Shown here: in pieces, positions 1 to 64,000 of the stretch
How the letters are laid out: each line of letters starts with the position of its first letter
How positions within the stretch are numbered: the stretch's first letter is position 1
IMG/VR virus record: IMGVR_UViG_3300043468_000365
Location: 1-64,000 of that record
Origin: a virus
DNA length: 64,000 bases
Direction: 5' to 3' (one strand)
Made by a program: the position numbers and the translations under genes
Notes under the pieces: model-generated
Told to the model about the DNA's origin: nothing
Databases searched by the model: none
The model's input: only the letters and a program-made list of their open reading frames with translations

Positions 1-2
1 GC

Positions 3-254
3 ACTAATATCGTGGCCCTCGATAACGTCATATTTGCATCTCCTTCCAAGTCCAAGATTCGTAACCTACAATCAATCGGTAGAGGCCTTCGGGTTAGTGA
101 CACAAAGAAATCCGCCACCCTCTATGATATTGCCGACGACTTTAGCTGGAAGTCCAGAGAGAACTTTACTCTCAAACACTTCTTCGAAAGAATCAAGACA
201 TACAACGAAGAACAATTCAAATTCAAAATATATAAAATAAGCATGGTGAGATGA
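3..254 (+). CDS. uvsW: UvsW-like helicase, C-terminal fragment (5' end outside window)
   Basis: The frame is open from the window edge and ends at TGA 252-254. The visible part matches the C-terminus of T4 UvsW: a DNVIFASPSKSK block followed by the IGRGLR motif VI arginine-finger segment of superfamily 2 helicases, then YDIADD and the NFTLKHFFERIKTYNEE tail. UvsW unwinds branched DNA and R-loops and switches T4 replication from origin to recombination mode. The stop overlaps the next start (ATGA). The helicase core lies upstream of the window. Confidence 0.9.
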   Translation, partial: TNIVALDNVIFASPSKSKIRNLQSIGRGLRVSDTKKSATLYDIADDFSWKSRENFTLKHFFERIKTYNEEQFKFKIYKISMVR

Positions 255-643
255 TGGAAGATGATTACCCTATTGCTAAGTTAGTTAGACTAACCAACGG
301 TGATGATATTATAGCCGATGTGATAGAAATGGAGGATGAAGATGGTATTCTTTATATGCTATACAATCCTCTGAAAGTCTATTACTCACATACAACCCAT
401 GTAGGATATCTTTCGGTATCGTTTCTACCATGGGTCTTTCCTAGAATATGTGAACATCAAGAGTTCACCATTCATGCCGAGGACGTATTGCTCGTTAGCA
501 ACGTCTCTGAGACGATGAATAAATACTATTGGGAGAATGTAACAGATTTAGTTTCAGTAAAGAAAGAACCTGCTCCTGAACCAGAAGAGGAATCTTTTGT
601 GGAAAATCTGCAAGACATTTTAACTAAGAGGACACTTCACTAA
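251..643 (+). CDS. Sm-like-fold candidate protein, 130 aa
   Basis: Function not known. The N-terminus (AKLVRLTNGDDIIADVIE, then YNPLKVYY) has the look of an Sm/LSm-like beta barrel: a short strand, NGDDI turn and second strand. The same pattern occurs in the 103-aa protein at 43000-43311 (LVHMMTGEEFIGELI), so the window carries two related proteins. The C-terminal 35 residues are acidic and proline-rich. It starts in an ATGA overlap with uvsW and ends in a TAATG overlap with the next gene, so the three are probably co-translated. Confidence 0.7.
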   Translation: MMEDDYPIAKLVRLTNGDDIIADVIEMEDEDGILYMLYNPLKVYYSHTTHVGYLSVSFLPWVFPRICEHQEFTIHAEDVLLVSNVSETMNKYYWENVTDLVSVKKEPAPEPEEESFVENLQDILTKRTLH

Positions 644-942
644 TGCCTGCTAATACAAACGAGTATCTTACACTAGATGACGCAGACCTAGTGGATGATT
701 TCGGCTTTACATTTGGAAATGAAGATGATATAGTAGCGGAAGCGATAGCACCTGTTTCGGATGAAATAGCAGACCTCAAGAAAAGACTGGAAGCGGTCCG
801 CAAGATTTATCTTCCACTTCTACAGAACCTTGCTAAGAATTCCGATCAGCCTATCATCAAGTGGCCTGACCGCGGACCTGTGCTTAAAAAGCAGATAGAC
901 AAATTGCTAATGCTAACGGAACCAGGTGTTACTGCTAAGTAG
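643..942 (+). CDS. Conserved-looking T4-like phage protein, 99 aa
   Basis: Unrecognised. It has an acidic N-terminus (LDDADLVDDFGFTF) followed by a predicted helical segment (IADLKKRLEAVRKIYLPLLQNL, part) and a basic IKWPDRGPVLKKQI stretch. It overlaps the previous stop (TAATG). It is one of the few genes here ending in TAG; if TAG were read, the frame would continue about 23 codons through the following inverted repeats. Confidence 0.7.
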   Translation: MPANTNEYLTLDDADLVDDFGFTFGNEDDIVAEAIAPVSDEIADLKKRLEAVRKIYLPLLQNLAKNSDQPIIKWPDRGPVLKKQIDKLLMLTEPGVTAK

Positions 943-976
943 TTGCTTCGCAACTGTCTCGCTTCGCTCGACTACT
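938..976 (+). terminator. Three-way inverted-repeat structure, possible terminator
   Basis: AGTAGT (938-943) pairs with ACTACT (971-976) and encloses a perfect GTTGC-TTC-GCAAC hairpin (942-954) and a weaker TCGCTTCGCTCGA arm. A T-rich stretch (GCATTTTGTTT) follows. It sits exactly at the end of the uvsW-led gene run, in a 135-bp gap that otherwise holds nothing I can identify. Confidence 0.5.
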
Positions 977-1077
977 GCATTTTGTTTGAATTTCTATAGC
1001 AGTGGTGTTAATGCAAAGCATATTATACCCATGTTTCAAAACCTTGTCAACCCCTAAAATGACAGAAAGTGATAAAA

Positions 1078-1833
1078 ATGTTTAGTTTTTTTCATCGAAC
1101 ACCGGTGATACATCTTGACTGCTTTACCTATATGGGTCATATCTATGAGTTGACTCCTATTGTTTCAGCGGCAAAGGCAGCGCCCGATTGGTGGAAAAAT
1201 CTAGATTCAGGTCGATTGTCATACGATTGGAAATACTTCTCACCTCCTCGCAAATCACTAACAATGAAAAGCTGCTATGGCTTTATTGAGTTATATAAGC
1301 GAGGCGCCATTCTCGAAAACTGGTGCGATCTAAGACTTCAGATATCTGTCGATAATGGTTTCAAGTATATGCATTCCAGTGGAGATAAACCTTCCGAGCA
1401 TCCTCGTTTTCAGTTAGGCGAAGGTTTCAGAAACTTCTATCATCTAAAACTAACAAGTCCTTGGATCTTCCGTGAGAAACAAGGCATCAAGTTCCATTTC
1501 AATGGTGCTATGTGGTCCATGGAAGACTATAACTTTAGAGTTGTTCCTGGAGTCGTGGACTATAGACTCAATGGATATACTAATGTCAATATAATGATTC
1601 CAAATGAGGTCGCAGAATACACTGTTCCTGTTGGTCAGCCTCTAGTTCATATCATTCCTCTATCGGATAAAAGGCTGAAAGTAAAAAATCACTTGATTTC
1701 TAGATTTGAGTATGATAATATGTTTAGACATTCGACATCTTACTATTCTGGTTGGAAAGCAGTAAACAAGCTATTACACAGAAATGATAAAAGAAAGTCT
1801 GGATGTCCTTTCGGATTTGGAGATCAAAATTGA
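1078..1833 (+). CDS. Unknown protein, 251 aa
   Basis: Not recognised. It is rich in aromatic residues with no signal peptide or membrane segment. APDWWKNL near residue 40 and YTVPVGQPLVHIIPLS near residue 195 look like conserved cores; the latter resembles a beta-hairpin of cupin-type folds, which is only an impression. A GTG three codons earlier (1069) is possible, but ATG 1078 is preferred. The last bases overlap the start of the gp55 gene. Confidence 0.75.
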   Translation: MFSFFHRTPVIHLDCFTYMGHIYELTPIVSAAKAAPDWWKNLDSGRLSYDWKYFSPPRKSLTMKSCYGFIELYKRGAILENWCDLRLQISVDNGFKYMHSSGDKPSEHPRFQLGEGFRNFYHLKLTSPWIFREKQGIKFHFNGAMWSMEDYNFRVVPGVVDYRLNGYTNVNIMIPNEVAEYTVPVGQPLVHIIPLSDKRLKVKNHLISRFEYDNMFRHSTSYYSGWKAVNKLLHRNDKRKSGCPFGFGDQN

Positions 1834-2447
1834 CAAAAAAGAAAACAAATCATTATGTAGATAACCAAAAGTTTCTGGAAGACATTCTGGATTATAAAAA
1901 GAGATGCGCCGATGCTAAGGAGGCAGGGCTCGAAAAGCCACGTGTCACTGAATACTGCGGCAAATGTATATGGTTGATTACCGAGAATCTAGCACGCAAG
2001 CCAAGGTTCATGAACTATTCCTTTATTGATGAAATGAAGTCGGACGCATTAGAGAACTGCTTCCTATACTTCGACAACTTCAATCCTGATATCAGTCAAA
2101 ATCCTTTCGCATACTTCACACAAATTATTTACTATGCTTTCCATAGACGCATCTCTAAAGAGGAAAAGAATAGATATATAATGTATAAGAAGTTCCAAGA
2201 AAGCGTGTTATATACCAACGATGCGGATTTGATGGTTGACGGCGATGACAACCACTTGATTTCCACAACGATGTATGATAATCTAAACGAGTTCATCAAA
2301 AACTTTGAGGCAAGAGAACTTGCCAAGAAGGAAAAGAGAAAACTGACTAAAGAAGGACTAGAGAAGTTCGTAGGAGATGAAGATGAAGGAAGAGACGAAG
2401 TTCGATGTGCCGTTCCAGGTGCAGACACTAATAACGAATCTAAATGA
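1830..2447 (+). CDS. gp55: T4 gp55-like late sigma factor
   Basis: It contains the gp55 signature NPFAYFTQIIYYAFHRRISKEEK (read in two parts) and an upstream YSFIDEMKSDALENC helix corresponding to sigma region 2. In T4, gp55 directs host RNA polymerase to TATAAATA late promoters together with gp33 and the gp45 clamp. The start chosen is TTG 1830, with GGAG 8 nt upstream and a TTGA overlap with the previous stop; an ATG at 1803 has no good ribosome site. The C-terminus is extended, acidic and basic, and overlaps the next gene. Its presence supports reading the CTAAATA/TATAAATA motifs in this window as late promoters. Confidence 0.93.
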   Translation: MTKKKTNHYVDNQKFLEDILDYKKRCADAKEAGLEKPRVTEYCGKCIWLITENLARKPRFMNYSFIDEMKSDALENCFLYFDNFNPDISQNPFAYFTQIIYYAFHRRISKEEKNRYIMYKKFQESVLYTNDADLMVDGDDNHLISTTMYDNLNEFIKNFEARELAKKEKRKLTKEGLEKFVGDEDEGRDEVRCAVPGADTNNESK

Positions 2448-2589
2448 CAAGAAAGAACGGGTGCATGTTCGTGGTAACTATCGTATGAGATTAGAATCCA
2501 TCAAACGTGCCTGTGAGAAAGCTATCATGGAATATGATGTTGAGATGGGTACCGTTCGACCACCTCGATATAAGAAGGGGCAGCGGTAA
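2383..2589 (+). CDS. Small unknown protein, 68 aa
   Basis: It overlaps the end of gp55 by about 65 nt in another frame. ATG 2383 has AGGAG 6 nt upstream; ATG 2377 would touch the AGGAG. The protein begins MKEETKFDVPFQVQTL and has a basic helix (RMRLESIKRACEKAI). It is probably translated together with gp55 and gp47. Function unknown. Confidence 0.7.
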   Translation: MKEETKFDVPFQVQTLITNLNDKKERVHVRGNYRMRLESIKRACEKAIMEYDVEMGTVRPPRYKKGQR

Positions 2590-2771
2590 TGGATATAGAT
2601 GATTTCGTCAAGGAGATTGACCAGAACATAGAATGGTTTTGCGATAAGATAGTAGAACCTGTTCCTATCAATCCACAAGACAAAGAAAAGATCATGAAGC
2701 GGATGGCAACTTTGGGATGGCTAAGGGAATCAGAGATTGAAACGTATAAAATGGCTACCCGAGAGGATTGA
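2589..2771 (+). CDS. Small unknown protein, 60 aa
   Basis: It starts in a TAATG overlap with the previous gene. Acidic and basic, helical, no membrane segment. The stop codon lies inside the -35 element of the promoter for gp47. Function unknown. Confidence 0.6.
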   Translation: MDIDDFVKEIDQNIEWFCDKIVEPVPINPQDKEKIMKRMATLGWLRESEIETYKMATRED

Positions 2772-2796
2772 CGAAATCATTTTTCTGGTGTATACT
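2768..2796 (+). promoter_or_regulatory. sigma70-type promoter upstream of gp47
   Basis: TTGACG (2768-2773), 17-bp spacer, TATACT (2791-2796). Transcription would start about 2803 and serve gp47 and ftsH. Confidence 0.8.
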
Positions 2797-2840
2797 GTAT
2801 CCAAGAATATACTTTTAGACTTTTGGGAATGGTTTAGACG

Positions 2841-3917
2841 ATGGTAAAGATTGCGATGCCTACTGATACTCACGCTGGTATCAGAAACGATAATCCTGCC
2901 TTTCAGGCTTATCAAAAGAAGTGTTGGAAGTGGTTCTTTGATTACATCGATGCTAATAACATCAAGCATGTCATCCATCTTGGTGATATCTATGATCGTC
3001 GCAAGTATGTGAACTTTATGTCCGCCAAGAGATTGCGGGAAGATTTCTTTGAGCCACTAGAGGAGAGAGGAATTGAAACTCACATTATACAAGGCAATCA
3101 TGACTCTTATTACAAGGATACGCACGAGGTTAATGCGTTAGATGAACTGGTCGCAGGAAAGTATAGGTATATTCATACTCATTCTGTACCTCGGGTTATT
3201 AACATTGACGGCCTTGATATTCAAATAATGCCATGGATCACGGACTCTAACCGTGAGGAAGCATTAGAAGCAATCAAACATCCCAAAGCATCTATTCTCA
3301 TGGGTCACCTTGAGTTGAACGGCTTTACTATGCATAGAGGACTTATATCGGACCATGGACTGGATCGCAAACTATTTGAGAACTTTGACGCTGTATACTC
3401 AGGTCACTATCACCACCGTAGCACTGTTGGTAATATTACTTATATTGGGGCCTTTGGTGAGTATACTTGGCACGATTACGGAGACCCTAGAGGATTTTCT
3501 ACGCTGGATAGTAGGAACAAGAAACTAGAGTTCATTCAGAATCCACATAAGATGTTCCGCATTGCCAAATATGATGATGTGGCTAATCCCGAAATCATTG
3601 AGAAGATTCAGAACACAGACTTTAGCAAGTATAAAGACACCTATGTAAAGTTGGTTGTCGTAAACAAAAGCAATCCATATGCTTTTGACTTGCTTTTTGA
3701 TTCTATCTATAAAGCAGGCCCGCTGGATATTCAGATTGTGGAAGATCCTAGCGTTTTACTAGATAGTGAAGATGCGGAAGAAATCGATGAGGCAGAAGAT
3801 ACAGTAACGATCCTCAGAAAATATATTGATGGGTTGACATTGCCTCTGGATAGTGGTAAGATGAAAAACTTTATGATTGATGTATATAACGAAGCCTTAC
3901 AGGTTGAAACAGTATAG
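2841..3917 (+). CDS. gp47: gp47-like recombination nuclease subunit (SbcD/Mre11 family)
   Basis: Metallophosphoesterase motifs occur in order: TDTHAG (residues 8-13), GDIYDRR (about 48), GNHD (about 87), GHLELNG (about 155) and GHYHHR (about 184). These are the Mn-binding residues of the SbcD/Mre11/gp47 family. With gp46 it forms the nuclease-ATPase that resects DNA ends for recombination-dependent replication. At 358 aa it is about the T4 length (339). Unusually, ftsH and an HNH gene separate it from gp46. It ends in TAG; the frame past that TAG ends at TGA 3930-3932, which overlaps the ftsH ATG as ATGA (see findings). Confidence 0.95.
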   Translation: MVKIAMPTDTHAGIRNDNPAFQAYQKKCWKWFFDYIDANNIKHVIHLGDIYDRRKYVNFMSAKRLREDFFEPLEERGIETHIIQGNHDSYYKDTHEVNALDELVAGKYRYIHTHSVPRVINIDGLDIQIMPWITDSNREEALEAIKHPKASILMGHLELNGFTMHRGLISDHGLDRKLFENFDAVYSGHYHHRSTVGNITYIGAFGEYTWHDYGDPRGFSTLDSRNKKLEFIQNPHKMFRIAKYDDVANPEIIEKIQNTDFSKYKDTYVKLVVVNKSNPYAFDLLFDSIYKAGPLDIQIVEDPSVLLDSEDAEEIDEAEDTVTILRKYIDGLTLPLDSGKMKNFMIDVYNEALQVETV

Positions 3918-3928
3918 GAAACTATGAT

Positions 3929-5719
3929 ATGAAGAAACACATTCCATGGATTGCGTTCATAATCGTTGGTCTGGTGCTTTTTGCTTTCTCTATGGAATCA
4001 AGAGGCCGCAACGCTGCGAACGAAATCACATATTCAGATTTTATGAGTCAAGTTACTCGCAACAATGTCCATGACGTTACGATCAATAGTAATGAAATCA
4101 CAGGACATTACAAGATTGACAATAGAGCATTTACTACCTATGTCGCCTCTCTATCTAATCTAATGCCTAAGTTAGAAGAACATAACGTAGTCATTACGGT
4201 CAAGTCGGATAGCCCTGAGGCTTCTTTCTGGACCACGCTATTTCTAAATCTATTGCCTGTTGTATTCTTCTTCGGTCTATGGATTTTCCTATCACGCCGT
4301 CAAGGTGGTGGTATGGGTGGTCCTATGAGTTTTGGTAAGTCTAAGGCCAAGTTGCTAACAGAAACATCAGGTACCAAGACCTTCGAAGATGTTGCTGGTG
4401 TTGATCAGGCAAAAGAAGACTTACAGGAAGTTGTAGAGTTTCTACAGGATCCGCAAAAGTTCGAGCGTCTTGGTGGTAAGATTCCAAGAGGCGTTTTGCT
4501 TGTTGGTCCTCCAGGCACTGGTAAAACTCTACTAGCAAGAGCGGTCGCTGGTGAGGCAGGCGTGCCTTTCTTTAGCATTTCTGGTTCTGACTTCGTTGAA
4601 ATGTTCGTTGGTGTTGGTGCTAGTCGTGTCCGAGACATGTTTGAGCAAGCCAAGAAGAATGCTCCTTGTATTATCTTCATTGACGAAATCGATGCCGTCG
4701 GTCGTTCAAGAGCAAACGGCATCTCTGGTAACGATGAAAGAGACCAGACACTAAACGCCATGTTAGTTGAGATGGATGGCTTCAATGATAATGCTGGTGT
4801 TATCGTCATTGCTGCTACCAATCGTGTAGACGTTCTAGACAAGGCACTAACTCGTCCTGGTCGTTTTGATAGACAGGTTCAGGTACCTAATCCAGACTTT
4901 GTTGGTCGTGAAAAGATTTTGAAAGTTCACACTCGCAAAGTTCCAATCGGTCCTGACGTTGATCTAAAGACAGTTGCCAAGGGAACACCAGGTTTCTCTG
5001 GTGCTGACCTAGCTAATCTTGTCAATGAAGCGGCACTTCTGGCTGCTCGTCGGTCAAAGCGTATTGTTACTGGACAAGAGTTCGAGGATGCCCGTGATAA
5101 GATTTTAATGGGCGCCGAGCATAGAACGCTATTGCTATCTGACGAAGAAAAGAAGATGACTGCCTATCATGAGGCTGGTCATGCTCTTGTTTCTCTCAAT
5201 ATGCCAGGTTCAACTCCTATTCACAAGGCAACAATCATTCCACGTGGTCGTGCGCTAGGCATGGTTCAGTCTCTTCCAGATCGTGACCGCATCTCACTAC
5301 ACTATGATGAAATGATTGCCCAACTAGCAATGGCAATGGGTGGTCGTGTAGCAGAAGAAATGATCTTTGGTCAGGATAGGGTTTCTTCTGGAGCCTCTGG
5401 TGATATTCAGCAAGCAACGCAACTCGCCCGTGCTATGGTTACCGAGTATGGTTTTTCTCCGTCATTAGGTAGAATGGCATACACAACACCTAATGCGGAT
5501 ATGTTCCATACTCCTAAGATTGCTGAAAAAACACAGCGAGTGGTCGATGAGGAAATCAAGCGTTTTGTTGAAGATGGATATCATACTGCTCGCCGTATTC
5601 TAGAAGAAAAGAAAAAAGAACTTGACACATTAGCACAGGGTCTGCTAACATACGAGACATTGACCGGAGACGAAATCAAGGACTTACTAAAAGGAAAACA
5701 ACCTACTAGAGAGTTCTAA
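3929..5719 (+). CDS. ftsH: FtsH-like membrane AAA+ zinc protease, complete
   Basis: A full-length FtsH of 596 aa: N-terminal membrane segment (residues 5-21), periplasmic domain, second membrane segment (about 103-121), Walker A GPPGTGKT (193-200), Walker B FIDE (250-253), second region of homology [10 protein letters not shown] (308-317), zinc motif HEAGH (414-418) and third ligand D492. No catalytic residue is missing. Host FtsH degrades misassembled membrane proteins and regulators such as lambda CII. A phage copy could remodel the host membrane proteome during infection, perhaps including methane monooxygenase turnover, but that is inference. Leu codons are rich in CTA like other phage genes, so it is not a recent host capture. 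Confidence 0.95.
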
Positions 5720-5723
5720 AATG

Positions 5724-5763
5724 CTAAATAGATGTAGGCCACGGTGTTACCAGCACCTGCCTA
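5724..5763 (+). promoter_or_regulatory. Late-promoter motif CTAAATA followed by hairpin
   Basis: CTAAATA (5724-5730); the predicted start at about 5736 falls at the beginning of a hairpin GTAGGC...GCCTAC (5735-5740/5758-5763) with an inner GGTG/CACC stem. It lies in the leader of the HNH gene. Confidence 0.5.
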
Positions 5764-5791
5764 CTCTAACGCTAAACAGGAGCGCCAGCCT

Positions 5792-6280
5792 ATGTCTATT
5801 TATCTAACCCAAGAACATCTCAAGAAACTGCTTCATTACGACTCTGATACTGGAGAATGGACCTGGTTACGAAGAAACGGAACCAAAAGACCGCAAGCAG
5901 GAAATATATCAAATCAAGGTCGTTCCGCAGGGTATCGTAGAATCTGTGTAGATGGTAAAAGTTACTATTCATCACATTTGGTTTTCTTATATATGACAGG
6001 AGAGTTTCCAAATGGTGAAGTAGATCACATCGACAGAAATAGAAGCAATGATAAATGGTCTAATCTTCGCATAACAACCCATACGAAAAACTGCCAGAAT
6101 AGAGGTATAAGAAACGATAATACTTCAGGTTATCCTGGTGTTTCCTTCAATACACAATCTAATAGATGGAAAGCAGATATATGTGTTGATGGTGTAAGAA
6201 TATACTTAGGAAAGTTTATCTTTCTTGAAGATGCTATAGAAGCAAGAAAGTTTGCGGAAAAAACATATTTGTGGTATTGA
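5792..6280 (+). CDS. HNH homing endonuclease with AP2 domain
   Basis: The HNH core is visible (EVDHIDRNRSNDKWSNLR, residues about 78-95) with upstream SSHLVFLYM. A C-terminal AP2/ERF-like DNA-binding domain follows (SGYPGVSFN...RWKADI...YLGKF...EDAIEAR). This is the standard architecture of free-standing phage homing endonucleases. ATG 5792 has AGGAG 9 nt upstream; the longer frame from GTG 5744 lacks a ribosome site. It has inserted between ftsH and gp46, separating the gp47/gp46 pair. T4 homing genes are often kept silent early and expressed from late promoters; the CTAAATA plus hairpin leader here is compatible with that. Confidence 0.9.
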   Translation: MSIYLTQEHLKKLLHYDSDTGEWTWLRRNGTKRPQAGNISNQGRSAGYRRICVDGKSYYSSHLVFLYMTGEFPNGEVDHIDRNRSNDKWSNLRITTHTKNCQNRGIRNDNTSGYPGVSFNTQSNRWKADICVDGVRIYLGKFIFLEDAIEARKFAEKTYLWY

Positions 6281-6296
6281 GAATAGGAATTTTAGT

Positions 6297-8018
6297 ATGA
6301 TAACATTCCATGTGATTAGATATAAGAACTTTCTATCATCTGGAAATGTGTTTACCGAGATTGAGTTAGACTCTCATAAGAACACCCTTATCATGGGTCA
6401 CAACGGCGCAGGGAAATCAACATTGCTTGATGCCCTGTGCTTTGTTCTTTTCGGTAAGCCATTCCGTAAGGTGAACAAAGGTAATGTCGTAAACTCCATC
6501 AATAACAAAAACTGCGTTGTGGAAATTGAATTTACCATCAACAATAAACTTTATAAGGTCATTCGTGGCGCCAAGCCGAATGTCTTTCAGATTTATTGCG
6601 AAGATAAGATGGTCAATCAAGATGCCGCTGCTAAAGATTATCAGGAGCATCTTGAGAAGAACATTCTACGGATGAACTATAAGTCCTTTACACAGGTTGT
6701 TATTCTTGGCTCGGCATCGTTCGTTCCGTTTATGCAGTTGTCTGCCAATGATCGCCGCTCGGTTATTGAGGACCTACTGGATATTCAAATCTTCTCTGCT
6801 ATGTCCACTGTCATCAAGAATAGACTACAGGTGAACAAAGAAGGCTTGGAGAAGAATCGTTTGCTTCTAACAAGCAAGGAAGAGAACAAGTCTTATATTG
6901 AACAGACTTTGGCTTCATTGAAGGCTAATAATGAAGAAAAGTTAAGAGAACTAGAATCAAAGAAGAATGATCTTGAACAAGAATACATCAAGCAAGAATG
7001 TGTGGTCGAAAATCTAAAAATCGATTATGAAAAGGCCACCGAAAATGATCTAGACCTAACACCACTAAAGTCTAAGCATTCTAAAATGATTGGTCTCAAG
7101 GCCAAGATGGAAGGTAACATGGAGAGACTGACGAAGGAGGTAGAGTTTCTAAACGAGAATGATACTTGTCCGACTTGTCATCAATCCATTGATGCTTCAT
7201 TCAAAGAAAATAGACTTGAGGAGATGGATTCCAAAGCAAGTGAACTATCAAGAGGACTAAATAAGATTGCTGACCAAATCGATGGCGTATTGGCAGAAAT
7301 CGAGAAGATAGATGAAGTTCTCCGTAACATCAATCAGATTAAAATGGATCTTTCATCTGCTAAAACTTCCTATAACCATATGGCTAATAATCTTAGTCAA
7401 GTCACTAAACAGATTGAGGAGTTTGCCATATCTGACAAGACTACCCAAGAGTCGGAACGACAACTCACCGCAGTCCAACATGATATTTCCACCCTCGAAG
7501 AAGAAAAGAAGGCCCTTTTAGATGATAGACAATATATTGACTTGGCAACAACTCTACTTAAGGATGGTGGAATCAAGACTAAGATCATTAAACAGTATCT
7601 ACCAATCATCAATAAGCATATCAACAAATACTTGGCAAAACTGGGTTTCTTTGTCAACTTTCACATCAACGAATCTTTTGAGGAGTCTATCAAGTCAAGA
7701 TACCGAGACGAGTTCTCCTATCAAAACTTCTCCGAAGGAGAGAAACTAAGAATCGATCTTGCTATTCTGCTAACATGGCGTCAAATAGCAAAACTCAAAA
7801 ACTCTGTGAACGTGAACATTCTGGTGTTTGATGAAATCCTTGATCGTGCTATGGACGCCACAGGCATTGACGAGTTTATCAAAATCATGTGGGAGATGGG
7901 TGACAAAGGTACCAACATCTTTGTTATCTCACATAAGGATACAATGACCGATAGATTCCAGAGAACTATCAGGTTTGAAAAGATAAAGAATTTTTCGGTC
8001 TTGACAAAAGAACCATAA
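6297..8018 (+). CDS. gp46: gp46-like recombination ATPase (SbcC/Rad50 family)
   Basis: SMC-like organisation: Walker A GHNGAGKST (34-42), long coiled coil, CPTCHQ zinc hook in the middle, then ABC signature NFSEGEKLR and Walker B NILVFDEIL near the C-terminus. It is 573 aa from ATG 6297; T4 gp46 is 560. It pairs with gp47. The upstream extension of the frame overlaps the HNH gene and has no ribosome site, while AGGAA precedes ATG 6297. Confidence 0.95.
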   Translation: MITFHVIRYKNFLSSGNVFTEIELDSHKNTLIMGHNGAGKSTLLDALCFVLFGKPFRKVNKGNVVNSINNKNCVVEIEFTINNKLYKVIRGAKPNVFQIYCEDKMVNQDAAAKDYQEHLEKNILRMNYKSFTQVVILGSASFVPFMQLSANDRRSVIEDLLDIQIFSAMSTVIKNRLQVNKEGLEKNRLLLTSKEENKSYIEQTLASLKANNEEKLRELESKKNDLEQEYIKQECVVENLKIDYEKATENDLDLTPLKSKHSKMIGLKAKMEGNMERLTKEVEFLNENDTCPTCHQSIDASFKENRLEEMDSKASELSRGLNKIADQIDGVLAEIEKIDEVLRNINQIKMDLSSAKTSYNHMANNLSQVTKQIEEFAISDKTTQESERQLTAVQHDISTLEEEKKALLDDRQYIDLATTLLKDGGIKTKIIKQYLPIINKHINKYLAKLGFFVNFHINESFEESIKSRYRDEFSYQNFSEGEKLRIDLAILLTWRQIAKLKNSVNVNILVFDEILDRAMDATGIDEFIKIMWEMGDKGTNIFVISHKDTMTDRFQRTIRFEKIKNFSVLTKEP

Positions 8019-8029
8019 TGTTATATGAT
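8001..8029 (+). promoter_or_regulatory. sigma70-type promoter
   Basis: TTGACA (8001-8006), 17-bp spacer, TATGAT (8024-8029), overlapping the 3' end of gp46. The leader then has a GAAAGGAA ribosome site. Confidence 0.7.
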
Positions 8030-8054
8030 GTATGTCTAGCTGAAAGGAATAGAT

Positions 8055-8375
8055 ATGTTAGACAAAGAAATCCTCCGTGCCATGGCGAAAGCCGAACGAA
8101 TGATGGATAGCGGAGAAATTCCATGGGTGTGGGCTCCAGGTCCTGAAGGTACACCTGAGCGCCTTGCTGTTTCGGAAGAAGTTATGAAAGACCTTGATCT
8201 TGAGACAGGACAGAATGTGAATAGCATGATCCGTGATGCTATTATGATTATCAATCTAGAAAAGCTAGGTGAAAGATTACAAAAGTTAGCACAAAAGATG
8301 GAAGACTCACAGTTGAACGAAAACTTTGATTTCCGTGGCATGATGGGAGACGACAATGCTAATGATCCTGAATGA
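8055..8375 (+). CDS. Unknown protein, 106 aa
   Basis: Unrecognised. It is helical with a PWVWAPGPEGTPERLAV insertion near residue 23 and an acidic tail. Own promoter and strong GAAAGGAA ribosome site, so probably expressed early. Confidence 0.75.
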   Translation: MLDKEILRAMAKAERMMDSGEIPWVWAPGPEGTPERLAVSEEVMKDLDLETGQNVNSMIRDAIMIINLEKLGERLQKLAQKMEDSQLNENFDFRGMMGDDNANDPE

Positions 8376-8466
8376 TATCAAATACGGTTATCAGACTTAC
8401 AATCTAGATAACCTATGGACAGGTCTCTCTCAAATGGGATGGGTTGATGAAACATCTGTTCTATGA
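8362..8466 (+). CDS. Possible 34-aa peptide
   Basis: ATG 8362 overlaps the end of the previous gene and the frame ends at TGA 8464-8466 inside the next gene. It fills the gap between two genes in the tightly overlapping style of this genome, but composition is the only evidence. It could instead be a leader for the methyltransferase. Confidence 0.3.
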   Translation: MILNDIKYGYQTYNLDNLWTGLSQMGWVDETSVL

Positions 8467-9100
8467 AGATTGGACTAACAAGAGAGTCAAAAGACTCATT
8501 GACATTTTTGGTAAAAGTTGGTTCAAAGGCAAGACAGTATTAGAACTTGGTTCAGCACACGGTGACATCGGTATTGAGCTATTGAAACTTGGTGCTGATG
8601 TTACGTTCACAGATGTTAGAAACGAACACCTCGAAAGCATAGTTAATAGATTAAGAGATATGAACTTTTCTCCCAAAGTTTGTAGAATCAATCAAAATGA
8701 ATCTTATGATTTACTAGCAACATTTGATTTGATTCTACATATCGGTGTTCTGTATCATGTAGAAAATTGGCAGCAAGACTTAGAATGCGCTTTAAAACAT
8801 TCTAATACAATGATATTAGAATCCGCTGTTCATCCTTCGCCTAGTTTGAAACATCCGATATATGGACCTTATGAATGTGATAATCCTTCACTGACGGAAG
8901 AAGGTATAGAAGAACATTTAACTAATCTAGGATGCAAGTTTCTTCGTTTTGATATTCTTGAGTTAGATTCTATAGGACATTGGCTAACAACCGATGTTAG
9001 AGATAATCATCATTACAGTTGGAATCAAAACAACGTGAACAACTCACAGCATTATGGTGAAGTCAATCATTATAGACGATATTGGCTAGTTTTACGATGA
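8447..9100 (+). CDS. Class I SAM-dependent methyltransferase
   Basis: Motif I VLELGSAHGDIG (about residues 31-42), motif II acidic strand FTDV, motif IV FDLILHIGVLYHV. The fold is clear; the substrate is not. The C-terminal part is Asn/His/Tyr rich. It is followed by an oxygenase-like gene in an ATGA overlap, and these two may modify the same glycan or small molecule. ATG 8447 follows a TTG that would add one residue. Confidence 0.8.
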   Translation: MKHLFYEDWTNKRVKRLIDIFGKSWFKGKTVLELGSAHGDIGIELLKLGADVTFTDVRNEHLESIVNRLRDMNFSPKVCRINQNESYDLLATFDLILHIGVLYHVENWQQDLECALKHSNTMILESAVHPSPSLKHPIYGPYECDNPSLTEEGIEEHLTNLGCKFLRFDILELDSIGHWLTTDVRDNHHYSWNQNNVNNSQHYGEVNHYRRYWLVLR

Positions 9101-9687
9101 TACATGAAATAGGAACAACAAAAATATTGAGAACTGTTTATCCGAATACAGATAAACTCTTTGCAGATGTTTCTAATAGACTTGAATATATAACAAGACA
9201 ACCTAACAATCTTCCACAGTTCATCGAGAATGGTTGCTGTTCGTTCCATAACAAAGATGATAGTGGTAAAAGATTGTATGAATGGACAGAGTTTATAGAT
9301 TTCCTTTCATTCATCAAACAAAATATGAGAGAGTATCTTACAAGCGTGTCTGTGATGGAATCGGATGTTCGTATTGCTGGAATGTGGGCTAATAGATATC
9401 CTCCTGATACGTTTGTTGGCATACATAATCACAGATATCTAAATGATGATAAAAAGATAATAATCGATATGCTTTACTATATCAAGAGGGAAGACAACGC
9501 AGGTGATCTAGTCATTGACATTCCTGAATATGGTGAGTATAATGTATTCATGCAGCAAGGCGACGTTATTATTTTCCAATCAACTTTAGATCATTGGACC
9601 ACATCAAACAAGAGTGCTAGTGATAAGTATGTTATTGGATTGGAACTTGTTGACGCTGTGGAAGGAAAAAGATTAGATGAAATTTGA
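9097..9687 (+). CDS. Putative 2OG-Fe(II) oxygenase-like protein
   Basis: It resembles phage double-stranded beta-helix oxygenases: FVGIHNHRYL with a short strand, then DMLYYIKRE...AGDLVID and QQGDVIIFQSTLDHWTTSN. This gives candidate iron ligands (His in HNH, a downstream Asp, His in DHW) and a substrate-binding Lys/Arg near the end. The assignment rests on this pattern only. ATGA overlap with the methyltransferase. Confidence 0.55.
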   Translation: MIHEIGTTKILRTVYPNTDKLFADVSNRLEYITRQPNNLPQFIENGCCSFHNKDDSGKRLYEWTEFIDFLSFIKQNMREYLTSVSVMESDVRIAGMWANRYPPDTFVGIHNHRYLNDDKKIIIDMLYYIKREDNAGDLVIDIPEYGEYNVFMQQGDVIIFQSTLDHWTTSNKSASDKYVIGLELVDAVEGKRLDEI

Positions 9688-9910
9688 CTATGAGTTCTTT
9701 CTAGAATGGACTTCAACGGCACTGGTTATCATTGGCGCCGTTTTAACTGCTTGGAATGTGTATCCTCTAAACCTTGCTGTTCAGTTTGTAGGTAACATCG
9801 GATGGTTTGCTGTAGGATATATGTGGAAGAAAAAGTCACTAATGGTTATTCAGGCAGTCATTAGTGTCATTTATGTTACTGGCCTGGTATCAAAAGGAAT
9901 CATTCTATGA
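9677..9910 (+). CDS. Small membrane protein, 77 aa
   Basis: Two to three hydrophobic segments (TALVIIGAVLTAW; AVQFVGNIGWFAVGYM; LMVIQAVISVIYVTGLV). Function unknown. It overlaps the previous gene by 11 nt and the next by ATGA. Confidence 0.75.
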   Translation: MKFDYEFFLEWTSTALVIIGAVLTAWNVYPLNLAVQFVGNIGWFAVGYMWKKKSLMVIQAVISVIYVTGLVSKGIIL

Positions 9911-10014
9911 GATACAATCATTGGTTCTGGAATAGTTGGTTTATGGATCGAGTGGCAACATTCGTTGTATATCTAAACAACTATCTCTGGAGTAAACAGT
10001 ATGGAAAAAACTGA
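9907..10014 (+). CDS. Small Trp/Tyr-rich peptide, 35 aa
   Basis: ATG 9907 in an ATGA overlap, stop TGA 10012-10014. Short and aromatic-rich (NHWFWNSWFM) with a hydrophobic middle. Supported by tight spacing on both sides only. Confidence 0.45.
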   Translation: MRYNHWFWNSWFMDRVATFVVYLNNYLWSKQYGKN

Positions 10015-10180
10015 TCCACACAAAACACATTCATATTCACACGATTGGATGTTGATGACTGCCTTTGATTTTGAATTACGCAATCACATTAAAGTGAATT
10101 GCGAACAAACAAATGAAATGACGATCATCCGTGGATATCTGGAAGAAAGAGTAAAAGAGATTAAGGAAAGATGGAAGTGA
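10001..10180 (+). CDS. Small unknown protein, 59 aa
   Basis: ATG 10001 to TGA 10178-10180, overlapping both neighbours. His-rich N-terminus (DPHKTHSYSHDW) followed by a charged helix (LEERVKEIKERWK). No family recognised. Confidence 0.55.
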   Translation: MEKTDPHKTHSYSHDWMLMTAFDFELRNHIKVNCEQTNEMTIIRGYLEERVKEIKERWK

Positions 10181-10404
10181 GAGAGAACTTTTCGCCGTTC
10201 AAGTCTGGCGATGTTGTAAGAGTGAAAAAGGATTTTCTATATGTAAATCGTGACTTGCTTTTTGGTGAGACATATGTTATAGATAAGATGCTAAGTGTGG
10301 CAGGAGTTGTAACATTGGTTGGTCAGGAACCTGGTAAGACATTTCCGGAAGGAGCATTTGAATTGCTTTATGGAGTAGAGAATGGCGAAGAAACCAAAGA
10401 TTGA
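10171..10404 (+). CDS. Small SH3-like-fold candidate, 77 aa
   Basis: The pattern GDVVRVKKDF...GETYVIDKM...VVTLVG...FPEGAFELL is typical of small phage SH3/KOW-like barrels. Function unknown. It overlaps the next gene by 23 nt. Confidence 0.55.
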   Translation: MEVRENFSPFKSGDVVRVKKDFLYVNRDLLFGETYVIDKMLSVAGVVTLVGQEPGKTFPEGAFELLYGVENGEETKD

Positions 10405-10720
10405 TGAAACTACACAATATGAAAACTGTTTGGATGTAAAAGAGTTTGAAGACGGCACTCTAAGCGCCTTTCTTGGTGAAGAAGCTGTTAGAGATATTGA
10501 AGAAAAGTTATGGAAGAAACATTGGGTAGGCATGCCTGAGTTTGTTCAGGAAGATAATCCTCCATACAAAAGAATTATTGTATCTTTTCGCACCAAAGAA
10601 GATTATGAGGAGTTTGCCACTCTAATCGGTCAGAACCTATCTGAGAAGACAAAGAGCATTTGGCATCCTAAGCTAGATAGAGAAGCTAACAGTCTATTGA
10701 GATGGGTGGAGGACGAGTAA
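10382..10720 (+). CDS. Conserved-looking phage protein, 112 aa
   Basis: The C-terminal half (YKRIIVSFRTKEDYEEFATL, then KSIWHPKL) resembles a small domain often found alone or attached to ParB-like nucleases and DNA methylases in phages; this is from memory, not a search. Ends in a TAATG overlap. Confidence 0.6.
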   Translation: MAKKPKIDETTQYENCLDVKEFEDGTLSAFLGEEAVRDIEEKLWKKHWVGMPEFVQEDNPPYKRIIVSFRTKEDYEEFATLIGQNLSEKTKSIWHPKLDREANSLLRWVEDE

Positions 10721-11409
10721 TGAGTAGTGAAGATATTATTGAAGAAGTTACCTTTAAAGATGTAAAAGCATTTGTTAGAAAAGGCACGTCCGATGCTTTT
10801 GTTGTCAAGGAAGTTTTCTCTGGCGAATACAACAAATTGAAGATTACCAGTGACGATGTTATTCTAGATTTTGGTTTGAATATTGGTATGTTCACTGCCT
10901 TTGCTCTCAAGAAAGGTGCTAAGAAAGTTTATTCATATGAAGCCGATGCGGAGAACTATGAACTAGCTTGTCGCAACATGGAACTGAATGAATTTGACAA
11001 ATCTCGTTATGAGTTGTATAATCTAGCTGTTATTGGTAATGATGATCCTACAAGAGAGTTTTCTATCAATGTCAAAAAGAACAAGGGCGCTCATTCTCTA
11101 ATTCATAAGCGAGGTAGAGATGTGACACAGGTACCTTGTATCAACATCAACAAAGTGATAGAAGATTACCGTCCAACCATTATCAAGATGGATATTGAAG
11201 GTGGTGAGTATGAATGCTTGAAGGCACTAAAGACCTTTGATGGTGTAAGAGAGTTCATTATGGAATTTCATCATGCTCATTTGAATGATATTGATACACA
11301 TGAAAAGTATAATGAGATTTTAGATTTGCTCCGAGGACACTTTAGTTCTGTGACTGCTAGAGCCGACACTAAGGCTGCCTGGGTGAACATTGTTTATTGT
11401 GTGAAGTAA
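10720..11409 (+). CDS. FkbM-family methyltransferase
   Basis: SAM-binding motif VILDFGLNIGMFT, then YSYEADAENYELACRNM and the FkbM hallmark IIKMDIEGGEYECLKAL. The family usually O-methylates sugars or other hydroxyls. ATG 10720 lies in a TAATG overlap with GGAGG upstream. It precedes a glycosyltransferase. Confidence 0.85.
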   Translation: MSSEDIIEEVTFKDVKAFVRKGTSDAFVVKEVFSGEYNKLKITSDDVILDFGLNIGMFTAFALKKGAKKVYSYEADAENYELACRNMELNEFDKSRYELYNLAVIGNDDPTREFSINVKKNKGAHSLIHKRGRDVTQVPCININKVIEDYRPTIIKMDIEGGEYECLKALKTFDGVREFIMEFHHAHLNDIDTHEKYNEILDLLRGHFSSVTARADTKAAWVNIVYCVK

Positions 11410-11410
11410 A

Positions 11411-12313
11411 ATGACTAATCCAATTTATCCTGTTTATATTGTTTCTAAAGGCAGACATGAAAGTATGATCACCTCCAAGTCTCTGGCGAGAATGAAGGTG
11501 CCACATTCTATTGTGATTGAGCCACAAGACGAAGAAAACTACGAATATGCCTTAGATCATTTTGGCATTCGTCCTTACGTTACTCTCCTTGTGGCTCCTT
11601 TCTCTAATCATGGTGATGGTCCTGGTCGTGCCAGAAACTGGGCATGGGATCATTCTATCTCTATTGGTGCCAAGGCACATTGGGTTCTAGACGATAACAT
11701 TTCAGACTTTTATCGTCTTCATAGAAACAAGCGTATTCGTGTGGAGTCTGGTGCCATCTTTCGTGCTGCGGAAGAGTTTGTTGATCGTTATGAGAATGTT
11801 CCTATCTCTGGCTTTCAATATCGGTTCTTTATTGCGCCTAATAGCAAGTATCCTCCTTTCGTTGCTAACACCCGTATCTATTCAACTCTATTGATCCGCA
11901 ACGATTGTGAGCATCGTTGGCGTGGTCGTTATAACGAAGATACAGATATTTGCCTTCGTGTATTGAAAGATGGTGATTGCACCATTCAGTTCAATGCCTT
12001 CATGCAAGGTAAATGTGCCACACAAACTGTCAAAGGTGGTAATACACAAGAGTTTTATCATGTCGAAGGCGATCTTGATAAGGAAAAGTGGCGTGACGGA
12101 CAACTGAATCCAGAAGGCACTTGGAACAAATCAAAAATGTTGGTTGACTTACACCCAGATGTTGCTAGAATGGTGTTCAAGTATGGACGCTGGCATCATT
12201 ATGTGGATTATTCACCGTTCAAAAAGAACCAACTCATTTACAAGAAAGATGTTGTGATACCGAAAGGAATCAATAACTACGGTATGAGACTGGAAACTAA
12301 CTTTAGAGGATAA
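11411..12313 (+). CDS. Glycosyltransferase of the TET/JBP-associated (GREB1-like) type
   Basis: It begins PVYIVSKGRHES, with GPGRARNWAWDH (about 75-86), the acidic metal/nucleotide motif WVLDDNI (about 92-98) and NEDTDICLRVL (about 175). This is the set seen in the TAGT/GREB1 glycosyltransferase group, several of which glycosylate modified bases in phage DNA. No base-hydroxylating or hydroxymethylating enzyme is in this window, so the acceptor is unproven. Proteins or capsular sugars are alternatives. Confidence 0.7.
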   Translation: MTNPIYPVYIVSKGRHESMITSKSLARMKVPHSIVIEPQDEENYEYALDHFGIRPYVTLLVAPFSNHGDGPGRARNWAWDHSISIGAKAHWVLDDNISDFYRLHRNKRIRVESGAIFRAAEEFVDRYENVPISGFQYRFFIAPNSKYPPFVANTRIYSTLLIRNDCEHRWRGRYNEDTDICLRVLKDGDCTIQFNAFMQGKCATQTVKGGNTQEFYHVEGDLDKEKWRDGQLNPEGTWNKSKMLVDLHPDVARMVFKYGRWHHYVDYSPFKKNQLIYKKDVVIPKGINNYGMRLETNFRG

Positions 12314-12317
12314 CATC

Positions 12318-12452
12318 GTGACATTTACGCCTACCGCACATTATTTTGATTTCTACAGTTTACAATCACAATGGGAACATATCATCCACTTGGCATTATT
12401 TCCATTTCTGGCATACGTTGTTTACAAACTCATCAAGACAATGACCTCATAA
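12318..12452 (+). CDS. Small membrane peptide, 44 aa, GTG start
   Basis: GTG 12318 after an AGAGGA site; one hydrophobic segment (IIHLALFPFLAYVVY) and a short basic tail. Ends just before the promoter of the CobT-like gene. Unrecognised. Confidence 0.45.
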   Translation: MTFTPTAHYFDFYSLQSQWEHIIHLALFPFLAYVVYKLIKTMTS

Positions 12453-12472
12453 GTCGTTGTTTTTGTTATGAC

Positions 12473-12501
12473 TTGACAAATGCGACCGGTTTTGCTATAC
12501 T
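12473..12501 (+). promoter_or_regulatory. sigma70-type promoter of the CobT-like gene
   Basis: TTGACA (12473-12478), 17 bp, TATACT (12496-12501). The 25-nt leader contains ATCGTGAAAGGAA, which recurs exactly before the CobS-like gene. Confidence 0.85.
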
Positions 12502-12525
12502 TGTGAAAATCGTGAAAGGAACACT

Positions 12526-14745
12526 ATGACCGCAATGACCGTAAATTCCAACTCGCTTCTTGCCAAGCTGTTGGCGACCGAGAACATTACTGTTCAGCAT
12601 AAGAGCGGTATCAAAACCGCTATGTTCGACCTCAAGAACCGTGTTCTTATGCTGCCTATGTGGCATGATATTTCGCAGGATCTTGAGCATTTGCTTATCG
12701 GTCACGAAACGGCTCATGCTATTGATACGCCTTCAGGCGAAGAGTATAAAAAGGCATATGAGGATATTGCTAATCGTGTATTCGGTTCCGAAGTTAGCGA
12801 TCAGCTAAAGCGCACCGTCCAGGGCTTCGTTAATGTTATCGAAGATGTCCGTATTGACAAGCGCCAGAAGCGCCGTTATCCTGGTCTTCGTCGTAACTAT
12901 CTCGCTGGTTATAAAGAACTTATTGACCGTGACTTCTTCGGCACGAAGGGTCGTGATATCAATTCTATGAACTTTATCGACCGTGTCAATGTCTACTTCA
13001 AGGGTGGTAACATCAATCTCAATATTGAGTTTACTCCCGAAGAGCGAGTGCTTCTAAAGCAGATTGAAAATATTGAAACTTTCGCAGAGGTTGTGGAAGT
13101 TGCCGAGAAGGTGTATCGTTTTTGTAAAGATAAGATTGAAAACGATATTCATAACGACCTCGGTCTTGGCGAAAGCGAAGATGGAGACAAAGGAGACTCC
13201 TATGACATTGACGATTTTTCCGATGATGCTGACGATTGGGATGGTGACCTTGATGGTGATGATTCCGAAGAAGATGCCGAAGACGGTGAAGGTGACGAAG
13301 GTGAAGGTAAATCCGACGCTGTAAAGGGCGAAGGTGATATCGGTGATAATGGTTCTGGTAATACCTCTGATGGTGCTGGTGCCAGTTCCGATGAAATCAA
13401 GGCTCCCGAGTCTTATACTGACCGTGTTTGGGAAGAAAAAGTTCAGGAACTAGTCAAAGACGATAATACCGATTATGTCTATGTCACCCTTCCTGATGTA
13501 AACTGGGACAAGGCTATTCACGATTATAAGCGAGTTCTTAGTGATTGGCGTCGTCTGGTTGGCGCTGGTTACTACGGACACTTTTCTAAGAAGACCTTTG
13601 AAGAAGGTCGTGCCGCTTTCAACCAGTGGCGTCAAAAAGAAAAAGATAGCATTTCGTTTCTTGTAAAAGAGTTTGAGCAGCGCAAGGCTGCGGAAATGTA
13701 TTCTCGCATTTCTGTGGCTAAGACTGGTGTTATTGACACTAATAAACTCCACTCTTACAAGTTCAATGATGATATCTTCCGTCGGTTGACTACAGTGCCG
13801 GAAGGCAAGAACCATGGCTTTATCATGTTTCTTGATTGGTCTGGTTCTATGGATAGAAACCTGAAGTATACTCTTCGGCAGTTGTTTACTCTGGTTCTGT
13901 TTTGTAAGCAGATCCAAGTGCCGTTCGAGGTGTATGCCTTCAAGGATTCTGGTGCTGAAAATCCATTCTCTTATCTTGGTAAAGAGAATGTTATTGGTCT
14001 TGGTAACGTGGTGCTTCGCCAGTTTCTATCTTCCAAGATGACTCTTGCGGAACTAAACGAGGCTATGACGTTTCTTTCTATGGTTGGTGGTCATAGTCGT
14101 CTTTATACTGATGGTCTCGGTGGCACGCCTCTCAATGAGGCAGTTATTCTTGCTCCTAAGATTATCAACGACTTCCGTGCCAAACATAAGTTGGAAATCG
14201 TCAACACTATTTTCCTTACCGATGGTGAGTCAAACGGTCTTGGTGGTATCAAAAATTGTACCGGTGTTCAACCTGGTCGTAAGGTTATGTATAAGTATGT
14301 TGATAAGTCTTCTGGTAAGACTTACGATATCAGCCTTTACGGTTGGGGTGATGGTGCAAACACCACTAACAAGTTTCTAAAGATGCTAAAGGATCAGACT
14401 GATTGTAATCTGATTGGTTTCTTTCTGTCTGATTCCAACATCAAACGGTTCTTGTCTCGCTTTGGTATGAATGATGGTACCAACTATCACTACGTCGAAA
14501 AGGTTGTCAAGTTCTGGAAAGAAAACAAGTTCTATCCAGTCAAGAATGAAGGTTATGATGAATATTATGTGATCAATTCCAATGTTCTTCGTGAAACGGA
14601 GAACGAATTGGAAATCGACAATACAAAGTCCACGAAATCCATGGCCAAGGCATTCTCCAAGTTTGCCGCTAAAAAGTCCATCAATCGTGTCCTTCTGCGT
14701 CAGTTCATCAATAACGTTACGCAACAGTCCAAGAAGATTGCGTAA
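12526..14745 (+). CDS. CobT-like VWA-domain protein with zinc-protease motif
   Basis: 739 aa. HETAH zinc motif at 60-64 and a NVIEDVRIDK segment near 103-112 that supplies a third ligand, as in CobT-like metallopeptidase/VWA proteins. A very acidic linker (about 215-292) precedes a VWA domain with MIDAS motif DWSGS (437-441). The partner AAA+ ATPase follows. MoxR/CobS ATPases with VWA partners act as chaperone-like remodelling machines; real cobaltochelatase would need CobN, absent here. Leu codons are mostly CTT/CTC/CTG, unlike the CTA-rich neighbours, consistent with early expression. Own strong promoter and AAGGAA ribosome site. Confidence 0.85.
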   Translation: MTAMTVNSNSLLAKLLATENITVQHKSGIKTAMFDLKNRVLMLPMWHDISQDLEHLLIGHETAHAIDTPSGEEYKKAYEDIANRVFGSEVSDQLKRTVQGFVNVIEDVRIDKRQKRRYPGLRRNYLAGYKELIDRDFFGTKGRDINSMNFIDRVNVYFKGGNINLNIEFTPEERVLLKQIENIETFAEVVEVAEKVYRFCKDKIENDIHNDLGLGESEDGDKGDSYDIDDFSDDADDWDGDLDGDDSEEDAEDGEGDEGEGKSDAVKGEGDIGDNGSGNTSDGAGASSDEIKAPESYTDRVWEEKVQELVKDDNTDYVYVTLPDVNWDKAIHDYKRVLSDWRRLVGAGYYGHFSKKTFEEGRAAFNQWRQKEKDSISFLVKEFEQRKAAEMYSRISVAKTGVIDTNKLHSYKFNDDIFRRLTTVPEGKNHGFIMFLDWSGSMDRNLKYTLRQLFTLVLFCKQIQVPFEVYAFKDSGAENPFSYLGKENVIGLGNVVLRQFLSSKMTLAELNEAMTFLSMVGGHSRLYTDGLGGTPLNEAVILAPKIINDFRAKHKLEIVNTIFLTDGESNGLGGIKNCTGVQPGRKVMYKYVDKSSGKTYDISLYGWGDGANTTNKFLKMLKDQTDCNLIGFFLSDSNIKRFLSRFGMNDGTNYHYVEKVVKFWKENKFYPVKNEGYDEYYVINSNVLRETENELEIDNTKSTKSMAKAFSKFAAKKSINRVLLRQFINNVTQQSKKIA

Positions 14746-14766
14746 AATCAAAGACTTAGGAAGGGG

Positions 14767-14795
14767 TTGACAAGATCCCTTCCTTGTGGTATAAT
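14767..14795 (+). promoter_or_regulatory. sigma70-type promoter of the CobS-like gene
   Basis: TTGACA (14767-14772), 17 bp, TATAAT (14790-14795): a consensus promoter placed 21 bp after the stop of the CobT-like gene. Confidence 0.9.
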
Positions 14796-14803
14796 ACATC
14801 ATA

Positions 14804-14832
14804 ATCGAAAATCGTGAAAGGAAAGTTTCGAT
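14804..14832 (+). promoter_or_regulatory. Leader stem-loop presenting the ribosome binding site
   Basis: ATCGAAA (14804-14810) and TTTCGAT (14826-14832) form a perfect 7-bp stem ending at the base before ATG 14833. The 15-nt loop (14811-14825) holds the AAAGGA Shine-Dalgarno. Fourteen loop bases (14812-14825) are exactly complementary to 16163-16176 in the structured RNA downstream of the gene. Confidence 0.75.
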
Positions 14833-16056
14833 ATGGCTAAATCTACCGATAACCGTTCTGTGTTTCTGGACAAGGTCCGCTTTGAGTTTGGTGCCATTCG
14901 TGAAATCACCCGTCAGCAAATTTTGACCATTCACGAAAAGTATGGTATTTATCCTGCTTGGCTTGTGAAAGATCCCTCTCTCCGTGTTGGTCGTGGTGTT
15001 TATGCTTTGACCGATCACGGTGTAAATCTTGCTCCCGTTGCTGAAAAGACGGTTGCTCCTCGTAAGACTGCTAAGATCCAGTCTGATATTCCTGTTGTTG
15101 AGTCCGTTGTTGCTATGGCTCCTTCCTCTACGATTGCTATGGCTGCGGCTTCCACTTCTGCTTCTGCCGAGGTTTCGCTAGTGCCTGAAAAGGCGAATGG
15201 CTATGTGCCGTTCGGTAACTTTAGCGATGTTCGTTCTATCATCAAGTCTAAGAAGTTTTATCCTGCTTACGTTACTGGTCTTTCTGGTAACGGTAAGACG
15301 ATGATGGTCGAACAGGTTTGTGCCGTTGAAAAGCGTGAGTGCGTCCGTGTCAATATTACTATTGAAACCGACGAAGATGATCTTATTGGTGGTTTCCGCC
15401 TTGTCGATGGTGCTACTGTCTGGCAGGATGGTCCTGTTATTGTTGCCATGCAGCGTGGTGCTATTCTTCTTCTGGACGAAGTTGACCTTGGCTCCAATAA
15501 GCTAATGTGTCTCCAGCCTGTTCTCGAAGGCAAGTCTGTTTATCTCAAAAAGATTAACCGTCTTGTCCATCCTGAAAATGGTTTCAACGTTATTGCTACG
15601 GCGAATACCAAGGGTAAGGGTTCCGACGATGGTCGCTTTATCGGCACCAACGTTATGAACGAAGCGTTCCTTGAGCGTTTCTCTATCACGATGGAACAGG
15701 AATATCCTTCGACTAAGATTGAAACCAAAATCCTCAACAATGTTCTTGGTGCTTCTGGTATCGAGAGTGCCGAATTTGTTGAGAAGTTGGTGACTTGGGC
15801 AGATGTTATTCGCAAGTCCTTCTATGAAGGTGCCTTGTCTGAAATCATCTCCACTCGCCGTCTGGTTCATATCTGCGAGGCATTTGCCATCTTTAATCAG
15901 AACCGTATGAAGGCTATAGAACTTTGTCTCAACCGCTTTGATGTGGATACTAAGAATGCGTTTATGGAACTCTATAAGAAAGTCGATGAAACCGTTGATC
16001 CGCAACCTGTTCCGCAACCGGAAGCAACCATCACTGGTGAGGAAGTTGCTTTCTGA
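14833..16056 (+). CDS. CobS/MoxR-like AAA+ ATPase
   Basis: 407 aa. An N-terminal winged-helix-like segment (1-65), an Ala/Ser-rich linker, then the AAA+ core: Walker A GLSGNGKT (149-156), Walker B ILLLDEVD (211-218), sensor I VIATANTKG and a GRFIGTN/LERF arginine-finger region. CobS-like genes are common in T4-like cyanophages, where their role is unresolved. It forms a two-gene unit with the VWA protein. By hand count only about 2 of some 30 Leu codons are CTA, against roughly half in gp45. Confidence 0.85.
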   Translation: MAKSTDNRSVFLDKVRFEFGAIREITRQQILTIHEKYGIYPAWLVKDPSLRVGRGVYALTDHGVNLAPVAEKTVAPRKTAKIQSDIPVVESVVAMAPSSTIAMAAASTSASAEVSLVPEKANGYVPFGNFSDVRSIIKSKKFYPAYVTGLSGNGKTMMVEQVCAVEKRECVRVNITIETDEDDLIGGFRLVDGATVWQDGPVIVAMQRGAILLLDEVDLGSNKLMCLQPVLEGKSVYLKKINRLVHPENGFNVIATANTKGKGSDDGRFIGTNVMNEAFLERFSITMEQEYPSTKIETKILNNVLGASGIESAEFVEKLVTWADVIRKSFYEGALSEIISTRRLVHICEAFAIFNQNRMKAIELCLNRFDVDTKNAFMELYKKVDETVDPQPVPQPEATITGEEVAF

Positions 16057-16090
16057 ATAGATGAATACGGTTTACAGATAGACAAAAACG

Positions 16091-16188
16091 GAGTCGCATG
16101 GCTGTGACTCTATAATGAATGCCCGTGTATAATAAAATGATGCTGGTGGTTATACACGGGTCCTTTCCTTTCACGACCACCAGCATCA
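16091..16188 (+). ncRNA. Structured RNA with interlocked stems and an antisense loop
   Basis: Three elements: (a) GAGTCGCA-TGGC-TGTGACTC (16091-16110), an 8-bp inverted repeat with one wobble just upstream of TATAAT (16111-16116); (b) an 11-bp perfect stem, 16122-16132 with 16150-16160; (c) a 13-bp perfect stem, 16138-16150 with 16176-16188. Stem (c) starts inside the loop of (b), so they form either a pseudoknot or mutually exclusive hairpins. The single-stranded segment 16161-16176 is antisense to the ribosome-site leaders of the CobS-like (14 nt) and CobT-like (12 nt) genes. TATAAT 16111 would start RNA about 16123, at the first stem, but its -35 region is poor and is covered by the inverted repeat, so an activator or read-through may be needed. 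No T-tract follows; the RNA may continue into the HTH gene as its 5' leader. Confidence 0.75.
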
Positions 16189-16213
16189 AAAACTTTGAAT
16201 GGAGAAATATATA

Positions 16214-16435
16214 ATGGCTACTAATCGTAAGTCTCAGATTGAGAAGATTGAGAACGTTCTTCGCAAGTATAACACTGGTGCTGGTGTTACTGCCGATAAG
16301 GTTGCTTCACTAGCCCGTGTTCCTCGTGAGAATGTTTCCAAGCGTGTTTATGATCTTCGTGAGTATTACACAATCTATACAAACTATCGTGACGTAGACG
16401 GTCGCCGCACTGCTTTCTATCGCTTTGCTGGCTAA
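16214..16435 (+). CDS. Small winged-helix DNA-binding protein, 73 aa
   Basis: A helix-turn-helix pattern (GVTADKVASLARVPRENVSKRVYDL) is followed by a wing-like GRRTAFYRF. ATG 16214 has GGAG 9 nt upstream; an upstream in-frame ATG at 16199 is less well placed. It lies just after the structured RNA and a palindrome in a promoter, so it is a candidate autoregulator or regulator of the AAA/VWA unit. That link is inference. Confidence 0.75.
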   Translation: MATNRKSQIEKIENVLRKYNTGAGVTADKVASLARVPRENVSKRVYDLREYYTIYTNYRDVDGRRTAFYRFAG

Positions 16436-16455
16436 TACGAAAAACTAAACTATAT

Positions 16456-16489
16456 AATAGCGTAGGGGCTTAGTTGCTCCTGCGCTATT
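16456..16489 (+). other. 14-bp stem-loop in the leader of the next gene
   Basis: AATAGCGTAGGGGC (16456-16469) pairs with GCTCCTGCGCTATT (16476-16489) with two G-T wobbles and a 6-nt loop. There is no T-tract, so it is more likely a 5' leader or processing hairpin than a terminator. Confidence 0.55.
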
Positions 16490-16506
16490 CGTGTATGGAG
16501 AACAAT

Positions 16507-17313
16507 ATGGAAATCAAAATTTCAAGTGAAGACCTAAGAAAGAAAAGAATATTCGTTGCCACCCCATGTTACGGCGGTCAGTGTTTTGGACTTTATGCTA
16601 AGGCTTGTTTAGACCTTCAAGCCACATGTATTCAGTATGGCATCGAGTGCCGCTTTTCTTTTATCTTTAATGAGTCGCTAATCACCCGTGCTAGAAACTA
16701 TCTGGTTGACGAGTTTCTAAGATCAGGCTGCACTCACCTACTATTCATCGACTCCGATATTCAGTATAATCCACAGGACATTCTTGCTCTATTGGCATTA
16801 GACCGTGACATTATCGGTGGTCCATATCCAAAGAAGTCAATCAACTGGTCAAACATTGTGAATGCTGTAAAGCGTAATGTTGATAACGAGAAGTTCAATC
16901 CAGGTGATCTAGATCAGATTACTGGCGATTTCGTTTTCAATCCGGTTCCTGGTACAACATCTTTTAGAGTAACGGAACCTGTTGAGGTTATGGAGATTGG
17001 AACAGGCTTCATGATGGTCAAGCGTGAAGTTTTTGATAAGTTTCAGGAAGAATATCCACACCTTCATTATAAGCCAGATCACGTTGGTCAGGCTAACTTT
17101 GATGGTTCAAGATACATTCATGCTTTCTTTGATACTGTTATTGATCCAAAGTCACATCGTTATCTTTCGGAAGATTATATGTTCTGTCAGTATGCCCGTG
17201 AGATTGGCTTTCATGTTTGGCTATGTCCATGGATGAAGACAACCCACGTCGGTACATATGGCTTCCAAGGTGATCTACCAGCGGTCGCAGCATTGAGTGG
17301 TAATCTACGATGA
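16507..17313 (+). CDS. GT-A-fold glycosyltransferase, family 2-like
   Basis: Begins KKRIFVATPCYGGQ, with FNESLITRARNYLVDEF (about 53-69) and the DxD motif LLFIDSDIQY (about 76-85). A second acidic/EDYMFC motif near residue 225 fits GT2-like enzymes in T4-like phages. ATG 16507 has GGAG 6 nt upstream. Acceptor unknown. Confidence 0.75.
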   Translation: MEIKISSEDLRKKRIFVATPCYGGQCFGLYAKACLDLQATCIQYGIECRFSFIFNESLITRARNYLVDEFLRSGCTHLLFIDSDIQYNPQDILALLALDRDIIGGPYPKKSINWSNIVNAVKRNVDNEKFNPGDLDQITGDFVFNPVPGTTSFRVTEPVEVMEIGTGFMMVKREVFDKFQEEYPHLHYKPDHVGQANFDGSRYIHAFFDTVIDPKSHRYLSEDYMFCQYAREIGFHVWLCPWMKTTHVGTYGFQGDLPAVAALSGNLR

Positions 17314-17903
17314 TCATAGGTCTTGTTGGGTACATTGGATCCGGCAAGGGCACGGTTGGTGATATTCTTGTGAGACACCATGGATATCACCAGTTTGCTT
17401 TTGCTGACGCATTGAAGGATGCAGTTGCATCTATCTTTCTATGGCCTCGTGGTCTACTAGAAGGAGACTCAAACGCATCAAGAGCATTTCGTGAAAGGGT
17501 TGACCCTTGGTGGTCACATAAGTTTGGATATGAGGTGACTCCTCGTCTCATTCTCCAGAAGATGGGTACCGAAGCATGTCGTCATGGTATTGCGGATAAC
17601 ATTTGGATTGCCGCATTAGAGAAACGCATTGCTGGATATCAAGACGTGGTTATATCCGACGTTCGTTTTCCTAATGAAATTGATTTCGTTCGGAGTGCCG
17701 GTGGTGTCCTTGTTCGTGTCAAACGTGGAGAAGATCCTACGCCTGAACAACTTTCCACGATGCATATTTCAGAGACAGCATGGAACTCATATGAACCGGA
17801 CAGGACTATTCATAATGATAAGAACATTGATGAACTGAAAATGTGCGTTTCAGACCTCTTGACAGGTCTCGAAAAAGAATATAAAATGATGCATACACTC
17901 TAA
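17310..17903 (+). CDS. Deoxynucleoside monophosphate kinase (T4 gp1-like)
   Basis: P-loop GYIGSGKGT (7-15), then FADALKDAV and the VISDVRFPNEIDF segment typical of gp1-type dNMP kinases. It phosphorylates dNMPs for phage DNA synthesis. Overlaps the previous gene by ATGA; 197 aa versus 241 in T4. Confidence 0.85.
   Translation: MIIGLVGYIGSGKGTVGDILVRHHGYHQFAFADALKDAVASIFLWPRGLLEGDSNASRAFRERVDPWWSHKFGYEVTPRLILQKMGTEACRHGIADNIWIAALEKRIAGYQDVVISDVRFPNEIDFVRSAGGVLVRVKRGEDPTPEQLSTMHISETAWNSYEPDRTIHNDKNIDELKMCVSDLLTGLEKEYKMMHTL
17859..17887 (+). promoter_or_regulatory. sigma70-type promoter upstream of the clamp gene
   Basis: TTGACA (17859-17864), 17 bp, TAAAAT (17882-17887), inside the 3' end of the dNMP kinase gene. 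Confidence 0.75.
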
Positions 17904-17915
17904 CAGGAGCATATA

Positions 17916-18569
17916 ATGAAGCTAAGTGAAAATACCCTTTCCGTTCTAAAGAACTTCGCATCCATCAATAGCGGAGTCGTTCTAAAGGCAGGAACAGTTC
18001 AGAAAACAATCTCACCTGAAAAGTCTATTCTTGTGGAAGCGATTCTAGAAGATAACATTCCGCAGGAGTTTGGCATCTATGATCTAAATCAGTTTCTAGG
18101 TATCGTTACCACTCTAAAGAATCCTGATATCTCATTTGGTGATAATCTGGTTGTTCTAAATGATGGTGAACTATCAGTTTTCTATCGTGGTTGTTCTACC
18201 AATCTTGTTATCACTCCTCCAGATAAGGAACTTGTTCTCAAGGATATCACCACAAAGTTCTCTCTACCAAGTGCTACTTCACAGAAACTTCTAAAGGTAG
18301 CAACCATGATCAATCTACCTAATCTTTCTGTTGTCGGCAAGGAAGGCACTTTGCTTCTCAAGATTCATGAGAAGGCAAACGACACATCTAACGATGGTGT
18401 TATGAAGATTGGCGACTATGCTGGTTCAGACTTCACAGCCACATTCAAGACCGAAAATCTAAAGTTGCTTCCTGATGATTACAATGTTGAGATTCAGGCA
18501 GGTGCTTTTGCTAAGTTTGTGAATGCTAATGGTAATCTAAAGTATTTCATCGCACTGGAGACAAAGTAA
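17916..18569 (+). CDS. gp45: Sliding clamp gp45
   Basis: 217 aa (T4: 228). Begins MKLSENTLSVLKNFASIN and carries FGIYDLNQFLGIV, the conserved clamp strand-helix pattern. Order gp45-gp44-gp62-regA matches T4. The clamp tethers gp43 and, with gp55, activates late promoters. Ribosome site AGGAG before ATG. CTA is the dominant Leu codon. Confidence 0.95.
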   Translation: MKLSENTLSVLKNFASINSGVVLKAGTVQKTISPEKSILVEAILEDNIPQEFGIYDLNQFLGIVTTLKNPDISFGDNLVVLNDGELSVFYRGCSTNLVITPPDKELVLKDITTKFSLPSATSQKLLKVATMINLPNLSVVGKEGTLLLKIHEKANDTSNDGVMKIGDYAGSDFTATFKTENLKLLPDDYNVEIQAGAFAKFVNANGNLKYFIALETK

Positions 18570-18727
18570 TGAAATCATTTCTATACTTCTTGGCAGGTGT
18601 CGTTGTCACATTCATATTCGTTTTGTTTTATGGAGCTGGCGTTGTGGAAGAGGAATGTAAAGATGCTGGTGGCGTTCTAGTAGGAACCACTTGTATCAAT
18701 CCTTCGGCAATCGTGGAGACAAAGTAA
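18569..18727 (+). CDS. Small membrane protein with Cys motif, 52 aa (tandem copy 1)
   Basis: ATG 18569 in a TAATG overlap. N-terminal membrane segment (LYFLAGVVVTFIFVLFY), then CKDAGGVLVGTTCINPSAIVE. The next gene has the same layout and motif, so the two are tandem paralogues. Two conserved Cys outside the membrane suggest a disulfide hairpin. Function unknown. Confidence 0.7.
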   Translation: MKSFLYFLAGVVVTFIFVLFYGAGVVEEECKDAGGVLVGTTCINPSAIVETK

Positions 18728-18885
18728 TGAAGTGTTTCTTTTTTGTTCCTATGGCTCTAGTGACGATTTTGATGGTCTATCTAATCATCATGGATACAAA
18801 GTGGAATAAGAAATGTCTTGATGCTGGCGGTGTTCCTGTCGCCAACAATTGTGTAAATCCTTCGGCAATCATTGAGGTGGACTAA
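18727..18885 (+). CDS. Small membrane protein with Cys motif, 52 aa (tandem copy 2)
   Basis: Paralogue of the preceding gene: membrane segment (FVPMALVTILMVYLIIM) and CLDAGGVPVANNCVNPSAIIE. Start ATG 18727 overlaps the previous TAA. The longer upstream frame would overlap the first copy and lacks a ribosome site. Confidence 0.7.
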   Translation: MKCFFFVPMALVTILMVYLIIMDTKWNKKCLDAGGVPVANNCVNPSAIIEVD

Positions 18886-19181
18886 TGGGTATGATCGGTC
18901 ATAATAGTGCGACTACTTCTGTTGAGGCTCTTTCTCCAGAAGACAAGAAGGTGCTTCGCAAGGCAATCATGGAGATGAATGACTCCATGACCCGTGTTGG
19001 TGCCGAGCGTGATCTCCAGAAGGAGATTATCAACGAGACATTTGATAAACTCGGTGTTGATAAGAAGATGATCCGTCGTCTCGCCAAGGTATATTTCAAG
19101 GCCAACTTCAATGATGAAGTGGAAGAGAACAATCAGTTTGAATCCTTCTATGATGAAGTTTTGAGGAAGACAGGACCATGA
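18885..19181 (+). CDS. dsbA: DsbA-like late-promoter DNA-binding protein
   Basis: 98 aa. The C-terminal half LGVDKKMIRRLAKVYFKANFN...ESFYDEVL lines up with T4 DsbA (LGVDGKMFNRLLALYHKDN...ELYDTVF). T4 DsbA binds double-stranded DNA near late promoters. Placed between clamp and clamp loader; TAATG overlap at the start. Confidence 0.75.
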   Translation: MGMIGHNSATTSVEALSPEDKKVLRKAIMEMNDSMTRVGAERDLQKEIINETFDKLGVDKKMIRRLAKVYFKANFNDEVEENNQFESFYDEVLRKTGP

Positions 19182-19336
19182 TGGCACTAATCTTTGAGAT
19201 TATGGGAGCAATAGACTTTATCTTGGCAATGTATTTTTGGATTGTTGATCACAACGATATCAATCATTGGTTGCCTTTCCTTCTAATCTCTATTATAATG
19301 TATATGAATGCTATGCGATATGAGGACAATGAATGA
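19178..19336 (+). CDS. Small membrane protein, 52 aa
   Basis: ATGATG start at 19178, stop TGA 19334-19336 overlapping the gp44 ATG. Two hydrophobic segments (LIFEIMGAIDFILAMYFWIV; WLPFLLISIIMYM). Unknown. Confidence 0.6.
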   Translation: MMALIFEIMGAIDFILAMYFWIVDHNDINHWLPFLLISIIMYMNAMRYEDNE

Positions 19337-20271
19337 GTGAAGAATTTCTATGGGTTGAGAAGTATCGTCCTCACAAAGTTGAGGATTGCGTTCTTCCTGA
19401 CCGCATCAAGAAAACGTTTCTACAGTATGTAAAAGACGGAGAGATTCCAAATCTTCTCCTATCAGGTCCTGCTGGCTGTGGTAAAACTACAGCCGCTATG
19501 GCAATGTGTGATGAAATCGGTTGTAACTATCTTTTCATCAACTCCTCAGAAGAAAGAGGTATCGATGTTCTAAGAACTAAGGTTGTGGGTTATGCGTCAA
19601 CCGTATCGCTAACTGGTGGTCGTAAGGTTATCATTCTAGACGAAGCCGACGGTCTTACACCAGATACGCAAGATGCTCTTAGAGGCGTGATTGAAAAGTT
19701 TTCGTCCAACTGTTCTTTCATTTTCACATGTAACTTCAAGGCAAAGATCAAAGACGCTATTCATTCTAGATGTTCCGTCGTTGACTTTACCTTGAAGAAT
19801 ACCGAGAGGCCTTCTATGGCCTCGAAGATGTTCAAGCGGCTACAGCAAATCCTAAATGATGAAGGTGTTGAATATGATAAGCAAGTCCTTGTCAAGGTTG
19901 TTGAAAAGTATTTTCCAGACTATCGTAGGACTCTCAATGAACTACAACGGTATTCTGTTTCTGGAAGCATTGATGCTGGTCTTGCTGCTCAACTTGACAG
20001 CGTTCGCAGCCTTGACGATCTAATCAAAGCACTAAAGGGTAAAGACTTTACCGCTATGCGTAAGTGGGTTGTGCTAAACTCTGACATTGATCCATCACGC
20101 ATTTATCGTTCCGTGTATGATAACCTGTATGAGTATCTAAAGCCAGAAACAATACCTGCCGCTGTTGTTACACTGGCAAAGTATCAGTATCAGGCAGCGT
20201 TTGTTGCTGACCAAGAACTAAATCTGGTTGCTTGTCTAACTGAAATCATGATTGAGTGTGAGGTAAAATGA
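19333..20271 (+). CDS. gp44: Clamp-loader ATPase gp44
   Basis: 312 aa (T4: 319). WVEKYRPHKVEDCVLP start, Walker A GPAGCGKTT (about 45-53), Walker B IILDEADG, SRC-type sensor HSRCSVVDF. Loads gp45 together with gp62, whose gene follows in an ATGA overlap. Confidence 0.96.
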   Translation: MSEEFLWVEKYRPHKVEDCVLPDRIKKTFLQYVKDGEIPNLLLSGPAGCGKTTAAMAMCDEIGCNYLFINSSEERGIDVLRTKVVGYASTVSLTGGRKVIILDEADGLTPDTQDALRGVIEKFSSNCSFIFTCNFKAKIKDAIHSRCSVVDFTLKNTERPSMASKMFKRLQQILNDEGVEYDKQVLVKVVEKYFPDYRRTLNELQRYSVSGSIDAGLAAQLDSVRSLDDLIKALKGKDFTAMRKWVVLNSDIDPSRIYRSVYDNLYEYLKPETIPAAVVTLAKYQYQAAFVADQELNLVACLTEIMIECEVK

Positions 20272-20684
20272 GCGATCTATTCAAGGACATTATACCATCT
20301 ATTCTCTATACCAAAAATCATGTCCTTGAGAATGACAAGGACTATTCTGCTTTCGTAGTGAACCGGGCAATCTCGTTTCACTACGATTGCGTTTTACAAG
20401 CCAACGAAATGAACCAGTATCCAAGTCTTCCTGCTAACATGCAATATCAGTTTTTGCTAAATAGCATTAGAGGGTATAAGCGCCCTTTTCGTAAATGGGA
20501 GAAGCGTGAAACCATTGAAAACCTGGAAGCTGTGAAGGAGTATTATAACTACTCCAACGAAAAGGCAAAAGAGGCTTTGGTTCTGCTAGACGCTACCCAG
20601 ATTGAAACTATAAAGAAGAAACTCAATAAAGGTGGCTTAAATGACAGCAAATCTAGAAGACTTCGTGGAAGTAAGGCTTCCTGA
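20268..20684 (+). CDS. gp62: Clamp-loader small subunit gp62
   Basis: 138 aa (T4: 187). FVVNRAISFHYDCVLQANEMN, then IRGYKRPFRKWEK and NLEAVKEYYNYSNEKAKEAL match the gp62 core. It is shorter than T4 at the C-terminus. Its 3' end overlaps regA by 44 nt. Confidence 0.9.
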   Translation: MSDLFKDIIPSILYTKNHVLENDKDYSAFVVNRAISFHYDCVLQANEMNQYPSLPANMQYQFLLNSIRGYKRPFRKWEKRETIENLEAVKEYYNYSNEKAKEALVLLDATQIETIKKKLNKGGLNDSKSRRLRGSKAS

Positions 20685-21051
20685 CCCACAAGCCTTTTTG
20701 AAGGTGAAGGAGACGCTAACCAGAATTGGCGTGGCATCAAAGAAAGATAAGACTCTATACCAGTCTTGTCATATTCTACATAAGCAGGGTCGTTACTACT
20801 TGGTACATTTCAAAGAAATGTTTATGCTAGATGGCAAACCAACAGACTTCTCGGAAGAGGATCGTGGTCGTCGTAATACGATTGCCAATCTACTAGCAGA
20901 GTGGGAACTAGTAACTCTGGTCGACCCAGACAAGAGTAAAGAACCTCTAACACCTCTCAATAGAATCAAAATCATTTCATACATGGAGAAGCCAGAGTGG
21001 AATCTGGTTGCCAAGTATTCTCTAGGTAAAAAGAGACACGAAACAGAATAA
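20641..21051 (+). CDS. regA: Translational repressor RegA
   Basis: 136 aa. FLKVKETLTRIGVASKKDKTL, YQSCHILHKQGRYYLVHFKEM and EWNLVAKYSLG match T4 RegA closely. RegA binds ribosome sites of early mRNAs, including its own and clamp-loader messages. Start ATG 20641 has AGGTGG upstream; there is an N-terminal extension of about 8 residues relative to T4. Confidence 0.95.
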   Translation: MTANLEDFVEVRLPDPQAFLKVKETLTRIGVASKKDKTLYQSCHILHKQGRYYLVHFKEMFMLDGKPTDFSEEDRGRRNTIANLLAEWELVTLVDPDKSKEPLTPLNRIKIISYMEKPEWNLVAKYSLGKKRHETE

Positions 21052-21066
21052 GAAAGTGAGTTTATT

Positions 21067-21687
21067 ATGACACAGTTGAAAATTTGGAAAACGCATCCTT
21101 ATAATCAGATTCCAAAGAAGCAGACCGAAGGTTCTGCCTGCTTTGATTTACAGTTTCAGAGTGCCGGTAAGGTAGAGTATAAAGGCTTTTCACGAAGCAA
21201 TAAAGCCTTTACTCGCCCTATGAGTGGTATGATTAGCATTCAGCCTGGTGATAGGATTATGGTTCCCACAGGTCTCATTCTGGACATTCCCGAAGGTTAT
21301 TCTGTCCGTGTTCACGCCCGGTCAGGTCTATCACTAAAGCAAGGTCTTGTTCTGGCTAATGCCGAAGGCGTTATTGATTCAGACTATGTAGAAGAATTGA
21401 TGGTTCTTATTTGGAATATCTCCGACAATGCCATCAACATTCATACAGGTGATCGTATCGCACAGGCCGAACTAATCAAAGACGAAACTTATTCTATTGT
21501 AGAAACCGCAGCACGACCTGGGGTAAAGACAAGTCGTGTCGGTGGTATGGGATCAACAGGTATTCAAGACGAAGGTGATACAGTTGTGATAAATATTCCA
21601 CAGTTACAAGTTGTAGAAATGAGAAAAATAAACGAAGCCCCAAAGAGGGGAAGAGGACGACCTAAAACTAATGCCAAAAGTTCATAG
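21067..21687 (+). CDS. dut: dUTPase with C-terminal AT-hook
   Basis: Trimeric dUTPase motifs: GSACFDLQ (I), PGDRIMVPTG (II), ARSGLSLKQGLVLANAEGVID (III, partly shown), TGDRIAQ (IV), GGMGSTG (V). An insertion (about residues 33-52) lies between motifs I and II. After motif V a 35-residue tail ends PKRGRGRPKTNAKSS, an AT-hook-like minor-groove binder not usual in dUTPases. Removes dUTP to keep uracil out of phage DNA. Ends in TAG and overlaps the next gene. Confidence 0.93.
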   Translation: MTQLKIWKTHPYNQIPKKQTEGSACFDLQFQSAGKVEYKGFSRSNKAFTRPMSGMISIQPGDRIMVPTGLILDIPEGYSVRVHARSGLSLKQGLVLANAEGVIDSDYVEELMVLIWNISDNAINIHTGDRIAQAELIKDETYSIVETAARPGVKTSRVGGMGSTGIQDEGDTVVINIPQLQVVEMRKINEAPKRGRGRPKTNAKSS

Positions 21688-22216
21688 AGTAACAGATCCT
21701 AGATTGTGTGGAGCCGTAACGGTTGACACAGGATTAAATACAAAAGTTCTCGCTGATAACTTGCTAGTAGCTGTTCAGGGAACACTAAACAGTCATATGA
21801 ATCTTGGAGCATTGATATCTTTATCACCACAAAAAATTTTGGTACAAGGTATACCGATGATTGTTTCTTTGATGGATCAAGGCGCTCCTGATATGGTCAA
21901 TCCTTTACTAACACATGTTGAGGGATTGCCTACGCCTGCTGGAGGTTCTAATAAAGTTACTGCATATGGTGGATTAGGTTCCTTCGGTGGTGGACTAGGT
22001 TCTTTTGGTATGTCTGGTATACCAGGTGTCGGTGAGATTATGCAGATTGGTTCGCAAGTCATGGGTCAAGTATCCAGAGTAGCAAATCAAGGTGGTGGTC
22101 AAGGTGTTTTGGTTATGAATAACATGACTTCGCAAACAGGTATTGGACCAGGATCAACTGTCACAAGCGCCAATACAGGAAGAACATTTACCTTTTCCGA
22201 GTATTATACATCTTGA
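21671..22216 (+). CDS. PAAR-like tail-tip protein with Gly-rich extension
   Basis: The N-terminal about 85 residues (HRVTDPRLCGAVTV, then ILVQGIPMIVSLMDQG) have the repeating short strands of PAAR/gp5.4-type spike tips. A long Gly/Ser/Met-rich region with GLGSFGG repeats follows. It is an isolated structural gene among replication genes. Assignment is by pattern only. Confidence 0.55.
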   Translation: MPKVHRVTDPRLCGAVTVDTGLNTKVLADNLLVAVQGTLNSHMNLGALISLSPQKILVQGIPMIVSLMDQGAPDMVNPLLTHVEGLPTPAGGSNKVTAYGGLGSFGGGLGSFGMSGIPGVGEIMQIGSQVMGQVSRVANQGGGQGVLVMNNMTSQTGIGPGSTVTSANTGRTFTFSEYYTS

Positions 22217-22242
22217 CAACCGCATAAAGTTTACTATATAAT
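22213..22242 (+). promoter_or_regulatory. sigma70-type promoter of the heat-shock gene
   Basis: TTGACA (22213-22218), 18 bp, TATAAT (22237-22242); a 16-bp alternative uses TATATA 22235. Confidence 0.75.
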
Positions 22243-22300
22243 ACTAGAATGATACCAAGAGGTATCGTTCCTTACTTCTCGCTAACTATAGGAGAAACAC

Positions 22301-22840
22301 ATGGGTAATAATAATCGTTCCACAGACCGTTTCTGGTTTGATCCTTTCACATTTGCTAACGACATTTCAAAGGGCGCTATCGGCTTTGATCGGGTGCTCC
22401 AGCAAATCGCCGAGGCAAATGAATATGTTCCAAAGATTCCATCTTATCCTCCATACAATGTAAAGAAGATTGATGAGGAACATTATGTGATCGAAATGGC
22501 TGTTGCTGGTTTTGGTAAGCATAACCTTGATATCGAACTAAAGAATGATGTCCTGTCTATTACAGGAAGCACTGAGGCAGAGGAAGGCGACTACCTTCAC
22601 AAAGGAATTGCTAATCGTGCTTTCACTCGGAAGTTCACCATTGCTGATAAGGTCGAAGTCAAGAATGCGGAACTTGCCAATGGTATGCTAAAGATTTTCT
22701 TGGAGCGTTTTGTTCCAGAAGAGAATAAGGCCAAGAAGATTGACATTCTTGATCCGTTTGGTGTTCAGGAAGCAACGAAGCAATTTCTGACCGAAGGCGT
22801 AAAAAGTTGGACAGATGCTCTAACACCAAAGACTAAATAA
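22301..22840 (+). CDS. Small heat-shock protein (IbpA/Hsp20 family)
   Basis: 179 aa. The alpha-crystallin domain is clear: YPPYNVKKIDEEHYVIEMAVAGF, LSITGSTE, GIANRAFTRKFTIADKVEV and AELANGMLKIFLER. The N-terminal WFDPFTFAN segment fits IbpA-type chaperones, which are widespread in T4-like cyanophages. GGAGAAA ribosome site. Confidence 0.95.
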   Translation: MGNNNRSTDRFWFDPFTFANDISKGAIGFDRVLQQIAEANEYVPKIPSYPPYNVKKIDEEHYVIEMAVAGFGKHNLDIELKNDVLSITGSTEAEEGDYLHKGIANRAFTRKFTIADKVEVKNAELANGMLKIFLERFVPEENKAKKIDILDPFGVQEATKQFLTEGVKSWTDALTPKTK

Positions 22841-22881
22841 GAATAACACGGCAGGGGCCTCTGCTTACGCAAGTCCCTGTC
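22833..22881 (+). promoter_or_regulatory. CTAAATA motif plus stem-loop after hsp20
   Basis: CTAAATA (22833-22839) overlaps the hsp20 stop. A GGCAGGG/CCCTGTC stem (22850-22856/22875-22881) follows with a T-rich tail. Could be a terminator for hsp20, a late promoter with leader hairpin for the sugar cluster, or both. Confidence 0.45.
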
Positions 22882-22902
22882 TTCTCTTTATGAGGTTATA
22901 TT

Positions 22903-23649
22903 ATGAAGCTAGTGATCGAAAAGCCTGTAACTGTAATCACGCCTACTATTGGTTCTCCAAAACTAAAAGATGCTATTGAGTCTGTAAGAAATCAGACATA
23001 TAATTGTCAGCATCTAATTGTAATTGATGGTCCTGGATATTGGAAAGAAGCATCTAAACATATTCCCACTCTTGATGATAACACAAAAATGGTTGTCTCG
23101 CCAGAGAACACAGGCAAGACAGGTGGCAACTTCTACGGTCATCGCATCTATGCTGCCTATCCACATCTAATCAATTCAGATTACATTCTATTTCTAGACG
23201 AAGACAACTGGTATGAACGAGACCATGTTGAAACGCTAGTCAAGACTATTGAAGAAAAGGACCTTGACTTCGCTTATTCACTCCGTCAAATCTATTCTCC
23301 TGATCGCCGCTTCCGTTGTAATGACAACTGTGAAAGTCTAGGCAAGTGGCCAATCTTTATGTCTCGGAGTTCACCACATGGTCCGCAGTTTCTAATAGAT
23401 ACATCTTCGTTCTGTTTCAAGCGAGAGTTTATCCAGAAAACATGTCACTTCTGGCATACAGGATGGGGTGGTGATAGACACTTCCTCTATGCGGTAAAAG
23501 ACCATGCTAAGTATGATACGAATGGCAAGCATAGTCTTTGCTATCGTTTAGATGGCAATCCTAACTCGGTGACAGAACAGTTTTTCATCGAAGGTAACAA
23601 AACACAAGAGCAATATTATGGAGGAAGATATCCGTGGCAAAAGATTTGA
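22903..23649 (+). CDS. Family 2-type glycosyltransferase
   Basis: GT-A start VTVITPTIGSPKLKDAIESV, then QHLIVIDGPG and metal-binding ILFLDEDNW (about 100-108). 248 aa. First gene of a sugar cluster reaching to about 32.4 kb; overlaps the next gene by 16 nt. Confidence 0.8.
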   Translation: MKLVIEKPVTVITPTIGSPKLKDAIESVRNQTYNCQHLIVIDGPGYWKEASKHIPTLDDNTKMVVSPENTGKTGGNFYGHRIYAAYPHLINSDYILFLDEDNWYERDHVETLVKTIEEKDLDFAYSLRQIYSPDRRFRCNDNCESLGKWPIFMSRSSPHGPQFLIDTSSFCFKREFIQKTCHFWHTGWGGDRHFLYAVKDHAKYDTNGKHSLCYRLDGNPNSVTEQFFIEGNKTQEQYYGGRYPWQKI

Positions 23650-24545
23650 TAGTTGGCGTAGTAGATAACTACGACTGGGACAAGATAAAGTATTGGTCAA
23701 ACTCCATTGAGCAATCTGGTTTCGACGGATACAAGGCACTAATCGTTTATAATATGGATGCTGCTACAGCAAAGAAACTTACCGAGAAACAGTTTATGTT
23801 GATCGGTTGTAGCGAGTATGATGAAACTAAAGGTTTTGTGTTTGAGAACAAAAGCAACATCATGGTGGATAGGTTCATGTATATCCATCATTTTCTTTCT
23901 ATGCTTCAAACTCCAGATGACGTGAATAGAGTTATCATCACCGATGTTAGAGATGTTGTGTTTCAGACTAATCCAACAACATGGTTAGATGAATACTTTA
24001 TCCATGACGCAAACATTCTCGTTGGTTCTGAAAATCTAACATATGAAAATGAACCATGGGGAAAGAACAATATCAAGACAGCCTTTGGTGAATACTTCTA
24101 CGAAAAGCATAAGGATCTTCCTATTTACTGTGCTGGTGTTATTGCTGGTGAGTTGAATGCTATAAGTGATTTGTGTCAGAACATTTGGCTTATCTGTCGT
24201 GGTCTAAATCCTCATGTCGAAGGTGGTGGTGGTCCTGATCAGGCGGCACTAAACATCATTCTAAATTTGGAAGTATATAGTTTTTCTACATACTTTTCCA
24301 GTCCCGCTTGTGCATGGGTGCTTCACGCAGGAACATCTATGAATGCCATCAAGGCTGGTTCTGGTGGTATCGGAGAAGAATATATTAGAAATCCTAATAT
24401 GAAGATTGACTTTATAAATGACTTAGAATATACTGTCATAGATAATAAAGTATGTTGGACGGATAAACCGATTACAGTTCTACACCAATGGGATCGTGTT
24501 CCCGAATGGAAAAAGATGATTGAGGAAAACTATGGCGCTAACTGA
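23634..24545 (+). CDS. GT-A-like glycosyltransferase, GTG start
   Basis: 303 aa. It has VIITDVRDVVFQTNP (about 101-115), the acidic motif of nucleotide-sugar transferases acting on protein or glycan acceptors, and a late WVLHAGT. GTG 23634 is preceded by GGAGG. No closer family assigned. Confidence 0.65.
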   Translation: MAKDLIVGVVDNYDWDKIKYWSNSIEQSGFDGYKALIVYNMDAATAKKLTEKQFMLIGCSEYDETKGFVFENKSNIMVDRFMYIHHFLSMLQTPDDVNRVIITDVRDVVFQTNPTTWLDEYFIHDANILVGSENLTYENEPWGKNNIKTAFGEYFYEKHKDLPIYCAGVIAGELNAISDLCQNIWLICRGLNPHVEGGGGPDQAALNIILNLEVYSFSTYFSSPACAWVLHAGTSMNAIKAGSGGIGEEYIRNPNMKIDFINDLEYTVIDNKVCWTDKPITVLHQWDRVPEWKKMIEENYGAN

Positions 24546-25116
24546 CGAAGACTTTATGACTATTGAGGAACTGGGTAGCAAGTGGCCCTATGATTGGGTT
24601 TCTACAAAAGGACTTGCTCCCTATATCAAACGACTTGGCGAGAATGTTACCGGTATTGAGATTGGTACCTGTCGTGCCGAGTCTACCGCTTATCTGCTAG
24701 AGAAGTGTCCAAACATTCAGCGTATCTTTACTATTGATCCTTACAAGGCGTATCAGGATTGGAATGGTGAGATTACACAGAATGATGTTGATAGATTTAT
24801 GGATGCTGCCAAGAAGAACCTAGAGCCATATGGTGATCGGGTTAGGATGATTAGAGAAACATCCACAGAGGCAGCAAGTAACTTCACTGATACACTAGTT
24901 GACTTTATCTTTGTTGATGGCGATCATTCATACGAAGCGACACTAGCTGACTGTGAGGCATACTATCCATTTCTAAAGCCAGGTGGTTTCTTTTGTGGAC
25001 ACGATTATAGTTCTATCGATGCTGTTTATCGTGCTGTGAATGATTTCAGAGACAAGCACAAGATTACTTCACCTATCAATCTATCTACCAACTCCACTTT
25101 CTTCTGGTACAAGTAA
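24532..25116 (+). CDS. SAM-dependent methyltransferase (MT24 type)
   Basis: VTGIEIGTCRAESTAYLLEK (motif I), IFTIDPYKAY, then FIFVDGDHSYEATLADCEAYYPFLKPGGFFCGHDY. This is the class seen in O-antigen and capsule loci. ATG 24532 has GAGGAAA upstream. Confidence 0.85.
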   Translation: MALTDEDFMTIEELGSKWPYDWVSTKGLAPYIKRLGENVTGIEIGTCRAESTAYLLEKCPNIQRIFTIDPYKAYQDWNGEITQNDVDRFMDAAKKNLEPYGDRVRMIRETSTEAASNFTDTLVDFIFVDGDHSYEATLADCEAYYPFLKPGGFFCGHDYSSIDAVYRAVNDFRDKHKITSPINLSTNSTFFWYK

Positions 25117-25994
25117 TGAAGATTTTACGACTAGGATTTTCTGATACATTCTCTACGGCTATAAACTTCTTTACCGAGGCACTGGGTCGTAGATTTCAGA
25201 TTGTTCGTGACGATGAAAATCCAGAGTATCTAATCTATGGTGAAGGAGTCTATGGACATAATCACCGTAGATTCGGACCAGAAGTCACTAAGGTCTTTTA
25301 TACTGGCGAGAATGTTAGACCACCATGGGGTGAGTGTCAGTTTGCTATGACCTTTGACCATGAGAATAGTTCTCGCCATTATCGTCTACCTCTTTATGCG
25401 ATTGATATGTGGGGTGCGGTCACCGAAGGATGGACCAAAGACTATTATCAGTTGGTTCATCTGAATCATGATTATGAAATAGAATATGATACCAGAGGAT
25501 TTTGTTCTTTCGTTGTATCTAATCCTAATCAAGAAATGAGAAACAAAGCATTTCATTTCATCAATGATTATAAGCAGGTCAACTCCGCAGGTCCTCATTA
25601 TAATAACGTTGGCTATGTTTTACCAAGAGATAAACTAGTTCACAAGTTGATGTTTTTGGATAGATATCGGTTCAACATTTGTTTCGAGAATAGTTCATAT
25701 CCTGGCTATGTAACCGAAAAGATATTGAATGCTCTACAGGTAAAGACTATGCCAATCTATTGGGGATCACCAACAGTTGAAAGAGATTTCAATACACGTG
25801 CCTTTATCAATGCATCGGATCATGGTGATTTCAACAAACTAGTAGACTATATCAGACATCTAGACTCGACCGCCGGCAAAAAAGAGTATCTAGATATTAT
25901 TAGTCAGCCCGCCTTTAAGAATGATGTTCCTAACTGTTATACCAGTATGAATAATCTTAGCGCCTGGTGGGAAGCGTTCGTATGTGGAGATTGA
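25116..25994 (+). CDS. GT10 alpha-1,3-fucosyltransferase-like
   Basis: The GT10 signature is clear: YRFNICFENSSYPGYVTEK, then ILNALQVKTMPIYWGSP (residues about 187-224). GT10 enzymes use GDP-fucose or close GDP-deoxysugars. With Gmd next and a ColD-type enzyme in the cluster, the donor may be GDP-colitose (3-deoxyfucose) or GDP-fucose. Confidence 0.88.
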   Translation: MKILRLGFSDTFSTAINFFTEALGRRFQIVRDDENPEYLIYGEGVYGHNHRRFGPEVTKVFYTGENVRPPWGECQFAMTFDHENSSRHYRLPLYAIDMWGAVTEGWTKDYYQLVHLNHDYEIEYDTRGFCSFVVSNPNQEMRNKAFHFINDYKQVNSAGPHYNNVGYVLPRDKLVHKLMFLDRYRFNICFENSSYPGYVTEKILNALQVKTMPIYWGSPTVERDFNTRAFINASDHGDFNKLVDYIRHLDSTAGKKEYLDIISQPAFKNDVPNCYTSMNNLSAWWEAFVCGD

Positions 25995-25995
25995 T

Positions 25996-27012
25996 ATGAA
26001 GAAAGCTATTATAACAGGAATTACTGGTCAAGATGGATCATATCTTGCAGAGCTACTACTAGAGAAAGGATATGAGGTCTACGGTTTTGTCCGTAGATCA
26101 TCTGTGCCTAACTTAAAGAATATTGAAAGTATCAGAGACAATCGAAATCTAACACTCGTATATAACGATCTGACATCACCTTCTTCTGTTATTGATAATA
26201 TTCTGGATATAAATCCAGATGAAACATATAATATAGCAGCACAGTCGGATGTTAGAGTTTCATTTGACATTCCTGAATATACTATGGAATGTATTGCAGT
26301 AGGAACAACTGGTATTCTTGAAGCGTTACGTAAGATAAAGATAAAAGGTGGAAATCCTAAATTTTATCAAGCATCTACATCCGAACTTTTTGGTTTGGTT
26401 CAGGAGACACCTCAGAAAGAAACGACTCCTTTTTATCCTCGTTCGCCATATGGTTGTGCTAAACTAGCGGCGCACTGGATGACAGTTAATTATCGTGAAT
26501 CATATGACATGTTTAACTGTAGTGGAATACTTTTCAACCATGAGAGTCCTCGTAGAGGTATTAATTTTGTTACTCGTAAGATTACACATGGCTTAAAAAG
26601 AGTAGCACTTGGAAAACAGTCTATTGTATCTATGGGTAATTTGGATTCACAGAGAGATTGGGGACACGCTAAAGATTATGTGAAAGCCATGTATATGATG
26701 TTACAGCATGATAATCCTGATGATTATGTTGTCTCTACAGGAGAACTACATACAGTTAGAGAGTTTATTGAGATTACAGGTAAACATTATGATATGGATA
26801 TTGTGTGGCAGAATAAAGGAATATATGAAATAGGAATTGATCGTAAAAAGAATGTTCCTGTTATCAACGTTGATCCTTATTTTTATCGTCCCGCCGAAGT
26901 TCAGATCCTCTTAGGAGACTCGTCTAAGATTCGTAATAACCTGAGTTGGAGACCAGAATATGATTTTGAATCTCTAATTGAAGATATGTGTGCTAATGAA
27001 AAAGGTGAGTAA
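25996..27012 (+). CDS. gmd: GDP-mannose 4,6-dehydratase
   Basis: NAD-binding GITGQDGSYLAELLLEKGY, catalytic region FYQASTSELFGLVQETPQKE and YGCAKLAAHW, FNHESPRRG and DWGHAKDYVKAMYMML. Converts GDP-mannose to GDP-4-keto-6-deoxymannose, the precursor of GDP-fucose, GDP-colitose and GDP-perosamine. ATG 25996 overlaps the previous stop. Confidence 0.95.
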   Translation: MKKAIITGITGQDGSYLAELLLEKGYEVYGFVRRSSVPNLKNIESIRDNRNLTLVYNDLTSPSSVIDNILDINPDETYNIAAQSDVRVSFDIPEYTMECIAVGTTGILEALRKIKIKGGNPKFYQASTSELFGLVQETPQKETTPFYPRSPYGCAKLAAHWMTVNYRESYDMFNCSGILFNHESPRRGINFVTRKITHGLKRVALGKQSIVSMGNLDSQRDWGHAKDYVKAMYMMLQHDNPDDYVVSTGELHTVREFIEITGKHYDMDIVWQNKGIYEIGIDRKKNVPVINVDPYFYRPAEVQILLGDSSKIRNNLSWRPEYDFESLIEDMCANEKGE

Positions 27013-27962
27013 TGTCTAATATATTATTTGTGGTTCATAGATATGCTCCTTATCCAGGAGGCAGTGAGATTAATGTCCAGAATATGGCCGAAGGTCTTCT
27101 TGCTCGTGGTCACGATGTTACTGTATTAGCAGAAACGCATAAAGGTGATTATAATAATGTCAAAGTTACAAGCGATTATCAAAGACTTGCTGATCCCTGG
27201 GATTTAATAGTCGTTCATGGAGGAGATGTTTATTATCAAAACATTGTTCATCTAAACGGTCGTAGAATTTCATCTCCTGTTCTTTATCTTATCATAAAGC
27301 CTAGCGAAACGGATATATGTATGCTAGGACTTCATTCGCATCGTTTTATAGGATACGGAATGACGGATGAAATCAATCACATTAAAAAACATAATGTGAT
27401 TAAGAAAGCACGACGAATAAGATACGGCATAAGACATGAAGGAATCATTAAGACTAAATCTCTTTCAAGCGATAAGAAGATTTTTGTTTCCGCAGGAGGG
27501 TTTTCTACTCACAAAGGTATGAAACCATTGGCTGCCGCTTTTGAATCTTCTGATATACACAATGCAGAATTACATCTATACGGTTATTGTAATCAAGAAC
27601 TAATGCCTAAACAGACGGATAAAGTCAAAGTCTTTTTCGGATTAACAAAAGACGAAGTATATCAGGCGATGGCAAATGCCGATGCATATATTATGAACTC
27701 TTATGATGATGGATTTGGACTGGTTTTATTAGAAGCGATGATGAATAAGACACCTTGGTTCGCTAGAGATATTTCGGGCGCCCATGATATGGCTCGTTGG
27801 GGAACCCTGCATAGCACCGAACATGAGCTAATGAATAATCTTCGCAACTTCGAACGTGATGATAAGAAGATTGAAGATGCCTACGATTATGTGATGGCAA
27901 ATCATACCGTTCAGGATACCTGTAATGATATAGAAGACGTTTTGTTGGAGACTTTACGATGA
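27012..27962 (+). CDS. GT4-type glycosyltransferase
   Basis: GT-B fold: FVVHRYAPYPGGSEINVQNMAEGL at the N-terminus and the donor-binding DGFGLVLLEAMMNKTPWFA (E-x7-E) near residue 238. 316 aa, slightly short. TAATG overlap with gmd. Confidence 0.85.
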   Translation: MSNILFVVHRYAPYPGGSEINVQNMAEGLLARGHDVTVLAETHKGDYNNVKVTSDYQRLADPWDLIVVHGGDVYYQNIVHLNGRRISSPVLYLIIKPSETDICMLGLHSHRFIGYGMTDEINHIKKHNVIKKARRIRYGIRHEGIIKTKSLSSDKKIFVSAGGFSTHKGMKPLAAAFESSDIHNAELHLYGYCNQELMPKQTDKVKVFFGLTKDEVYQAMANADAYIMNSYDDGFGLVLLEAMMNKTPWFARDISGAHDMARWGTLHSTEHELMNNLRNFERDDKKIEDAYDYVMANHTVQDTCNDIEDVLLETLR

Positions 27963-29197
27963 AGGTAGCAGTTATTGGTGCAGGTGGTCATGTTGGCTTT
28001 CCATTCTCTTGTGTTATCGCTAATGCTGGTCACACAGTTTATGGTATTGATATCAATCAGGACGCTGTAGACTTACTAAACAGAGGCATTGTTCCTTACA
28101 TAGAGGAAGGCGCCGCAGATATTCTAAATGAGAATCTACGAAAAGAGCGCCTACTATTTACAACAGATTTTGATTTCATCAAAGATGCTGACGTGGTTGC
28201 TATTATGATTGGCACGCCAGTTGATGGCGAAGGTAACGCCAGACTAGATGACTTATTCAACTTTGTTGATGCTACTCTTATTCCTCGCATGAAGACAGGT
28301 CAGTTGATTGTTCTACGGTCTACTGTATCACCAGGAACAACAGAGGTTCTTCGCAAACACATTTCATATAAGCATGGATGGGCAGAAGGAGGCGATTATC
28401 ATCTTGTATTCTGTCCTGAAAGAGTTGTTCAAGGTAAGTCTATGGTCGAAACATCTAAACTGCCACAGTTGATTGGCGCATTCAATCATCATTCATTTGA
28501 TGTTGCTAAGGACTTTTTTAGCACATTCATCAAGAATGAAATATTTTATCTAACGCCAAGAGAAGCAGAAGTTGGTAAACTCATGACGAACATGTATCGT
28601 TATGTTACCTTTGCTTTCGCTAACGAGTTTTGGATGATCGGAGAGAAACATGGAATCAACATTGACAAAGTTATTGACGCATGTAACCACGATTATCCTC
28701 GTATGTCTGTACCACACCCTGGTCCTAATGTGGGTGGTCCTTGTCTTTTCAAAGATGGTAAGTTTCTTCTTTCTGACATTCCTTTTGGCGATCTTATCAA
28801 TACTTCGTTCCTTATCAACGAAGGCATGCCGGATTATATCTTCAATCGGATCAGAGAAATCAATCCAAAGGTAGATAAGGTTCTTATTCTAGGTGCGACA
28901 TTCAAGAAAGATTGCGACGATACAAGAAACAGTCTATCATTCAAGATGCGTAAGGTATGTAAGAAGCACGGTGTAGAAGCATATATGGATGATAAGTTTT
29001 ACATCGATAGTCTAGCAAAGTTTCCAGATGCTATCAAGTTTGATGCTGTTATTGTTATGACACCTCATACAGGAACGGAAGTTGATTGGCCATTAGACCA
29101 GTTTAGAAAAGATTGTATCATTGCTGATATCTGGAAGATGTATCCAGAAAGCAAACTAAGTAATACGGGCATTTATAAAGTTGGAGATGTGCTATGA
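27959..29197 (+). CDS. UDP-sugar 6-dehydrogenase (Ugd/WecC family)
   Basis: 412 aa. N-terminal Rossmann motif VIGAGGHVGFP, VLRSTVSPGTTE, CPERVVQGKS and catalytic Cys in NVGGPCLFKDG (about residue 262). C-terminal ILGATFKKDCDDTRNS. Oxidises UDP-glucose or a UDP-HexNAc to the uronic acid; the exact substrate cannot be read. Confidence 0.88.
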   Translation: MKVAVIGAGGHVGFPFSCVIANAGHTVYGIDINQDAVDLLNRGIVPYIEEGAADILNENLRKERLLFTTDFDFIKDADVVAIMIGTPVDGEGNARLDDLFNFVDATLIPRMKTGQLIVLRSTVSPGTTEVLRKHISYKHGWAEGGDYHLVFCPERVVQGKSMVETSKLPQLIGAFNHHSFDVAKDFFSTFIKNEIFYLTPREAEVGKLMTNMYRYVTFAFANEFWMIGEKHGINIDKVIDACNHDYPRMSVPHPGPNVGGPCLFKDGKFLLSDIPFGDLINTSFLINEGMPDYIFNRIREINPKVDKVLILGATFKKDCDDTRNSLSFKMRKVCKKHGVEAYMDDKFYIDSLAKFPDAIKFDAVIVMTPHTGTEVDWPLDQFRKDCIIADIWKMYPESKLSNTGIYKVGDVL

Positions 29198-29325
29198 GCG
29201 ATGAAATCAAAAAGGCAATAGAGTTTGCTGTTATGAAAACCCTTCGTGAAATTGGATTAGAACAGTTCAAAAAGACTTCCTTTTTCGTCGGTAGTAAAAA
29301 GAAAAAATATAAGAAAGGATTATAA
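29194..29325 (+). CDS. Small basic protein, 43 aa
   Basis: ATG 29194 in an ATGA overlap; stop TAA 29323-29325, one base before the next start. Acidic helix then Lys-rich end (GSKKKKYKKGL). Unknown. Confidence 0.55.
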   Translation: MSDEIKKAIEFAVMKTLREIGLEQFKKTSFFVGSKKKKYKKGL

Positions 29326-29326
29326 A

Positions 29327-30313
29327 ATGCGAGTTCTGGTTACAGGCAGTGAAGGTTCACTAATGCAGGCGGTCATTCCGCTACTACTAAAGAAGGGTCA
29401 TGTTGTTTATGGTGTGGACAATCTAGCCCGATACGGCGAGCGCCTAGGTATTGCTGGTAATGATTATCAGTTCATCAAGTGTGACTTGACTGATGGTATT
29501 AGTGTTTTAAAACTATTTGAACAGGTGAAGCCTGATTATGTTATTCAGGCGGCTGCTACGATCTACGGAGTCGGCGGTTTCAATAAGTATTGTGGTGAGA
29601 TGTATAAGGACATTTCTTTACATGATAACGTCCTTCGTGCCGCCGCCGCATATAGTGTATTGAAGGTTATCTATATTTCATCTTCTATGGTCTATGAGAA
29701 CTGTCCACAAGATATCGCATATCCTGTAAAAGAAGATATTGTTGGAAACTATCCTGCGCCTTATACAGATTACGGACTCTCAAAGTTTGTTGGTGAAAGA
29801 GTATCCCATGCTTATCATAGACAGCATGGTCTAAAGTATACCATCTGGCGCCCATTCAACATCATTACACCATATGAAAAGAGTGAATCCGAAGAAGTTG
29901 GTATCTCACATGTCTTTGCTGATTACATCAAAAACATTGTGATTGAAAAGAAGAAGCCGCTACCTATCCTAGGTGATGGTTATCAGATTCGGTGCTTCAC
30001 ATGGATTGATGAAGTTGCCGCTGCTATTGCTGACTATTCTTTCTCCGAAAAGACTGATAACAAGACTTACAATCTAGGTAATCCAGAGCCAATCTCTATG
30101 CGTGTTCTGGCAGAGAAGATCAAAGACATTGCTGCTAAGGAGTTTATGCTTCTTGATGATTATTTCTTGCTTTATGAAACGATTGGTGATTATACAAATG
30201 ATGTTCGTGTTCGTATTCCAGATTGTGAAAAGGCGAAAAATGAACTTGGTTGGGAAGCACGAATGAAAGTTGACGACTCTATTCGTATGTGTCTAAAGCA
30301 TGTTGTATCATAA
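29327..30313 (+). CDS. Extended SDR epimerase/reductase (GDP-sugar synthase-like)
   Basis: VLVTGSEGSLMQAV (NAD site), AATIYGVGGFN resembling the AA-x-VGG motif of GDP-fucose synthase, SSSMVYENCP and YGLSK (catalytic YxxxK, about 150-154). It could be the epimerase-reductase (Fcl/ColC-like) completing a GDP-deoxysugar pathway. A GDP-mannose 3,5-epimerase-like or 4-epimerase role is also possible. Confidence 0.7.
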   Translation: MRVLVTGSEGSLMQAVIPLLLKKGHVVYGVDNLARYGERLGIAGNDYQFIKCDLTDGISVLKLFEQVKPDYVIQAAATIYGVGGFNKYCGEMYKDISLHDNVLRAAAAYSVLKVIYISSSMVYENCPQDIAYPVKEDIVGNYPAPYTDYGLSKFVGERVSHAYHRQHGLKYTIWRPFNIITPYEKSESEEVGISHVFADYIKNIVIEKKKPLPILGDGYQIRCFTWIDEVAAAIADYSFSEKTDNKTYNLGNPEPISMRVLAEKIKDIAAKEFMLLDDYFLLYETIGDYTNDVRVRIPDCEKAKNELGWEARMKVDDSIRMCLKHVVS

Positions 30314-30323
30314 GGAGAATAAA

Positions 30324-31490
30324 ATGAGTTATGTGTGGCCTCTAATGAAAGATACTATTACGTGGAACGATAAGTTGGCGATGATAAAGTTCATCCTTAC
30401 AACAAAACAGTTCACAAATGGTCCTCGTGTTCGTGATTTTGAAAATGAATGGAGCAAGTGGTTAGGATGTAAGTATTCTCTTTATGTTAGCAGCGGAAGC
30501 ACAGCAAATCTTCTTCTAATGGCTAGCGTAAAGGAACGATACAATTTAAAAGATGGAGACAAAGTTCTCGTTCCTTCTTGTACCTGGGTAACTAATATAT
30601 CACCAGTTATTCAGTGTGGTTTTGAACCGATCTTTTGTGACGTTAATTCTACAAATTACTCTTTTGATCCAGATCATCTTATGGATATTGCACGTAAACA
30701 CAATATCAAGGTTGTTTTCACATCACATCTTCTCGGTTATTCCGCTGACTTGGCTTTCTACAAAAAGATACTTCCGAACGCAATTTTCCTAGATGACGTT
30801 TGTGAGAGTCATGGTTGTTTGAATCCAGATGGATCAAAAGTTGGTTCGAACAGTATAGGTGCGACTTTTAGTTTTTATTTTGGTCATCACATGACAACCA
30901 TTGAAGGTGGTTTTGTTTGTACCAATGATTATGAATTGTATTCCATTATGAAAGCAAAGAGAAGTCATGGACTAGCCCGTGAGTTACCTCCTCAAGATTT
31001 TGAAAAGGCAAAGAAGAATTATCCATATCTTCATCCTCAATTTTTGTTTATCACAGAAGGTTACAATGTTCGTAATCATGAAATTTGTGCAGTCCTTGGA
31101 CTAAGTCAATTAAAACGTCTAGATAACATGATTGCGATTCGTCGTAAGAATGCTGCATTGTTCAATGATATACTGAGTAAATATTCGGATCATTTTTATA
31201 TTCCTTCAAACTCTGATACTAATTCATCATTTTGCTTTCCTTTGTTGGCCAAAGATGATGATGTAGCTGATAGATTAAAGTCTAATCTAGTTGCTGCGGG
31301 TATCGAAACACGTCCTATAGTGAGCGGAAACTTATTAAAGCAGCCTTTTTTACGAAACTATAAGATACAGCCTAATGGAAAAGATTTTATTGATTTGATC
31401 CATAAGAATGGAATTTATGTCGGCAACAATCACTTTATTGGTACAAAAGAACTAAATCTATTAGATAAAGTCATAAGAGAATCTATATGA
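30324..31490 (+). CDS. ColD-type PLP dehydratase (aminotransferase fold, His for Lys)
   Basis: DegT/DnrJ fold: YVSSGSTANLLLM, PSCTWVTNISP, FLDDVCESHG. The PLP-anchoring Lys of this fold is replaced by His in FSFYFGHHMTTIEGG (His188 from the chosen start). The same change at position 188 defines E. coli ColD, the GDP-4-keto-6-deoxymannose 3-dehydratase of colitose synthesis. Gmd, which makes that substrate, is in the same cluster. ATG 30324 has AGGAGA upstream; the longer start would overlap the previous gene. Confidence 0.82.
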   Translation: MSYVWPLMKDTITWNDKLAMIKFILTTKQFTNGPRVRDFENEWSKWLGCKYSLYVSSGSTANLLLMASVKERYNLKDGDKVLVPSCTWVTNISPVIQCGFEPIFCDVNSTNYSFDPDHLMDIARKHNIKVVFTSHLLGYSADLAFYKKILPNAIFLDDVCESHGCLNPDGSKVGSNSIGATFSFYFGHHMTTIEGGFVCTNDYELYSIMKAKRSHGLARELPPQDFEKAKKNYPYLHPQFLFITEGYNVRNHEICAVLGLSQLKRLDNMIAIRRKNAALFNDILSKYSDHFYIPSNSDTNSSFCFPLLAKDDDVADRLKSNLVAAGIETRPIVSGNLLKQPFLRNYKIQPNGKDFIDLIHKNGIYVGNNHFIGTKELNLLDKVIRESI

Positions 31491-32431
31491 GCAAAGTGTT
31501 TGTAGTAACAGGTTGTAATGGATATATTGGCAGTCATATGTGCCATGAACTTGGCGCTATGTATAACGACTGCCACATCATCGGTATTGATAGAGTTGAA
31601 AAGAAACATCTAAGGCATCTTTATGATACTTTTTTGAACATTGATCTTGCTTTGGATTCATTCATGTTTCTCAAAGATAAATCAATAGATGCAGTGTTTC
31701 ATTTTGCCGCTGACATATCAGTAGAGGAAAGTGAAAGAGAGCCGTGGAAATACTATTACAATAATGTAGTGGGTTCCATGAGGTTGATTGATAAAGCTAG
31801 ATCACTAGGTGTAAAGAACTTCATCTTTTCATCAACTGCGGCTGTCTATGGTGAAAGAAAGGATGCTGCCTTCGGTCATCTAACAGAAGAAATGCCTATG
31901 CAGCCTCATTCGGTCTATGCTAAAACAAAAGCAATGGTCGAACAGATACTATCCGAAATTCCTGATATGAATACAGCCCGACTTCGGTACTTCAATGCCG
32001 CTGGTAGGGATGTAAAAGCCAATCTATATGAGGAACATGATCCAGAAACTCATTTGATTCCTCTACTAGCACGAAACAAAGAAGCAACGATTTATGGTGA
32101 CGATTGGCCGACAAGAGATGGAACTTGTATCAGAGATTATGTCCATGTGAAAGATATTTGCCGAGCCCATACACTAGCCTACAGATATATGGAACAGAAC
32201 AATGAAAGTGTGGTATTTAACGTTGGTAGTGGGAAAGGACATACTGTCAAGGAAGTTGTTGACAAGACGAATAAAATACTACATAATGGTGAAATGAAGG
32301 TAAATATCGCACCTCGTCGGGAAGGAGATGTGGCGTATCTCGTAGCGGATACGACTTCCATTCAGACCAAGTTGGATTTTACTCCACAATACACGTTGGA
32401 TGATATACTGGAAAGTATGAAGAATGGATAA
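31487..32431 (+). CDS. UDP-glucose 4-epimerase-like (GalE family)
   Basis: VTGCNGYIGSHM, FHFAADISVEESEREPWKYY, SSTAAVYG, YAKTK (YxxxK), and the GalE-specific DGTCIRDYVHVKDICRAH. 314 aa. Supplies UDP-galactose or a related sugar. Last enzyme of the sugar cluster. Confidence 0.88.
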   Translation: MSKVFVVTGCNGYIGSHMCHELGAMYNDCHIIGIDRVEKKHLRHLYDTFLNIDLALDSFMFLKDKSIDAVFHFAADISVEESEREPWKYYYNNVVGSMRLIDKARSLGVKNFIFSSTAAVYGERKDAAFGHLTEEMPMQPHSVYAKTKAMVEQILSEIPDMNTARLRYFNAAGRDVKANLYEEHDPETHLIPLLARNKEATIYGDDWPTRDGTCIRDYVHVKDICRAHTLAYRYMEQNNESVVFNVGSGKGHTVKEVVDKTNKILHNGEMKVNIAPRREGDVAYLVADTTSIQTKLDFTPQYTLDDILESMKNG

Positions 32432-32594
32432 GTGGGAAAAACTAAAATCACTGATTGAGGCAGACTTGTCGTGGATGGTTCATTACTCCCATGACAAGAA
32501 GTTTGATAGAACGATGACCGAGAGATATCTCAACATGATGCGGAATTTGGAGCAGGAAGAAAATGAAAATGACAAAGACGAAACCAGAAAGTGA
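32424..32594 (+). CDS. Small acidic protein, 56 aa
   Basis: ATG 32424 overlaps the galE stop; stop TGA 32592-32594 lies inside the next gene. Helical, with a charged C-terminus. Unknown. Confidence 0.5.
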   Translation: MDKWEKLKSLIEADLSWMVHYSHDKKFDRTMTERYLNMMRNLEQEENENDKDETRK

Positions 32595-32847
32595 TTTCAT
32601 TTTTGTAAGACGTGAAAAGCCAAATTTCAATACTTCGGAACATACTATTATGTTTAGTATCGAAAGAAATAATGAAAAAACGGATTTGACAGATTTAGTT
32701 TATCTAACAACTCATGCTAATGGCGTAGAGGAATGGGTTCATAAAGATACTTATCAATTTTACTATGACCTTATGCATAAGCATGATAATATAAAAGAAT
32801 GGGTGGGATCCGAAGATCATAAAGATTTTTTGGAAGGATTATCATAA
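32563..32847 (+). CDS. Small unknown protein, 94 aa (paralogue of 34528-34749)
   Basis: SDFIFVRREK...TDLTDLVYLTTHANGVEEWVHKDTY. The protein at 34528 has the same pattern (CDFTMVR...LPDLTGYVCLGVRKDGMEEWVPERQY). The two paralogues flank the acyl-CoA dehydrogenase gene. Ends in a TAATG overlap with it. Confidence 0.7.
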   Translation: MKMTKTKPESDFIFVRREKPNFNTSEHTIMFSIERNNEKTDLTDLVYLTTHANGVEEWVHKDTYQFYYDLMHKHDNIKEWVGSEDHKDFLEGLS

Positions 32848-34526
32848 TGAAATACACAGCACCAGTAGAATCGTCAACGTTTCTTCTTCGTGACGTTCTA
32901 AAGTTCGACAATGAACTTACAGAGCCGATTCTAACCGAAGCAGCAAAACTATGCGAAGAAGTTATTGCTCCTACTAATCAAGCAGGAGATTATGGATGTC
33001 AACATCATCAATATGTGGCAGAAAAATACTTCGTTCTTGTTCCAGAAGAGTTCCATGAACCTTGGAAGAAATTCAAAGAAGGTGGTTGGCTTGGTTTATC
33101 GGTTCCTGAACAATATGGTGGCCAAGGTCTACCCTATACACTTGCGGCTGCGGTCAACGAGTTTGTATCCTCGTCTAACATGGCTTTCTCTCTTTTTCCT
33201 GGCCTTACTCGTGGAAATATTCAAGCACTCCTAGAAGTTGGTTCCGAATATCAGAAAGCAGAGTTCATTCCTAAGATGGTATCTGGTAAATGGACAGGCA
33301 CCATGAACCTGACAGAACCACATTGTGGAACTGACCTTGGTTTGATTAGAACTAAGGCTGTCCAGGACGATGCTGCCGGTGGATATAGAATCACAGGACA
33401 AAAGATTTTCATTTCGTGTGGCGAGCATGATCTAGCAGATAACATTGTTCATCTTGTTCTGGCACGTATTGAAGATGATCCAGAAGGCGTCAAGGGCATT
33501 AGCATGTTTCTTGTGCCGAAGTTTTGGATGGACGGTGACGAGAAGATTCGTAACAATGTCTCTTGTGGTTCTATTGAAGAAAAGATGGGCATTCATGGTT
33601 CACCTACTTGCGTTATGAACTATGATGGTGCTATCGGTATTCTTGTGGGCGAACGCTGCAAAGGTCTAAATGCCATGTTCATTATGATGAATGAGGCACG
33701 TCTCGGTGTTGCTGTTCAAGGTCTATCACAATCGGAGTTGGCTTATCAAAATGCTCTTGCTTATGCCAAAGATCGTATTCAGAGTGCCAAGATTACAGAT
33801 CCCAAAGGTAAGTCTGTTGCTATCATAGAACATCCTGACGTTCGCCGTATGCTTATGGATATCAAATGTATCAATGAGGCTGGACGACTTCTTGTTCTAG
33901 AAGCGGCAATGCTTTGCGATGATAAATCACAAGAAGCACAGGATCGTCTTGGTCTACTAACTCCAGTTCTCAAAGGTGTTCTAACGGATTATGGTTTTGA
34001 GAATGCTGTAAAAGCGCAACAGGTCTTCGGTGGTCATGGATACATCAAAGAGTGGGGTATGGAACAGATTGTTCGTGACGCTCGTATCTGCCAAATCTAT
34101 GAAGGTGCCAATGGTATTCAGGCACTAGACTTGGTTGGTCGTAAGTTGCCAAAGGATATGGGTCGTGCTATTATGACTTTCTTCAATGACAGTGAAGCAT
34201 TCTTGACCAGTTCTTATGACAAGGACATCAATTCAATAGTTCAGCCAGTTACAACTTCTCTAAATGAATTGAAACAGGCCACAGAATGGCTGGTTGCTAA
34301 TGGTTTGATTAACCCAAACAATGCCGGTTCTGCATCTTATGACTATATGAAGATGTTTGGTCTTGTGTTACTTGGTATGGCGCATATTCGTATCTGCCTT
34401 GCTACTGACGATAAGGACAGACACAATACCGCAGAATACTTTATGAACCGTATTATTCGTGAAACAAACTTTTTGTTATATCGTATTCGTTGCGGTTCAC
34501 AGTCGATGATGAAGGCGGAGTTATAA
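32847..34526 (+). CDS. Acyl-CoA dehydrogenase (DmdC/FadE-like), complete
   Basis: 559 aa. N-terminal MKYTAPVESSTFLLRDVL start typical of the DmdC branch, FAD/substrate loop MNLTEPHCGTDLG (153-165), GQKIFISCGEHD, FGGHGYIKEWGMEQIVRDARI (FAD-binding), and catalytic Glu in IYEGANGIQALDL (E419). A C-terminal helical domain is present, so nothing is missing. It oxidises an acyl-CoA and passes electrons to ETF; the substrate cannot be told. A methanotroph with serine/ethylmalonyl-CoA pathways has several acyl-CoA intermediates. Codon use is phage-like (CTA-rich). Confidence 0.93.
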   Translation: MKYTAPVESSTFLLRDVLKFDNELTEPILTEAAKLCEEVIAPTNQAGDYGCQHHQYVAEKYFVLVPEEFHEPWKKFKEGGWLGLSVPEQYGGQGLPYTLAAAVNEFVSSSNMAFSLFPGLTRGNIQALLEVGSEYQKAEFIPKMVSGKWTGTMNLTEPHCGTDLGLIRTKAVQDDAAGGYRITGQKIFISCGEHDLADNIVHLVLARIEDDPEGVKGISMFLVPKFWMDGDEKIRNNVSCGSIEEKMGIHGSPTCVMNYDGAIGILVGERCKGLNAMFIMMNEARLGVAVQGLSQSELAYQNALAYAKDRIQSAKITDPKGKSVAIIEHPDVRRMLMDIKCINEAGRLLVLEAAMLCDDKSQEAQDRLGLLTPVLKGVLTDYGFENAVKAQQVFGGHGYIKEWGMEQIVRDARICQIYEGANGIQALDLVGRKLPKDMGRAIMTFFNDSEAFLTSSYDKDINSIVQPVTTSLNELKQATEWLVANGLINPNNAGSASYDYMKMFGLVLLGMAHIRICLATDDKDRHNTAEYFMNRIIRETNFLLYRIRCGSQSMMKAEL

Positions 34527-34527
34527 T

Positions 34528-34749
34528 ATGAGTAAATCTTGTGATTTTACTATGGTGAGACAAGTAATTGACGAAGATGGAACGGGTTGGGGATTCCAAT
34601 TCTATAAGAAATCTGCCTTACCTGACCTAACAGGTTATGTTTGTTTAGGTGTTCGCAAAGATGGTATGGAAGAATGGGTGCCTGAACGGCAATACAAAGG
34701 TTGGAAAATAATCTTTGATAAAAATCACGGAAATTCTGATGAAGGCTGA
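34528..34749 (+). CDS. Small unknown protein, 73 aa (paralogue of 32563-32847)
   Basis: Shares the CDFTMVR and DGMEEWV pattern with the gene on the other side of the acyl-CoA dehydrogenase. Own start 2 nt after that gene's stop. Unknown. Confidence 0.65.
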   Translation: MSKSCDFTMVRQVIDEDGTGWGFQFYKKSALPDLTGYVCLGVRKDGMEEWVPERQYKGWKIIFDKNHGNSDEG

Positions 34750-34755
34750 TCTGTA

Positions 34756-34884
34756 ATGTTTTATATTCTTTACATCATAGACAATGAAGGTACAGGATAT
34801 TTTATGCGTAAGTTTGTAAAAAGACAAAGAGATATAAATCCAGCAACATCATATTGGATGGTACCAGGAACATACGAACTATGA
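34756..34884 (+). CDS. Small unknown protein, 42 aa
   Basis: ATG 34756 to TGA 34882-34884, overlapping the next start (ATGA). Short hydrophobic start (MFYILYIID) then a basic segment. Confidence 0.5.
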   Translation: MFYILYIIDNEGTGYFMRKFVKRQRDINPATSYWMVPGTYEL

Positions 34885-35087
34885 AAAAGATAACAGAACA
34901 TGTTTACGCTACAGATGATGAAAAATATTTGTCCGCTAGAATACTAGAAGGCGGTTATATCATAGTCGCAAAACAAACATCGAAATATGATGCTGCTACT
35001 GTCGCCGCTAGATTTCAAACCTTAGAAGAAGCGAAAGATTGGATTATAAAATATGAAACTGAAACCTTGTCCATTTTGTGGAAATGA
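34881..35087 (+). CDS. Small unknown protein, 68 aa
   Basis: ATG 34881 in an ATGA overlap, preferred over an upstream TTG. Contains a beta-rich ARILEGGYIIVAKQTS and helix (FQTLEEAKDWIIKY). Overlaps the next gene by 35 nt. Confidence 0.6.
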   Translation: MKKITEHVYATDDEKYLSARILEGGYIIVAKQTSKYDAATVAARFQTLEEAKDWIIKYETETLSILWK

Positions 35088-35427
35088 CGCATTGATAGAG
35101 CGATATGGTAATACCAGACAATCTACCAAATATTCTTGTACCTATTGTGGTTGTAGATTAGAAACTGGTGAAACGTTCGATCATGGTGCCGCCTGGAACA
35201 TAAGAGAGAATTATAGTGACGAATCTATAGAAAATTATGAACGATTTCTTGATGCCGCCCACAAACGATGGGGACGTATTACTATAGATGCGAGTATCGC
35301 TAGAACGATGGCTGATTGGATAGAGAAAGGAGAAAATCTGGATCTGGTTGTAAAATGTGTTCGTGATTTGTGTGATTTAGTTGAATGTGAAGAGAAACAG
35401 ACTGATGACAGAATACTATTATCCTAA
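35053..35427 (+). CDS. Lar-like zinc-ribbon protein
   Basis: LKPCPFCGNDALIERYG...YSCTYCGCRLETG: two CxxC pairs forming a zinc ribbon as in Lar-type restriction-alleviation and related phage proteins. The helical C-terminal half (AHKRWGRITIDASIA) is separate. Anti-restriction activity is a family association, not shown here. Confidence 0.65.
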   Translation: MKLKPCPFCGNDALIERYGNTRQSTKYSCTYCGCRLETGETFDHGAAWNIRENYSDESIENYERFLDAAHKRWGRITIDASIARTMADWIEKGENLDLVVKCVRDLCDLVECEEKQTDDRILLS

Positions 35428-35593
35428 TGAAGTCAAAATCGTTGTAGAGAATGGTAAGCGAGTTGCTTATCTTAAGGATAACTGGCGAGAGATTAGAGAA
35501 AAGAATGAACGCAAAACATCACCAGCGGTGTTGCGTGATACCAAAGTTCCCTGGTCTTTCTGGAAGCCGCCGAACTACTATTGGGGAGCATAA
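35405..35593 (+). CDS. Small unknown protein, 62 aa
   Basis: ATG 35405 (MTEYYYPNEVK) overlaps the previous gene in another frame. Ends WSFWKPPNYYWGA. Unknown. Confidence 0.5.
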   Translation: MTEYYYPNEVKIVVENGKRVAYLKDNWREIREKNERKTSPAVLRDTKVPWSFWKPPNYYWGA

Positions 35594-35638
35594 GACGATT
35601 TTACAGAATGAAAAACGTCCTTGAATGGAAAGAGACTA

Positions 35639-35944
35639 ATGAGTGAAAAAATATTCTTTGTAACGAGAGACCATGAAGCTGGACCCGGAGAATGGTGCCT
35701 TCGATCCACCAGAGTAAGTGGATGGAAGGAACACATAGGACCAAGGACATATGCAATTCTTATTTCTATGATTCTGAACAATAAAGATAAGTATCCAGAA
35801 CTTGAATCTTTGTTATCTGGTATAGCATATTCTGAACATGTAAATTTTATACACAAAGATGATATTCCACCACGCAAAGTTCAAGAAGAACTTATCAACG
35901 CTATCAACAATATAATTGAGACAAAAGGGACTAAAGATGTATGA
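35639..35944 (+). CDS. Unknown protein, 101 aa
   Basis: MSEKIFFVTRDHEAGPGEWCLR start, central helix, C-terminal helical tail. ATG 35639 follows AAAGAG. ATGA overlap with the next gene. No family recognised. Confidence 0.6.
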   Translation: MSEKIFFVTRDHEAGPGEWCLRSTRVSGWKEHIGPRTYAILISMILNNKDKYPELESLLSGIAYSEHVNFIHKDDIPPRKVQEELINAINNIIETKGTKDV

Positions 35945-36207
35945 TGAAATCTTTGATGATAATCTCAATGGTGGTATTCCCCACGGTTGCTAGTGCGGCA
36001 AATAGTTTCGCACAGCCATATCATTCTTTGAGCGATGGTTCTCCTTCTTCTACTCCAGCCTATTCATGGAGCAATCCTGGTTGGAGTGAAGGAGCGACTT
36101 CTGGATACAATACTGGATATGGTATCGCTAGAAGCACGGCAGGAAGCGCCGCTGCACCTGGACCCACTCTGCCAGGAAGAATGTTTCAAGAAGAAGTTAT
36201 AGAGTGA
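35941..36207 (+). CDS. Secreted small protein, 88 aa
   Basis: Signal peptide MMKSLMIISMVVFPTVASAA with an ASA-type cleavage site, then a Ser/Gly/Tyr-rich mature part without Cys. Unknown function; it lies just upstream of pmoC. Confidence 0.65.
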   Translation: MMKSLMIISMVVFPTVASAANSFAQPYHSLSDGSPSSTPAYSWSNPGWSEGATSGYNTGYGIARSTAGSAAAPGPTLPGRMFQEEVIE

Positions 36208-36293
36208 CGAAAATTGATAGCAGATTGTCTAGGATTGACTGTTTTCCATCGGCAATCTGTGTCATACTATTGTCAAGTGATCAATGAGGATCA

Positions 36294-36350
36294 CTAAATA
36301 CTTGACCAGGTATCCTATCCTGGATACTGGTCAGTAATCAAAAATAGGAG
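36294..36350 (+). promoter_or_regulatory. pmoC leader: CTAAATA late-promoter motif, 5' hairpin, ribosome site
   Basis: CTAAATA (36294-36300) predicts a start near 36306. A hairpin GACCAG-g-TATCC / GGATACTGGTC (36304-36332, one bulged G) follows at once, then AGGAG (36346-36350) 7 nt before the ATG. No good sigma70 promoter spacing is visible in this 150-bp gap, so late expression is the best reading. Confidence 0.6.
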
Positions 36351-36357
36351 TGATTAT

Positions 36358-37131
36358 ATGAGCGTTGTAAATCGATCAGCTTCGGCTGTGGCTACCGGCG
36401 TTGATAGACAGGTCGTTGACCTAAGAGGCATGTGGATCGGCTTAGCCCTTCTAAATGTTTTCTACCTAATTGTCCGCATCTATGAACAGGTATTCGGCTG
36501 GAGAGCTGGACTTGATTCATTCGCACCAGAGTTCCAGACATACTGGATGTCCATCCTCTGGACAGAAATCCCACTAGAACTAGTTTCAGGTCTTGGTCTT
36601 GCAGGTTATCTTTGGAAGACTAGAACCCGCACATGGGCCGCAGTAACTCCACGTGAGGAAATGCGTCGTCTAGTTGTTCTGGTACAGTGGTTGGTTGTTT
36701 ATGCTGTTGCTATCTATTGGGGAGCAAGTTTCTTCACCGAACAGGATGGTACATGGCATATGACAGTCATTCGTGATACGGACTTCACTCCGTCTCATAT
36801 CATTGAGTTCTACATGAGTTATCCAATCTATTCAATCATCGCAGTTGGTGCGTTCTTCTATGCTCGCACTCGTATCCCTTACTTCGCACAGGGATATAGC
36901 CTTGCGTTCCTGATTGTTGCTATTGGTCCATTCATGATTATTCCAAACGTTGGACTCAATGAGTGGGGTCATACATTCTGGTTTATGGAAGAGCTATTTG
37001 TGGCACCGCTACATTGGGGCTTCGTATTCTTTGGATGGATGGCACTAGGTGTCTTTGGTGTTGTGCTACAGATCCTAGGACGTGTTCATTCTCTAGTTGG
37101 TAAGGAAGGCGTCGCTCTCCTAACCGAGTAA
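36358..37131 (+). CDS. pmoC: Particulate methane monooxygenase subunit C
   Basis: 257 aa, full length. Copper-site ligands are all present: D130 and H134 in EQDGTWH, H147 in FTPSH (CuC site), N201 and H205 in NEWGH, H219 in APLH (CuD site). About six membrane segments. GLDSFAPEF and RDTDFTPSHIIEFYMSYPIY are family signatures. Stand-alone pmoC, without pmoA or pmoB, is known from large methanotroph phages and probably boosts methane oxidation or enzyme assembly in the infected cell. Leu codons include many CTA, so it has adapted to the phage. It has its own leader hairpin and a strong terminator, so it is a separate transcription unit. Confidence 0.97.
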   Translation: MSVVNRSASAVATGVDRQVVDLRGMWIGLALLNVFYLIVRIYEQVFGWRAGLDSFAPEFQTYWMSILWTEIPLELVSGLGLAGYLWKTRTRTWAAVTPREEMRRLVVLVQWLVVYAVAIYWGASFFTEQDGTWHMTVIRDTDFTPSHIIEFYMSYPIYSIIAVGAFFYARTRIPYFAQGYSLAFLIVAIGPFMIIPNVGLNEWGHTFWFMEELFVAPLHWGFVFFGWMALGVFGVVLQILGRVHSLVGKEGVALLTE

Positions 37132-37156
37132 GGTAAATGTAAACGAATGTAAACTG

Positions 37157-37184
37157 GGGTGCGACGTTTTGTCGCACCCTTTTT
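37157..37184 (+). terminator. Intrinsic terminator of pmoC
   Basis: Perfect 9-bp stem GGGTGCGAC/GTCGCACCC (37157-37165/37171-37179) with GTTTT loop and five T (37180-37184). Confidence 0.92.
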
Positions 37185-37186
37185 GC

Positions 37187-37215
37187 TTGACATAAGGGTT
37201 TCTTTATGCTATATT
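37187..37215 (+). promoter_or_regulatory. sigma70-type promoter directly after the pmoC terminator
   Basis: TTGACA (37187-37192), 17 bp, TATATT (37210-37215). Confidence 0.85.
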
Positions 37216-37240
37216 GATCCTAACGATGAAAGGATCCTAA

Positions 37241-37486
37241 ATGTCTATATTTGAATGCACCGTAGAATTGACGAAATCCGAGTATGACAACAATAAAAAT
37301 TTCCATGTTTTTCTTGAAGATGAACAAAAAGACAACTACTTAAATCTTCATTCTTTTGATACCGAAGAAGATGCCCATCATTATATGAATGCCTTGCTTG
37401 CTTCTAATTTTTTCGATCCCAATCGATATTGCCTTTATGTTCAAGAAGTCTATTATGACGAAGTTTTTGATATGTGCAAGCGTTGA
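37241..37486 (+). CDS. Small unknown protein, 81 aa
   Basis: MSIFECTVELTKSEYD start, DTEEDAHHYMNALLASNFF helix, YCLYVQEVYYDEV end. GAAAGGA ribosome site and own promoter; probably early. Confidence 0.7.
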   Translation: MSIFECTVELTKSEYDNNKNFHVFLEDEQKDNYLNLHSFDTEEDAHHYMNALLASNFFDPNRYCLYVQEVYYDEVFDMCKR

Positions 37487-37511
37487 CAAAATCATCTCCT
37501 TCTGATATAAT
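37483..37511 (+). promoter_or_regulatory. sigma70-type promoter
   Basis: TTGACA (37483-37488), 17 bp, TATAAT (37506-37511): consensus in both boxes, overlapping the previous stop. Confidence 0.9.
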
Positions 37512-37536
37512 CCCTAAAATAGTAATGGAGATTTCT

Positions 37537-37944
37537 ATGCCGCTTCTTCCCGTCTATTATACCACGACCAATCTTCGCAAGCGCAAGCAGACCAAACATG
37601 ACCGTTCCGAGCATGATGCGTGGTTGGTAAAGATGGGTGTTTCGCCCAAGCAGATTAAAGCAAAGAAGACTGCTAACAAGTCTTGGAAATCTGATTATTC
37701 TAATTCATTGCAGGTAGATCGTTCTACCAAACACCACGAAAAATCTTTACAAGAGGTGTGTAACGCACCTGCAAATGCCACGGCCAATCGTTCCGTGATG
37801 GCTAATCTACATAAAGAAAACGAAGAAACTCGCAAGGCTATTCTTGATAAAGCCAAGCGTGTTATGCCGCTCTATAACAAGGGCGGGCTTCAGGTTCTGA
37901 CCGAATCCGATGACCTCAAAGCACTAAACAAGGTGGTAAGATGA
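37537..37944 (+). CDS. Basic unknown protein, 135 aa
   Basis: ATG 37537 with GGAG upstream; the longer frame begins inside the promoter. Lys/Arg-rich (LRKRKQTKHDRSEHD, QIKAKKTANKSWKSDY), suggesting nucleic-acid binding. CTA-poor Leu codons fit early expression. Confidence 0.7.
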   Translation: MPLLPVYYTTTNLRKRKQTKHDRSEHDAWLVKMGVSPKQIKAKKTANKSWKSDYSNSLQVDRSTKHHEKSLQEVCNAPANATANRSVMANLHKENEETRKAILDKAKRVMPLYNKGGLQVLTESDDLKALNKVVR

Positions 37945-38171
37945 CCTATACAACAGTGATCAAGTGTAAAATTATCAAACCATATGTTGAACGTTCGCCG
38001 TATAGCGAATTTACATGGCACGTATATAATGTAAGTGAAGGATATATCGTGGCCTCTACCTATAGTAAGATTATGGCGGAAACCATTCTCTTTGCTATGA
38101 AAGATAGTGGTTATTATCCTGATGAATATGCCATTACCGAAACTTGGAAAGCACCGGAGCCATTGGTATAA
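37941..38171 (+). CDS. Small unknown protein, 76 aa
   Basis: ATGA overlap at the start, TAATG at the end. Beta-rich start (TVIKCKIIKPYV) and a helix (KIMAETILFAMKDSG). Unknown. Confidence 0.65.
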   Translation: MTYTTVIKCKIIKPYVERSPYSEFTWHVYNVSEGYIVASTYSKIMAETILFAMKDSGYYPDEYAITETWKAPEPLV

Positions 38172-38458
38172 TGACAAAACTATCTAATGAGGAAGTAATC
38201 CAAAAGTTGCGTGATGTTGCGGTGGAAGAACCTTTGCAGGGTTTGATACAGGACGCCGCTGACCGTATGGAACTTATGAGTAAGTTTCTTCGACATAACG
38301 TCCTTCCTATGAAACTTGAGGGGGTCTTTTTCATTTGCGGTGAAAGCGGTGAGAAAGATAGAAATGGTATTCCTGAACGAATATTCATTTGTCCAGCATA
38401 TGGTTCGGATGTGACATATACTTTCAGTCGTGGTAAATCCTCAGCACCGGAGTGGTAA
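38171..38458 (+). CDS. Small unknown protein, 95 aa
   Basis: ATG 38171 in a TAATG overlap. LSNEEVIQKLRDVAVEEPLQGLIQDAADRMELMSKFL resembles the helical start of many phage Ead/Ea22-like proteins. Unknown. Confidence 0.6.
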   Translation: MTKLSNEEVIQKLRDVAVEEPLQGLIQDAADRMELMSKFLRHNVLPMKLEGVFFICGESGEKDRNGIPERIFICPAYGSDVTYTFSRGKSSAPEW

Positions 38459-38459
38459 G

Positions 38460-38624
38460 ATGATTTGTTTCAATGAACCTTATAGAGAGGGTCGACCTCT
38501 GGTATATCGCCGTCATTCTAATATGACATGGCTCCGCCCATATAATGAAATGATTGTCGGCACATGGTCGGTTCATATCAGACTGGTCAATCAAAGAATG
38601 CGTCCTAAGAAGAGGTCTAAATAA
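38460..38624 (+). CDS. Small basic protein, 54 aa
   Basis: ATG 38460 one base after the previous stop. Arg-rich end (NQRMRPKKRSK). Unknown. Confidence 0.5.
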   Translation: MICFNEPYREGRPLVYRRHSNMTWLRPYNEMIVGTWSVHIRLVNQRMRPKKRSK

Positions 38625-38750
38625 ATGGGTGAGTATTCATCAATTGGCGAACTAGCAATAAACTGGATCTTTTGGTTTGTTCTAGGCACCTCTGTTTCAT
38701 TCATTGTAATGGCAGTATTGGATAAGTTCTATGACCCAAACAAAGATTAA
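38625..38750 (+). CDS. Small membrane protein, 41 aa
   Basis: ATG 38625 directly after the previous TAA, TAA at 38748-38750. One membrane segment (INWIFWFVLGTSVSFIVMAVL). Unknown. Confidence 0.5.
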   Translation: MGEYSSIGELAINWIFWFVLGTSVSFIVMAVLDKFYDPNKD

Positions 38751-38973
38751 AGACGCATTAAAAATTGTAAATAAAATTCACGAAGAAACGCTAAAGACGC
38801 TTGCGGAAAGTGAACGCAAGGAGCGTGATCGTAAGTTTATGTTGGAGATGGCAGAAGATGTATGGCAAAAATGCAAAGGTATACCCATTCCCAAAGACTA
38901 CTCGGAGGAGGATCGTTTGTCAATATTTGAGCGATACTACCACCGAGCCGTTGCCAAGTCGCAAGGTGAATGA
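38731..38973 (+). CDS. Small helical protein, 80 aa
   Basis: Highly charged helix (HEETLKTLAESERKERDRKF) then VWQKCKGIPIPKDYSEEDRLS. Unknown. Confidence 0.6.
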   Translation: MTQTKIKDALKIVNKIHEETLKTLAESERKERDRKFMLEMAEDVWQKCKGIPIPKDYSEEDRLSIFERYYHRAVAKSQGE

Positions 38974-39046
38974 TAAGATTTATTGGCCCACAATGTTAGG
39001 CATTGTCATTGGTTTGGCATATGTTTCTATATTGTTTTTTCTATAA
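38966..39046 (+). CDS. Possible 26-aa membrane peptide, GTG start
   Basis: GTG 38966 overlapping the previous gene; mostly one membrane segment (TMLGIVIGLAYVSILFFL). No clear ribosome site. Confidence 0.3.
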   Translation: MNDKIYWPTMLGIVIGLAYVSILFFL

Positions 39047-39055
39047 GGAGTTACT

Positions 39056-39220
39056 ATGAAAGAGTTGGTCTTTGCTATCATAAGCATTTGTCTAAATACT
39101 GGTGAATGCGAAACCCATCAAATGAAGGTAGAACCTCGTGTTTGCCAGTTGCATTCTGTCAAGGCTCAAGTTCCTATGGGTGGTGACTGGAAGGATGCTA
39201 CAGTAAAGTTCAAATGCTAA
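39056..39220 (+). CDS. Small Cys-containing protein, 54 aa
   Basis: AAGGAG before ATG 39056. A hydrophobic start (LVFAIISICLN) and four Cys in total. Possibly exported. Unknown. Confidence 0.55.
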   Translation: MKELVFAIISICLNTGECETHQMKVEPRVCQLHSVKAQVPMGGDWKDATVKFKC

Positions 39221-39232
39221 AAGGAGAAATGT

Positions 39233-39460
39233 ATGCTAGAAGTAAAGACAACGGTTAGTATTGGCGCCATCACAGAGGCTTATTGCCTACTAACTTCTTA
39301 TCTTCGTGAGGAAGGTAAAGTTCGTTCCTCCTATGATAGCGATAAACTACAGAAGGCAGTATTGTTTCTCGCCGAGATTATAAAAGAAGGTGAGTTTGGT
39401 ATAAATAAGATTTCTATCAATGAAGATATTCCTGACCATGACGGTACAGGCTTAGCGTAA
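39233..39460 (+). CDS. Small unknown protein, 75 aa
   Basis: AAGGAG ribosome site. Helical N-terminal two thirds, acidic tail (NEDIPDHDGTGLA). Unknown. Confidence 0.6.
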   Translation: MLEVKTTVSIGAITEAYCLLTSYLREEGKVRSSYDSDKLQKAVLFLAEIIKEGEFGINKISINEDIPDHDGTGLA

Positions 39461-39475
39461 GAGAAGGTGATTATT

Positions 39476-39715
39476 ATGAAGAAGATTTTGGTTGTTACTG
39501 CACTACTATTCAGCACGGCTGCAATGGCCGATCCATACGGCACTTATTACAATCCCGTTCAGGATCCACCGTTCACTGGTGACTGGTCAGTTCCTGTTCA
39601 TCGTGGCATGTATTGTGTCCAGGGAACTTGGCATCGTGGTTGGCTTCGTCCTTGGGAAGGTTCTATCGTTATCAAGCCCTCTTGTGGCACCGCAGTCTAC
39701 CAGATTCCAGGCTAA
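39476..39715 (+). CDS. Secreted small protein, 79 aa
   Basis: ATG 39476: signal peptide KKILVVTALLFSTAAMA, cleavage after AMA, mature part Pro/Trp-rich with two Cys. Periplasmic or envelope role likely; function unknown. Confidence 0.65.
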   Translation: MKKILVVTALLFSTAAMADPYGTYYNPVQDPPFTGDWSVPVHRGMYCVQGTWHRGWLRPWEGSIVIKPSCGTAVYQIPG

Positions 39716-39718
39716 ATA
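39712..39718 (+). promoter_or_regulatory. CTAAATA late-promoter motif before the suppressor tRNA
   Basis: The motif ends 8 bp before the tRNA 5' base; the predicted start (about 39724) is 2 nt upstream of it. Confidence 0.5.
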
Positions 39719-39725
39719 GTTTAGT

Positions 39726-39800
39726 GCCCCTATGGCAGAGTGGTTATGCGGTCGTCTCTAAAACGACTTTACGTGGGTTCAAGTCCTACTAGGGGCACCA
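39726..39800 (+). tRNA. tRNA-Sup(CTA), amber suppressor, CCA encoded
   Basis: Full cloverleaf: acceptor GCCCCTA/TAGGGGC, 3-bp D stem GCA/TGC, anticodon stem GTCGT/ACGAC with loop CTCTAAA (T33, anticodon CTA, A37), variable TTTAC, T arm GTGGG-TTCAAGT-CCTAC, A73, CCA. The anticodon reads UAG. The amino acid cannot be settled: type I body and A73. It stands 9 kb away from the main tRNA array. Confidence 0.88.
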
Positions 39801-39820
39801 TTCAACAAAAGGAGAATAAT

Positions 39821-39910
39821 ATGAAAGAAGTTTTTATGTAGGTTGCTAGATCACCACCCTTGTTTCCTAATTCACATTATGAACCAGTTATTAGAAAGGA
39901 AACAAAATGA
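39821..39910 (+). CDS. TAG-interrupted small ORF after the suppressor tRNA
   Basis: AAAGGAG precedes ATG 39821. The frame meets TAG at codon 7 (39839-39841) and is then open to TGA 39908-39910, which overlaps the next ATG as ATGA. With TAG read as sense it is a 29-codon peptide; without, a 6-aa peptide. The ATGA join is this genome's usual gene junction. It may be a leader whose readthrough couples translation to the next gene. Confidence 0.5.
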
Positions 39911-40356
39911 GTATTGAACTAAAGATTAAATCAAAGCACCTCGGACTAGAAGCAAAAGTTATCAAGCACGAGGAACGTAAACTCAAAAAGCAAATTCGCT
40001 GGATGTCCAGTCGTCAGGCTCTTCCGCTGAATCTTGTGTATAAGTATCAGTCTATTCATAATCACCGTGTATGGGATGTTCGGAACGAAAATCGTGCCAC
40101 ATTTCTTGCCCGTGCTTATCTTGCCGGCAAACCTTATCGGTCTGTTGAGAATAAGCGTAAGGACGAATCAGTATTCAATGATTGGATTCTGCCTAGAGTG
40201 TTTGAAATGGTGAACAAGTATGGTCCTAAGGAGAATACAATCTATAAAGGTTTTAGGGAACCATATAAAGGTGCAAATCATAAAGTTCATTGCTACGATA
40301 AAGAACAGCTTGAAGCGTTTATGAATAAACTAAAAGAGTGGGCTAAACTTGACTAA
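39907..40356 (+). CDS. Unknown basic protein, 149 aa
   Basis: Lys/Arg-rich (KHEERKLKKQIRWMSSRQALP), with VWDVRNENRATFLARAYLAGKPYR. GAAAGGAAA ribosome site. Unknown; nucleic-acid binding is plausible from charge. Confidence 0.7.
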   Translation: MSIELKIKSKHLGLEAKVIKHEERKLKKQIRWMSSRQALPLNLVYKYQSIHNHRVWDVRNENRATFLARAYLAGKPYRSVENKRKDESVFNDWILPRVFEMVNKYGPKENTIYKGFREPYKGANHKVHCYDKEQLEAFMNKLKEWAKLD

Positions 40357-40359
40357 ACT

Positions 40360-40389
40360 CTAAATAGAAGTGGACCCTCGGGTCTACTT
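40360..40389 (+). promoter_or_regulatory. CTAAATA motif plus 5' hairpin before the holin candidate
   Basis: CTAAATA (40360-40366); hairpin AAGTGGACC/GGTCTACTT (40368-40376/40381-40389); AAAGGAGA follows. Confidence 0.55.
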
Positions 40390-40402
40390 TCGAAAGGAGA
40401 AT

Positions 40403-40639
40403 ATGATGTTTCCATATAAAACATATCTAATGGCTCTAGTTGTATCTGTTCTACCATGGGTAACCGAAAAACTCGGCATGGTCGATTGGAATGGATTGCT
40501 ACTAGGTTGGGGCGTGCCAGAAAACATGGTCGTTCCAGCAGCAACCGCAGTTAGCGGTGTTATCATGATTGTAATGCGTTTCATTACACAGGTAACAACC
40601 GTTCATACTGCTCTATTGACAGAGCCACCAAAAGAATAA
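40403..40639 (+). CDS. Holin candidate, small two-segment membrane protein
   Basis: 78 aa with two membrane segments (YLMALVVSVLPWVTEKL; VPAATAVSGVIMIVMRFI) and a short hydrophilic tail. It is convergent with the spanin pair and probably late-expressed. Topology fits a class II holin; no sequence family recognised. Confidence 0.55.
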   Translation: MMFPYKTYLMALVVSVLPWVTEKLGMVDWNGLLLGWGVPENMVVPAATAVSGVIMIVMRFITQVTTVHTALLTEPPKE

Positions 40640-40645
40640 AGAATT

Positions 40646-40668
40646 GGGCGGATTTACTCCGCCCTTTT
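40646..40668 (+). terminator. Intrinsic terminator between convergent genes
   Basis: Perfect GGGCGGA/TCCGCCC stem (40646-40652/40658-40664), TTTAC loop, TTTT. The minus-strand gene's stop lies in the loop, so it may act on both strands. Confidence 0.8.
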
Positions 40669-40935
40669 CACTCTAGCGTCAGCGTCTTTCAGAAACTTAC
40701 GAATACTTTCTATGGAGCTTTTACATGTCAAATTGTTCTTATGTAATTGAACAATCAACTTGGCAACCTGACTGTCCGTCAGAGTGTTCCAGTTCGGAAA
40801 ATGTTTCACAACAGGACAGTAATACATTGCCTCGTCAGGATGCACAACCATATGACGATATGATTTCACAACCTGCTTCGTGTCATTACAAGAAGCCAGT
40901 AGTATTACTGCTACCAATAGAATAATCTTTTTCAT
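40654..40935 (-). CDS. Outer-membrane spanin lipoprotein (o-spanin, Rz1-like)
   Basis: 93 aa. Lipoprotein signal KKIILLVAVILLASC with lipobox LASC at residues 13-16, then a short mature protein with three Cys and a C-terminal helix. It overlaps the upstream i-spanin gene by ATGA. Spanin pairs fuse inner and outer membranes at lysis of Gram-negative hosts. Confidence 0.78.
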   Translation of the reverse strand: MKKIILLVAVILLASCNDTKQVVKSYRHMVVHPDEAMYYCPVVKHFPNWNTLTDSQVAKLIVQLHKNNLTCKSSIESIRKFLKDADARVKRAE

Positions 40936-41315
40936 TTCATTTCTCCAAGAGACTTGATAGTGTCTTTCAATATCTGTGAGGACTCTTTGTCACGACCAGC
41001 ACCAACATGCTTATCAATTTGTGTATTGATTGCCTCTAGTTTCTTTTCTAGTTCCTTGTTCTCCAGAAGAAGTTCATTGATTCGTTCCGACCTTGTTCTA
41101 TACAGGTCTTCCACTTCACCGATATATCTATCACGATCCTTTACGGTTTGTTCCAACTGTTTGATGTTATACTGTTGGAGAGCTATTTGTTTTTCCTGAT
41201 CAACAATCTGCCTGTGTTTGGAATACATACCGCCAACAAGTCCAAAAACAAGAACCAAAATGGAAATCCACTTCAAAGCACCTGATGTAATTAGTGATAA
41301 AAGAATTGTGGGCAT
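40932..41315 (-). CDS. Inner-membrane spanin (i-spanin, Rz-like)
   Basis: 127 aa. N-terminal membrane segment (WISILVLVFGLVGGMY) then a long periplasmic coiled coil (QKQIALQQYNIKQLEQTV; ELLLENKELEKKLEAI in part). Classic i-spanin layout directly before a lipoprotein gene. T4 likewise keeps separate spanin genes. This pair is the only minus-strand block in the window. Confidence 0.78.
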   Translation of the reverse strand: MPTILLSLITSGALKWISILVLVFGLVGGMYSKHRQIVDQEKQIALQQYNIKQLEQTVKDRDRYIGEVEDLYRTRSERINELLLENKELEKKLEAINTQIDKHVGAGRDKESSQILKDTIKSLGEMK

Positions 41316-41316
41316 C

Positions 41317-41344
41317 TTGACACCTCCGAGCGTCCTGCTATACT
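41317..41344 (+). promoter_or_regulatory. sigma70-type promoter, divergent from the spanins
   Basis: TTGACA (41317-41322), 16 bp, TATACT (41339-41344). Confidence 0.75.
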
Positions 41345-41366
41345 ATATATCTATGCGAGGAAAGAA

Positions 41367-41567
41367 ATGATTCTATGTTCCTGTAACGCTCTATCATCCA
41401 ACACAATCAAACAAATTCTAACCAATCACGAAGGAGATGTTCCTTCTGTCCAACAGATTATGGAGAAACACGGTTGTTCCGTAGTTTGTGCGACTTGTGC
41501 CCATACCATCAAAGTTGAGATAAGGAAACATTATGAAAACGTATCAATACTACGAACAGAATGTTGA
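41367..41567 (+). CDS. Bfd-like 2Fe-2S protein (bacterioferritin-associated ferredoxin)
   Basis: 66 aa. CSC near residue 4 and CATC near residue 41, with the spacing and helices of Bfd (MILCSCNALSSNTIKQIL; CATCAHTIKVEIRKHY). Bfd reduces ferric iron stored in bacterioferritin to release it. GAGGAAAG ribosome site and own promoter. Family assignment from motif spacing; a BFD-like domain of another redox system is the alternative. Confidence 0.72.
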   Translation: MILCSCNALSSNTIKQILTNHEGDVPSVQQIMEKHGCSVVCATCAHTIKVEIRKHYENVSILRTEC

Positions 41568-41730
41568 TGAACCTATAACAATCACCGATCAACAAATTCT
41601 ATACGACTATTGGAATTATTGGGAATGTAAGATGGTTCAAAAGTTTGGTGATGGTGATCCGAGAATCAATCACGAAAATTGTATTCAAGATTGGATCACA
41701 ACTCATGGAGCATGGGAGAAAAAAGTATGA
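41533..41730 (+). CDS. Small unknown protein, 65 aa
   Basis: Tyr/Trp-rich (YDYWNYWECKMVQKFGDGDP). Overlaps the Bfd-like gene by 35 nt and the next gene by ATGA. Unknown. Confidence 0.6.
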   Translation: MKTYQYYEQNVDEPITITDQQILYDYWNYWECKMVQKFGDGDPRINHENCIQDWITTHGAWEKKV

Positions 41731-41918
41731 TGAAAAAATATAAAATTTGTGCTGAACCCGATTCTTTTAGAGCAGGAAAACTTTACTGGAAAGTTTGTGT
41801 TCGTGAATGGGTTCTTATCTTTCCTAGTTGGAGATGGATTGCAACGTATAATTCAAGAGAAGATGCTTTGAAGTCTGTCAATGAACTTATTGAAGCAGGA
41901 AAGGCTATTTACAAATGA
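41727..41918 (+). CDS. Small unknown protein, 63 aa
   Basis: ATGATG start at 41727 in an ATGA overlap. WRWIATYNSREDALKSVNELIEAGKA helical end. Unknown. Confidence 0.6.
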   Translation: MMKKYKICAEPDSFRAGKLYWKVCVREWVLIFPSWRWIATYNSREDALKSVNELIEAGKAIYK

Positions 41919-42583
41919 GAGTAAAAATCGGGCCGTATAAGAATTGGTATGGACCATATCAGATTGCTGAATGGGTTACATTTCTAAACGACGACCAGAA
42001 GGATAGACTAGGTGATTGGCTAGCCCAGACTTGGCTTACCAATATCTGCGACTGGATTTATAAAATTCGTGGTGAACGCACCATTAAGGTTCGTATTGAT
42101 CCATATGATACTTGGAATATGGACAATACTCTTGCCCACATCATTCTACCTATGCTCAAGCAGCTAAGAGATACCAAGCATGGTTCTCCTATGGTTGATG
42201 ACGAGGATCTTCCTCCACATATGCGTTATAGTGATCCCAAGGTTGATGAAAATGGTTGGGATATGGGTGACAACTGGGTTCACTATAAGTGGGAATGGGT
42301 TCTCAATGAAATGATTTGGACATTTGAGCAGGAACTTATTCCTTATGAAAACTGGCAGGAACAGTTCTATCATGGCACTCCTAATTATGTAGAAATTCCA
42401 GTGCCTTGTGAAGAAGATGGATTTAAAATACATCGACACGTAGATGCCTCTAAGGATTGTTTCAAACTAGAACAAACTAATCCTGATTATTGGGTTGACT
42501 ATGAAGGCATGAAGCGTTATAATGAACGCATTCAGAACGGCTTCCGACTATTCGGAAAGTATTATCAGAACCTGTGGGACTAA
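41915..42583 (+). CDS. Conserved-looking T4-like phage protein, 222 aa
   Basis: VKIGPYKNWYGPYQIAEWV start, a PMLKQLRDTKHGSP and MRYSD middle, and a Trp-rich helix (VHYKWEWVLNEMIWTFEQEL). I recall similar uncharacterised proteins in many T4-like phages. Function unknown. Confidence 0.75.
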   Translation: MRVKIGPYKNWYGPYQIAEWVTFLNDDQKDRLGDWLAQTWLTNICDWIYKIRGERTIKVRIDPYDTWNMDNTLAHIILPMLKQLRDTKHGSPMVDDEDLPPHMRYSDPKVDENGWDMGDNWVHYKWEWVLNEMIWTFEQELIPYENWQEQFYHGTPNYVEIPVPCEEDGFKIHRHVDASKDCFKLEQTNPDYWVDYEGMKRYNERIQNGFRLFGKYYQNLWD

Positions 42584-42595
42584 GGAGAATATGGT

Positions 42596-42778
42596 ATGCA
42601 CATTCTAGAAAGATATTATCTTGTTGATGATAATGGTAACGAACATGAATTGAAATGTAAGGTTCAGACAGATATTGCTATGTTGAGAGAAGAAACGAAT
42701 CATACTGCAAATAAAGAATTGCTAAAAATTAGAAACAACGAGTTGTTAGCTGAATTGTCATTGATGGGTGTTCAGTAA
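42596..42778 (+). CDS. Small unknown protein, 60 aa
   Basis: Short beta N-terminus (RYYLVDDNGNEHELKC), helical C-terminus. AAGGAG upstream. Unknown. Confidence 0.55.
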   Translation: MHILERYYLVDDNGNEHELKCKVQTDIAMLREETNHTANKELLKIRNNELLAELSLMGVQ

Positions 42779-42790
42779 AAGGAGAATAAC

Positions 42791-43000
42791 ATGGTACCTT
42801 CAAGTGAAAGCAACATGCACGTCCTAGAGACTGCATTCAAGCAGCGTGCCTTTGATGGCAAGTGGGAACGAATTGTCAAGATTATGGATCTTGATAACTC
42901 TTATTCATTCGTGAATGAGAATGGTAATCGCACTACTCTAATTCCAGAGAAGTGGGTAACGGTCGGTGTTTACGACCTTTTGATGGAGATTGTTGACTAA
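42791..43000 (+). CDS. Small unknown protein, 69 aa
   Basis: AAAGGAG ribosome site; TAATG overlap with the Sm-like gene. KWERIVKIMDLDNSYSFVNENG then TTLIPEKWVTVGVY. Unknown. Confidence 0.55.
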   Translation: MVPSSESNMHVLETAFKQRAFDGKWERIVKIMDLDNSYSFVNENGNRTTLIPEKWVTVGVYDLLMEIVD

Positions 43001-43311
43001 TGGCTAAGACAGAAAATCTAAAACTTGTTCACATGATGACTGGCGAGGAGTTCATTGGAGAACTTATCAGCGAGACAGAGACCACTATCACGGTAAAGAA
43101 TCCGGTTCGCATCGTTGTTATTCCAACTGCGGATCAGAACAATCCAAAGGTGGCATTCGGTCCTTATACACAGTGGACTGACGATAAACACTTGACAATC
43201 AATCGTCATCATGTTACATATATCGCTGCACCAATCAATGAGTTTGTCAATCAGTATACCTCTATGTTTGGTGGTCTAGTCCTTCCAAGATCAGAGATTA
43301 TTAAGCCTTAA
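43000..43311 (+). CDS. Sm-like-fold candidate protein, 103 aa
   Basis: LKLVHMMTGEEFIGELISETETTITVKNPV matches the strand order of Sm/LSm proteins and the second such protein at 251-643. TAATG overlaps on both sides; it directly precedes the DNA polymerase gene, so it is probably co-translated with gp43. Confidence 0.65.
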   Translation: MAKTENLKLVHMMTGEEFIGELISETETTITVKNPVRIVVIPTADQNNPKVAFGPYTQWTDDKHLTINRHHVTYIAAPINEFVNQYTSMFGGLVLPRSEIIKP

Positions 43312-45854
43312 TGAAAAAACTTTATACGAGCGTTGAGGTATGGGGTGGCAAAATCCTATACCGTGGAATCGAAAACGGTCGTCGTGTGCGACACAAGGTG
43401 GATTACAACCCCACCTTGTTCGTCGCTGCGAATAAGCCTATCAAGTATACCACCATTTACGGTGAGTATGTCGCACCTATAAAACCAGGCAACATCCGAG
43501 AGTGCCGAGATTTCGTAAAACAGTATGAAGGTGTGGATAACTTCAAGGTTTATGGCAATCAGAAATATCATTATTGTTTCATCGCCGACGAGTTTCCTGG
43601 TACGATTGACTGGGACGCCTCGCAAATCCGTATAGCCAATATCGATATCGAAGTTGGCTCCGAGAATGGCTTTCCAGAACCAGAACTCGCCAATGAACCG
43701 TTGACAGCAATCACGGTATTGGTTGATGGCGTCTTCCATACATTTGGAACAGGTCCATATAACACCAAGCGCCATGATGTGGTGTATTATAGATGTGCCG
43801 ACGAGTTTCAACTTGTTAGCATGTTTCTTGGCTGGTGGCAACAGGATCATCCGGATATCATTACAGGTTGGAACGTAGAACAGTTCGATATTCCTTATCT
43901 TGTAAATCGTATTTCTAAACTGTATGGTGATGAAGTAAAGAAACTTTCGCCATGGAACGTTATCAATGCCAAGACACTGGATCTTGGCATGAATCGTAAG
44001 GGACAGGGTTATTCCATTCTTGGTGTGGCTACTCTGGACCTAATGGCACTATATAAGAAATATGCTCCTGATGGCAAATCGCAAGAAAGCTATCGTCTAG
44101 ACAACATTGCGAATGTTGAGCTAGGTGAGCGTAAACTATCATATGAAGAATTTGGTTCACTTCATAATCTCTACAAGGAAGATTATCAGAAGTTCATTGA
44201 CTATAACATCAAAGACGTTGATCTTGTGAACCGACTTGATGAAAAGCACAAGTTTATTGAACTTGCTCTAACTCTTTCATATGATAACAAATGTAACTAC
44301 GAGGACGTGTTCGCACAAGTCCGTATGTGGGACGTTATTTGCTTTAATCATTTGAAGGCGAAAAACGTGGTCGTCCCTCCTATTGAAAGACACGAAAAGG
44401 AGGCTGCCTATGTTGGCGCTTATGTTAAAGACCCTATTACTGGTTTCCATGATTGGGTGGCTAGTTTTGATGTTAACTCAGAGTATCCGTCTGTTATTAT
44501 GGGGACCAATATCTCTCCTGAGACGATTATCGAACCTAGTGCTTATAGCGATTGTATGCGGTCTATTATATCCGCTAATGTCACTGTTGATGGCCTTCTT
44601 AATAAGTCTATTGATACATCATGTCTAAAGGAAGAGAACGTTTGTTTGGCTGCTAACGGTCAGTTCTATCGCCGTGACAAGCAAGGCTTCATGGCTGAAA
44701 TGGTTGAAAAGATGTTCGCTGATCGTAAGATATACAAGAAGGCAATGTTGGATGCACAAGCACAATATGAAAATGAAATCGACGAAGCAAAGAAGAAAGA
44801 ACTTAAAAAGACCATTGCAAAATACAACAACCTGCAACTCTCCAAAAAAGTATCGCTCAACTCGCTATACGGTGCGATGGGTTCACAGTATTTTCGGTTT
44901 TTCGATTTACGAAATGCGATTGCAATCACGACTACGAGCCAATTGTCAATACGCTGGATCGAAAGATCACTTAATAACTATCTCAACAAACTACTGAAAA
45001 CGGAGAGCGATTATGTTATTGCAGTCGATACTGATTCAGTTTACCTTGCACTTAAGGATGTGGTATGCCAGACGTTGCGTGGCGATGTTAAGGATACTGC
45101 AAAAGCCATCGCTTTCATGGACAGAGTATGCGAAAGTAAATTGCAACCTGTTATTGATAAGGCTTGCGGAGAGCTTGGCGAATACACTAACGTCTTTCAG
45201 CAAAAGATTGTCATGAAGCGAGAGGTCTTGGCAGACAAAGCAATCTGGACTGCCAAGAAGCGATACATTCTAAATGTCCATAACTCCGAGGGTGTGCAGT
45301 ATGCCAAACCCAAGAAGAAGGTTATGGGTCTAGAGATGATTAAGTCATCGACACCGACCGCATGTAGAGACAAACTAAGAGAATCCATTGATGTTATCTT
45401 TGACGCAAATGAAGAAGCTATCCAAACTTTCATTCAAACTTTCCGTAGTGAATTTGAAACTCTGCCTTTGGCGGACATTGCATTTCCTCGTGGCGTCAAT
45501 GGACTGGATAAGTATTCAGACAAGAAAAGCATATATGGATCCGGTTGTCCTATCCATGTTCGTGGTTCTCTCATATACAATCACTTTCTATCTACTCATA
45601 AACTTACTAATAAGTATCAACTAATCAAAGGTGGTGAGAAGATCAAGTTTGTGTTTCTGAAAGAACCAAACACAGTGCAATCAAATGTGATTGCATTTCC
45701 ACAAGGAGATATACCTAAAGAGTTTGACTTACACAAGTATATCGACTATAATACGCAATTCGAGAAATCGTTCCTCGAACCACTCAAGATCATTTTGGAT
45801 GCTATTGATTGGAAAACAGAACGAACATCAAGTTTGGAGGACTTCTTTTCATGA
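43311..45854 (+). CDS. gp43: Family B DNA polymerase gp43
   Basis: 847 aa (T4: 898). 3'-5' exonuclease motif IANIDIEVGSE (about 108-118), WNVEQFDIPYL (Exo II) and YNIKDVDLVNRL (Exo III); polymerase motif A FDVNSEYPS (DxxSxYPS), motif B KVSLNSLYGAMG, motif C VDTDSVYL. All catalytic carboxylates are present. The C-terminus ends in a clamp-binding-like SSLEDFFS. Overlaps neighbours by TAATG and ATGA. Confidence 0.97.
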   Translation: MKKLYTSVEVWGGKILYRGIENGRRVRHKVDYNPTLFVAANKPIKYTTIYGEYVAPIKPGNIRECRDFVKQYEGVDNFKVYGNQKYHYCFIADEFPGTIDWDASQIRIANIDIEVGSENGFPEPELANEPLTAITVLVDGVFHTFGTGPYNTKRHDVVYYRCADEFQLVSMFLGWWQQDHPDIITGWNVEQFDIPYLVNRISKLYGDEVKKLSPWNVINAKTLDLGMNRKGQGYSILGVATLDLMALYKKYAPDGKSQESYRLDNIANVELGERKLSYEEFGSLHNLYKEDYQKFIDYNIKDVDLVNRLDEKHKFIELALTLSYDNKCNYEDVFAQVRMWDVICFNHLKAKNVVVPPIERHEKEAAYVGAYVKDPITGFHDWVASFDVNSEYPSVIMGTNISPETIIEPSAYSDCMRSIISANVTVDGLLNKSIDTSCLKEENVCLAANGQFYRRDKQGFMAEMVEKMFADRKIYKKAMLDAQAQYENEIDEAKKKELKKTIAKYNNLQLSKKVSLNSLYGAMGSQYFRFFDLRNAIAITTTSQLSIRWIERSLNNYLNKLLKTESDYVIAVDTDSVYLALKDVVCQTLRGDVKDTAKAIAFMDRVCESKLQPVIDKACGELGEYTNVFQQKIVMKREVLADKAIWTAKKRYILNVHNSEGVQYAKPKKKVMGLEMIKSSTPTACRDKLRESIDVIFDANEEAIQTFIQTFRSEFETLPLADIAFPRGVNGLDKYSDKKSIYGSGCPIHVRGSLIYNHFLSTHKLTNKYQLIKGGEKIKFVFLKEPNTVQSNVIAFPQGDIPKEFDLHKYIDYNTQFEKSFLEPLKIILDAIDWKTERTSSLEDFFS

Positions 45855-46024
45855 CAGAAGACAATAGGTATTCGCCGGGTAAACTTTATGAGTTCAAGCC
45901 TGACGAAAAGATCACATCCGAAAATATGGTGGAACTTTGTAATGTCATCCGTATTGGCGTAGGTGGTCATGTTCTAAAGGAAATGAGTGAGGAGTTACAA
46001 AACTATTTCAAAGAAGTAGCGTAA
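45851..46024 (+). CDS. Small unknown protein, 57 aa
   Basis: ATGA overlap with gp43. SPGKLYEFKPDEKITSENMVELCNVI then a helix. Unknown. Confidence 0.6.
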   Translation: MTEDNRYSPGKLYEFKPDEKITSENMVELCNVIRIGVGGHVLKEMSEELQNYFKEVA

Positions 46025-46064
46025 CGAGATTGTTGCCTACTAACTGACAAAAAGGAGATTCTAT

Positions 46065-47123
46065 ATGTCAGATATTTTTAGTAATCTATTATCAGAAATC
46101 GATAACGAGTATGCAGGCATTGTTGATGATGGTGTTGCCGCTGGTGATGTGTCAGGATTCATTGGCACAGGCAGCTATGCTATGAATGCCTTGCTATCTG
46201 GTTCAATCTATGGAGGTCTACCACAGAACAAGGTTACAGCATTTGCTGGTGAGCCTTCTGTTGGTAAGACCTTTTACGCATTGAATGTGGTAAAGCAGTT
46301 TCTAGAGGACAACGCAAATGGCTTTGTATTTTACTTTGAGTCCGAGTCCGCTATCTCCAGACAATTCATTGTTGATCGTGGCATTGACGCAAGGCGTGTT
46401 GGCATTGTTCCTGTGGCTACTGTGCAGGAGTTTAGAACGCAGGCAGTAAAGATTCTGGACAAGTATCTTGATGGCAAAGAAAAGCCACCGATGCTTTTTG
46501 TTCTGGATTCTCTTGGCAATCTTTCTACAGATAAAGAAATGGCAGATATTGCTGACGGTAAAGACACAAGAGACATGACCAGAGCCCAATTGGTTCGAGG
46601 TGCCTTCCGTGTTCTTACATTGAAACTCGGTAAGGCTAAGGTTCCACTAATCGTCACCAATCACGTTTATGATGTTGTTGGATCTTATGTGCCAATGAAG
46701 AAGATGGGTGGTGGTTCTGGTCTAGAGTATGCCGCATCTACAATTATCTTCCTATCAAAGAAGAAAGATAAGGCACTAGACGATGACAATGGCAGAACTG
46801 GTGCAGTTATTACCGCACATCTAAAGAAGTCTCGTATGACTATTGAAGATAAGAAAGTTGAGACTTGGCTAAACTATCAGGCAGGTCTAGACAAGTATTA
46901 TGGTCTGCTTGATTTGGCAGAACGCTATGGCATCGTCAAGAAGATTTCAAACAAGTATGAGTTTCCTGATGGATCAAAGGCATTCGAAAGCCAGATCAAG
47001 AAGAACCCAGAGAAGTTCTTTACACCTGAAATACTAGATGCTATCAATGAAGGTTGTCAGGCAGATTTCATGTATGGCAAATATAATGTAGAAGTGGAGA
47101 CAGAAGATGGAAATGGGAACTGA
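46065..47123 (+). CDS. uvsX: UvsX recombinase (RecA family)
   Basis: 352 aa (T4: 391). Walker A GEPSVGKT (66-73), VFYFESESA, Walker B PMLFVLDSLG, and MKKMGGGSGLEYAAS DNA-binding loop region. Strand exchange for recombination-dependent replication with gp46/47 and UvsW. AAGGAGA ribosome site. Confidence 0.96.
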   Translation: MSDIFSNLLSEIDNEYAGIVDDGVAAGDVSGFIGTGSYAMNALLSGSIYGGLPQNKVTAFAGEPSVGKTFYALNVVKQFLEDNANGFVFYFESESAISRQFIVDRGIDARRVGIVPVATVQEFRTQAVKILDKYLDGKEKPPMLFVLDSLGNLSTDKEMADIADGKDTRDMTRAQLVRGAFRVLTLKLGKAKVPLIVTNHVYDVVGSYVPMKKMGGGSGLEYAASTIIFLSKKKDKALDDDNGRTGAVITAHLKKSRMTIEDKKVETWLNYQAGLDKYYGLLDLAERYGIVKKISNKYEFPDGSKAFESQIKKNPEKFFTPEILDAINEGCQADFMYGKYNVEVETEDGNGN

Positions 47124-47451
47124 CTTTCGATTTAGAGATGACCTTTTTGACGAAAAACAAGAAGGTTCTACATGCCCAATTGAATTAATGCTTGACCCAT
47201 TCGCTGGAGTGTGCTATCGTTATACAGTTGTCAAATTCAAGATGGAAGAAGATGGCACGCCGAAACTCCAATATGATTATGAGATTATCAAGACAAACGA
47301 TTTGTCAATGATGACCTTGCGAAAGAATGAGAAGTTCAATACTGTATTAGGTCTAATTCTCAATACACTGTTATTGGATGCATCGGAAGCAGAGAATGGG
47401 ATGAACATTGAGACTCGAACAAACGATACTGAAAAATCTAATCAAGAATGA
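47107..47451 (+). CDS. Unknown protein, 114 aa
   Basis: Overlaps uvsX by 17 nt and gp41 by 44 nt. FAGVCYRYTVVKFKMEEDG beta segment, then a helical LGLILNTLLLD. Start could be ATG 47107 or 47113. Between uvsX and gp41, as with small accessory genes in T4. Unknown. Confidence 0.65.
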   Translation: MEMGTDFRFRDDLFDEKQEGSTCPIELMLDPFAGVCYRYTVVKFKMEEDGTPKLQYDYEIIKTNDLSMMTLRKNEKFNTVLGLILNTLLLDASEAENGMNIETRTNDTEKSNQE

Positions 47452-48793
47452 GTCCTTTACGAGGAAGGTTCTACCCTTCCTCAAAGAGGATTATTTCTCT
47501 AATGGTGAAGATCGGCTACTTTTCAAAGAAGTGGCCGACTTCATTCTCAAGTATAATCAGCAACCAACTTTTGATGCATTGTCCATTGAGGTGGACAATA
47601 TTCGTGGTTCGACTGACGATACTGTAAAGAATATCCAAGAGACACTAAAACAACTCAAAGATGATACAAATCAAACAAACGAAGATTGGCTTTTGGACAA
47701 CACCGAAAAGTTTTGTCAAGAGAAAGCAATCTACAATGCCATTACACAATCACTGGAGATTATGAATGGGAAGGGAAAACTATCTAAGGGCGCTATACCT
47801 ACTTTGTTGTCTGACGCTCTGGCTATATCTTTCGATCCGAATGTTGGTCACGATTATCTTGAAAATGCTGTAGAACGATATGAACATTATCACCGTGTGG
47901 AAGAACGCTTGCGGTTTGATTTGGATTTATTCAATAAGATTACAAAGAATGGCGTTCCGAGAAAAACTCTCAATGTTGTTATGGGTGGTGTCGGCGGTGG
48001 TAAATCTCTTACTCTTTGTCATTTTTCTGCTAGTTATCTTGCTATGGGCAAGAACGTTCTTTATATCACATTAGAGTTGGCCGAAGAAGAAGTTGCCAAG
48101 CGTATCGACGCCAATCTAATGAACATTACATTTGATGATTTACAAGCATTACCAAAAGATTTGTATGATAAGAGAATTGATACACTAAAGCAAAAGACAA
48201 ACGGTAAACTGATTATCAAAGAGTATGCCACGGCAACGGCATCAACTATCCACTTTCGTTCCTTGTTGAACGAACTAAACCTCAAGAAAGGATTCGTACC
48301 AGATGTTATCATGGTCGACTATCTCAATATTTGTGCGTCATCCCGTATCAAGCCTGGTAATGGTGTTAATAGTTATACCTACGTTAAAGCGATTGCCGAA
48401 GAGCTTCGAGGTCTAGCGGTAGAGTTCAATGTTCCAATCTGGTCTGCCACACAGTTGACCAGAAGCGGATACACAAGTTCTGATCCAGGTATGGAAGATA
48501 CTTCCGAGTCATTCGGTCTTCCCGCTACGGCCGACTTCTTCTTTGCTCTTGTCGTAACGGAACAACTGTCACAACTAAATCAGATTATGGTGAAGCAGCT
48601 AAAGAACCGATACAATGATCCAGGCATAAACAAAAGATTTGTGATAGGGGTTGACAGAGCAAGAATGAAACTATATGATGTTGAAGCATCGGCACAAGAC
48701 TTGGCGGACTCTGGACAGGAAGAACCAGAGAGACCAGTTTTTGATAGAAGCAAGACAGACAAAACCAGCAAGTTTAGAGGACTAAAGGTATGA
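47408..48793 (+). CDS. gp41: Replicative helicase gp41 (DnaB family)
   Basis: 461 aa (T4: 475). TTG start at 47408. Walker A GGVGGGKS (about 193-200), TLELAEEEVAKRIDAN, Walker B VIMVDYLNI, KAIAEELRGLAVEFNVPIWSATQLTRSG (H3/H4 region, shown in part) and C-terminal RFVIGVDRARMK. Unwinds DNA at the fork. The TTG start is odd but no ATG fits. Confidence 0.94.
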   Translation: MRLEQTILKNLIKNESFTRKVLPFLKEDYFSNGEDRLLFKEVADFILKYNQQPTFDALSIEVDNIRGSTDDTVKNIQETLKQLKDDTNQTNEDWLLDNTEKFCQEKAIYNAITQSLEIMNGKGKLSKGAIPTLLSDALAISFDPNVGHDYLENAVERYEHYHRVEERLRFDLDLFNKITKNGVPRKTLNVVMGGVGGGKSLTLCHFSASYLAMGKNVLYITLELAEEEVAKRIDANLMNITFDDLQALPKDLYDKRIDTLKQKTNGKLIIKEYATATASTIHFRSLLNELNLKKGFVPDVIMVDYLNICASSRIKPGNGVNSYTYVKAIAEELRGLAVEFNVPIWSATQLTRSGYTSSDPGMEDTSESFGLPATADFFFALVVTEQLSQLNQIMVKQLKNRYNDPGINKRFVIGVDRARMKLYDVEASAQDLADSGQEEPERPVFDRSKTDKTSKFRGLKV

Positions 48794-49029
48794 GCCGACA
48801 TTATACATATTACCATGAGTTCAATGAAAACGAAGAACTGATTTGGTATGTCTTTGAAAAGGCAACCGCACAGGTTGTTGCGGAGTTTTTCTTTGAGGAC
48901 GATGCCAAGGAATGGAGTAACTTCTGGTCGAACGGCGGAGGCTTTGCTGGATTCACTCCAAGATTTGTCTTGACAAAGGTCTCCAAAGGTGATATAAATG
49001 AGGCATTCTTGGCAGAGTTTGCGGAATAG
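48790..49029 (+). CDS. Small unknown protein, 79 aa, TAG stop
   Basis: ATGA overlap with gp41. YHEFNENEELIWYVFEKATAQ with acidic residues; NGGGFAGFTPRF. Ends in TAG. Unknown. Confidence 0.65.
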   Translation: MSRHYTYYHEFNENEELIWYVFEKATAQVVAEFFFEDDAKEWSNFWSNGGGFAGFTPRFVLTKVSKGDINEAFLAEFAE

Positions 49030-49066
49030 ATTCCAAAAAAGTGAAAAAAAAAATCAAAAAAAGTTC

Positions 49067-49095
49067 TTGACTTTCCGTTTTGTGTGCTATATACT
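49067..49095 (+). promoter_or_regulatory. sigma70-type promoter P1 of the tRNA array
   Basis: TTGACT (49067-49072), 17 bp, TATACT (49090-49095). The AAAAAAGTTCTTGAC sequence at its -35 recurs at 49479 and 49586. Confidence 0.85.
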
Positions 49096-49114
49096 ATTCA
49101 GACAATAGAGATTT

Positions 49115-49191
49115 GGTTCCATAGCTCAACAGGATAGAGCAACCGCCTTCTAAGCGGTAGGTTGAAGGTTCGAATCCTTCTGGGACCGCCA
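49115..49191 (+). tRNA. tRNA-Arg(TCT)
   Basis: Acceptor GGTTCCA/TGGGACC, anticodon arm ACCGC-CTTCTAA-GCGGT, G73, CCA encoded. First tRNA of the array. Confidence 0.93.
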
Positions 49192-49197
49192 TTTTAT

Positions 49198-49288
49198 GGG
49201 GGTGGGTGTAAGACACAAGAGGGACTTATAAACCCTTTAGCGGCCGATTACCGTTCTCGACCAGGAGCGTTACCTGGCACCCCTACCA
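49198..49288 (+). tRNA. tRNA-like gene, Leu-type body with aberrant anticodon loop
   Basis: Acceptor GGGGGTG/CACCCCT, A73 and CCA. Type II layout with GGTGTAAGACACA D region and a long variable arm, resembling tRNA-Leu(TAA). The anticodon arm is AGGGA-CTTATAA-ACCCT (A-A closing mismatch), centred on TAT, or a 9-nt loop on a GGG/CCC stem. T loop is AGCGTTA on a perfect CCAGG/CCTGG stem. Decoding uncertain (Leu UUA, or Ile AUA by centre triplet). Confidence 0.55.
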
Positions 49289-49303
49289 ACTTTGGAGCAT
49301 GTG

Positions 49304-49432
49304 ATGGAAAAGTTTGAGTTGCTTCTACAGTGTTATAGGTCTGGACAGATGTCCGAGAAGCAATGGCAAGATCATTTGCGAAACGATGAAGGTCTTGTCG
49401 AGTGGTATGTAAACATTCTACAAAATCAATAG
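49304..49432 (+). CDS. Small unknown protein, 42 aa, TAG stop
   Basis: TTGGAG precedes ATG 49304. MEKFELLLQCYRSGQMSEKQW... helical. Ends in TAG 49430-49432. Lies between tRNAs. Confidence 0.5.
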   Translation: MEKFELLLQCYRSGQMSEKQWQDHLRNDEGLVEWYVNILQNQ

Positions 49433-49478
49433 ACTAAGGGTGCGTCAAACTGTCGCATCAGATTTTTGAAAAAAGTTC

Positions 49479-49507
49479 TTGACCCAAGCGATTCCTTGTG
49501 GTATGGT
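49479..49507 (+). promoter_or_regulatory. sigma70-type promoter P2
   Basis: TTGACC (49479-49484), 17 bp, TATGGT (49502-49507), preceded by the shared GAAAAAAGTTC. Confidence 0.7.
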
Positions 49508-49513
49508 ATGCGA

Positions 49514-49573
49514 ACAGTGAGACGAGAGGGTAGAAGTCAAGGACACGGTGCGACAACCTGACGCACTTTTTTT
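49514..49573 (+). ncRNA. Short promoter-terminator transcript, about 60 nt
   Basis: Starts about 7 nt after promoter P2 and ends in a GTGCG/CGCAC hairpin (49548-49566) with seven T (49567-49573). No start codon with ribosome site fits inside. Candidate small RNA. Confidence 0.55.
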
Positions 49574-49585
49574 CGAAAAAAGTTC

Positions 49586-49614
49586 TTGACTATGCGTTTT
49601 GTGTGCTATATAGT
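49586..49614 (+). promoter_or_regulatory. sigma70-type promoter P3
   Basis: TTGACT (49586-49591), 17 bp, TATAGT (49609-49614); spacer almost identical to P1, downstream TATGCGAAC identical to P2. Confidence 0.8.
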
Positions 49615-49643
49615 ATGCGAACGATGACAGAAACGAGGTACGG

Positions 49644-49829
49644 ATGAAAGACGAAACCGTAAAGCGTGACTACTACTGGGTGGTAGAGGCATCCGATCCT
49701 AACGGTCGGATTAACTACCGCAAAGAGTATCATAATAAAGACGGCTCGGCATTCCGAGATTATGCTCGCTTGAAGGCAACTGGCGCTGTATCTATTCAGC
49801 GTAAGTTCAAGGAGTATAAGATTGCCTAG
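49644..49829 (+). CDS. Small unknown protein, 61 aa, TAG stop
   Basis: ATG 49644 with GAGG upstream, expressed from P3. YYWVVEASDPNGRINYRKEYHNKDGS... basic C-terminus. Ends in TAG 49827-49829 shortly before the Cys tRNA. Confidence 0.6.
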   Translation: MKDETVKRDYYWVVEASDPNGRINYRKEYHNKDGSAFRDYARLKATGAVSIQRKFKEYKIA

Positions 49830-49867
49830 CTACCGCTGTTTGACATTGTGAATAGGGTTATAACTGA

Positions 49868-49944
49868 GGTGCCGTGCCCGGAACTGGTTACGGGGCGGTC
49901 TGCAAAACCGTTTTATGTGGGTTCGAGTCCCATCGGCACCTCCA
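49868..49944 (+). tRNA. tRNA-Cys(GCA)
   Basis: Acceptor GGTGCCG/CGGCACC, D stem CCCG/CGGG, anticodon loop CTGCAAA, T73, CCA. Confidence 0.93.
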
Positions 49945-49958
49945 ATTACTTTATTGAT

Positions 49959-50017
49959 GGGTGCATCCTTATAAGCCTAAAGATATGGCCTTGAACCATA
50001 TACGCTTAGGGTGCATC
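49959..50017 (+). repeat. 9-bp direct repeat flanking a hairpin
   Basis: GGGTGCATC at 49959-49967 and 50009-50017 flank a hairpin: CCTAA/TTAGG outer stem and ATATGG/CCATAT inner stem with CCTTGAA loop. Neither a tRNA nor a terminator by structure. Confidence 0.5.
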
Positions 50018-50034
50018 TCTCAATAGAGTAATAT

Positions 50035-50112
50035 TCGGCGATAGCAATCCTGGTGATCGCACTCGGCTGTTAACCGAGATGAAGGTTGGTTCGAGTCCAA
50101 CTCGCCGAGCCA
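50035..50112 (+). tRNA. tRNA-Asn(GTT)
   Basis: Acceptor TCGGCGA/TCGCCGA, anticodon arm CTCGG-CTGTTAA-CCGAG, canonical T arm, G73, CCA. Confidence 0.92.
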
Positions 50113-50116
50113 ATAC

Positions 50117-50191
50117 CGCCCATTCGTCTAGTGGCTAGGACGCCTGCCTTTCAAGCAGGAAAAAGGGGATCGAAACCCCTATGGGTGACCA
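50117..50191 (+). tRNA. tRNA-Glu(TTC)
   Basis: Acceptor CGCCCAT/ATGGGTG, anticodon arm CCTGC-CTTTCAA-GCAGG, T loop ATCGAAA (A54/A60), A73, CCA. Confidence 0.92.
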
Positions 50192-50196
50192 ATTAT

Positions 50197-50272
50197 GGAC
50201 CGATAGCTCAGTTGGTAGAGCAGGGGACTCTTAATCCCTTTGTCGTGGGTTCGAATCCCTCTCGGTCTACCA
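50197..50272 (+). tRNA. tRNA-Lys(CTT)
   Basis: Acceptor GGACCGA/TCGGTCT, anticodon loop CTCTTAA, canonical T arm, A73, CCA. Confidence 0.92.
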
Positions 50273-50275
50273 TTT

Positions 50276-50356
50276 GGAACATAACAACAGGACGCTGACT
50301 CTGCGAAGTAAGATATCGGGTTGATCTCCGAGAAGGTATGGAGAGTGTTATGTTCC
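50276..50356 (+). ncRNA. Structured spacer RNA closed by an 11-bp perfect stem
   Basis: GGAACATAACA (50276-50286) pairs with TGTTATGTTCC (50346-50356). Inside are small hairpins, including CGC-TGACTCT-GCG and CGG/CCG on a T-arm-like GGGTTGATCTCC. No CCA. Could be a decayed tRNA or an independent RNA. Confidence 0.5.
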
Positions 50357-50367
50357 TACTTTATTTT

Positions 50368-50443
50368 GGATCCGTAGCACAATAGGTGGTGCAAGGGACT
50401 TTTAATCCCAAGGCTGTCGGTTCGAGCCCGACCGGATCCTCCA
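50368..50443 (+). tRNA. tRNA-Lys(TTT)
   Basis: Acceptor GGATCCG/CGGATCC, anticodon loop CTTTTAA, T loop TTCGAGC, T73, CCA. Confidence 0.92.
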
Positions 50444-50448
50444 ATAGT

Positions 50449-50611
50449 CGAGCGAAAGCGGTTAAGTTCATAACGACTCAAAATAAGTATGAATGAGAGT
50501 TAGACTAAGTTTTCTTCATTTCAGTGAAGAAAAGACTGGGTCGATGGGAAGTCTCTTTCACTAGGATCAAACTTCCCACTAAGTTTTTTGATGGTCTGAC
50601 CGGATCATCCA
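50449..50611 (+). ncRNA. Structured spacer with a tRNA-like 3' end
   Basis: Three hairpins: AGTCG/CGACT (outer arm of about 30 nt), TTTTCTTCA/TGAAGAAAA (50510-50518/50525-50533, 9 bp perfect), TGGGAAGT/ACTTCCCA (50545-50552/50571-50578, 8 bp perfect). It ends TGACCGGATCATCCA, a near copy of the 3' end of the Lys(TTT) tRNA just upstream. Either a partial tRNA duplication or a larger RNA with a CCA end. Confidence 0.45.
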
Positions 50612-50614
50612 ATT

Positions 50615-50688
50615 GCGGGTGTAGCTCAATGGTAGAGCCATAGTCTTCCAAACTAAAGACGAGGGTTCGATTCCCTTCGCCCGCTCCA
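50615..50688 (+). tRNA. tRNA-Gly(TCC)
   Basis: Acceptor GCGGGTG/CGCCCGC, anticodon loop CTTCCAA, canonical T loop TTCGATT, T73, CCA. Confidence 0.92.
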
Positions 50689-50692
50689 ATAT

Positions 50693-50773
50693 CTTCACGT
50701 ATCCCCCTCGGCTACGAACCGAGAGTAAGGTAACTGGATGAAAATGCAGGTTCGACTCCTGCCGTGAAGGCCA
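50693..50773 (+). tRNA. tRNA-Arg(ACG) without a recognisable D arm
   Basis: Acceptor CTTCACG/CGTGAAG, anticodon arm CTCGG-CTACGAA-CCGAG, T arm GCAGG-TTCGACT-CCTGC, G73, CCA. Only 7 nt (TATCCCC) separate acceptor and anticodon stems, so there is no D arm. The variable region is 22 nt and forms no obvious long arm. Confidence 0.75.
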
Positions 50774-50779
50774 TTTAAT

Positions 50780-50854
50780 GCTGGTAGGTCGGCAAGATGT
50801 CGAGGCGCTCTCATAAGGCGTTATAGGTTGGTTTAATTCCAACTATCAGCACCA
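50780..50854 (+). tRNA. tRNA-Met(CAT) (or Ile2)
   Basis: Acceptor GCTGGTA/TATCAGC, anticodon loop CTCATAA, T loop TTTAATT, A73, CCA. CAT could also be a lysidine-modified Ile tRNA. Confidence 0.88.
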
Positions 50855-50936
50855 TGTTTGATCTAGATACACAGCCTTTATGGAGTGTCGCAATGCTAGA
50901 CAACATTCGTTCCAAGACGTGAGGGACAGCAAGTTT

Positions 50937-51011
50937 TGCGGTCAGGTGGTCCGGAGACCATTCTTGTCTCATAAGCAAGAGAGCCATGTTCGACTCATGG
51001 GTCCGCATCCA
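50937..51011 (+). tRNA. tRNA(CAT), second copy
   Basis: Acceptor TGCGGTC/GTCCGCA with one mismatch, anticodon arm CTTGT-CTCATAA-GCAAG, T arm CCATG-TTCGACT-CATGG, T73, CCA. Met, initiator or Ile2 cannot be told. The 82-nt spacer before it (50855-50936) holds no ORF with a ribosome site. Confidence 0.85.
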
Positions 51012-51013
51012 AT

Positions 51014-51087
51014 ATCGGTGAAGTGTTACGGTAGCACGGCAGTCTCCAAAACTGCAAGCCCAGGTTCGACTCCTGGCTCCGGTGCCA
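51014..51087 (+). tRNA. tRNA-Trp(CCA)
   Basis: Anticodon arm GCAGT-CTCCAAA-ACTGC, T loop TTCGACT, G73, CCA; one T-T mismatch in the acceptor. Confidence 0.9.
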
Positions 51088-51094
51088 GTTTTAT

Positions 51095-51170
51095 CTAGGT
51101 GTAGCTCAATTGGCAGAGCATCCCGTTTGGGGCGGGAAGGCTGTTGGTTCAAGTCCAGCCACCTAGACCA
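51095..51170 (+). tRNA. tRNA-Pro(TGG)
   Basis: Acceptor CTAGGTG/CACCTAG, anticodon arm TCCCG-TTTGGGG-CGGGA, A73, CCA. Confidence 0.93.
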
Positions 51171-51185
51171 TTTAGGAAGATATAT

Positions 51186-51353
51186 ATGGATGAAAACTAT
51201 TTGAAGCGCCAAATGATTTTTCGCTTGACAGTGTTCTTTTTATTGAGTATAGTAATAGGGTTCGTTCTATCGGATTTAAATATCCATAGTCAGATTAGTG
51301 GAGATAATCAGAATGTTCAAGATTTCAGAGGAAACCAAGGCAGCGGCAATTGA
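51186..51353 (+). CDS. Small membrane protein, 55 aa
   Basis: AGGAAG before ATG 51186. One membrane segment (MIFRLTVFFLLSIVIGFVL), hydrophilic tail. Inside the tRNA array. Confidence 0.6.
   Translation: MDENYLKRQMIFRLTVFFLLSIVIGFVLSDLNIHSQISGDNQNVQDFRGNQGSGN
51225..51253 (+). promoter_or_regulatory. sigma70-type promoter inside the membrane-protein gene
   Basis: TTGACA (51225-51230), 17 bp, TATAGT (51248-51253); would transcribe the next small gene and the second half of the tRNA array. Confidence 0.7.
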
Positions 51354-51453
51354 GGAAATGCGTAAAATTCTAGGTGATGGTCCTACAGACAATCAGTTGG
51401 AAGAGGCATTTGAAGCGGCAGTTGCTATTGTAAAGAAGCAGTTTGGTTTTTAA
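51313..51453 (+). CDS. Small helical protein, 46 aa
   Basis: ATG 51313 (MFKISEETKAAAIEEM), amphipathic helices, stop TAA 51451-51453 just before the Ser tRNA. Unknown. Confidence 0.55.
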   Translation: MFKISEETKAAAIEEMRKILGDGPTDNQLEEAFEAAVAIVKKQFGF

Positions 51454-51461
51454 TGTATAAT

Positions 51462-51552
51462 GGAGAGTTGGCTGAGTGGTCGAAAGCGGCCGTTTGCTAA
51501 ATGGTTGGGCCCTAACCCGGTTCCATAGGTTCGAATCCTATACTCTCCGCCA
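51462..51552 (+). tRNA. tRNA-Ser(GCT)
   Basis: Type II. Acceptor GGAGAGT/ACTCTCC, anticodon loop TTGCTAA, long variable arm, G73, CCA. Confidence 0.93.
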
Positions 51553-51556
51553 ATTA

Positions 51557-51645
51557 GGAGTGAGCAACAGGCAAGGAGTCTGCACCGCTTGGAAAGCGGA
51601 TGGTCCCCGAAAGGGGATAGGTGTCGGATACCTGCCACTCCGCCA
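51557..51645 (+). tRNA. tRNA-Ser(GGA)
   Basis: Type II with CCCC-GAAA-GGGG variable arm, anticodon loop TTGGAAA, T loop GTCGGAT, G73, CCA. Confidence 0.88.
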
Positions 51646-51651
51646 GTTTAT

Positions 51652-51741
51652 GGAAGAGTAAGCCAGTGGGACTGGCCTTCGTTTCGAAAACGAAAGGAGC
51701 CTGAAATATGGTTTGGGGATCGAGACCTCACTCTTCCGCCA
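51652..51741 (+). tRNA. tRNA-Ser(CGA)
   Basis: Type II. Acceptor GGAAGAG/CTCTTCC, anticodon arm TTCGT-TTCGAAA-ACGAA, T loop ATCGAGA, G73, CCA. Confidence 0.9.
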
Positions 51742-51746
51742 TTTAT

Positions 51747-51821
51747 GCGGGTTTAGTTCAGAGGTAGAACATCGGTGTTACATACCGAGTGTCGGTGGTT
51801 CGATTCCATCAACCCGCACCA
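51747..51821 (+). tRNA. tRNA-Val(TAC)
   Basis: Acceptor GCGGGTT/AACCCGC, anticodon arm TCGGT-GTTACAT-ACCGA, A73, CCA. Confidence 0.93.
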
Positions 51822-51828
51822 GAAAGCA

Positions 51829-51883
51829 GAGTTGTCACGCTTCGTCTATGCTTAATAAGGTAGAATAGCGCACCAGACAACTT
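51829..51883 (+). other. Spacer hairpin with internal GCGCACCA
   Basis: AGTTGTC (51830-51836) pairs with GACAACT (51876-51882), plus CGCT/AGCG inside. Contains GCGCACCA, resembling a tRNA 3' end. Possible tRNA remnant. Confidence 0.4.
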
Positions 51884-51891
51884 ATTATAAT

Positions 51892-51968
51892 GCGCTTGTA
51901 GTCCAATTGGTAGAGGCGCTGGTCTTAGAAACCAGATGTTGTAAGTTCGAATCTTACCAGGCGCACCA
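51892..51968 (+). tRNA. tRNA-Leu(TAG), type I body
   Basis: Acceptor GCGCTTG/CAGGCGC, anticodon arm CTGGT-CTTAGAA-ACCAG, 5-nt variable loop instead of a long arm, A73, CCA. Reads CUA, the favoured Leu codon of many genes here. Confidence 0.88.
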
Positions 51969-52049
51969 AACGTAGAGGGATTGTAGGTAGACCTGTAAGA
52001 AAACCGTTGCGACGAGTTATGACTGGGTTGTAACCTTCATAGATTTAAT

Positions 52050-52125
52050 GCACTTAGAGGGAGCAGGTGAACCCACTCGGCTGTCAACCGAGTATCGGCC
52101 GGGTCAGTACCGGTTAAGTGCGCCA
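52050..52125 (+). tRNA. tRNA-Asp(GTC)
   Basis: Acceptor GCACTTA/TAAGTGC, anticodon arm CTCGG-CTGTCAA-CCGAG, T loop GTCAGTA, G73, CCA. The 81-nt spacer before it holds nothing I can identify. Confidence 0.9.
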
Positions 52126-52130
52126 TTCAC

Positions 52131-52205
52131 GGGCCTGTAGTTCAGGGGGAGAACGTCTGCTTTGCAAGCAGAATGTCGGCGGTTCGATTCCGTCCAGGTC
52201 CACCA
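52131..52205 (+). tRNA. tRNA-Ala(TGC)
   Basis: Acceptor GGGCCTG/CAGGTCC, anticodon arm TCTGC-TTTGCAA-GCAGA, A73, CCA. Confidence 0.93.
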
Positions 52206-52206
52206 G

Positions 52207-52341
52207 TTTTGTGAGGCAGTATCGATACAAATAATCCGGATGAGCAGAATTGCCACATCGAGGTCGGGAGACGGTGCGAGGCTGTCGTAACCTTGGGAAC
52301 CCGGATACTGAAAAGAGGATGCATACTCGTTCCTCACAAAA
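52207..52341 (+). ncRNA. Large structured spacer RNA, about 135 nt
   Basis: TTTTGTGAGG (52207-52216) pairs perfectly with CCTCACAAAA (52332-52341), immediately continued by CAGTATC (52217-52223) with GATACTG (52304-52310). The 17 bp of nested stem enclose about 80 nt with further small hairpins (GCA-GAAT-TGC, GAG-n-ATGCAT-n-CTC). No ORF with a ribosome site. It does not match tmRNA, RNase P or 6S by anything I can see. Confidence 0.6.
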
Positions 52342-52351
52342 AAAGTTTTAC

Positions 52352-52426
52352 GCTTCGTTCGTCTATTGGCTAGGACACTCGCCTCTCAAGCGGGAAAGAT
52401 GGGATCGATACCCATACGAAGCACCA
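52352..52426 (+). tRNA. tRNA-Glu(CTC)
   Basis: Acceptor GCTTCGT/ACGAAGC, anticodon arm CTCGC-CTCTCAA-GCGGG, T loop ATCGATA, A73, CCA. Confidence 0.92.
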
Positions 52427-52431
52427 TTTAT

Positions 52432-52507
52432 GCTTCTCTGGTGTAGGTGATCCGCACGACTGCCTGAAGAGCAGAAGGACTTAGTTTGATTCTAAGGGGA
52501 AGCACCA
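52432..52507 (+). tRNA. tRNA-Phe(GAA)
   Basis: Acceptor GCTTCTC/GGGAAGC, anticodon loop CTGAAGA, T arm CTTAG-TTTGATT-CTAAG, A73, CCA. Confidence 0.88.
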
Positions 52508-52698
52508 TGATGTTATATTATAAAATCACATATCTTCCGATGTGGAAGAAAGAAGATAAAGAAAACGGTTATGATTGTATAGGTATTGTTATTGGTGAGC
52601 ATCGTTGGTATGATACTGATCCTTATAACAATAATCCAATACATAAGATAAAGTATCATCAGTATTCAGAGTTGATGATAGGTGTTATGCCCTCGTAG
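52507..52698 (+). CDS. Small unknown protein between tRNAs, 63 aa, TAG stop
   Basis: ATGATG start at 52507, sharing its A with the CCA end of tRNA-Phe. YYKITYLPMWKKEDKENGYD then GIVIGEHRWYDTDPYNN. TAG 52696-52698 lies inside tRNA-Leu(CAA). Unknown. Confidence 0.55.
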   Translation: MMLYYKITYLPMWKKEDKENGYDCIGIVIGEHRWYDTDPYNNNPIHKIKYHQYSELMIGVMPS

Positions 52699-52765
52699 CC
52701 CAATTGGCAGAGGCAGTTGATTCAAACCCAACTTAGTGTCAGTTCGAGTCTGACCGAGGGCACCA
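52689..52765 (+). tRNA. tRNA-Leu(CAA), type I body
   Basis: Acceptor GCCCTCG/CGAGGGC, anticodon loop TTCAAAC on GTTG/CAAC with an A-C pair at 31/39, short variable loop, T loop TTCGAGT, A73, CCA. Confidence 0.82.
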
Positions 52766-52769
52766 ATTT

Positions 52770-52843
52770 GCTGGGTTAGTGTAATGGTAGCACCCGAGAT
52801 TGTGGATCTTGGAGACCAGGATCGATACCTGGACCCAGTGCCA
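52770..52843 (+). tRNA. tRNA-His(GTG)
   Basis: Acceptor GCTGGGT/ACCCAGT, anticodon arm CGAGA-TTGTGGA-TCTTG, T loop ATCGATA, CCA. Position 73 reads G, not the C usual for His. Confidence 0.88.
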
Positions 52844-52846
52844 TTT

Positions 52847-52920
52847 GCTCTTGTAGTATAAAGGTATTACACACCCTTGGTAAGGGTGAAAACTCGGATC
52901 GTTACCGGGCAGGAGCACCA
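52847..52920 (+). tRNA. tRNA-Thr(GGT)
   Basis: Acceptor GCTCTTG/CAGGAGC, anticodon arm CACCC-TTGGTAA-GGGTG, T loop ATCGTTA, A73, CCA. Confidence 0.92.
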
Positions 52921-52924
52921 GATT

Positions 52925-52998
52925 GCCGGCTTAGTATAATGGTATTACAGTTGACTCGTAATCATCAAACAGAGGTTCGATTCCTCTAGCCGGCACCA
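52925..52998 (+). tRNA. tRNA-Thr(CGT)
   Basis: Acceptor GCCGGCT/AGCCGGC, anticodon loop CTCGTAA with one stem mismatch, canonical T arm, A73, CCA. Confidence 0.9.
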
Positions 52999-53030
52999 GA
53001 ATGTAGACAAACGATTGTAAACATAGCCAC

Positions 53031-53059
53031 TTGACATTCCATTCCGGATGTGCTATTAT
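53031..53059 (+). promoter_or_regulatory. sigma70-type promoter of the phosphatase gene
   Basis: TTGACA (53031-53036), 17 bp, TATTAT (53054-53059). Promoter and leader are nearly duplicated at 54660. Confidence 0.8.
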
Positions 53060-53084
53060 AAGACATAATGAGAAAGGAAATGGA

Positions 53085-53558
53085 ATGAATAAGCGGAACT
53101 TGTGGATATTCGATATTGATGGAACGCTGGCTAACAACCTGCACCGTATCAAGCACCTTACCCAGAACACCACGAAGGACTGGGATGCTTTCTTTGCGGC
53201 ACAGGATAAGGATGAACCTTACGAAGCCGTTATGCATCTTATGAATACTCTACATAAGACTGGTGATAAGGTTATTGTTATTACTGCCCGTGACGAGCGT
53301 TTTCGTGCGGTTACTCTCCGTTGGTTGCAGCAGCATTGTGATTACGATTTTCCTGATGGCGATCTTTTCATGCGTAAGAGTGGTGATCGTACCGACGATG
53401 ATAAGATCAAGTTGGATATTCTAAATGAGTATCTTTCTCTGTTTCATCCTCGATATAAAGTGATGGGAGTGTTCGAGGATCGGCATCGTGTTATTGATGC
53501 GTGGCGTGAAGCTGGTTACTATGTGTTTGAGTGTAACCAGGATCGTGCCGATTTCTAA
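53085..53558 (+). CDS. Polynucleotide 3'-phosphatase (PNKP C-domain-like, HAD family)
   Basis: 157 aa. HAD motif I FDIDGTLANN (8-17), motif II VIVITARDERFRAVTLRWLQQH, and KSGDRTDDDKIKLDIL...VMGVFEDRHRVIDAWREAGYYVFEC. This matches the phosphatase half of T4 polynucleotide kinase; the kinase half is absent. T4 Pnkp repairs cleaved tRNA ends, and this gene sits inside the tRNA array. Leu codons are CTT/CTG rich. ATG 53085 has GAAAGGAAA upstream. Confidence 0.85.
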   Translation: MNKRNLWIFDIDGTLANNLHRIKHLTQNTTKDWDAFFAAQDKDEPYEAVMHLMNTLHKTGDKVIVITARDERFRAVTLRWLQQHCDYDFPDGDLFMRKSGDRTDDDKIKLDILNEYLSLFHPRYKVMGVFEDRHRVIDAWREAGYYVFECNQDRADF

Positions 53559-53565
53559 AGTTTAC

Positions 53566-53639
53566 TGTCCCTTAGCTCAAAGGTAGAGCAATGTGCTGAT
53601 AACACATAGACACTGGATCGTTACCAGTAGGGACAACCA
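53566..53639 (+). tRNA. tRNA-Ile(GAT)
   Basis: Acceptor TGTCCCT/AGGGACA, anticodon arm ATGTG-CTGATAA-CACAT, T arm ACTGG-ATCGTTA-CCAGT, A73, CCA. Confidence 0.92.
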
Positions 53640-53755
53640 GTTTATCCTGCTTTCTAGATACGCAGGAGAGGCCTAGCGGGAATAACAGAAGGGAATGCCC
53701 GTGAATATCGGATTGCTGACTTCATTAGCTAAAGGGCTAAACCGATAAGGCGTAT
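53640..53755 (+). ncRNA. Structured spacer, about 115 nt
   Basis: Hairpins CCTGC/GCAGG, CGGG/CCCG and TATCGG/CCGATA (53707-53712/53741-53746) enclosing TTAGC/GCTAA; ATACGC/GCGTAT may close the whole. No ORF supported. It precedes tRNA-Tyr and may be a processing signal or independent RNA. Confidence 0.4.
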
Positions 53756-53762
53756 GGAATAT

Positions 53763-53854
53763 GTGTGAGCGGCAACGGCGGTGGTGTTGCAGCGGACTGT
53801 AAATCCGTTCCCTTTGTGGTAACATTGTAGGTTCGAATCCTACCTCACGCACCA
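53763..53854 (+). tRNA. tRNA-Tyr(GTA)
   Basis: Type II. Acceptor GTGTGAG/CTCACGC, anticodon arm GCGGA-CTGTAAA-TCCGT, long variable arm, A73, CCA. Confidence 0.92.
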
Positions 53855-53861
53855 TCTTTAT

Positions 53862-53936
53862 TCGGGGATAGTTAAATTGGCATAACGTCGGATTTTGGTT
53901 CCGACTTTCTAGGTTCGAGTCCTAGTCCCCGATCCA
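53862..53936 (+). tRNA. tRNA-Gln(TTG)
   Basis: Acceptor TCGGGGA/TCCCCGA, anticodon arm TCGGA-TTTTGGT-TCCGA, T73, CCA. Confidence 0.92.
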
Positions 53937-53937
53937 T

Positions 53938-54011
53938 TCAGGAATAGTTCAACGGTAGAACAGCGGACTCTGACTCCGTTAATCTTGGTTCGAATCCAGG
54001 TTCCTGATCCA
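53938..54011 (+). tRNA. tRNA-Gln(CTG)
   Basis: Acceptor TCAGGAA/TTCCTGA, anticodon arm GCGGA-CTCTGAC-TCCGT, T73, CCA. Last tRNA of the array. Confidence 0.92.
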
Positions 54012-54029
54012 ATCATTGAAAGGTATTTT

Positions 54030-54179
54030 ATGAACAAAGTGAAAGTTTCTCTAAGAGAAATTATGGAAGATGATCATCATCCCTTGATGGAGAAATGGGT
54101 AGAAGAACTGCTTCCCTTGATTGAACCTATAATCAAAGCACAAAATCCTAAGTTATTTGAAGAAGAGGATTCAGAATGA
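54030..54179 (+). CDS. Small acidic protein, 49 aa
   Basis: ATG 54030 after GAAAGG. MNKVKVSLREIMEDDHHPLMEKW..., acidic tail. ATGA overlap with the RlpA-like gene. Unknown. Confidence 0.55.
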   Translation: MNKVKVSLREIMEDDHHPLMEKWVEELLPLIEPIIKAQNPKLFEEEDSE

Positions 54180-54655
54180 ACAAAGCATTTACCACTATAG
54201 CCCTTTTCATCGTTCTTACAACTTCGGCCGCTGCCGATCCGTTATCTGATTTTTTCGGTGGTATCTTTGGCGAACAATCCACACGACAAACAAAGGTGAA
54301 AAGAAATAGACATGGCACAAGCGTTCAAAGCTATGACAATAATGATTGGACTGCTAGTTGGGGCCATCATTCTACTGGAGGCAGTCACATGGTTGCTTCC
54401 TTCTACGGTCACGGAGAACATCTTTCCCGTCGAACCGCATCGGGCGCAGTTTTCAATCCTCATGGATACACCGCAGCCCATCGTTCTCTTCCGTTCGGCA
54501 CTCACCTAAAGGTATGTCACCATGGATGCGTTACAGTTGTGGTCAATGATAGAGGACCATTTGTCAGGGGCCGTTCTCTTGATCTTTCTTACGGTGCTGC
54601 ACGGGCTATTGGCATGGGTAGCACTAGCAATATCTCCGTGGAACGATTGAACTAA
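54176..54655 (+). CDS. RlpA-like double-psi beta-barrel protein, secreted
   Basis: 159 aa. Signal peptide NKAFTTIALFIVLTTSAAA. RlpA domain: ASFYGHGEHLSRRTASGAVFN (in part), TAAHRSLPFGTHLKV, VTVVVNDRGPFVRGRSLDLS with the catalytic-type Asp in NDRGPF. RlpA is a lytic transglycosylase acting on denuded peptidoglycan. May help lysis or cell-wall remodelling. No SPOR domain. Confidence 0.85.
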   Translation: MNKAFTTIALFIVLTTSAAADPLSDFFGGIFGEQSTRQTKVKRNRHGTSVQSYDNNDWTASWGHHSTGGSHMVASFYGHGEHLSRRTASGAVFNPHGYTAAHRSLPFGTHLKVCHHGCVTVVVNDRGPFVRGRSLDLSYGAARAIGMGSTSNISVERLN

Positions 54656-54659
54656 AGAC

Positions 54660-54688
54660 TTGACATTTCCATTCCAATGTGCTAATAT
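54660..54688 (+). promoter_or_regulatory. sigma70-type promoter, near-copy of that at 53031
   Basis: TTGACA (54660-54665), 17 bp, TAATAT (54683-54688); the leader GACATAATGA...GAAATGGAATG resembles the phosphatase gene leader. Confidence 0.75.
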
Positions 54689-54715
54689 TAGACATAATGA
54701 ATGAGGAGAAATGGA

Positions 54716-54979
54716 ATGCCTACCATCACCACGGAAGTTGATGTTGATGTAGACCTGCGTGATTTTCACATAGATGATTTGATGGATGAACTGGAAGATA
54801 GAGGATACTCCGTTATTTGTAGAGACGAGTCCATTCAGGCAAAAGAAAGAATTATGGACGATATTCACAATCTTTATCAGGACTTCATTCTCTGGAATGA
54901 CACTATGATGACGAATGAAAATTTCGGCACAATTCTCAAAAACTTTTTCTCCGAACATCTTGACAAAAATGTCCTATGA
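54716..54979 (+). CDS. Acidic unknown protein, 87 aa
   Basis: Begins PTITTEVDVDVDLRDFHIDDLMDELEDRGY: beta strand then acidic helix. ATG 54716 with AGGAGAAA upstream. Unknown; short early gene. Confidence 0.65.
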   Translation: MPTITTEVDVDVDLRDFHIDDLMDELEDRGYSVICRDESIQAKERIMDDIHNLYQDFILWNDTMMTNENFGTILKNFFSEHLDKNVL

Positions 54980-55012
54980 CTATATACTAGTATGATGTTG
55001 CAATGCAACATC
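54960..55012 (+). promoter_or_regulatory. sigma70-type promoter with 5' leader hairpin
   Basis: TTGACA (54960-54965), 17 bp, TATACT (54983-54988). The predicted start (about 54995) is the first base region of a perfect GATGTTGC-AAT-GCAACATC hairpin (54994-55012), a likely 5' stability element. Confidence 0.75.
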
Positions 55013-55045
55013 GGTAAACTTCGCTAACTTTAGGAAGGAAAATAT

Positions 55046-55234
55046 ATGAAGACTGTTACTTTTCTAGCCGCTATGCTTTTCAGTGGTAGCGCATTCGCTG
55101 GCACCGATGTTATCGCTCCGCCAGTTACCAAGTATGTTGAGGCACCTATGCCGCCTAAGCGTCCTACTAATTTCGGTAAACTCGATAATCAGAAGGTTGC
55201 ACAGAAGGTTCAGGAACTCACAACCAGAAAGTAA
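55046..55234 (+). CDS. Secreted small protein, 62 aa
   Basis: Signal peptide KTVTFLAAMLFSGSAFA, then a Pro/Lys-rich mature part (VEAPMPPKRPTNFGK). AGGAAGG ribosome site. Unknown. Confidence 0.65.
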   Translation: MKTVTFLAAMLFSGSAFAGTDVIAPPVTKYVEAPMPPKRPTNFGKLDNQKVAQKVQELTTRK

Positions 55235-55266
55235 TAAATATACAGTGGCCCCGCAATGGGGTCACT
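55234..55266 (+). promoter_or_regulatory. ATAAATA motif plus hairpin
   Basis: ATAAATA (55234-55240), then AGTGGCCCC/GGGGTCACT (55244-55252/55258-55266, one wobble) followed by TTTCTC. Late promoter with leader hairpin, or terminator of the preceding gene. Confidence 0.5.
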
Positions 55267-55286
55267 TTTCTCTATGGAGTCTCAAA

Positions 55287-55637
55287 ATGAGAAACAAGAT
55301 TATAGCCCTATTCACCGCACTAAGTCTTTCTCTTGCCATCGCTACGCCTGCCAAAGCACAGTTTATCCCTTGGGGATATGGTGGAATGGGTTGGGGTTAT
55401 GGTGCTGGTTTTGGCTACAGTGCCGCTATTGCTGGTATTGGTATTGCTTCCGCTGCTATTGGTGCTGCCGCTATTGCTAACTCTTATCCTTATGGTGGAT
55501 ATGGTTATGCTCCTGTGCCTGTATATGCTGCGCCGACTTATGCTCCTGCTTATCGTCCGACTGTCCGAAAGCAGATCATTATCAAGAATAGTCCTGGTGC
55601 CCGGGTGTATGAGGAAGACGACATATTCGGTTGGTAA
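55287..55637 (+). CDS. Secreted Gly/Ala/Tyr-rich protein, 116 aa
   Basis: Signal peptide RNKIIALFTALSLSLAIATPAKA. Mature part has a hydrophobic Ala/Ile/Gly core (AAIAGIGIASAAIGAAAIA) between Gly-Tyr-rich stretches. Envelope-associated; a membrane-inserting core is possible. ATG 55287 with TGGAG upstream. Confidence 0.65.
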   Translation: MRNKIIALFTALSLSLAIATPAKAQFIPWGYGGMGWGYGAGFGYSAAIAGIGIASAAIGAAAIANSYPYGGYGYAPVPVYAAPTYAPAYRPTVRKQIIIKNSPGARVYEEDDIFGW

Positions 55638-55658
55638 TAACACAGAAGGAGGAAGAGT

Positions 55659-55955
55659 ATGTGCTATTACACTGTAACAATGGATCGTGCTTCAAGTTCT
55701 TCTGGACATACTAGAGCGATTATGATTCTAGATGCAAAAGATAAAACTGAAGCCACGGCCAAATTTCTAAATTCATTTGGTGCAAAGTATTACAATGATA
55801 TCAATGTGAGGGAAGGGATTCATATCGAACAAGATTTTGATCGCCTTCTAACAGAACAAGCTAAAAAGTATATACTAAAAGTTAAGAACAAGACGGCAGA
55901 TGCTCCTCCGTTAATGTCTTATCAGAATATGATTCATCTTGATTATGGAGAGTAA
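55659..55955 (+). CDS. Unknown protein, 98 aa
   Basis: MCYYTVTMDRASSSSGHTRAI start, DKTEATAKFLNSFGAKYY helix. GGAGGAAGA ribosome site. Unknown. Confidence 0.65.
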   Translation: MCYYTVTMDRASSSSGHTRAIMILDAKDKTEATAKFLNSFGAKYYNDINVREGIHIEQDFDRLLTEQAKKYILKVKNKTADAPPLMSYQNMIHLDYGE

Positions 55956-55956
55956 A

Positions 55957-56331
55957 ATGAAAAACGTTTTTATTAGAGGCGGTCTTCAAGGTCTATTTGC
56001 TGTGCTTGTCATTACACTCGCATCGACGGCGCTACAAGGTGCTCCTGCGAAAAAGGAAACGAATACCGAACAGAAGATTGTTTGCGAAAAGACAGAGAGC
56101 GTCCAGAAAACTATGGACGAAAAGAACTTCTTTCTTCTTCTAAATATGACCAATGACAGTGGTGTTGTCGAGAGTGTCTGGATTTCTGGCACGACTATTG
56201 TTATCACAGCACAGAAGGGTGAGGATTCTTGCTTTCTCGCCATGATGAATGATGTTACATATAATCCAGATACGCTTCAAGGCCTAGTAAAGGCATATGA
56301 AGCACAAAAGGGCAAGCAAAAGGATATCTAA
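55957..56331 (+). CDS. Exported or membrane-anchored protein, 124 aa
   Basis: ATG 55957: N-terminal hydrophobic segment (LQGLFAVLVITLASTALQG) then a soluble domain with two Cys (IVCEK; DSCFL). Unknown. Confidence 0.6.
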   Translation: MKNVFIRGGLQGLFAVLVITLASTALQGAPAKKETNTEQKIVCEKTESVQKTMDEKNFFLLLNMTNDSGVVESVWISGTTIVITAQKGEDSCFLAMMNDVTYNPDTLQGLVKAYEAQKGKQKDI

Positions 56332-56679
56332 ATGGCGTGGGGTTATCATCTTATTCTAGATTGTTATGATGCTGACAAGGCGCTAATCACCAATCCAACA
56401 AACATCGCCGCATTTGCTAAAGTATTAGTAAAGCGCATTGATATGGTGGCATATGGTGAGCCGCAAGTTGTTCACTTCGGCGAAGACGACAAGCAAGGTT
56501 ATACACTGGTTCAGTTGATTGAAACTTCCAATATCGTTGCTCATTTCTGTGACGAGTCTGGTAACTTTTACATGGATGTTTTTTCATGTAAACCATTTTC
56601 AACCGAAGCAGTATTAGAGACAGTAAATCAGTTTTTCGCTCCAAAGAAAATCAGGGAGCGATATGTAGAAAGGGACTAA
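56332..56679 (+). CDS. speD: S-adenosylmethionine decarboxylase-like (SpeD)
   Basis: 115 aa. HLILDCYDAD start and LIETSNIVAHFCDESGNFYMDVFSC, which aligns with the LIxESHISxHxxPE...DIFTCG core. The Ser that becomes the pyruvoyl group and the downstream His are kept, but the usual ESH is TSN. It would feed spermidine synthesis for DNA packaging charge balance; speD is known in T4-like cyanophages. Confidence 0.75.
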   Translation: MAWGYHLILDCYDADKALITNPTNIAAFAKVLVKRIDMVAYGEPQVVHFGEDDKQGYTLVQLIETSNIVAHFCDESGNFYMDVFSCKPFSTEAVLETVNQFFAPKKIRERYVERD

Positions 56680-56680
56680 A

Positions 56681-57145
56681 ATGAGACGTAAACTAGACTT
56701 GGACGAAGTAAGAGATTTCATCGAGAACTCTTCGGAATCAACCAAGATTTATATTGGTTCTGACTCTGAAAGACATAGACGAGGCGGAGTCTGGTTTGCG
56801 GATTATGCTGTCGTTGTGGTTATTCATAAAGACGGTAAGCATGGTGCTAAAGTCTTTGGTGAGATTACAACCGAACGAGATTATGACCAGGCTAAAGATA
56901 AGCCACGTATGCGATTGATGAATGAGGTTATGAAGGCAGCACAGCTTTATCTAGACCTAGCAGATGTTATTGGTGACAGACAGTGCGAGGTCCACATCGA
57001 TATCAATCCAAATCACAAGCACGGTTCTTCCTGTGTTATCAGCGAAGCAGTTGGCTATATTCGTGGTATGACTGGTGTGACTCCTAGAGTGAAGCCAGAG
57101 GCATGGGCTGCTTCTATCGCCGCCGATAAATTCCCAAGCCTATAG
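56681..57145 (+). CDS. RNase H-like YkuK/DUF458-family protein, TAG stop
   Basis: 154 aa. IYIGSDSERHRRGGVWFADYAVVVVIHKDGKHG, then MRLMNEVMKAAQLYLDLA and VHIDINPNHKHGS: conserved Asp/His of the YkuK RNase H-like family. Activity not established for the family. Ends in TAG. Confidence 0.75.
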   Translation: MRRKLDLDEVRDFIENSSESTKIYIGSDSERHRRGGVWFADYAVVVVIHKDGKHGAKVFGEITTERDYDQAKDKPRMRLMNEVMKAAQLYLDLADVIGDRQCEVHIDINPNHKHGSSCVISEAVGYIRGMTGVTPRVKPEAWAASIAADKFPSL

Positions 57146-57149
57146 TTTA

Positions 57150-57188
57150 CTAAATACTAATTCGCTAGGCAGTCATATTGCCTAGCGA
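57150..57188 (+). promoter_or_regulatory. CTAAATA motif plus perfect 10-bp leader hairpin
   Basis: CTAAATA (57150-57156) predicts a start at 57162, exactly the first base of TCGCTAGGCA...TGCCTAGCGA (57162-57171/57179-57188). A second stem GCCGCTG/CAGCGGC (57194-57200/57217-57223) follows in the 186-bp leader; the rest of the leader shows nothing I can name. Confidence 0.6.
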
Positions 57189-57331
57189 TTATCGCCGCTG
57201 ACCACGGATGTAATGGCAGCGGCACTCAACTCCTACGACCTCGTCGGCACTCGCCAAATCAATCTCACATTTCCTTCATCTTTCGTTATCGTGATATTGT
57301 GCGTGGTCGTATATAACAGAAAGGTACTATT

Positions 57332-57832
57332 ATGAAGAAGATTTTACTTGCTTTCATTACGGTACTTGCTATTAGCGGTACCGCTGAGGCAAGAAATCAA
57401 TATTCAAACGGAGCAACAGAGCCTAATCTATTAGACTCTATTCTCGGCACTCCGAACGGAAACTGGAGCGTAATGCCCAGACTCCATGGTCGTGCTAGAC
57501 TTGCTTCGAGACACCATAACACCCATATGGCAGGACGAGGAAGAAACACTGGTGCTTCGGCATCAATCGTTGCATACGGAAGAATGCTTCAACATTCTGG
57601 TTTCCGTGTGTCGGAACATCCTGCTTTTGGAGGAGTCCATCATGTTCATCATGGTTGGGCTCATTATGCTGGTCGGGCAATCGACATCAACATAGGTCGT
57701 GGTGTAAGAGAGGCATCTAATCGTTCGACAAGATCGAAGTTTGATGCCTTGGCTGCGAGAGCCAGAGCGGCAGGTTATACTGTGCTTTGGAAGGTAGCAG
57801 GCCACTTTGATCATATACATATACAGAAGTAA
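57332..57832 (+). CDS. Secreted M15-like peptidase
   Basis: 166 aa. Signal peptide KKILLAFITVLAISGTAEA. Zinc-ligand pattern HYAGRAIDINIG (H-x6-D, about 113-120) and HFDHIHIQK at the end, as in D,D-carboxypeptidase/endolysin M15 folds. His-rich middle. Probably cuts peptidoglycan peptides in the periplasm. Confidence 0.72.
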   Translation: MKKILLAFITVLAISGTAEARNQYSNGATEPNLLDSILGTPNGNWSVMPRLHGRARLASRHHNTHMAGRGRNTGASASIVAYGRMLQHSGFRVSEHPAFGGVHHVHHGWAHYAGRAIDINIGRGVREASNRSTRSKFDALAARARAAGYTVLWKVAGHFDHIHIQK

Positions 57833-57840
57833 TATATAGA

Positions 57841-57868
57841 GGGTGGGGAGAAATTCCCACCCTTTCTT
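57841..57868 (+). terminator. Intrinsic terminator
   Basis: GGGTGGG/CCCACCC stem (57841-57847/57856-57862) followed by TTTCTT. Confidence 0.8.
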
Positions 57869-57883
57869 ATAGGATAAATCATC

Positions 57884-58087
57884 ATGGTCGAACTTGTAAC
57901 AAAATGGACAGAACGAGCCAAGAAGGCAAGAGAACGATTGAACATCTGTGTAGAGTGTGAACATTTGGAAAAACAGTTTTACGTTTGTAAGAAGTGTGGT
58001 TGTTTTCTCAAAGGCAAGACTATGTTTCCCAGTTCATCGTGCCCTGTAGGCAAATGGGACAAATACACGGAGGAAAAGGATGTATAG
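57884..58087 (+). CDS. Small zinc-finger protein, 67 aa, TAG stop
   Basis: CVECEHL, CKKCGCFL and a downstream SSCPVGKW: Cys pairs for a zinc ribbon, with a basic helix in front. A type common in T4-like phages; function unknown. Its TAG lies inside the next start region. Confidence 0.7.
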   Translation: MVELVTKWTERAKKARERLNICVECEHLEKQFYVCKKCGCFLKGKTMFPSSSCPVGKWDKYTEEKDV

Positions 58088-58730
58088 AACATTTGACATT
58101 AAAGAATACTGGCCGCAGCCAAAACCTGGCGAACTTATTCAACACGAATATTATAACCCTGCTGATCAAAAGATTATCGGTAATGTTTTCTACACGAAGC
58201 CAAACGACCGTTATGTCTACCAAGAAGACTATCATGGCGGTGAGTGGAAAGCAACATGGGTTATGGACTACAATCATCCAAATGGTGTGATGGAGTTGGT
58301 CGATATCTATCCTGCCAAAAAGTATCAGTTCTGGACAAAGTTTAGAACAACTGCCTTTGTTGCTGGTAAAGAAATACCATGGGGTAAAGTCCAGAAGGTC
58401 GGTGACATAATCGATCAGGAACTTCAAATCTCCGCAATCAAGTCTACACCATTCATTTGGCCAGAAAAGGGTCGTCAAGTCGTAAACTTCGTTGCTCACC
58501 ATGAAACATTTGATGTTGGTAATACTGTTTATAAAGACGTTTTGGAAATCGCTTATGACCAGACATTTGGTAAGATGACTGCTGGTGCCAGATCATTTCA
58601 AGCCAAAGGAATTGGAATCGTTCAAATGCAGTGGCGTGGTTTTGGAAAAGATGTGGGAACTCATATGGCAGCGGTGACAAAGACTGGTCCCGGAATCGTA
58701 ACGGAAGACAAGAGAATAATTTGGTATTGA
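58080..58730 (+). CDS. Unknown protein, 216 aa
   Basis: Beta-rich with many aromatics (YVYQEDYHGGEWKATWVMDY; GKMTAGARSFQAKGIG). No signal peptide. Overlaps the zinc-finger gene by 8 nt with AGGAAAAGG upstream. Resembles lipocalin/DUF-type beta barrels only loosely. Confidence 0.65.
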   Translation: MYRTFDIKEYWPQPKPGELIQHEYYNPADQKIIGNVFYTKPNDRYVYQEDYHGGEWKATWVMDYNHPNGVMELVDIYPAKKYQFWTKFRTTAFVAGKEIPWGKVQKVGDIIDQELQISAIKSTPFIWPEKGRQVVNFVAHHETFDVGNTVYKDVLEIAYDQTFGKMTAGARSFQAKGIGIVQMQWRGFGKDVGTHMAAVTKTGPGIVTEDKRIIWY

Positions 58731-58755
58731 CTTTCTAGATCATCTATGCTATATT
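58727..58755 (+). promoter_or_regulatory. sigma70-type promoter touching the next start codon
   Basis: TTGACT (58727-58732), 17 bp, TATATT (58750-58755); transcription would start at about 58762, on the ATG. Confidence 0.75.
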
Positions 58756-58761
58756 ATGAGA

Positions 58762-59172
58762 ATGCGAAAGATCAATAAGAACATTCTCCATACTCTGGAA
58801 AAGATAGCGGCAGCTAATCCGAACCCCACGGAAAAGTTTGCCGCTGCTGTCGTTTGGAATAATAAGATCATTTCCATTGGAATGAATAGTATGAAGTCGC
58901 ATCCACTCCAAGCGAAGTATTCCAAGAATGAACATGCGATCTTCCTTCACAGCGAGATTGATGCCATCAAGAATGCGCTCCGTGAGATTGATGTGGATGA
59001 TTTTTCTAAATGCGACTTGTATATCACCAGAGTGAAGAAAGAGAAGCCATTCACCAAAAAGTTTGTGTGGGGTCTAGCAAAGCCTTGTGCTGGTTGTGAA
59101 AGGGCTATAGCAGCCTTTGGTCTAAAGCGAACGATATACACTTGCGATGATGGATATGAGGTGATAGAATGA
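58762..59172 (+). CDS. Cytidine/dCMP deaminase-family protein
   Basis: 136 aa. Zinc motifs HSEIDAI (HxE) and PCAGCERAI (PCxxC) define the deaminase fold. Substrate (dCMP, cytidine or other) not readable. Start ATG 58762 matches the predicted transcription start, so the mRNA would be leaderless; ATG 58756 lies beside the -10 box. Confidence 0.85.
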   Translation: MRKINKNILHTLEKIAAANPNPTEKFAAAVVWNNKIISIGMNSMKSHPLQAKYSKNEHAIFLHSEIDAIKNALREIDVDDFSKCDLYITRVKKEKPFTKKFVWGLAKPCAGCERAIAAFGLKRTIYTCDDGYEVIE

Positions 59173-59555
59173 GCGATAAAACACTAGAAGACCTTGTGGA
59201 AGAATGTCCATATGAAACGAAACTGGCCGTTACCGCATGGGTAATGAAACATATCGTGGAACATGCTCATAATCCTGGTTCTTTTCGTTATCTAATCTAT
59301 GAACGCCTAGGATTTGGTCCTGACGCCTATGTGCCACTATATATGGCTGGCGGCATGGAAATCTCCAATGAGTTTGATATGGAGAGAATCGACAACATTA
59401 GAGCAAAGGTTAGAGAAGAAAAGATTGATGTTCTCAAGCCGATTCTTAGTTTGTGTGATGAACCAGGTTGCTTCAATAGTATTAGCACTGGTTGGCCTAC
59501 CAAAGATGGTGGATATCGTATGACTTGCTCCGAACATCATAAGAAAGAAGAATGA
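59169..59555 (+). CDS. Unknown protein, 128 aa
   Basis: ATGA overlap at both ends. N-terminal helical TKLAVTAWVMKHIVEHAHNP, C-terminal CDEPGCFNSIS...CSEHH, a possible metal site. Unknown. Confidence 0.65.
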   Translation: MSDKTLEDLVEECPYETKLAVTAWVMKHIVEHAHNPGSFRYLIYERLGFGPDAYVPLYMAGGMEISNEFDMERIDNIRAKVREEKIDVLKPILSLCDEPGCFNSISTGWPTKDGGYRMTCSEHHKKEE

Positions 59556-59692
59556 TATATATTGTTAATGTGTCCGAGTTGGCGAGAGTCAATCGTGAGT
59601 ATTGGTGCTGTGAGTATGTTATCACTTACATCGGCTCCGCTGACTGTCCTGCTAGTGATTGCGAACTAAGAATAGGAGAAACTAATGGCTAA
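59552..59692 (+). CDS. Small Cys-rich protein, 46 aa
   Basis: ATG 59552 in an ATGA overlap; stop TAA 59690-59692 overlaps the next gene. Four Cys (WCCEY; DCPASDCEL). Unknown. Confidence 0.45.
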   Translation: MIYIVNVSELARVNREYWCCEYVITYIGSADCPASDCELRIGETNG

Positions 59693-60350
59693 AACATTCA
59701 AACAGGCATTTGCCGAAGCACGAAAAGCTGGCAAAGATGTATTTCTTTTTGACGGTAAACTATACACGACCGATGTTGCTGTAAAAGACGCTGACGAAAC
59801 AAAGTTTGTTGACGTTACCAACACTGTGGCTGACGCTAAGGTCCCTACTGCTGGTAAACTAAAGAAGAACGTATGGCCGCTCCAGCGTGAACTTCGTGCC
59901 AAGTTCGGTACACCAGATTACGGCGGAGCATTTAGAAAGCATATGGTTCAGGTCAATCTACCATATACCATGTGGATGGACGATATCAAGATCACCAAGA
60001 CATGGATGAATAAGTCCTGTGCTGATTCTCTTGTTCGTGTTCTAACATATGTGTGGGACGAGAATGGCAGAGATTATGATAAGATTAAGGCACAGCAACT
60101 ACATGTCTTTTCTGGCACCTGGAACATCCGTAACATGCGTGGCGGTTCTTCTCTTTCTACTCATGCCTTTGGTGTCGCTATTGACATTGCCGCACCTTGG
60201 AACGCTCTTGGTAAAAAGCCAGGATATAATAAGCATTCTTTCACTGAAAAGTCTCTAATCGTTCAGGCATTTGAGGCAGAAGGTTGGATTTGGGGTGGTC
60301 GTTGGGAGCGTCGTCCTGACGGTATGCATTTCCAGGCTGCCCGTATCTAA
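59685..60350 (+). CDS. M15-family D,D-/L,D-peptidase, endolysin candidate
   Basis: 221 aa. C-terminal M15 domain: GGSSLSTHAFGVAIDIAAPWN (SxHxxGxAxD) and WGGRWERRPDGMHFQAARI (final His ligand). N-terminal 70 residues are a separate small domain. No signal peptide, so holin-dependent release is expected. GGAG ribosome site. Confidence 0.85.
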   Translation: MAKTFKQAFAEARKAGKDVFLFDGKLYTTDVAVKDADETKFVDVTNTVADAKVPTAGKLKKNVWPLQRELRAKFGTPDYGGAFRKHMVQVNLPYTMWMDDIKITKTWMNKSCADSLVRVLTYVWDENGRDYDKIKAQQLHVFSGTWNIRNMRGGSSLSTHAFGVAIDIAAPWNALGKKPGYNKHSFTEKSLIVQAFEAEGWIWGGRWERRPDGMHFQAARI

Positions 60351-60367
60351 CAACTGGAGTTTTTGTT

Positions 60368-60658
60368 ATGAAGATGATTCACAAGTATCCGCTTGGTACG
60401 GATATTCATCATAATATGGTGACAGAGATTGAAATGCCCAGAGGAGCACAGATACTATCATTGCAGATGCAGGGTAGTATTCCTGTCCTCTGGGCCGTCG
60501 TCAATCCCAAGAAAGAAAAACGTAAGTATGTGTTTCATGTCTTTGGCACTGGATATGAAATGCAGGATTATGAACGAAAGCATTATGTTTATGTTGGCAC
60601 GGTTCAGCAATCAAGTTGGACAACTCTTGTTTGGCATATCTTTGAGGTGATAGAATAA
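60368..60658 (+). CDS. Conserved-looking phage protein, 96 aa
   Basis: IHKYPLG...EIEMPRGAQILSLQMQGSIPVLWAVVNPK...HVFGTGYEM is a pattern I recognise from many unrelated phages, of unknown function. TAATG overlap at the end. Confidence 0.7.
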   Translation: MKMIHKYPLGTDIHHNMVTEIEMPRGAQILSLQMQGSIPVLWAVVNPKKEKRKYVFHVFGTGYEMQDYERKHYVYVGTVQQSSWTTLVWHIFEVIE

Positions 60659-61287
60659 TGACAACATTGAGAACCGCACAGAAGAGAAAAGATTGGTCAT
60701 ACGATGTTATGACAGATTCGTATCGTCATATTTCTGGTGTCACTGTTGATAGAATAGATATAGCTAGAAACAACGGTGATTTAGAAACGGTACTAGATAA
60801 TGCTTTAAAGATGGCTTCTGTAGGAGCGGCAGGAGCAGTTGGCGCACCATATAATCCGTCGATTGTCTATAATGGAGAACCGTTTGATGTCGATGTATCA
60901 TCGGGATCCGCAATGATAACCTCATCTATCCAAAACGATCAACCTAGACATATTACAATACAAACGAGTCTGGGTGATATAGCTTTAAATCTCAAAACCG
61001 GAGACATTGCCATACCAGTAGGCGTCGGGCGTGATGATGCTATCCGTGAGTTTTGGCTAGGCTTTCAGAAGAATTTTCAGCCTCTTGAAAAGAAAAGCTA
61101 TGAGGATAAGATACTTACTCTAGAAAGAGAATTGGCAAAAGCAAAAACTTCTGCGACACTAATGCGGGCGGAAAATCAAAAAGAAGCCAGTAAGAGAGTT
61201 GCCGAAAAGATTGCCAAGAAGTATGCCAACGAAAAGTTCATCATGGTGAAACCCGCTGACTTAATCAAGTTTATTGAGGAAGAATGA
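60658..61287 (+). CDS. Unknown protein, 209 aa
   Basis: N-terminal beta-rich half, FWLGFQKNFQPLEK, then a C-terminal coiled coil (LERELAKAKTSATLMRAENQ). Possibly structural. Unknown. Confidence 0.65.
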   Translation: MTTLRTAQKRKDWSYDVMTDSYRHISGVTVDRIDIARNNGDLETVLDNALKMASVGAAGAVGAPYNPSIVYNGEPFDVDVSSGSAMITSSIQNDQPRHITIQTSLGDIALNLKTGDIAIPVGVGRDDAIREFWLGFQKNFQPLEKKSYEDKILTLERELAKAKTSATLMRAENQKEASKRVAEKIAKKYANEKFIMVKPADLIKFIEEE

Positions 61288-61538
61288 GCGACAATCAAGA
61301 ACTAATCGAACAACTACATGAACTAGCGGACTGGGTTGAGAAACACAACTCAGTCCATTGTCATTCTGTGCCACGAAAGGCAGCATATACTATTGCCAGA
61401 CTGGAAGAAGACAATCACAGAATGCGACTACAGTTGAATAAGAACTTTTGGTCTATCCGAGACATATATGACAGATGTGTTGGTGCTATTCGACTGTGGA
61501 TCTATTTGATAAGAAAAAGACTAAATACTCCTAGATGA
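61284..61538 (+). CDS. Small helical protein, 84 aa
   Basis: ATGA overlap. Helical and charged with HCHSVPRKAAYTIARLEEDNHRMRLQL; C-terminal Trp/Arg-rich end (IRLWIYLIRKRL). Unknown. Confidence 0.6.
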   Translation: MSDNQELIEQLHELADWVEKHNSVHCHSVPRKAAYTIARLEEDNHRMRLQLNKNFWSIRDIYDRCVGAIRLWIYLIRKRLNTPR

Positions 61539-61558
61539 TAAAATTAGGAGTATTTTTT
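61521..61558 (+). promoter_or_regulatory. Ribosome-site-sequestering hairpin with internal late-promoter motif
   Basis: CTAAATA (61521-61527) overlaps the left arm of AATACTCCTA/TAGGAGTATT (61524-61533/61545-61554). The AGGAG of the next gene is in the right arm, 7 nt before its TTG start. A late start near 61533 would drop the left arm and free the ribosome site. With its T run (61553-61559) the hairpin also resembles a terminator for upstream transcripts. Confidence 0.65.
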
Positions 61559-62640
61559 TGGCTGTTAAGAAACCAGACTCGAAAACTATTATAAGCGAAG
61601 TTGCAGGTCTCTTGAATAGTGTTTCTAAAAAGTATAACTTTCAAGTGGCTCCTACACAAAAACTAGGAAAGCCGTCTAAGACCAACTCAATGGTAAGAGA
61701 GTTTAGATTACAGTTGATTAATACTGGTAAGGATACGTCCGAGGCGCTAAAGGCAGCAATCATGAAAGATTTAAAGGCTGCTGGCGTCACAAAAATAACA
61801 TATAATAATATTTCACCAAATAGTAGCAAATATCCTTCAGTATCTTTTACATATGAGAGTATGAAGTTCGATGCCGTTATAGCAAAGGGTGCCAACAAAG
61901 GTGAGAATTTCGAGAAGAAAACTATCACTGATCTGGCAAGATTCTTTAAAAGTAAAGGTGTAAATAAAACATATCAGCAACTTGTGGAAAAACTCATTCA
62001 GTCGAATCCTGCGTTTGGCGTAAATGAAATTAAATCTGTGACACAAAGAACAGGTTCAACGAAAAAAGAAGGAGTAGCGACTGCTGATTTGGGAGCAATT
62101 ATTGGTGACATTGTTATTGAGGATTCACGTAGTAAAAAGTGGTTTATCTCACTGAAAGATGTGAACGGAGCAACATTTAGTTCTTACTCAGGTGCTGCTT
62201 CTTTGTTTGATGCTACAGGAACTTTACAACCTGATTCAGCTGGTGCTAAGTTTTTAAACTCTTTTGGTGTTGATTTGAATAAAGTCCAAGAAGGCTTTGA
62301 TGAAAGAAATAAAATAAAAAAGAAACGTCCTAAGCTAAAAGTTGCTACACCTAATCCAAAAGAGATGAAAGCTATTTTCGAAAGAGCGTGGGGTATGAAT
62401 TACTTTTATGTGAGAAAGATAAATGCTACCGATTGGAAAGTTTTTTGGATGGATGGTTCAAAATTAAAATCGTTGACCGAAAACATGACGGTTACAAAAG
62501 TAAACTATCCTAACACTGGATCAAAACAGATTACTATTTACTGTTCAACACCTTCTGCGGAATATACAATCGAACTAAGAAATAGTAAAGCACAAGAATA
62601 TCCAAACGATACTAAGTTTAAGATCGTTAGATTCAAATAA
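61558..62640 (+). CDS. Unknown protein with PD-(D/E)XK-like pattern, TTG start
   Basis: 360 aa. KGENFEKKTITDLARFF (helix with Glu) followed by GDIVIEDSRSKKWFISLKDVNG (D...SLK) resembles the nuclease core E-n-D-n-xLK. C-terminal beta-rich half. Nuclease activity is inference. TTG start with AGGAG inside the regulatory hairpin. Confidence 0.6.
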   Translation: MAVKKPDSKTIISEVAGLLNSVSKKYNFQVAPTQKLGKPSKTNSMVREFRLQLINTGKDTSEALKAAIMKDLKAAGVTKITYNNISPNSSKYPSVSFTYESMKFDAVIAKGANKGENFEKKTITDLARFFKSKGVNKTYQQLVEKLIQSNPAFGVNEIKSVTQRTGSTKKEGVATADLGAIIGDIVIEDSRSKKWFISLKDVNGATFSSYSGAASLFDATGTLQPDSAGAKFLNSFGVDLNKVQEGFDERNKIKKKRPKLKVATPNPKEMKAIFERAWGMNYFYVRKINATDWKVFWMDGSKLKSLTENMTVTKVNYPNTGSKQITIYCSTPSAEYTIELRNSKAQEYPNDTKFKIVRFK

Positions 62641-62652
62641 GAGGATTCATTT

Positions 62653-63894
62653 GTGATTAGACTTTCACAGTATATTACAGAAGCAGCGGCCGAAAAGGAT
62701 CGCCATCTAACACATATTGAGGACGCCGTTCTGGAAGGTGGTGTTGCTGGCACTCGCAACGCTATTCAGTTCCTAATCTCCCTTAGAGATATGTTTGCCG
62801 ATGATGGTCAGACTCTATCAGAAGCAAGAGGCGGCCTTATTCTTAGAACTAAGTTCGACGGCGCTCCTGCTATCTATGCCGGTATCAATCCTGAAAACGG
62901 AAAGTTCTTTGTTGGCTCAAAGTCTATCTTCGCCAAGAATGCTAAACTAAACTATACAGAAGCCGATGTTAGAGCCAATCACCAAGGCGGTCTGGCTGAT
63001 AAACTGTCTGCCGCTCTAAAGTATCTACCAGAACTAGGCATCAAAGGTATCGTTCATGGCGACTTTATGTTCTCCAAAAGCGAACTAAAGGACGAGACAA
63101 TCGACGGCAAGAAGTATATCACATTCCGTCCTAATACAATCACATATGCTGTTCCTGCCGATTCTAAACTGGCACAGCAAGTCAGAGCGGCCAAGATTGG
63201 TATCGTATTTCATACCACATATCATGGCAAGACGATGCAGACTCTCCAGACACATTTTGATATCAATGTAAATAACTTCAATCCATCACGAAATGTGTGG
63301 TATAGATCAAATAAGTTTGTTGATGTTACTGGTCGTGCTACTCTTACAAAGGCAGAGAATGCTAGACTAACAGGCATTCTATCACAAGCTGGTTCACTAT
63401 TCAGAACAATACCTGCCTCACTAATGAACTTCATTGCTACAAACGAAACACAAAGAATCCAGATTATGTCCTTCTATAATCAGCGCATTCGTGCTGGTGA
63501 ACATATGGGTGCGGGCCATACGGCACAGCTAATCAAATGGGTTGGCGACAAGTATCAAAAGCAAATAGACGACGCCAAGATGCCAGCGACTAAAGCAAAG
63601 CGCAAGGCTGAAAGAGATATGATCCTTAGATGGTATCGCCAGAATGCTTCCGATCTAAAGAAGATATTCCAGCTTCAAAATCTATTGATTGATGCCAAGA
63701 TGCTACTGATTGCCAAGTTCAACATGGTGAATGATCTAGGCACATTCTTACATACAGCCGATGGTGGCTATAAAGTAACAACTCCAGAAGGATATGTGGC
63801 TGCTTGGTCAACTGGTGGTGATGCTGTCAAACTAGTGGATCGTATGGAGTTTAGTAGAGCCAACTTCCTGGCTGTAAAGAACTGGGGCAAGTAA
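62653..63894 (+). CDS. Ligase/nucleotidyltransferase-like protein (KxDG motif)
   Basis: 413 aa. Motif I TKFDGAPAIYAG (K67-x-D-G70) is the adenylation site of DNA/RNA ligases; GIVHGDFMFSKSELK resembles motif III and IGIVFHT motif IV. A C-terminal helical domain follows. Related uncharacterised proteins occur in T4-like cyanophages. Ligase activity unproven. GTG start after GAGGA. Confidence 0.7.
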   Translation: MIRLSQYITEAAAEKDRHLTHIEDAVLEGGVAGTRNAIQFLISLRDMFADDGQTLSEARGGLILRTKFDGAPAIYAGINPENGKFFVGSKSIFAKNAKLNYTEADVRANHQGGLADKLSAALKYLPELGIKGIVHGDFMFSKSELKDETIDGKKYITFRPNTITYAVPADSKLAQQVRAAKIGIVFHTTYHGKTMQTLQTHFDINVNNFNPSRNVWYRSNKFVDVTGRATLTKAENARLTGILSQAGSLFRTIPASLMNFIATNETQRIQIMSFYNQRIRAGEHMGAGHTAQLIKWVGDKYQKQIDDAKMPATKAKRKAERDMILRWYRQNASDLKKIFQLQNLLIDAKMLLIAKFNMVNDLGTFLHTADGGYKVTTPEGYVAAWSTGGDAVKLVDRMEFSRANFLAVKNWGK

Positions 63895-63986
63895 TGAAAA
63901 AGGAACCCGAAAAGAAGCCTACGCCTATCGTCAAAACTATTCGTAAGATAGTAAAAGAGGCAAGAAAGAAAAAGTTATATAAATAA
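63894..63986 (+). CDS. Very basic peptide, 30 aa
   Basis: ATG 63894 in a TAATG overlap, TAA 63984-63986. Half Lys/Arg (KKEPEKKPTP; EARKKKLYK). Unknown. Confidence 0.5.
   Translation: MKKEPEKKPTPIVKTIRKIVKEARKKKLYK
63978..63985 (+). promoter_or_regulatory. Exact T4 late-promoter consensus TATAAATA
   Basis: TATAAATA (63978-63985) at the end of the last gene; the gene it would serve is beyond the window. Confidence 0.6.
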
Positions 63987-64000
63987 GCAAATAAACCCGC

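Follow-up and report, generated by a model that had tools for sequence, protein, structure and literature searches.

A predicted H-type RNA pseudoknot conserved ahead of a small winged-helix gene of T4-like phages, with a loop complementary to the Shine-Dalgarno regions of cobT- and cobS-like genes

An H-type RNA pseudoknot occupies the leader of gene 32, a nucleic-acid-binding protein gene of T4-like phages, and an account from 2010 considered it to be perhaps the only viral pseudoknot engaged in translational autoregulation (PMC3014915). The C4 antisense RNA of phages P1 and P7, which is represented in Rfam as RF01695 (PMC2864571), is an RNA in sense orientation within an operon (PMC8198154), with segments that can pair with the ribosome site of an adjacent gene, and in the icaR message of Staphylococcus aureus a downstream segment in the 3'-UTR pairs with the Shine-Dalgarno sequence in the 5'-UTR of its own message and blocks initiation (PMC3868564). 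Structured or antisense RNAs have also been described in T4-like cyanophages (viz. the manA, wcaG, abiF and CfrI RNAs) (PMC2864571, PMC12197685). In the present work, we describe a phage element that resembles each of these systems in part. It is located in a stretch of 64,000 nucleotides, referred to as a whole as the window, from an IMG/VR record of 96,432 bases, and all unlabelled coordinates below are those of the window. Our search of papers available under CC0, CC BY or CC BY-SA found nothing on this element, which may still be described in print.

The pseudoknot and its conservation among related loci

The genes of this neighbourhood (viz. a glycosyltransferase, the cobT-like phrog_459 'peptidase', the cobS-like phrog_249 AAA+ protein, a dNMP kinase and a gp45-like clamp) indicate that the record derives from a T4-like phage, and the nearest relative of the cobS-like protein in a named phage is that of Pelagibacter phage HTVC008M (54%). 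The cobT-like gene (12526–14745, 739 aa) and the cobS-like gene (14833–16056, 407 aa) are both on the plus strand, and we know of no settled role for such genes in phages. They are followed on the same strand by a small gene for a 73 aa protein (16214–16435), whose ATG we place at 16214 and the ORF finder at 16199. Its product is predicted to be a winged helix of the MarR/HTH_11 kind: the AlphaFold model (pLDDT 86.6) retrieved winged helices in Foldseek (best E 2.2e-3, none below 1e-3), and 14 of 37 relatives of the protein matched HTH_11 (best 3.1e-8). Searched on its own, the protein could be assigned neither to a PHROG nor, at the curated cut-off, to a Pfam family, and it had no relative in 50,697 phage records. 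The preliminary description of this DNA had placed the stems downstream of the cobS-like gene, where they do lie, but the element also belongs to the leader of the 73 aa gene. Elsewhere in the window, ARAGORN calls a tRNA with a CTA anticodon at 39726–39800 (named tRNA-Pyl, possibly an amber suppressor; 27 tRNAs were reported).

Two stems interlock in this leader, and an exact check of their arms on the plus strand reproduced the 11 bp and 13 bp helices first described there. Stem 1 (S1) joins 16122–16132 to 16150–16160, with 17 nt between its arms, and stem 2 (S2) joins 16138–16150 to 16176–16188, with 25 nt between its arms; the first loop (L1, 16133–16137) has 5 nt, and the third loop (L3, 16161–16175) is rich in pyrimidines. 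Because both stems claim base 16150, only one of them can use it. The 116-nt region is predicted to fold better than 200 of 200 shuffles (z -4.77), and the calculated energies of the stems taken singly are -15.2 kcal/mol for S1 and -26.2 kcal/mol for S2. A 9 bp hairpin (16090–16111, plus strand) lies 5' of the pseudoknot, and the same hairpin with letters changed on both arms is found in locus L004. No Rfam family matched the element, whether the gathering or a relaxed threshold was applied, and the searches returned only tRNAs and sub-threshold chance matches.

For comparison, we fetched 80 cobS loci (the best 80 of at least 599), 54 loci with relatives of the small gene, and then 80 more loci by means of the alignment of the small gene (the best 80 of 168). 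By junction sequence these are referred to here under our own labels as clades A (that of the window), B, C and D, where C is a mixed remainder. In 21 distinct, aligned clade A cores, 98.0% of the cells are paired, compared with 92.7% in shuffles, and 34 cells carry double changes, compared with 10.8 in shuffled alignments (0 of 500 shuffles as high); further pair types are not above the shuffles (15 versus 16.2). Covariation, which the preliminary description had named as the check on both stems, is present in each of them: six of the 12 S2 pairs show two-sided changes and one S1 pair does so, seven of the 12 S1 pairs being invariant. G-U pairs are present in S1 and S2 among these cores, and the clade B junctions have a long S1 and an S2 of TCGTCG/CGACGA. 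The compensatory changes support the view that the stems form a real RNA pseudoknot.

In an automatic search, 51 of 61 leaders scored higher than every one of their 50 shuffles, the exceptions being L046, L047, L053, L055, L058, L064, L066, L110, L112 and L128, of which L110 and L112 are loci that start close to the element. A fixed threshold was exceeded by 30 of 30 clade A, 3 of 9 clade B and 13 of 20 clade C leaders versus 3 of 598 control windows, and one of these three control matches is itself a cobS leader (L192:1232). The loop between the stems (L2) measures 0–1 nt in 45 of the 46 high-scoring leaders. Seven of ten clade D leaders also pass when a slightly longer search stretch is used; in L269 of this clade a relative of the small gene occurs without the pseudoknot, which is weak in L053 and L066. 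The failure of six of the nine clade B leaders is due in part to a tRNA-like stretch, which makes the third loop longer than the 40 nt permitted in the search. This tRNA-like sequence (GCGGAG...CTCCGCTCCA) is seen inside the third loop of clade B loci L041, L042, L046, L047, L040, L111 and L250; ARAGORN reports it, as tRNA-???, only for L046 and L047, and it gave no Rfam match at gathering in L042, L046, L040 or L111. In HTVC008M (L207, 4150–4300), cobS and a gene annotated as ribosomal protein S21 are separated by a hairpin and a tRNA-like sequence, an arrangement that recalls clade B. In L096 (3951–4902), the pseudoknot is separated from cobS by two extra ORFs of 188 and 132 aa, of which the former appears to encode a protein of the homing-endonuclease type.

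Five loci without the small gene (L060, L061, L075, L077 and L081) have, by eye, an ordinary hairpin and T-run after cobS instead, which indicates that the pseudoknot goes with the small gene. A pattern scan of IMG/VR recovered the 18-nt loop in 33 contigs, all of which had previously been recognised as carrying this locus, and a scan with the arm pattern recovered 48 contigs, two of which (L129 and L156) had no match to the three query proteins. On the basis of pairing, covariation and position, the leader of the small gene almost certainly contains a conserved H-type pseudoknot.

The third loop and the leaders of the cobT- and cobS-like genes

The segment CTTTCCTTTCACGA (16163–16176, plus strand) is, as had been reported, the exact reverse complement of 14 nt in the cobS-like leader (TCGTGAAAGGAAAG, 14812–14825), and 12 nt match the cobT-like leader (TCGTGAAAGGAA, 12510–12521), where the target includes the Shine-Dalgarno sequence and is kept in relatives. 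Within the window, TTCCTTTCACGA occurs exactly three times, at 12510–12521 and 14812–14823 on the minus strand and at 16165–16176 on the plus strand, a result found in 0 of 100 shuffles. In the 96-kb record, the junction is the sole place on the plus strand with at least 11 nt of complementarity to the cobS leader, and likewise the sole one with 12 nt to the cobT leader. The preliminary description had considered chance complementarity to be unlikely because the match includes UCGUG, which is not part of a generic ribosome site.

In clade A, mean pairwise identity is 0.959 for L3 (columns 46–58), 0.939 for S1, 0.824 for S2 and 0.722 for L1, compared with 0.573 at the four-fold third positions of cobS in these 20 loci. 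Over 13 nt, 14 of the 20 loops have the same sequence; one C is missing from four others, and the remaining two differ by one change. Contiguous duplexes, with G-U allowed, reach 11–15 bp with the cobS leader in 19 of 22 cases and 9 bp in the other three, the cobS match being only 9 nt in L028, L030 and L037; with the cobT leader they reach 10–14 bp in 15 of 16 cases and 8 bp in one (a 17th row, L036, is left out of this count), and the cobT match is mostly lost in L012. Where loop or leader has changed, the change of the base beside GTG is compensated in L018 and not in L093, and changes in L094 and L095 are accommodated by G-U. A duplex of 12 bp with the standard loop was reached by 5 of 549 gene leaders, targets included. 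When all gene leaders of a genome are ranked as targets of L3, cobS and cobT hold ranks 1 and 2 of 148 in G000, and cobS holds rank 1 of 221 in G002. In G004, of 228 leaders, cobT comes third by energy and first when exact length is used, with cobS outside the top six; in G001, where the loop is changed by one base (G-U), neither is among the six best energies.

Using the whole junction as the query, with 150 controls per case from which leaders with GTGAAAGG had been removed, 18 of 22 cobS and 12 of 17 cobT cases in clade A were matched by at most 2% of controls. The corresponding figures are 0 of 8 and 1 of 4 for clade B, where the one match falls in promoter letters and no cobS leader of the eight passes even at the 10% level, and 3 of 18 and 0 of 11 for clade C. 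Six clade D loci checked against their own cobS leaders showed no antisense. The clade C matches are of another kind: in L057, L063 and L078, L1 and the 5' arm of S2 match the own cobS leader (AAGTGACCGAA) between the Shine-Dalgarno sequence and the ATG, and L051 has a 9 nt match of the same sort (6% of controls). These matches of 9–11 nt differ from that of clade A, and because the loci are related they probably represent one or two events. The complementarity between loop and ribosome sites put forward in the preliminary description has persisted in clade A, where the loop is more strongly conserved than either stem, and it is absent from clades B and D and most of clade C. The homologous loci retain the genes and the stems together, but the complementarity not always, which goes halfway towards the outcome that the preliminary description had named as refuting its reading. 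Since clades B and D and most of clade C keep the pseudoknot without it, the antisense appears to be a further function that does not account for the stems.

The target side shows a similar distribution. Among distinct clade A leaders, GTGAAAGG is present in 22 of 23 for cobS (the exception, L085, has a misplaced start) and in 13 of 16 for cobT (the start is misplaced in L036, and L012 and L027 truly differ), and the GTG before the Shine-Dalgarno sequence is kept in the same pattern (22 of 23 and 13 of 16). Elsewhere, GTGAAAGG is found before cobS and cobT, respectively, in 3 of 6 and 0 of 4 clade B leaders and in 1 of 18 and 0 of 11 clade C leaders. From these counts, letters beyond the Shine-Dalgarno sequence are retained in the presence of the antisense but not exclusively so, as GTGAAAGG is also kept without an antisense loop in the leaders of three clade B members and of L055. 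TGAAAGG precedes 4–9 genes per genome, and the genes preceded by GTGAAAGG in clade A genomes always include cobT and cobS; in the clade B genome GTGAAAGG stands before no gene. We also considered L3 as a general anti-Shine-Dalgarno sequence for many early genes and rejected this, as GTGAAAGG precedes only 2–4 genes in clade A genomes. In G001 a third leader (C1:21320), before an ORF of 148 aa, contains CGTGAAAGGAAAA and is a possible extra target in that phage.

These data also bear on the view that the pseudoknot leader by itself controls the winged-helix gene, e.g. as a site of autogenous repression of the T4 gene 32 type or as a stability element at the 5' end, with the cobS/cobT complementarity being functionless and L3 being kept for protein or tertiary contacts. 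It would account for the observation that across the four groups the pseudoknot goes with the small gene and the antisense does not, and for the partly generic character of a pyrimidine-rich antisense to purine-rich Shine-Dalgarno sequences, of which the frequency of TGAAAGG is an example. It does not readily account for a match that extends past the Shine-Dalgarno sequence into UCGUG, for the 12 nt or more common to two separate leaders, or for an L3 that is more conserved than the stems and a match that controls rarely reach. We consider this view unlikely, and an antisense action of L3 on cobS and cobT in clade A is judged to be probable.

In the cobS leader, the target is located in the loop of a perfect 7 bp hairpin (14804–14810/14826–14832, plus strand) that ends at the ATG, in agreement with the preliminary description, which had read the arrangement as a loop-loop (kissing) contact. 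By energy the hairpin is not unusual (z -0.67; 55 of 200 shuffles as good), and it is moderately kept in relatives: its mean score is 5.6 versus a null of 4.3 in 22 clade A leaders and 4.5 versus 4.4 in six clade B leaders. The cobT leader has no hairpin to speak of around its target. A kissing contact between L3 and the cobS hairpin is possible, but we do not claim it, since no more than 6 of the 22 clade A hairpins reach p < 0.05.

Promoter overlap and a proposed mechanism

Sequences of the sigma-70 type precede the cobT-like gene (12473–12501, TTGACA-17-TATACT, 11 of 12 consensus letters) and the cobS-like gene (14767–14795, TTGACA-17-TATAAT, 12 of 12), both on the plus strand. The -35 box of the latter lies in the loop of an exact 8 bp inverted repeat, AGGAAGGG/CCCTTCCT (14758–14784); analogous repeats with other letters occur in relatives, and several clade C loci have AGGTGGC/GCCACCT around this box. 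The small gene has a promoter-like sequence at 16104–16133 (plus strand, GTGACT-18-TATAAT, 10 of 12), the -10 box of which (16128–16133) falls in the 5' arm of S1. In clades A and B, TTGACA-16..18-TATAAT is likewise found with the -10 box inside this arm, and in clades C and D S1 mostly begins 0–4 nt after the -10 box. Eleven or 12 of the 12 consensus letters are present in 14 of 31 clade A, 3 of 9 clade B and 8 of 19 clade C leaders listed, the stretch scanned in clade B being too short for loci with the tRNA-like loop, where the same sequence is visible by eye. Several clade A loci (e.g. L093, L023, L036 and L098) are without a good -35 box. Stem 1 very probably lies across the promoter of the small gene.

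Because S1 contains or abuts the -10 box, RNA started at this promoter is expected to be without the 5' arm of S1 in clades A and B, and to have only some of that arm in most of clades C and D, and read-through RNA from cobS would carry all of S1 and hence the whole pseudoknot. We infer that the element could in this way tell promoter-started from read-through RNA, and treat the two differently. A small RNA of the kind suggested earlier for action in trans would, if made from the small-gene promoter, be without the 5' arm of S1.

The proximity of promoters and target letters could also be read at the level of DNA, TCGTGAAAGGAA being a protein site 3' of the three promoters (of cobT, cobS and the small gene), perhaps for the winged-helix protein, and S1 being a palindromic operator over the promoter of its gene. 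The exactly three copies in the window, each about 10–45 bp from a promoter-like sequence, and the MarR/HTH_11-like product are in keeping with this. Against it are the G-U pairs in S1, in S2 and in the loop/leader duplex of L094, and the stems that abut with 0–1 nt between them in 45 of 46 leaders, which an operator would not require; the junction copy is antisense and within a single-stranded loop. We regard an operator as very unlikely. A terminator over a promoter, in which S1 and a U- or pyrimidine-rich L3 would end cobS transcripts and an inner promoter would start the next gene, with S2 and the antisense being secondary, is highly improbable as a general account. The L3 of clades C and D often begins with T-runs, for which reason S1 and L3 may act as a terminator in those clades, and the five relatives without the small gene have their hairpin and T-run (by eye) at the same place; but clade A has a pyrimidine tract there, with CCTTTCCTTTCAC, clade B is without a T-run, and S2 is conserved by compensatory change. 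Moreover, the -35 box is gone from several clade A loci, in which termination would silence the small gene.

The explanation that we favour combines the pseudoknot leader and the promoter-laid stem with a clade A loop that lowers translation of cobT and cobS; taken as a whole, we consider it reasonably probable on the sequence comparisons. L3 would have become, in clade A, a conserved antisense of the cobT and cobS Shine-Dalgarno regions, and most likely it would pair with the two leaders, either in cis within one long message or in trans between separate copies. After transcription of the junction, this pairing would lower cobT and cobS translation and thereby provide feedback. A consideration against it is that the closed pseudoknot may have to open before its 15-nt loop can form a 14 bp duplex. 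A more elaborate version, which we put forward tentatively and consider doubtful, is that the 70-nt junction is three devices in one, viz. a promoter-straddling stem formed only in read-through RNA, a pseudoknot over the winged-helix gene, and an antisense loop reporting completed transcription of the operon to the ribosome sites of the two upstream genes, with antisense having arisen at least twice, from L3 in clade A and from L1 and the 5' arm of S2 in part of clade C.

Comparison with known systems

The element is a predicted, conserved phage RNA that lacks an Rfam match and recurs on distinct contigs of uncultured phages, dozens in number. A functional antisense loop would mean that an operon of a lytic phage contains its own feedback on the cobT/cobS-like genes, and the promoter-straddling stem would be a simple way for an RNA to tell where it started. 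The junction gave no match to the C4 covariance model (RF01695) in an Rfam search; C4 lies upstream of its target genes and is not known to be a pseudoknot. Beside gene 32, the element would be a second candidate for a viral autoregulatory pseudoknot, in many natural variants, going by the account in PMC3014915. In comparison with gene 32 as portrayed there, the pseudoknot described here precedes a winged-helix gene and not that of a single-strand-binding protein, has much longer stems, overlaps a promoter and contains an antisense loop (PMC3014915). The icaR interaction, in the description given of it, involves a short UCCCCUG motif, no pseudoknot and one target, whereas two target leaders and a structured, promoter-straddling carrier are found here (PMC3868564). 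The cyanophage RNAs, as presented in their reports, concern other genes and structures (PMC2864571, PMC12197685). By the features compared, the element belongs to none of the gene 32, C4 and icaR families, and what is new in it, judged by this comparison, is the combination of a gene-32-like pseudoknot with a C4- or icaR-like antisense, together with the overlap with a promoter.
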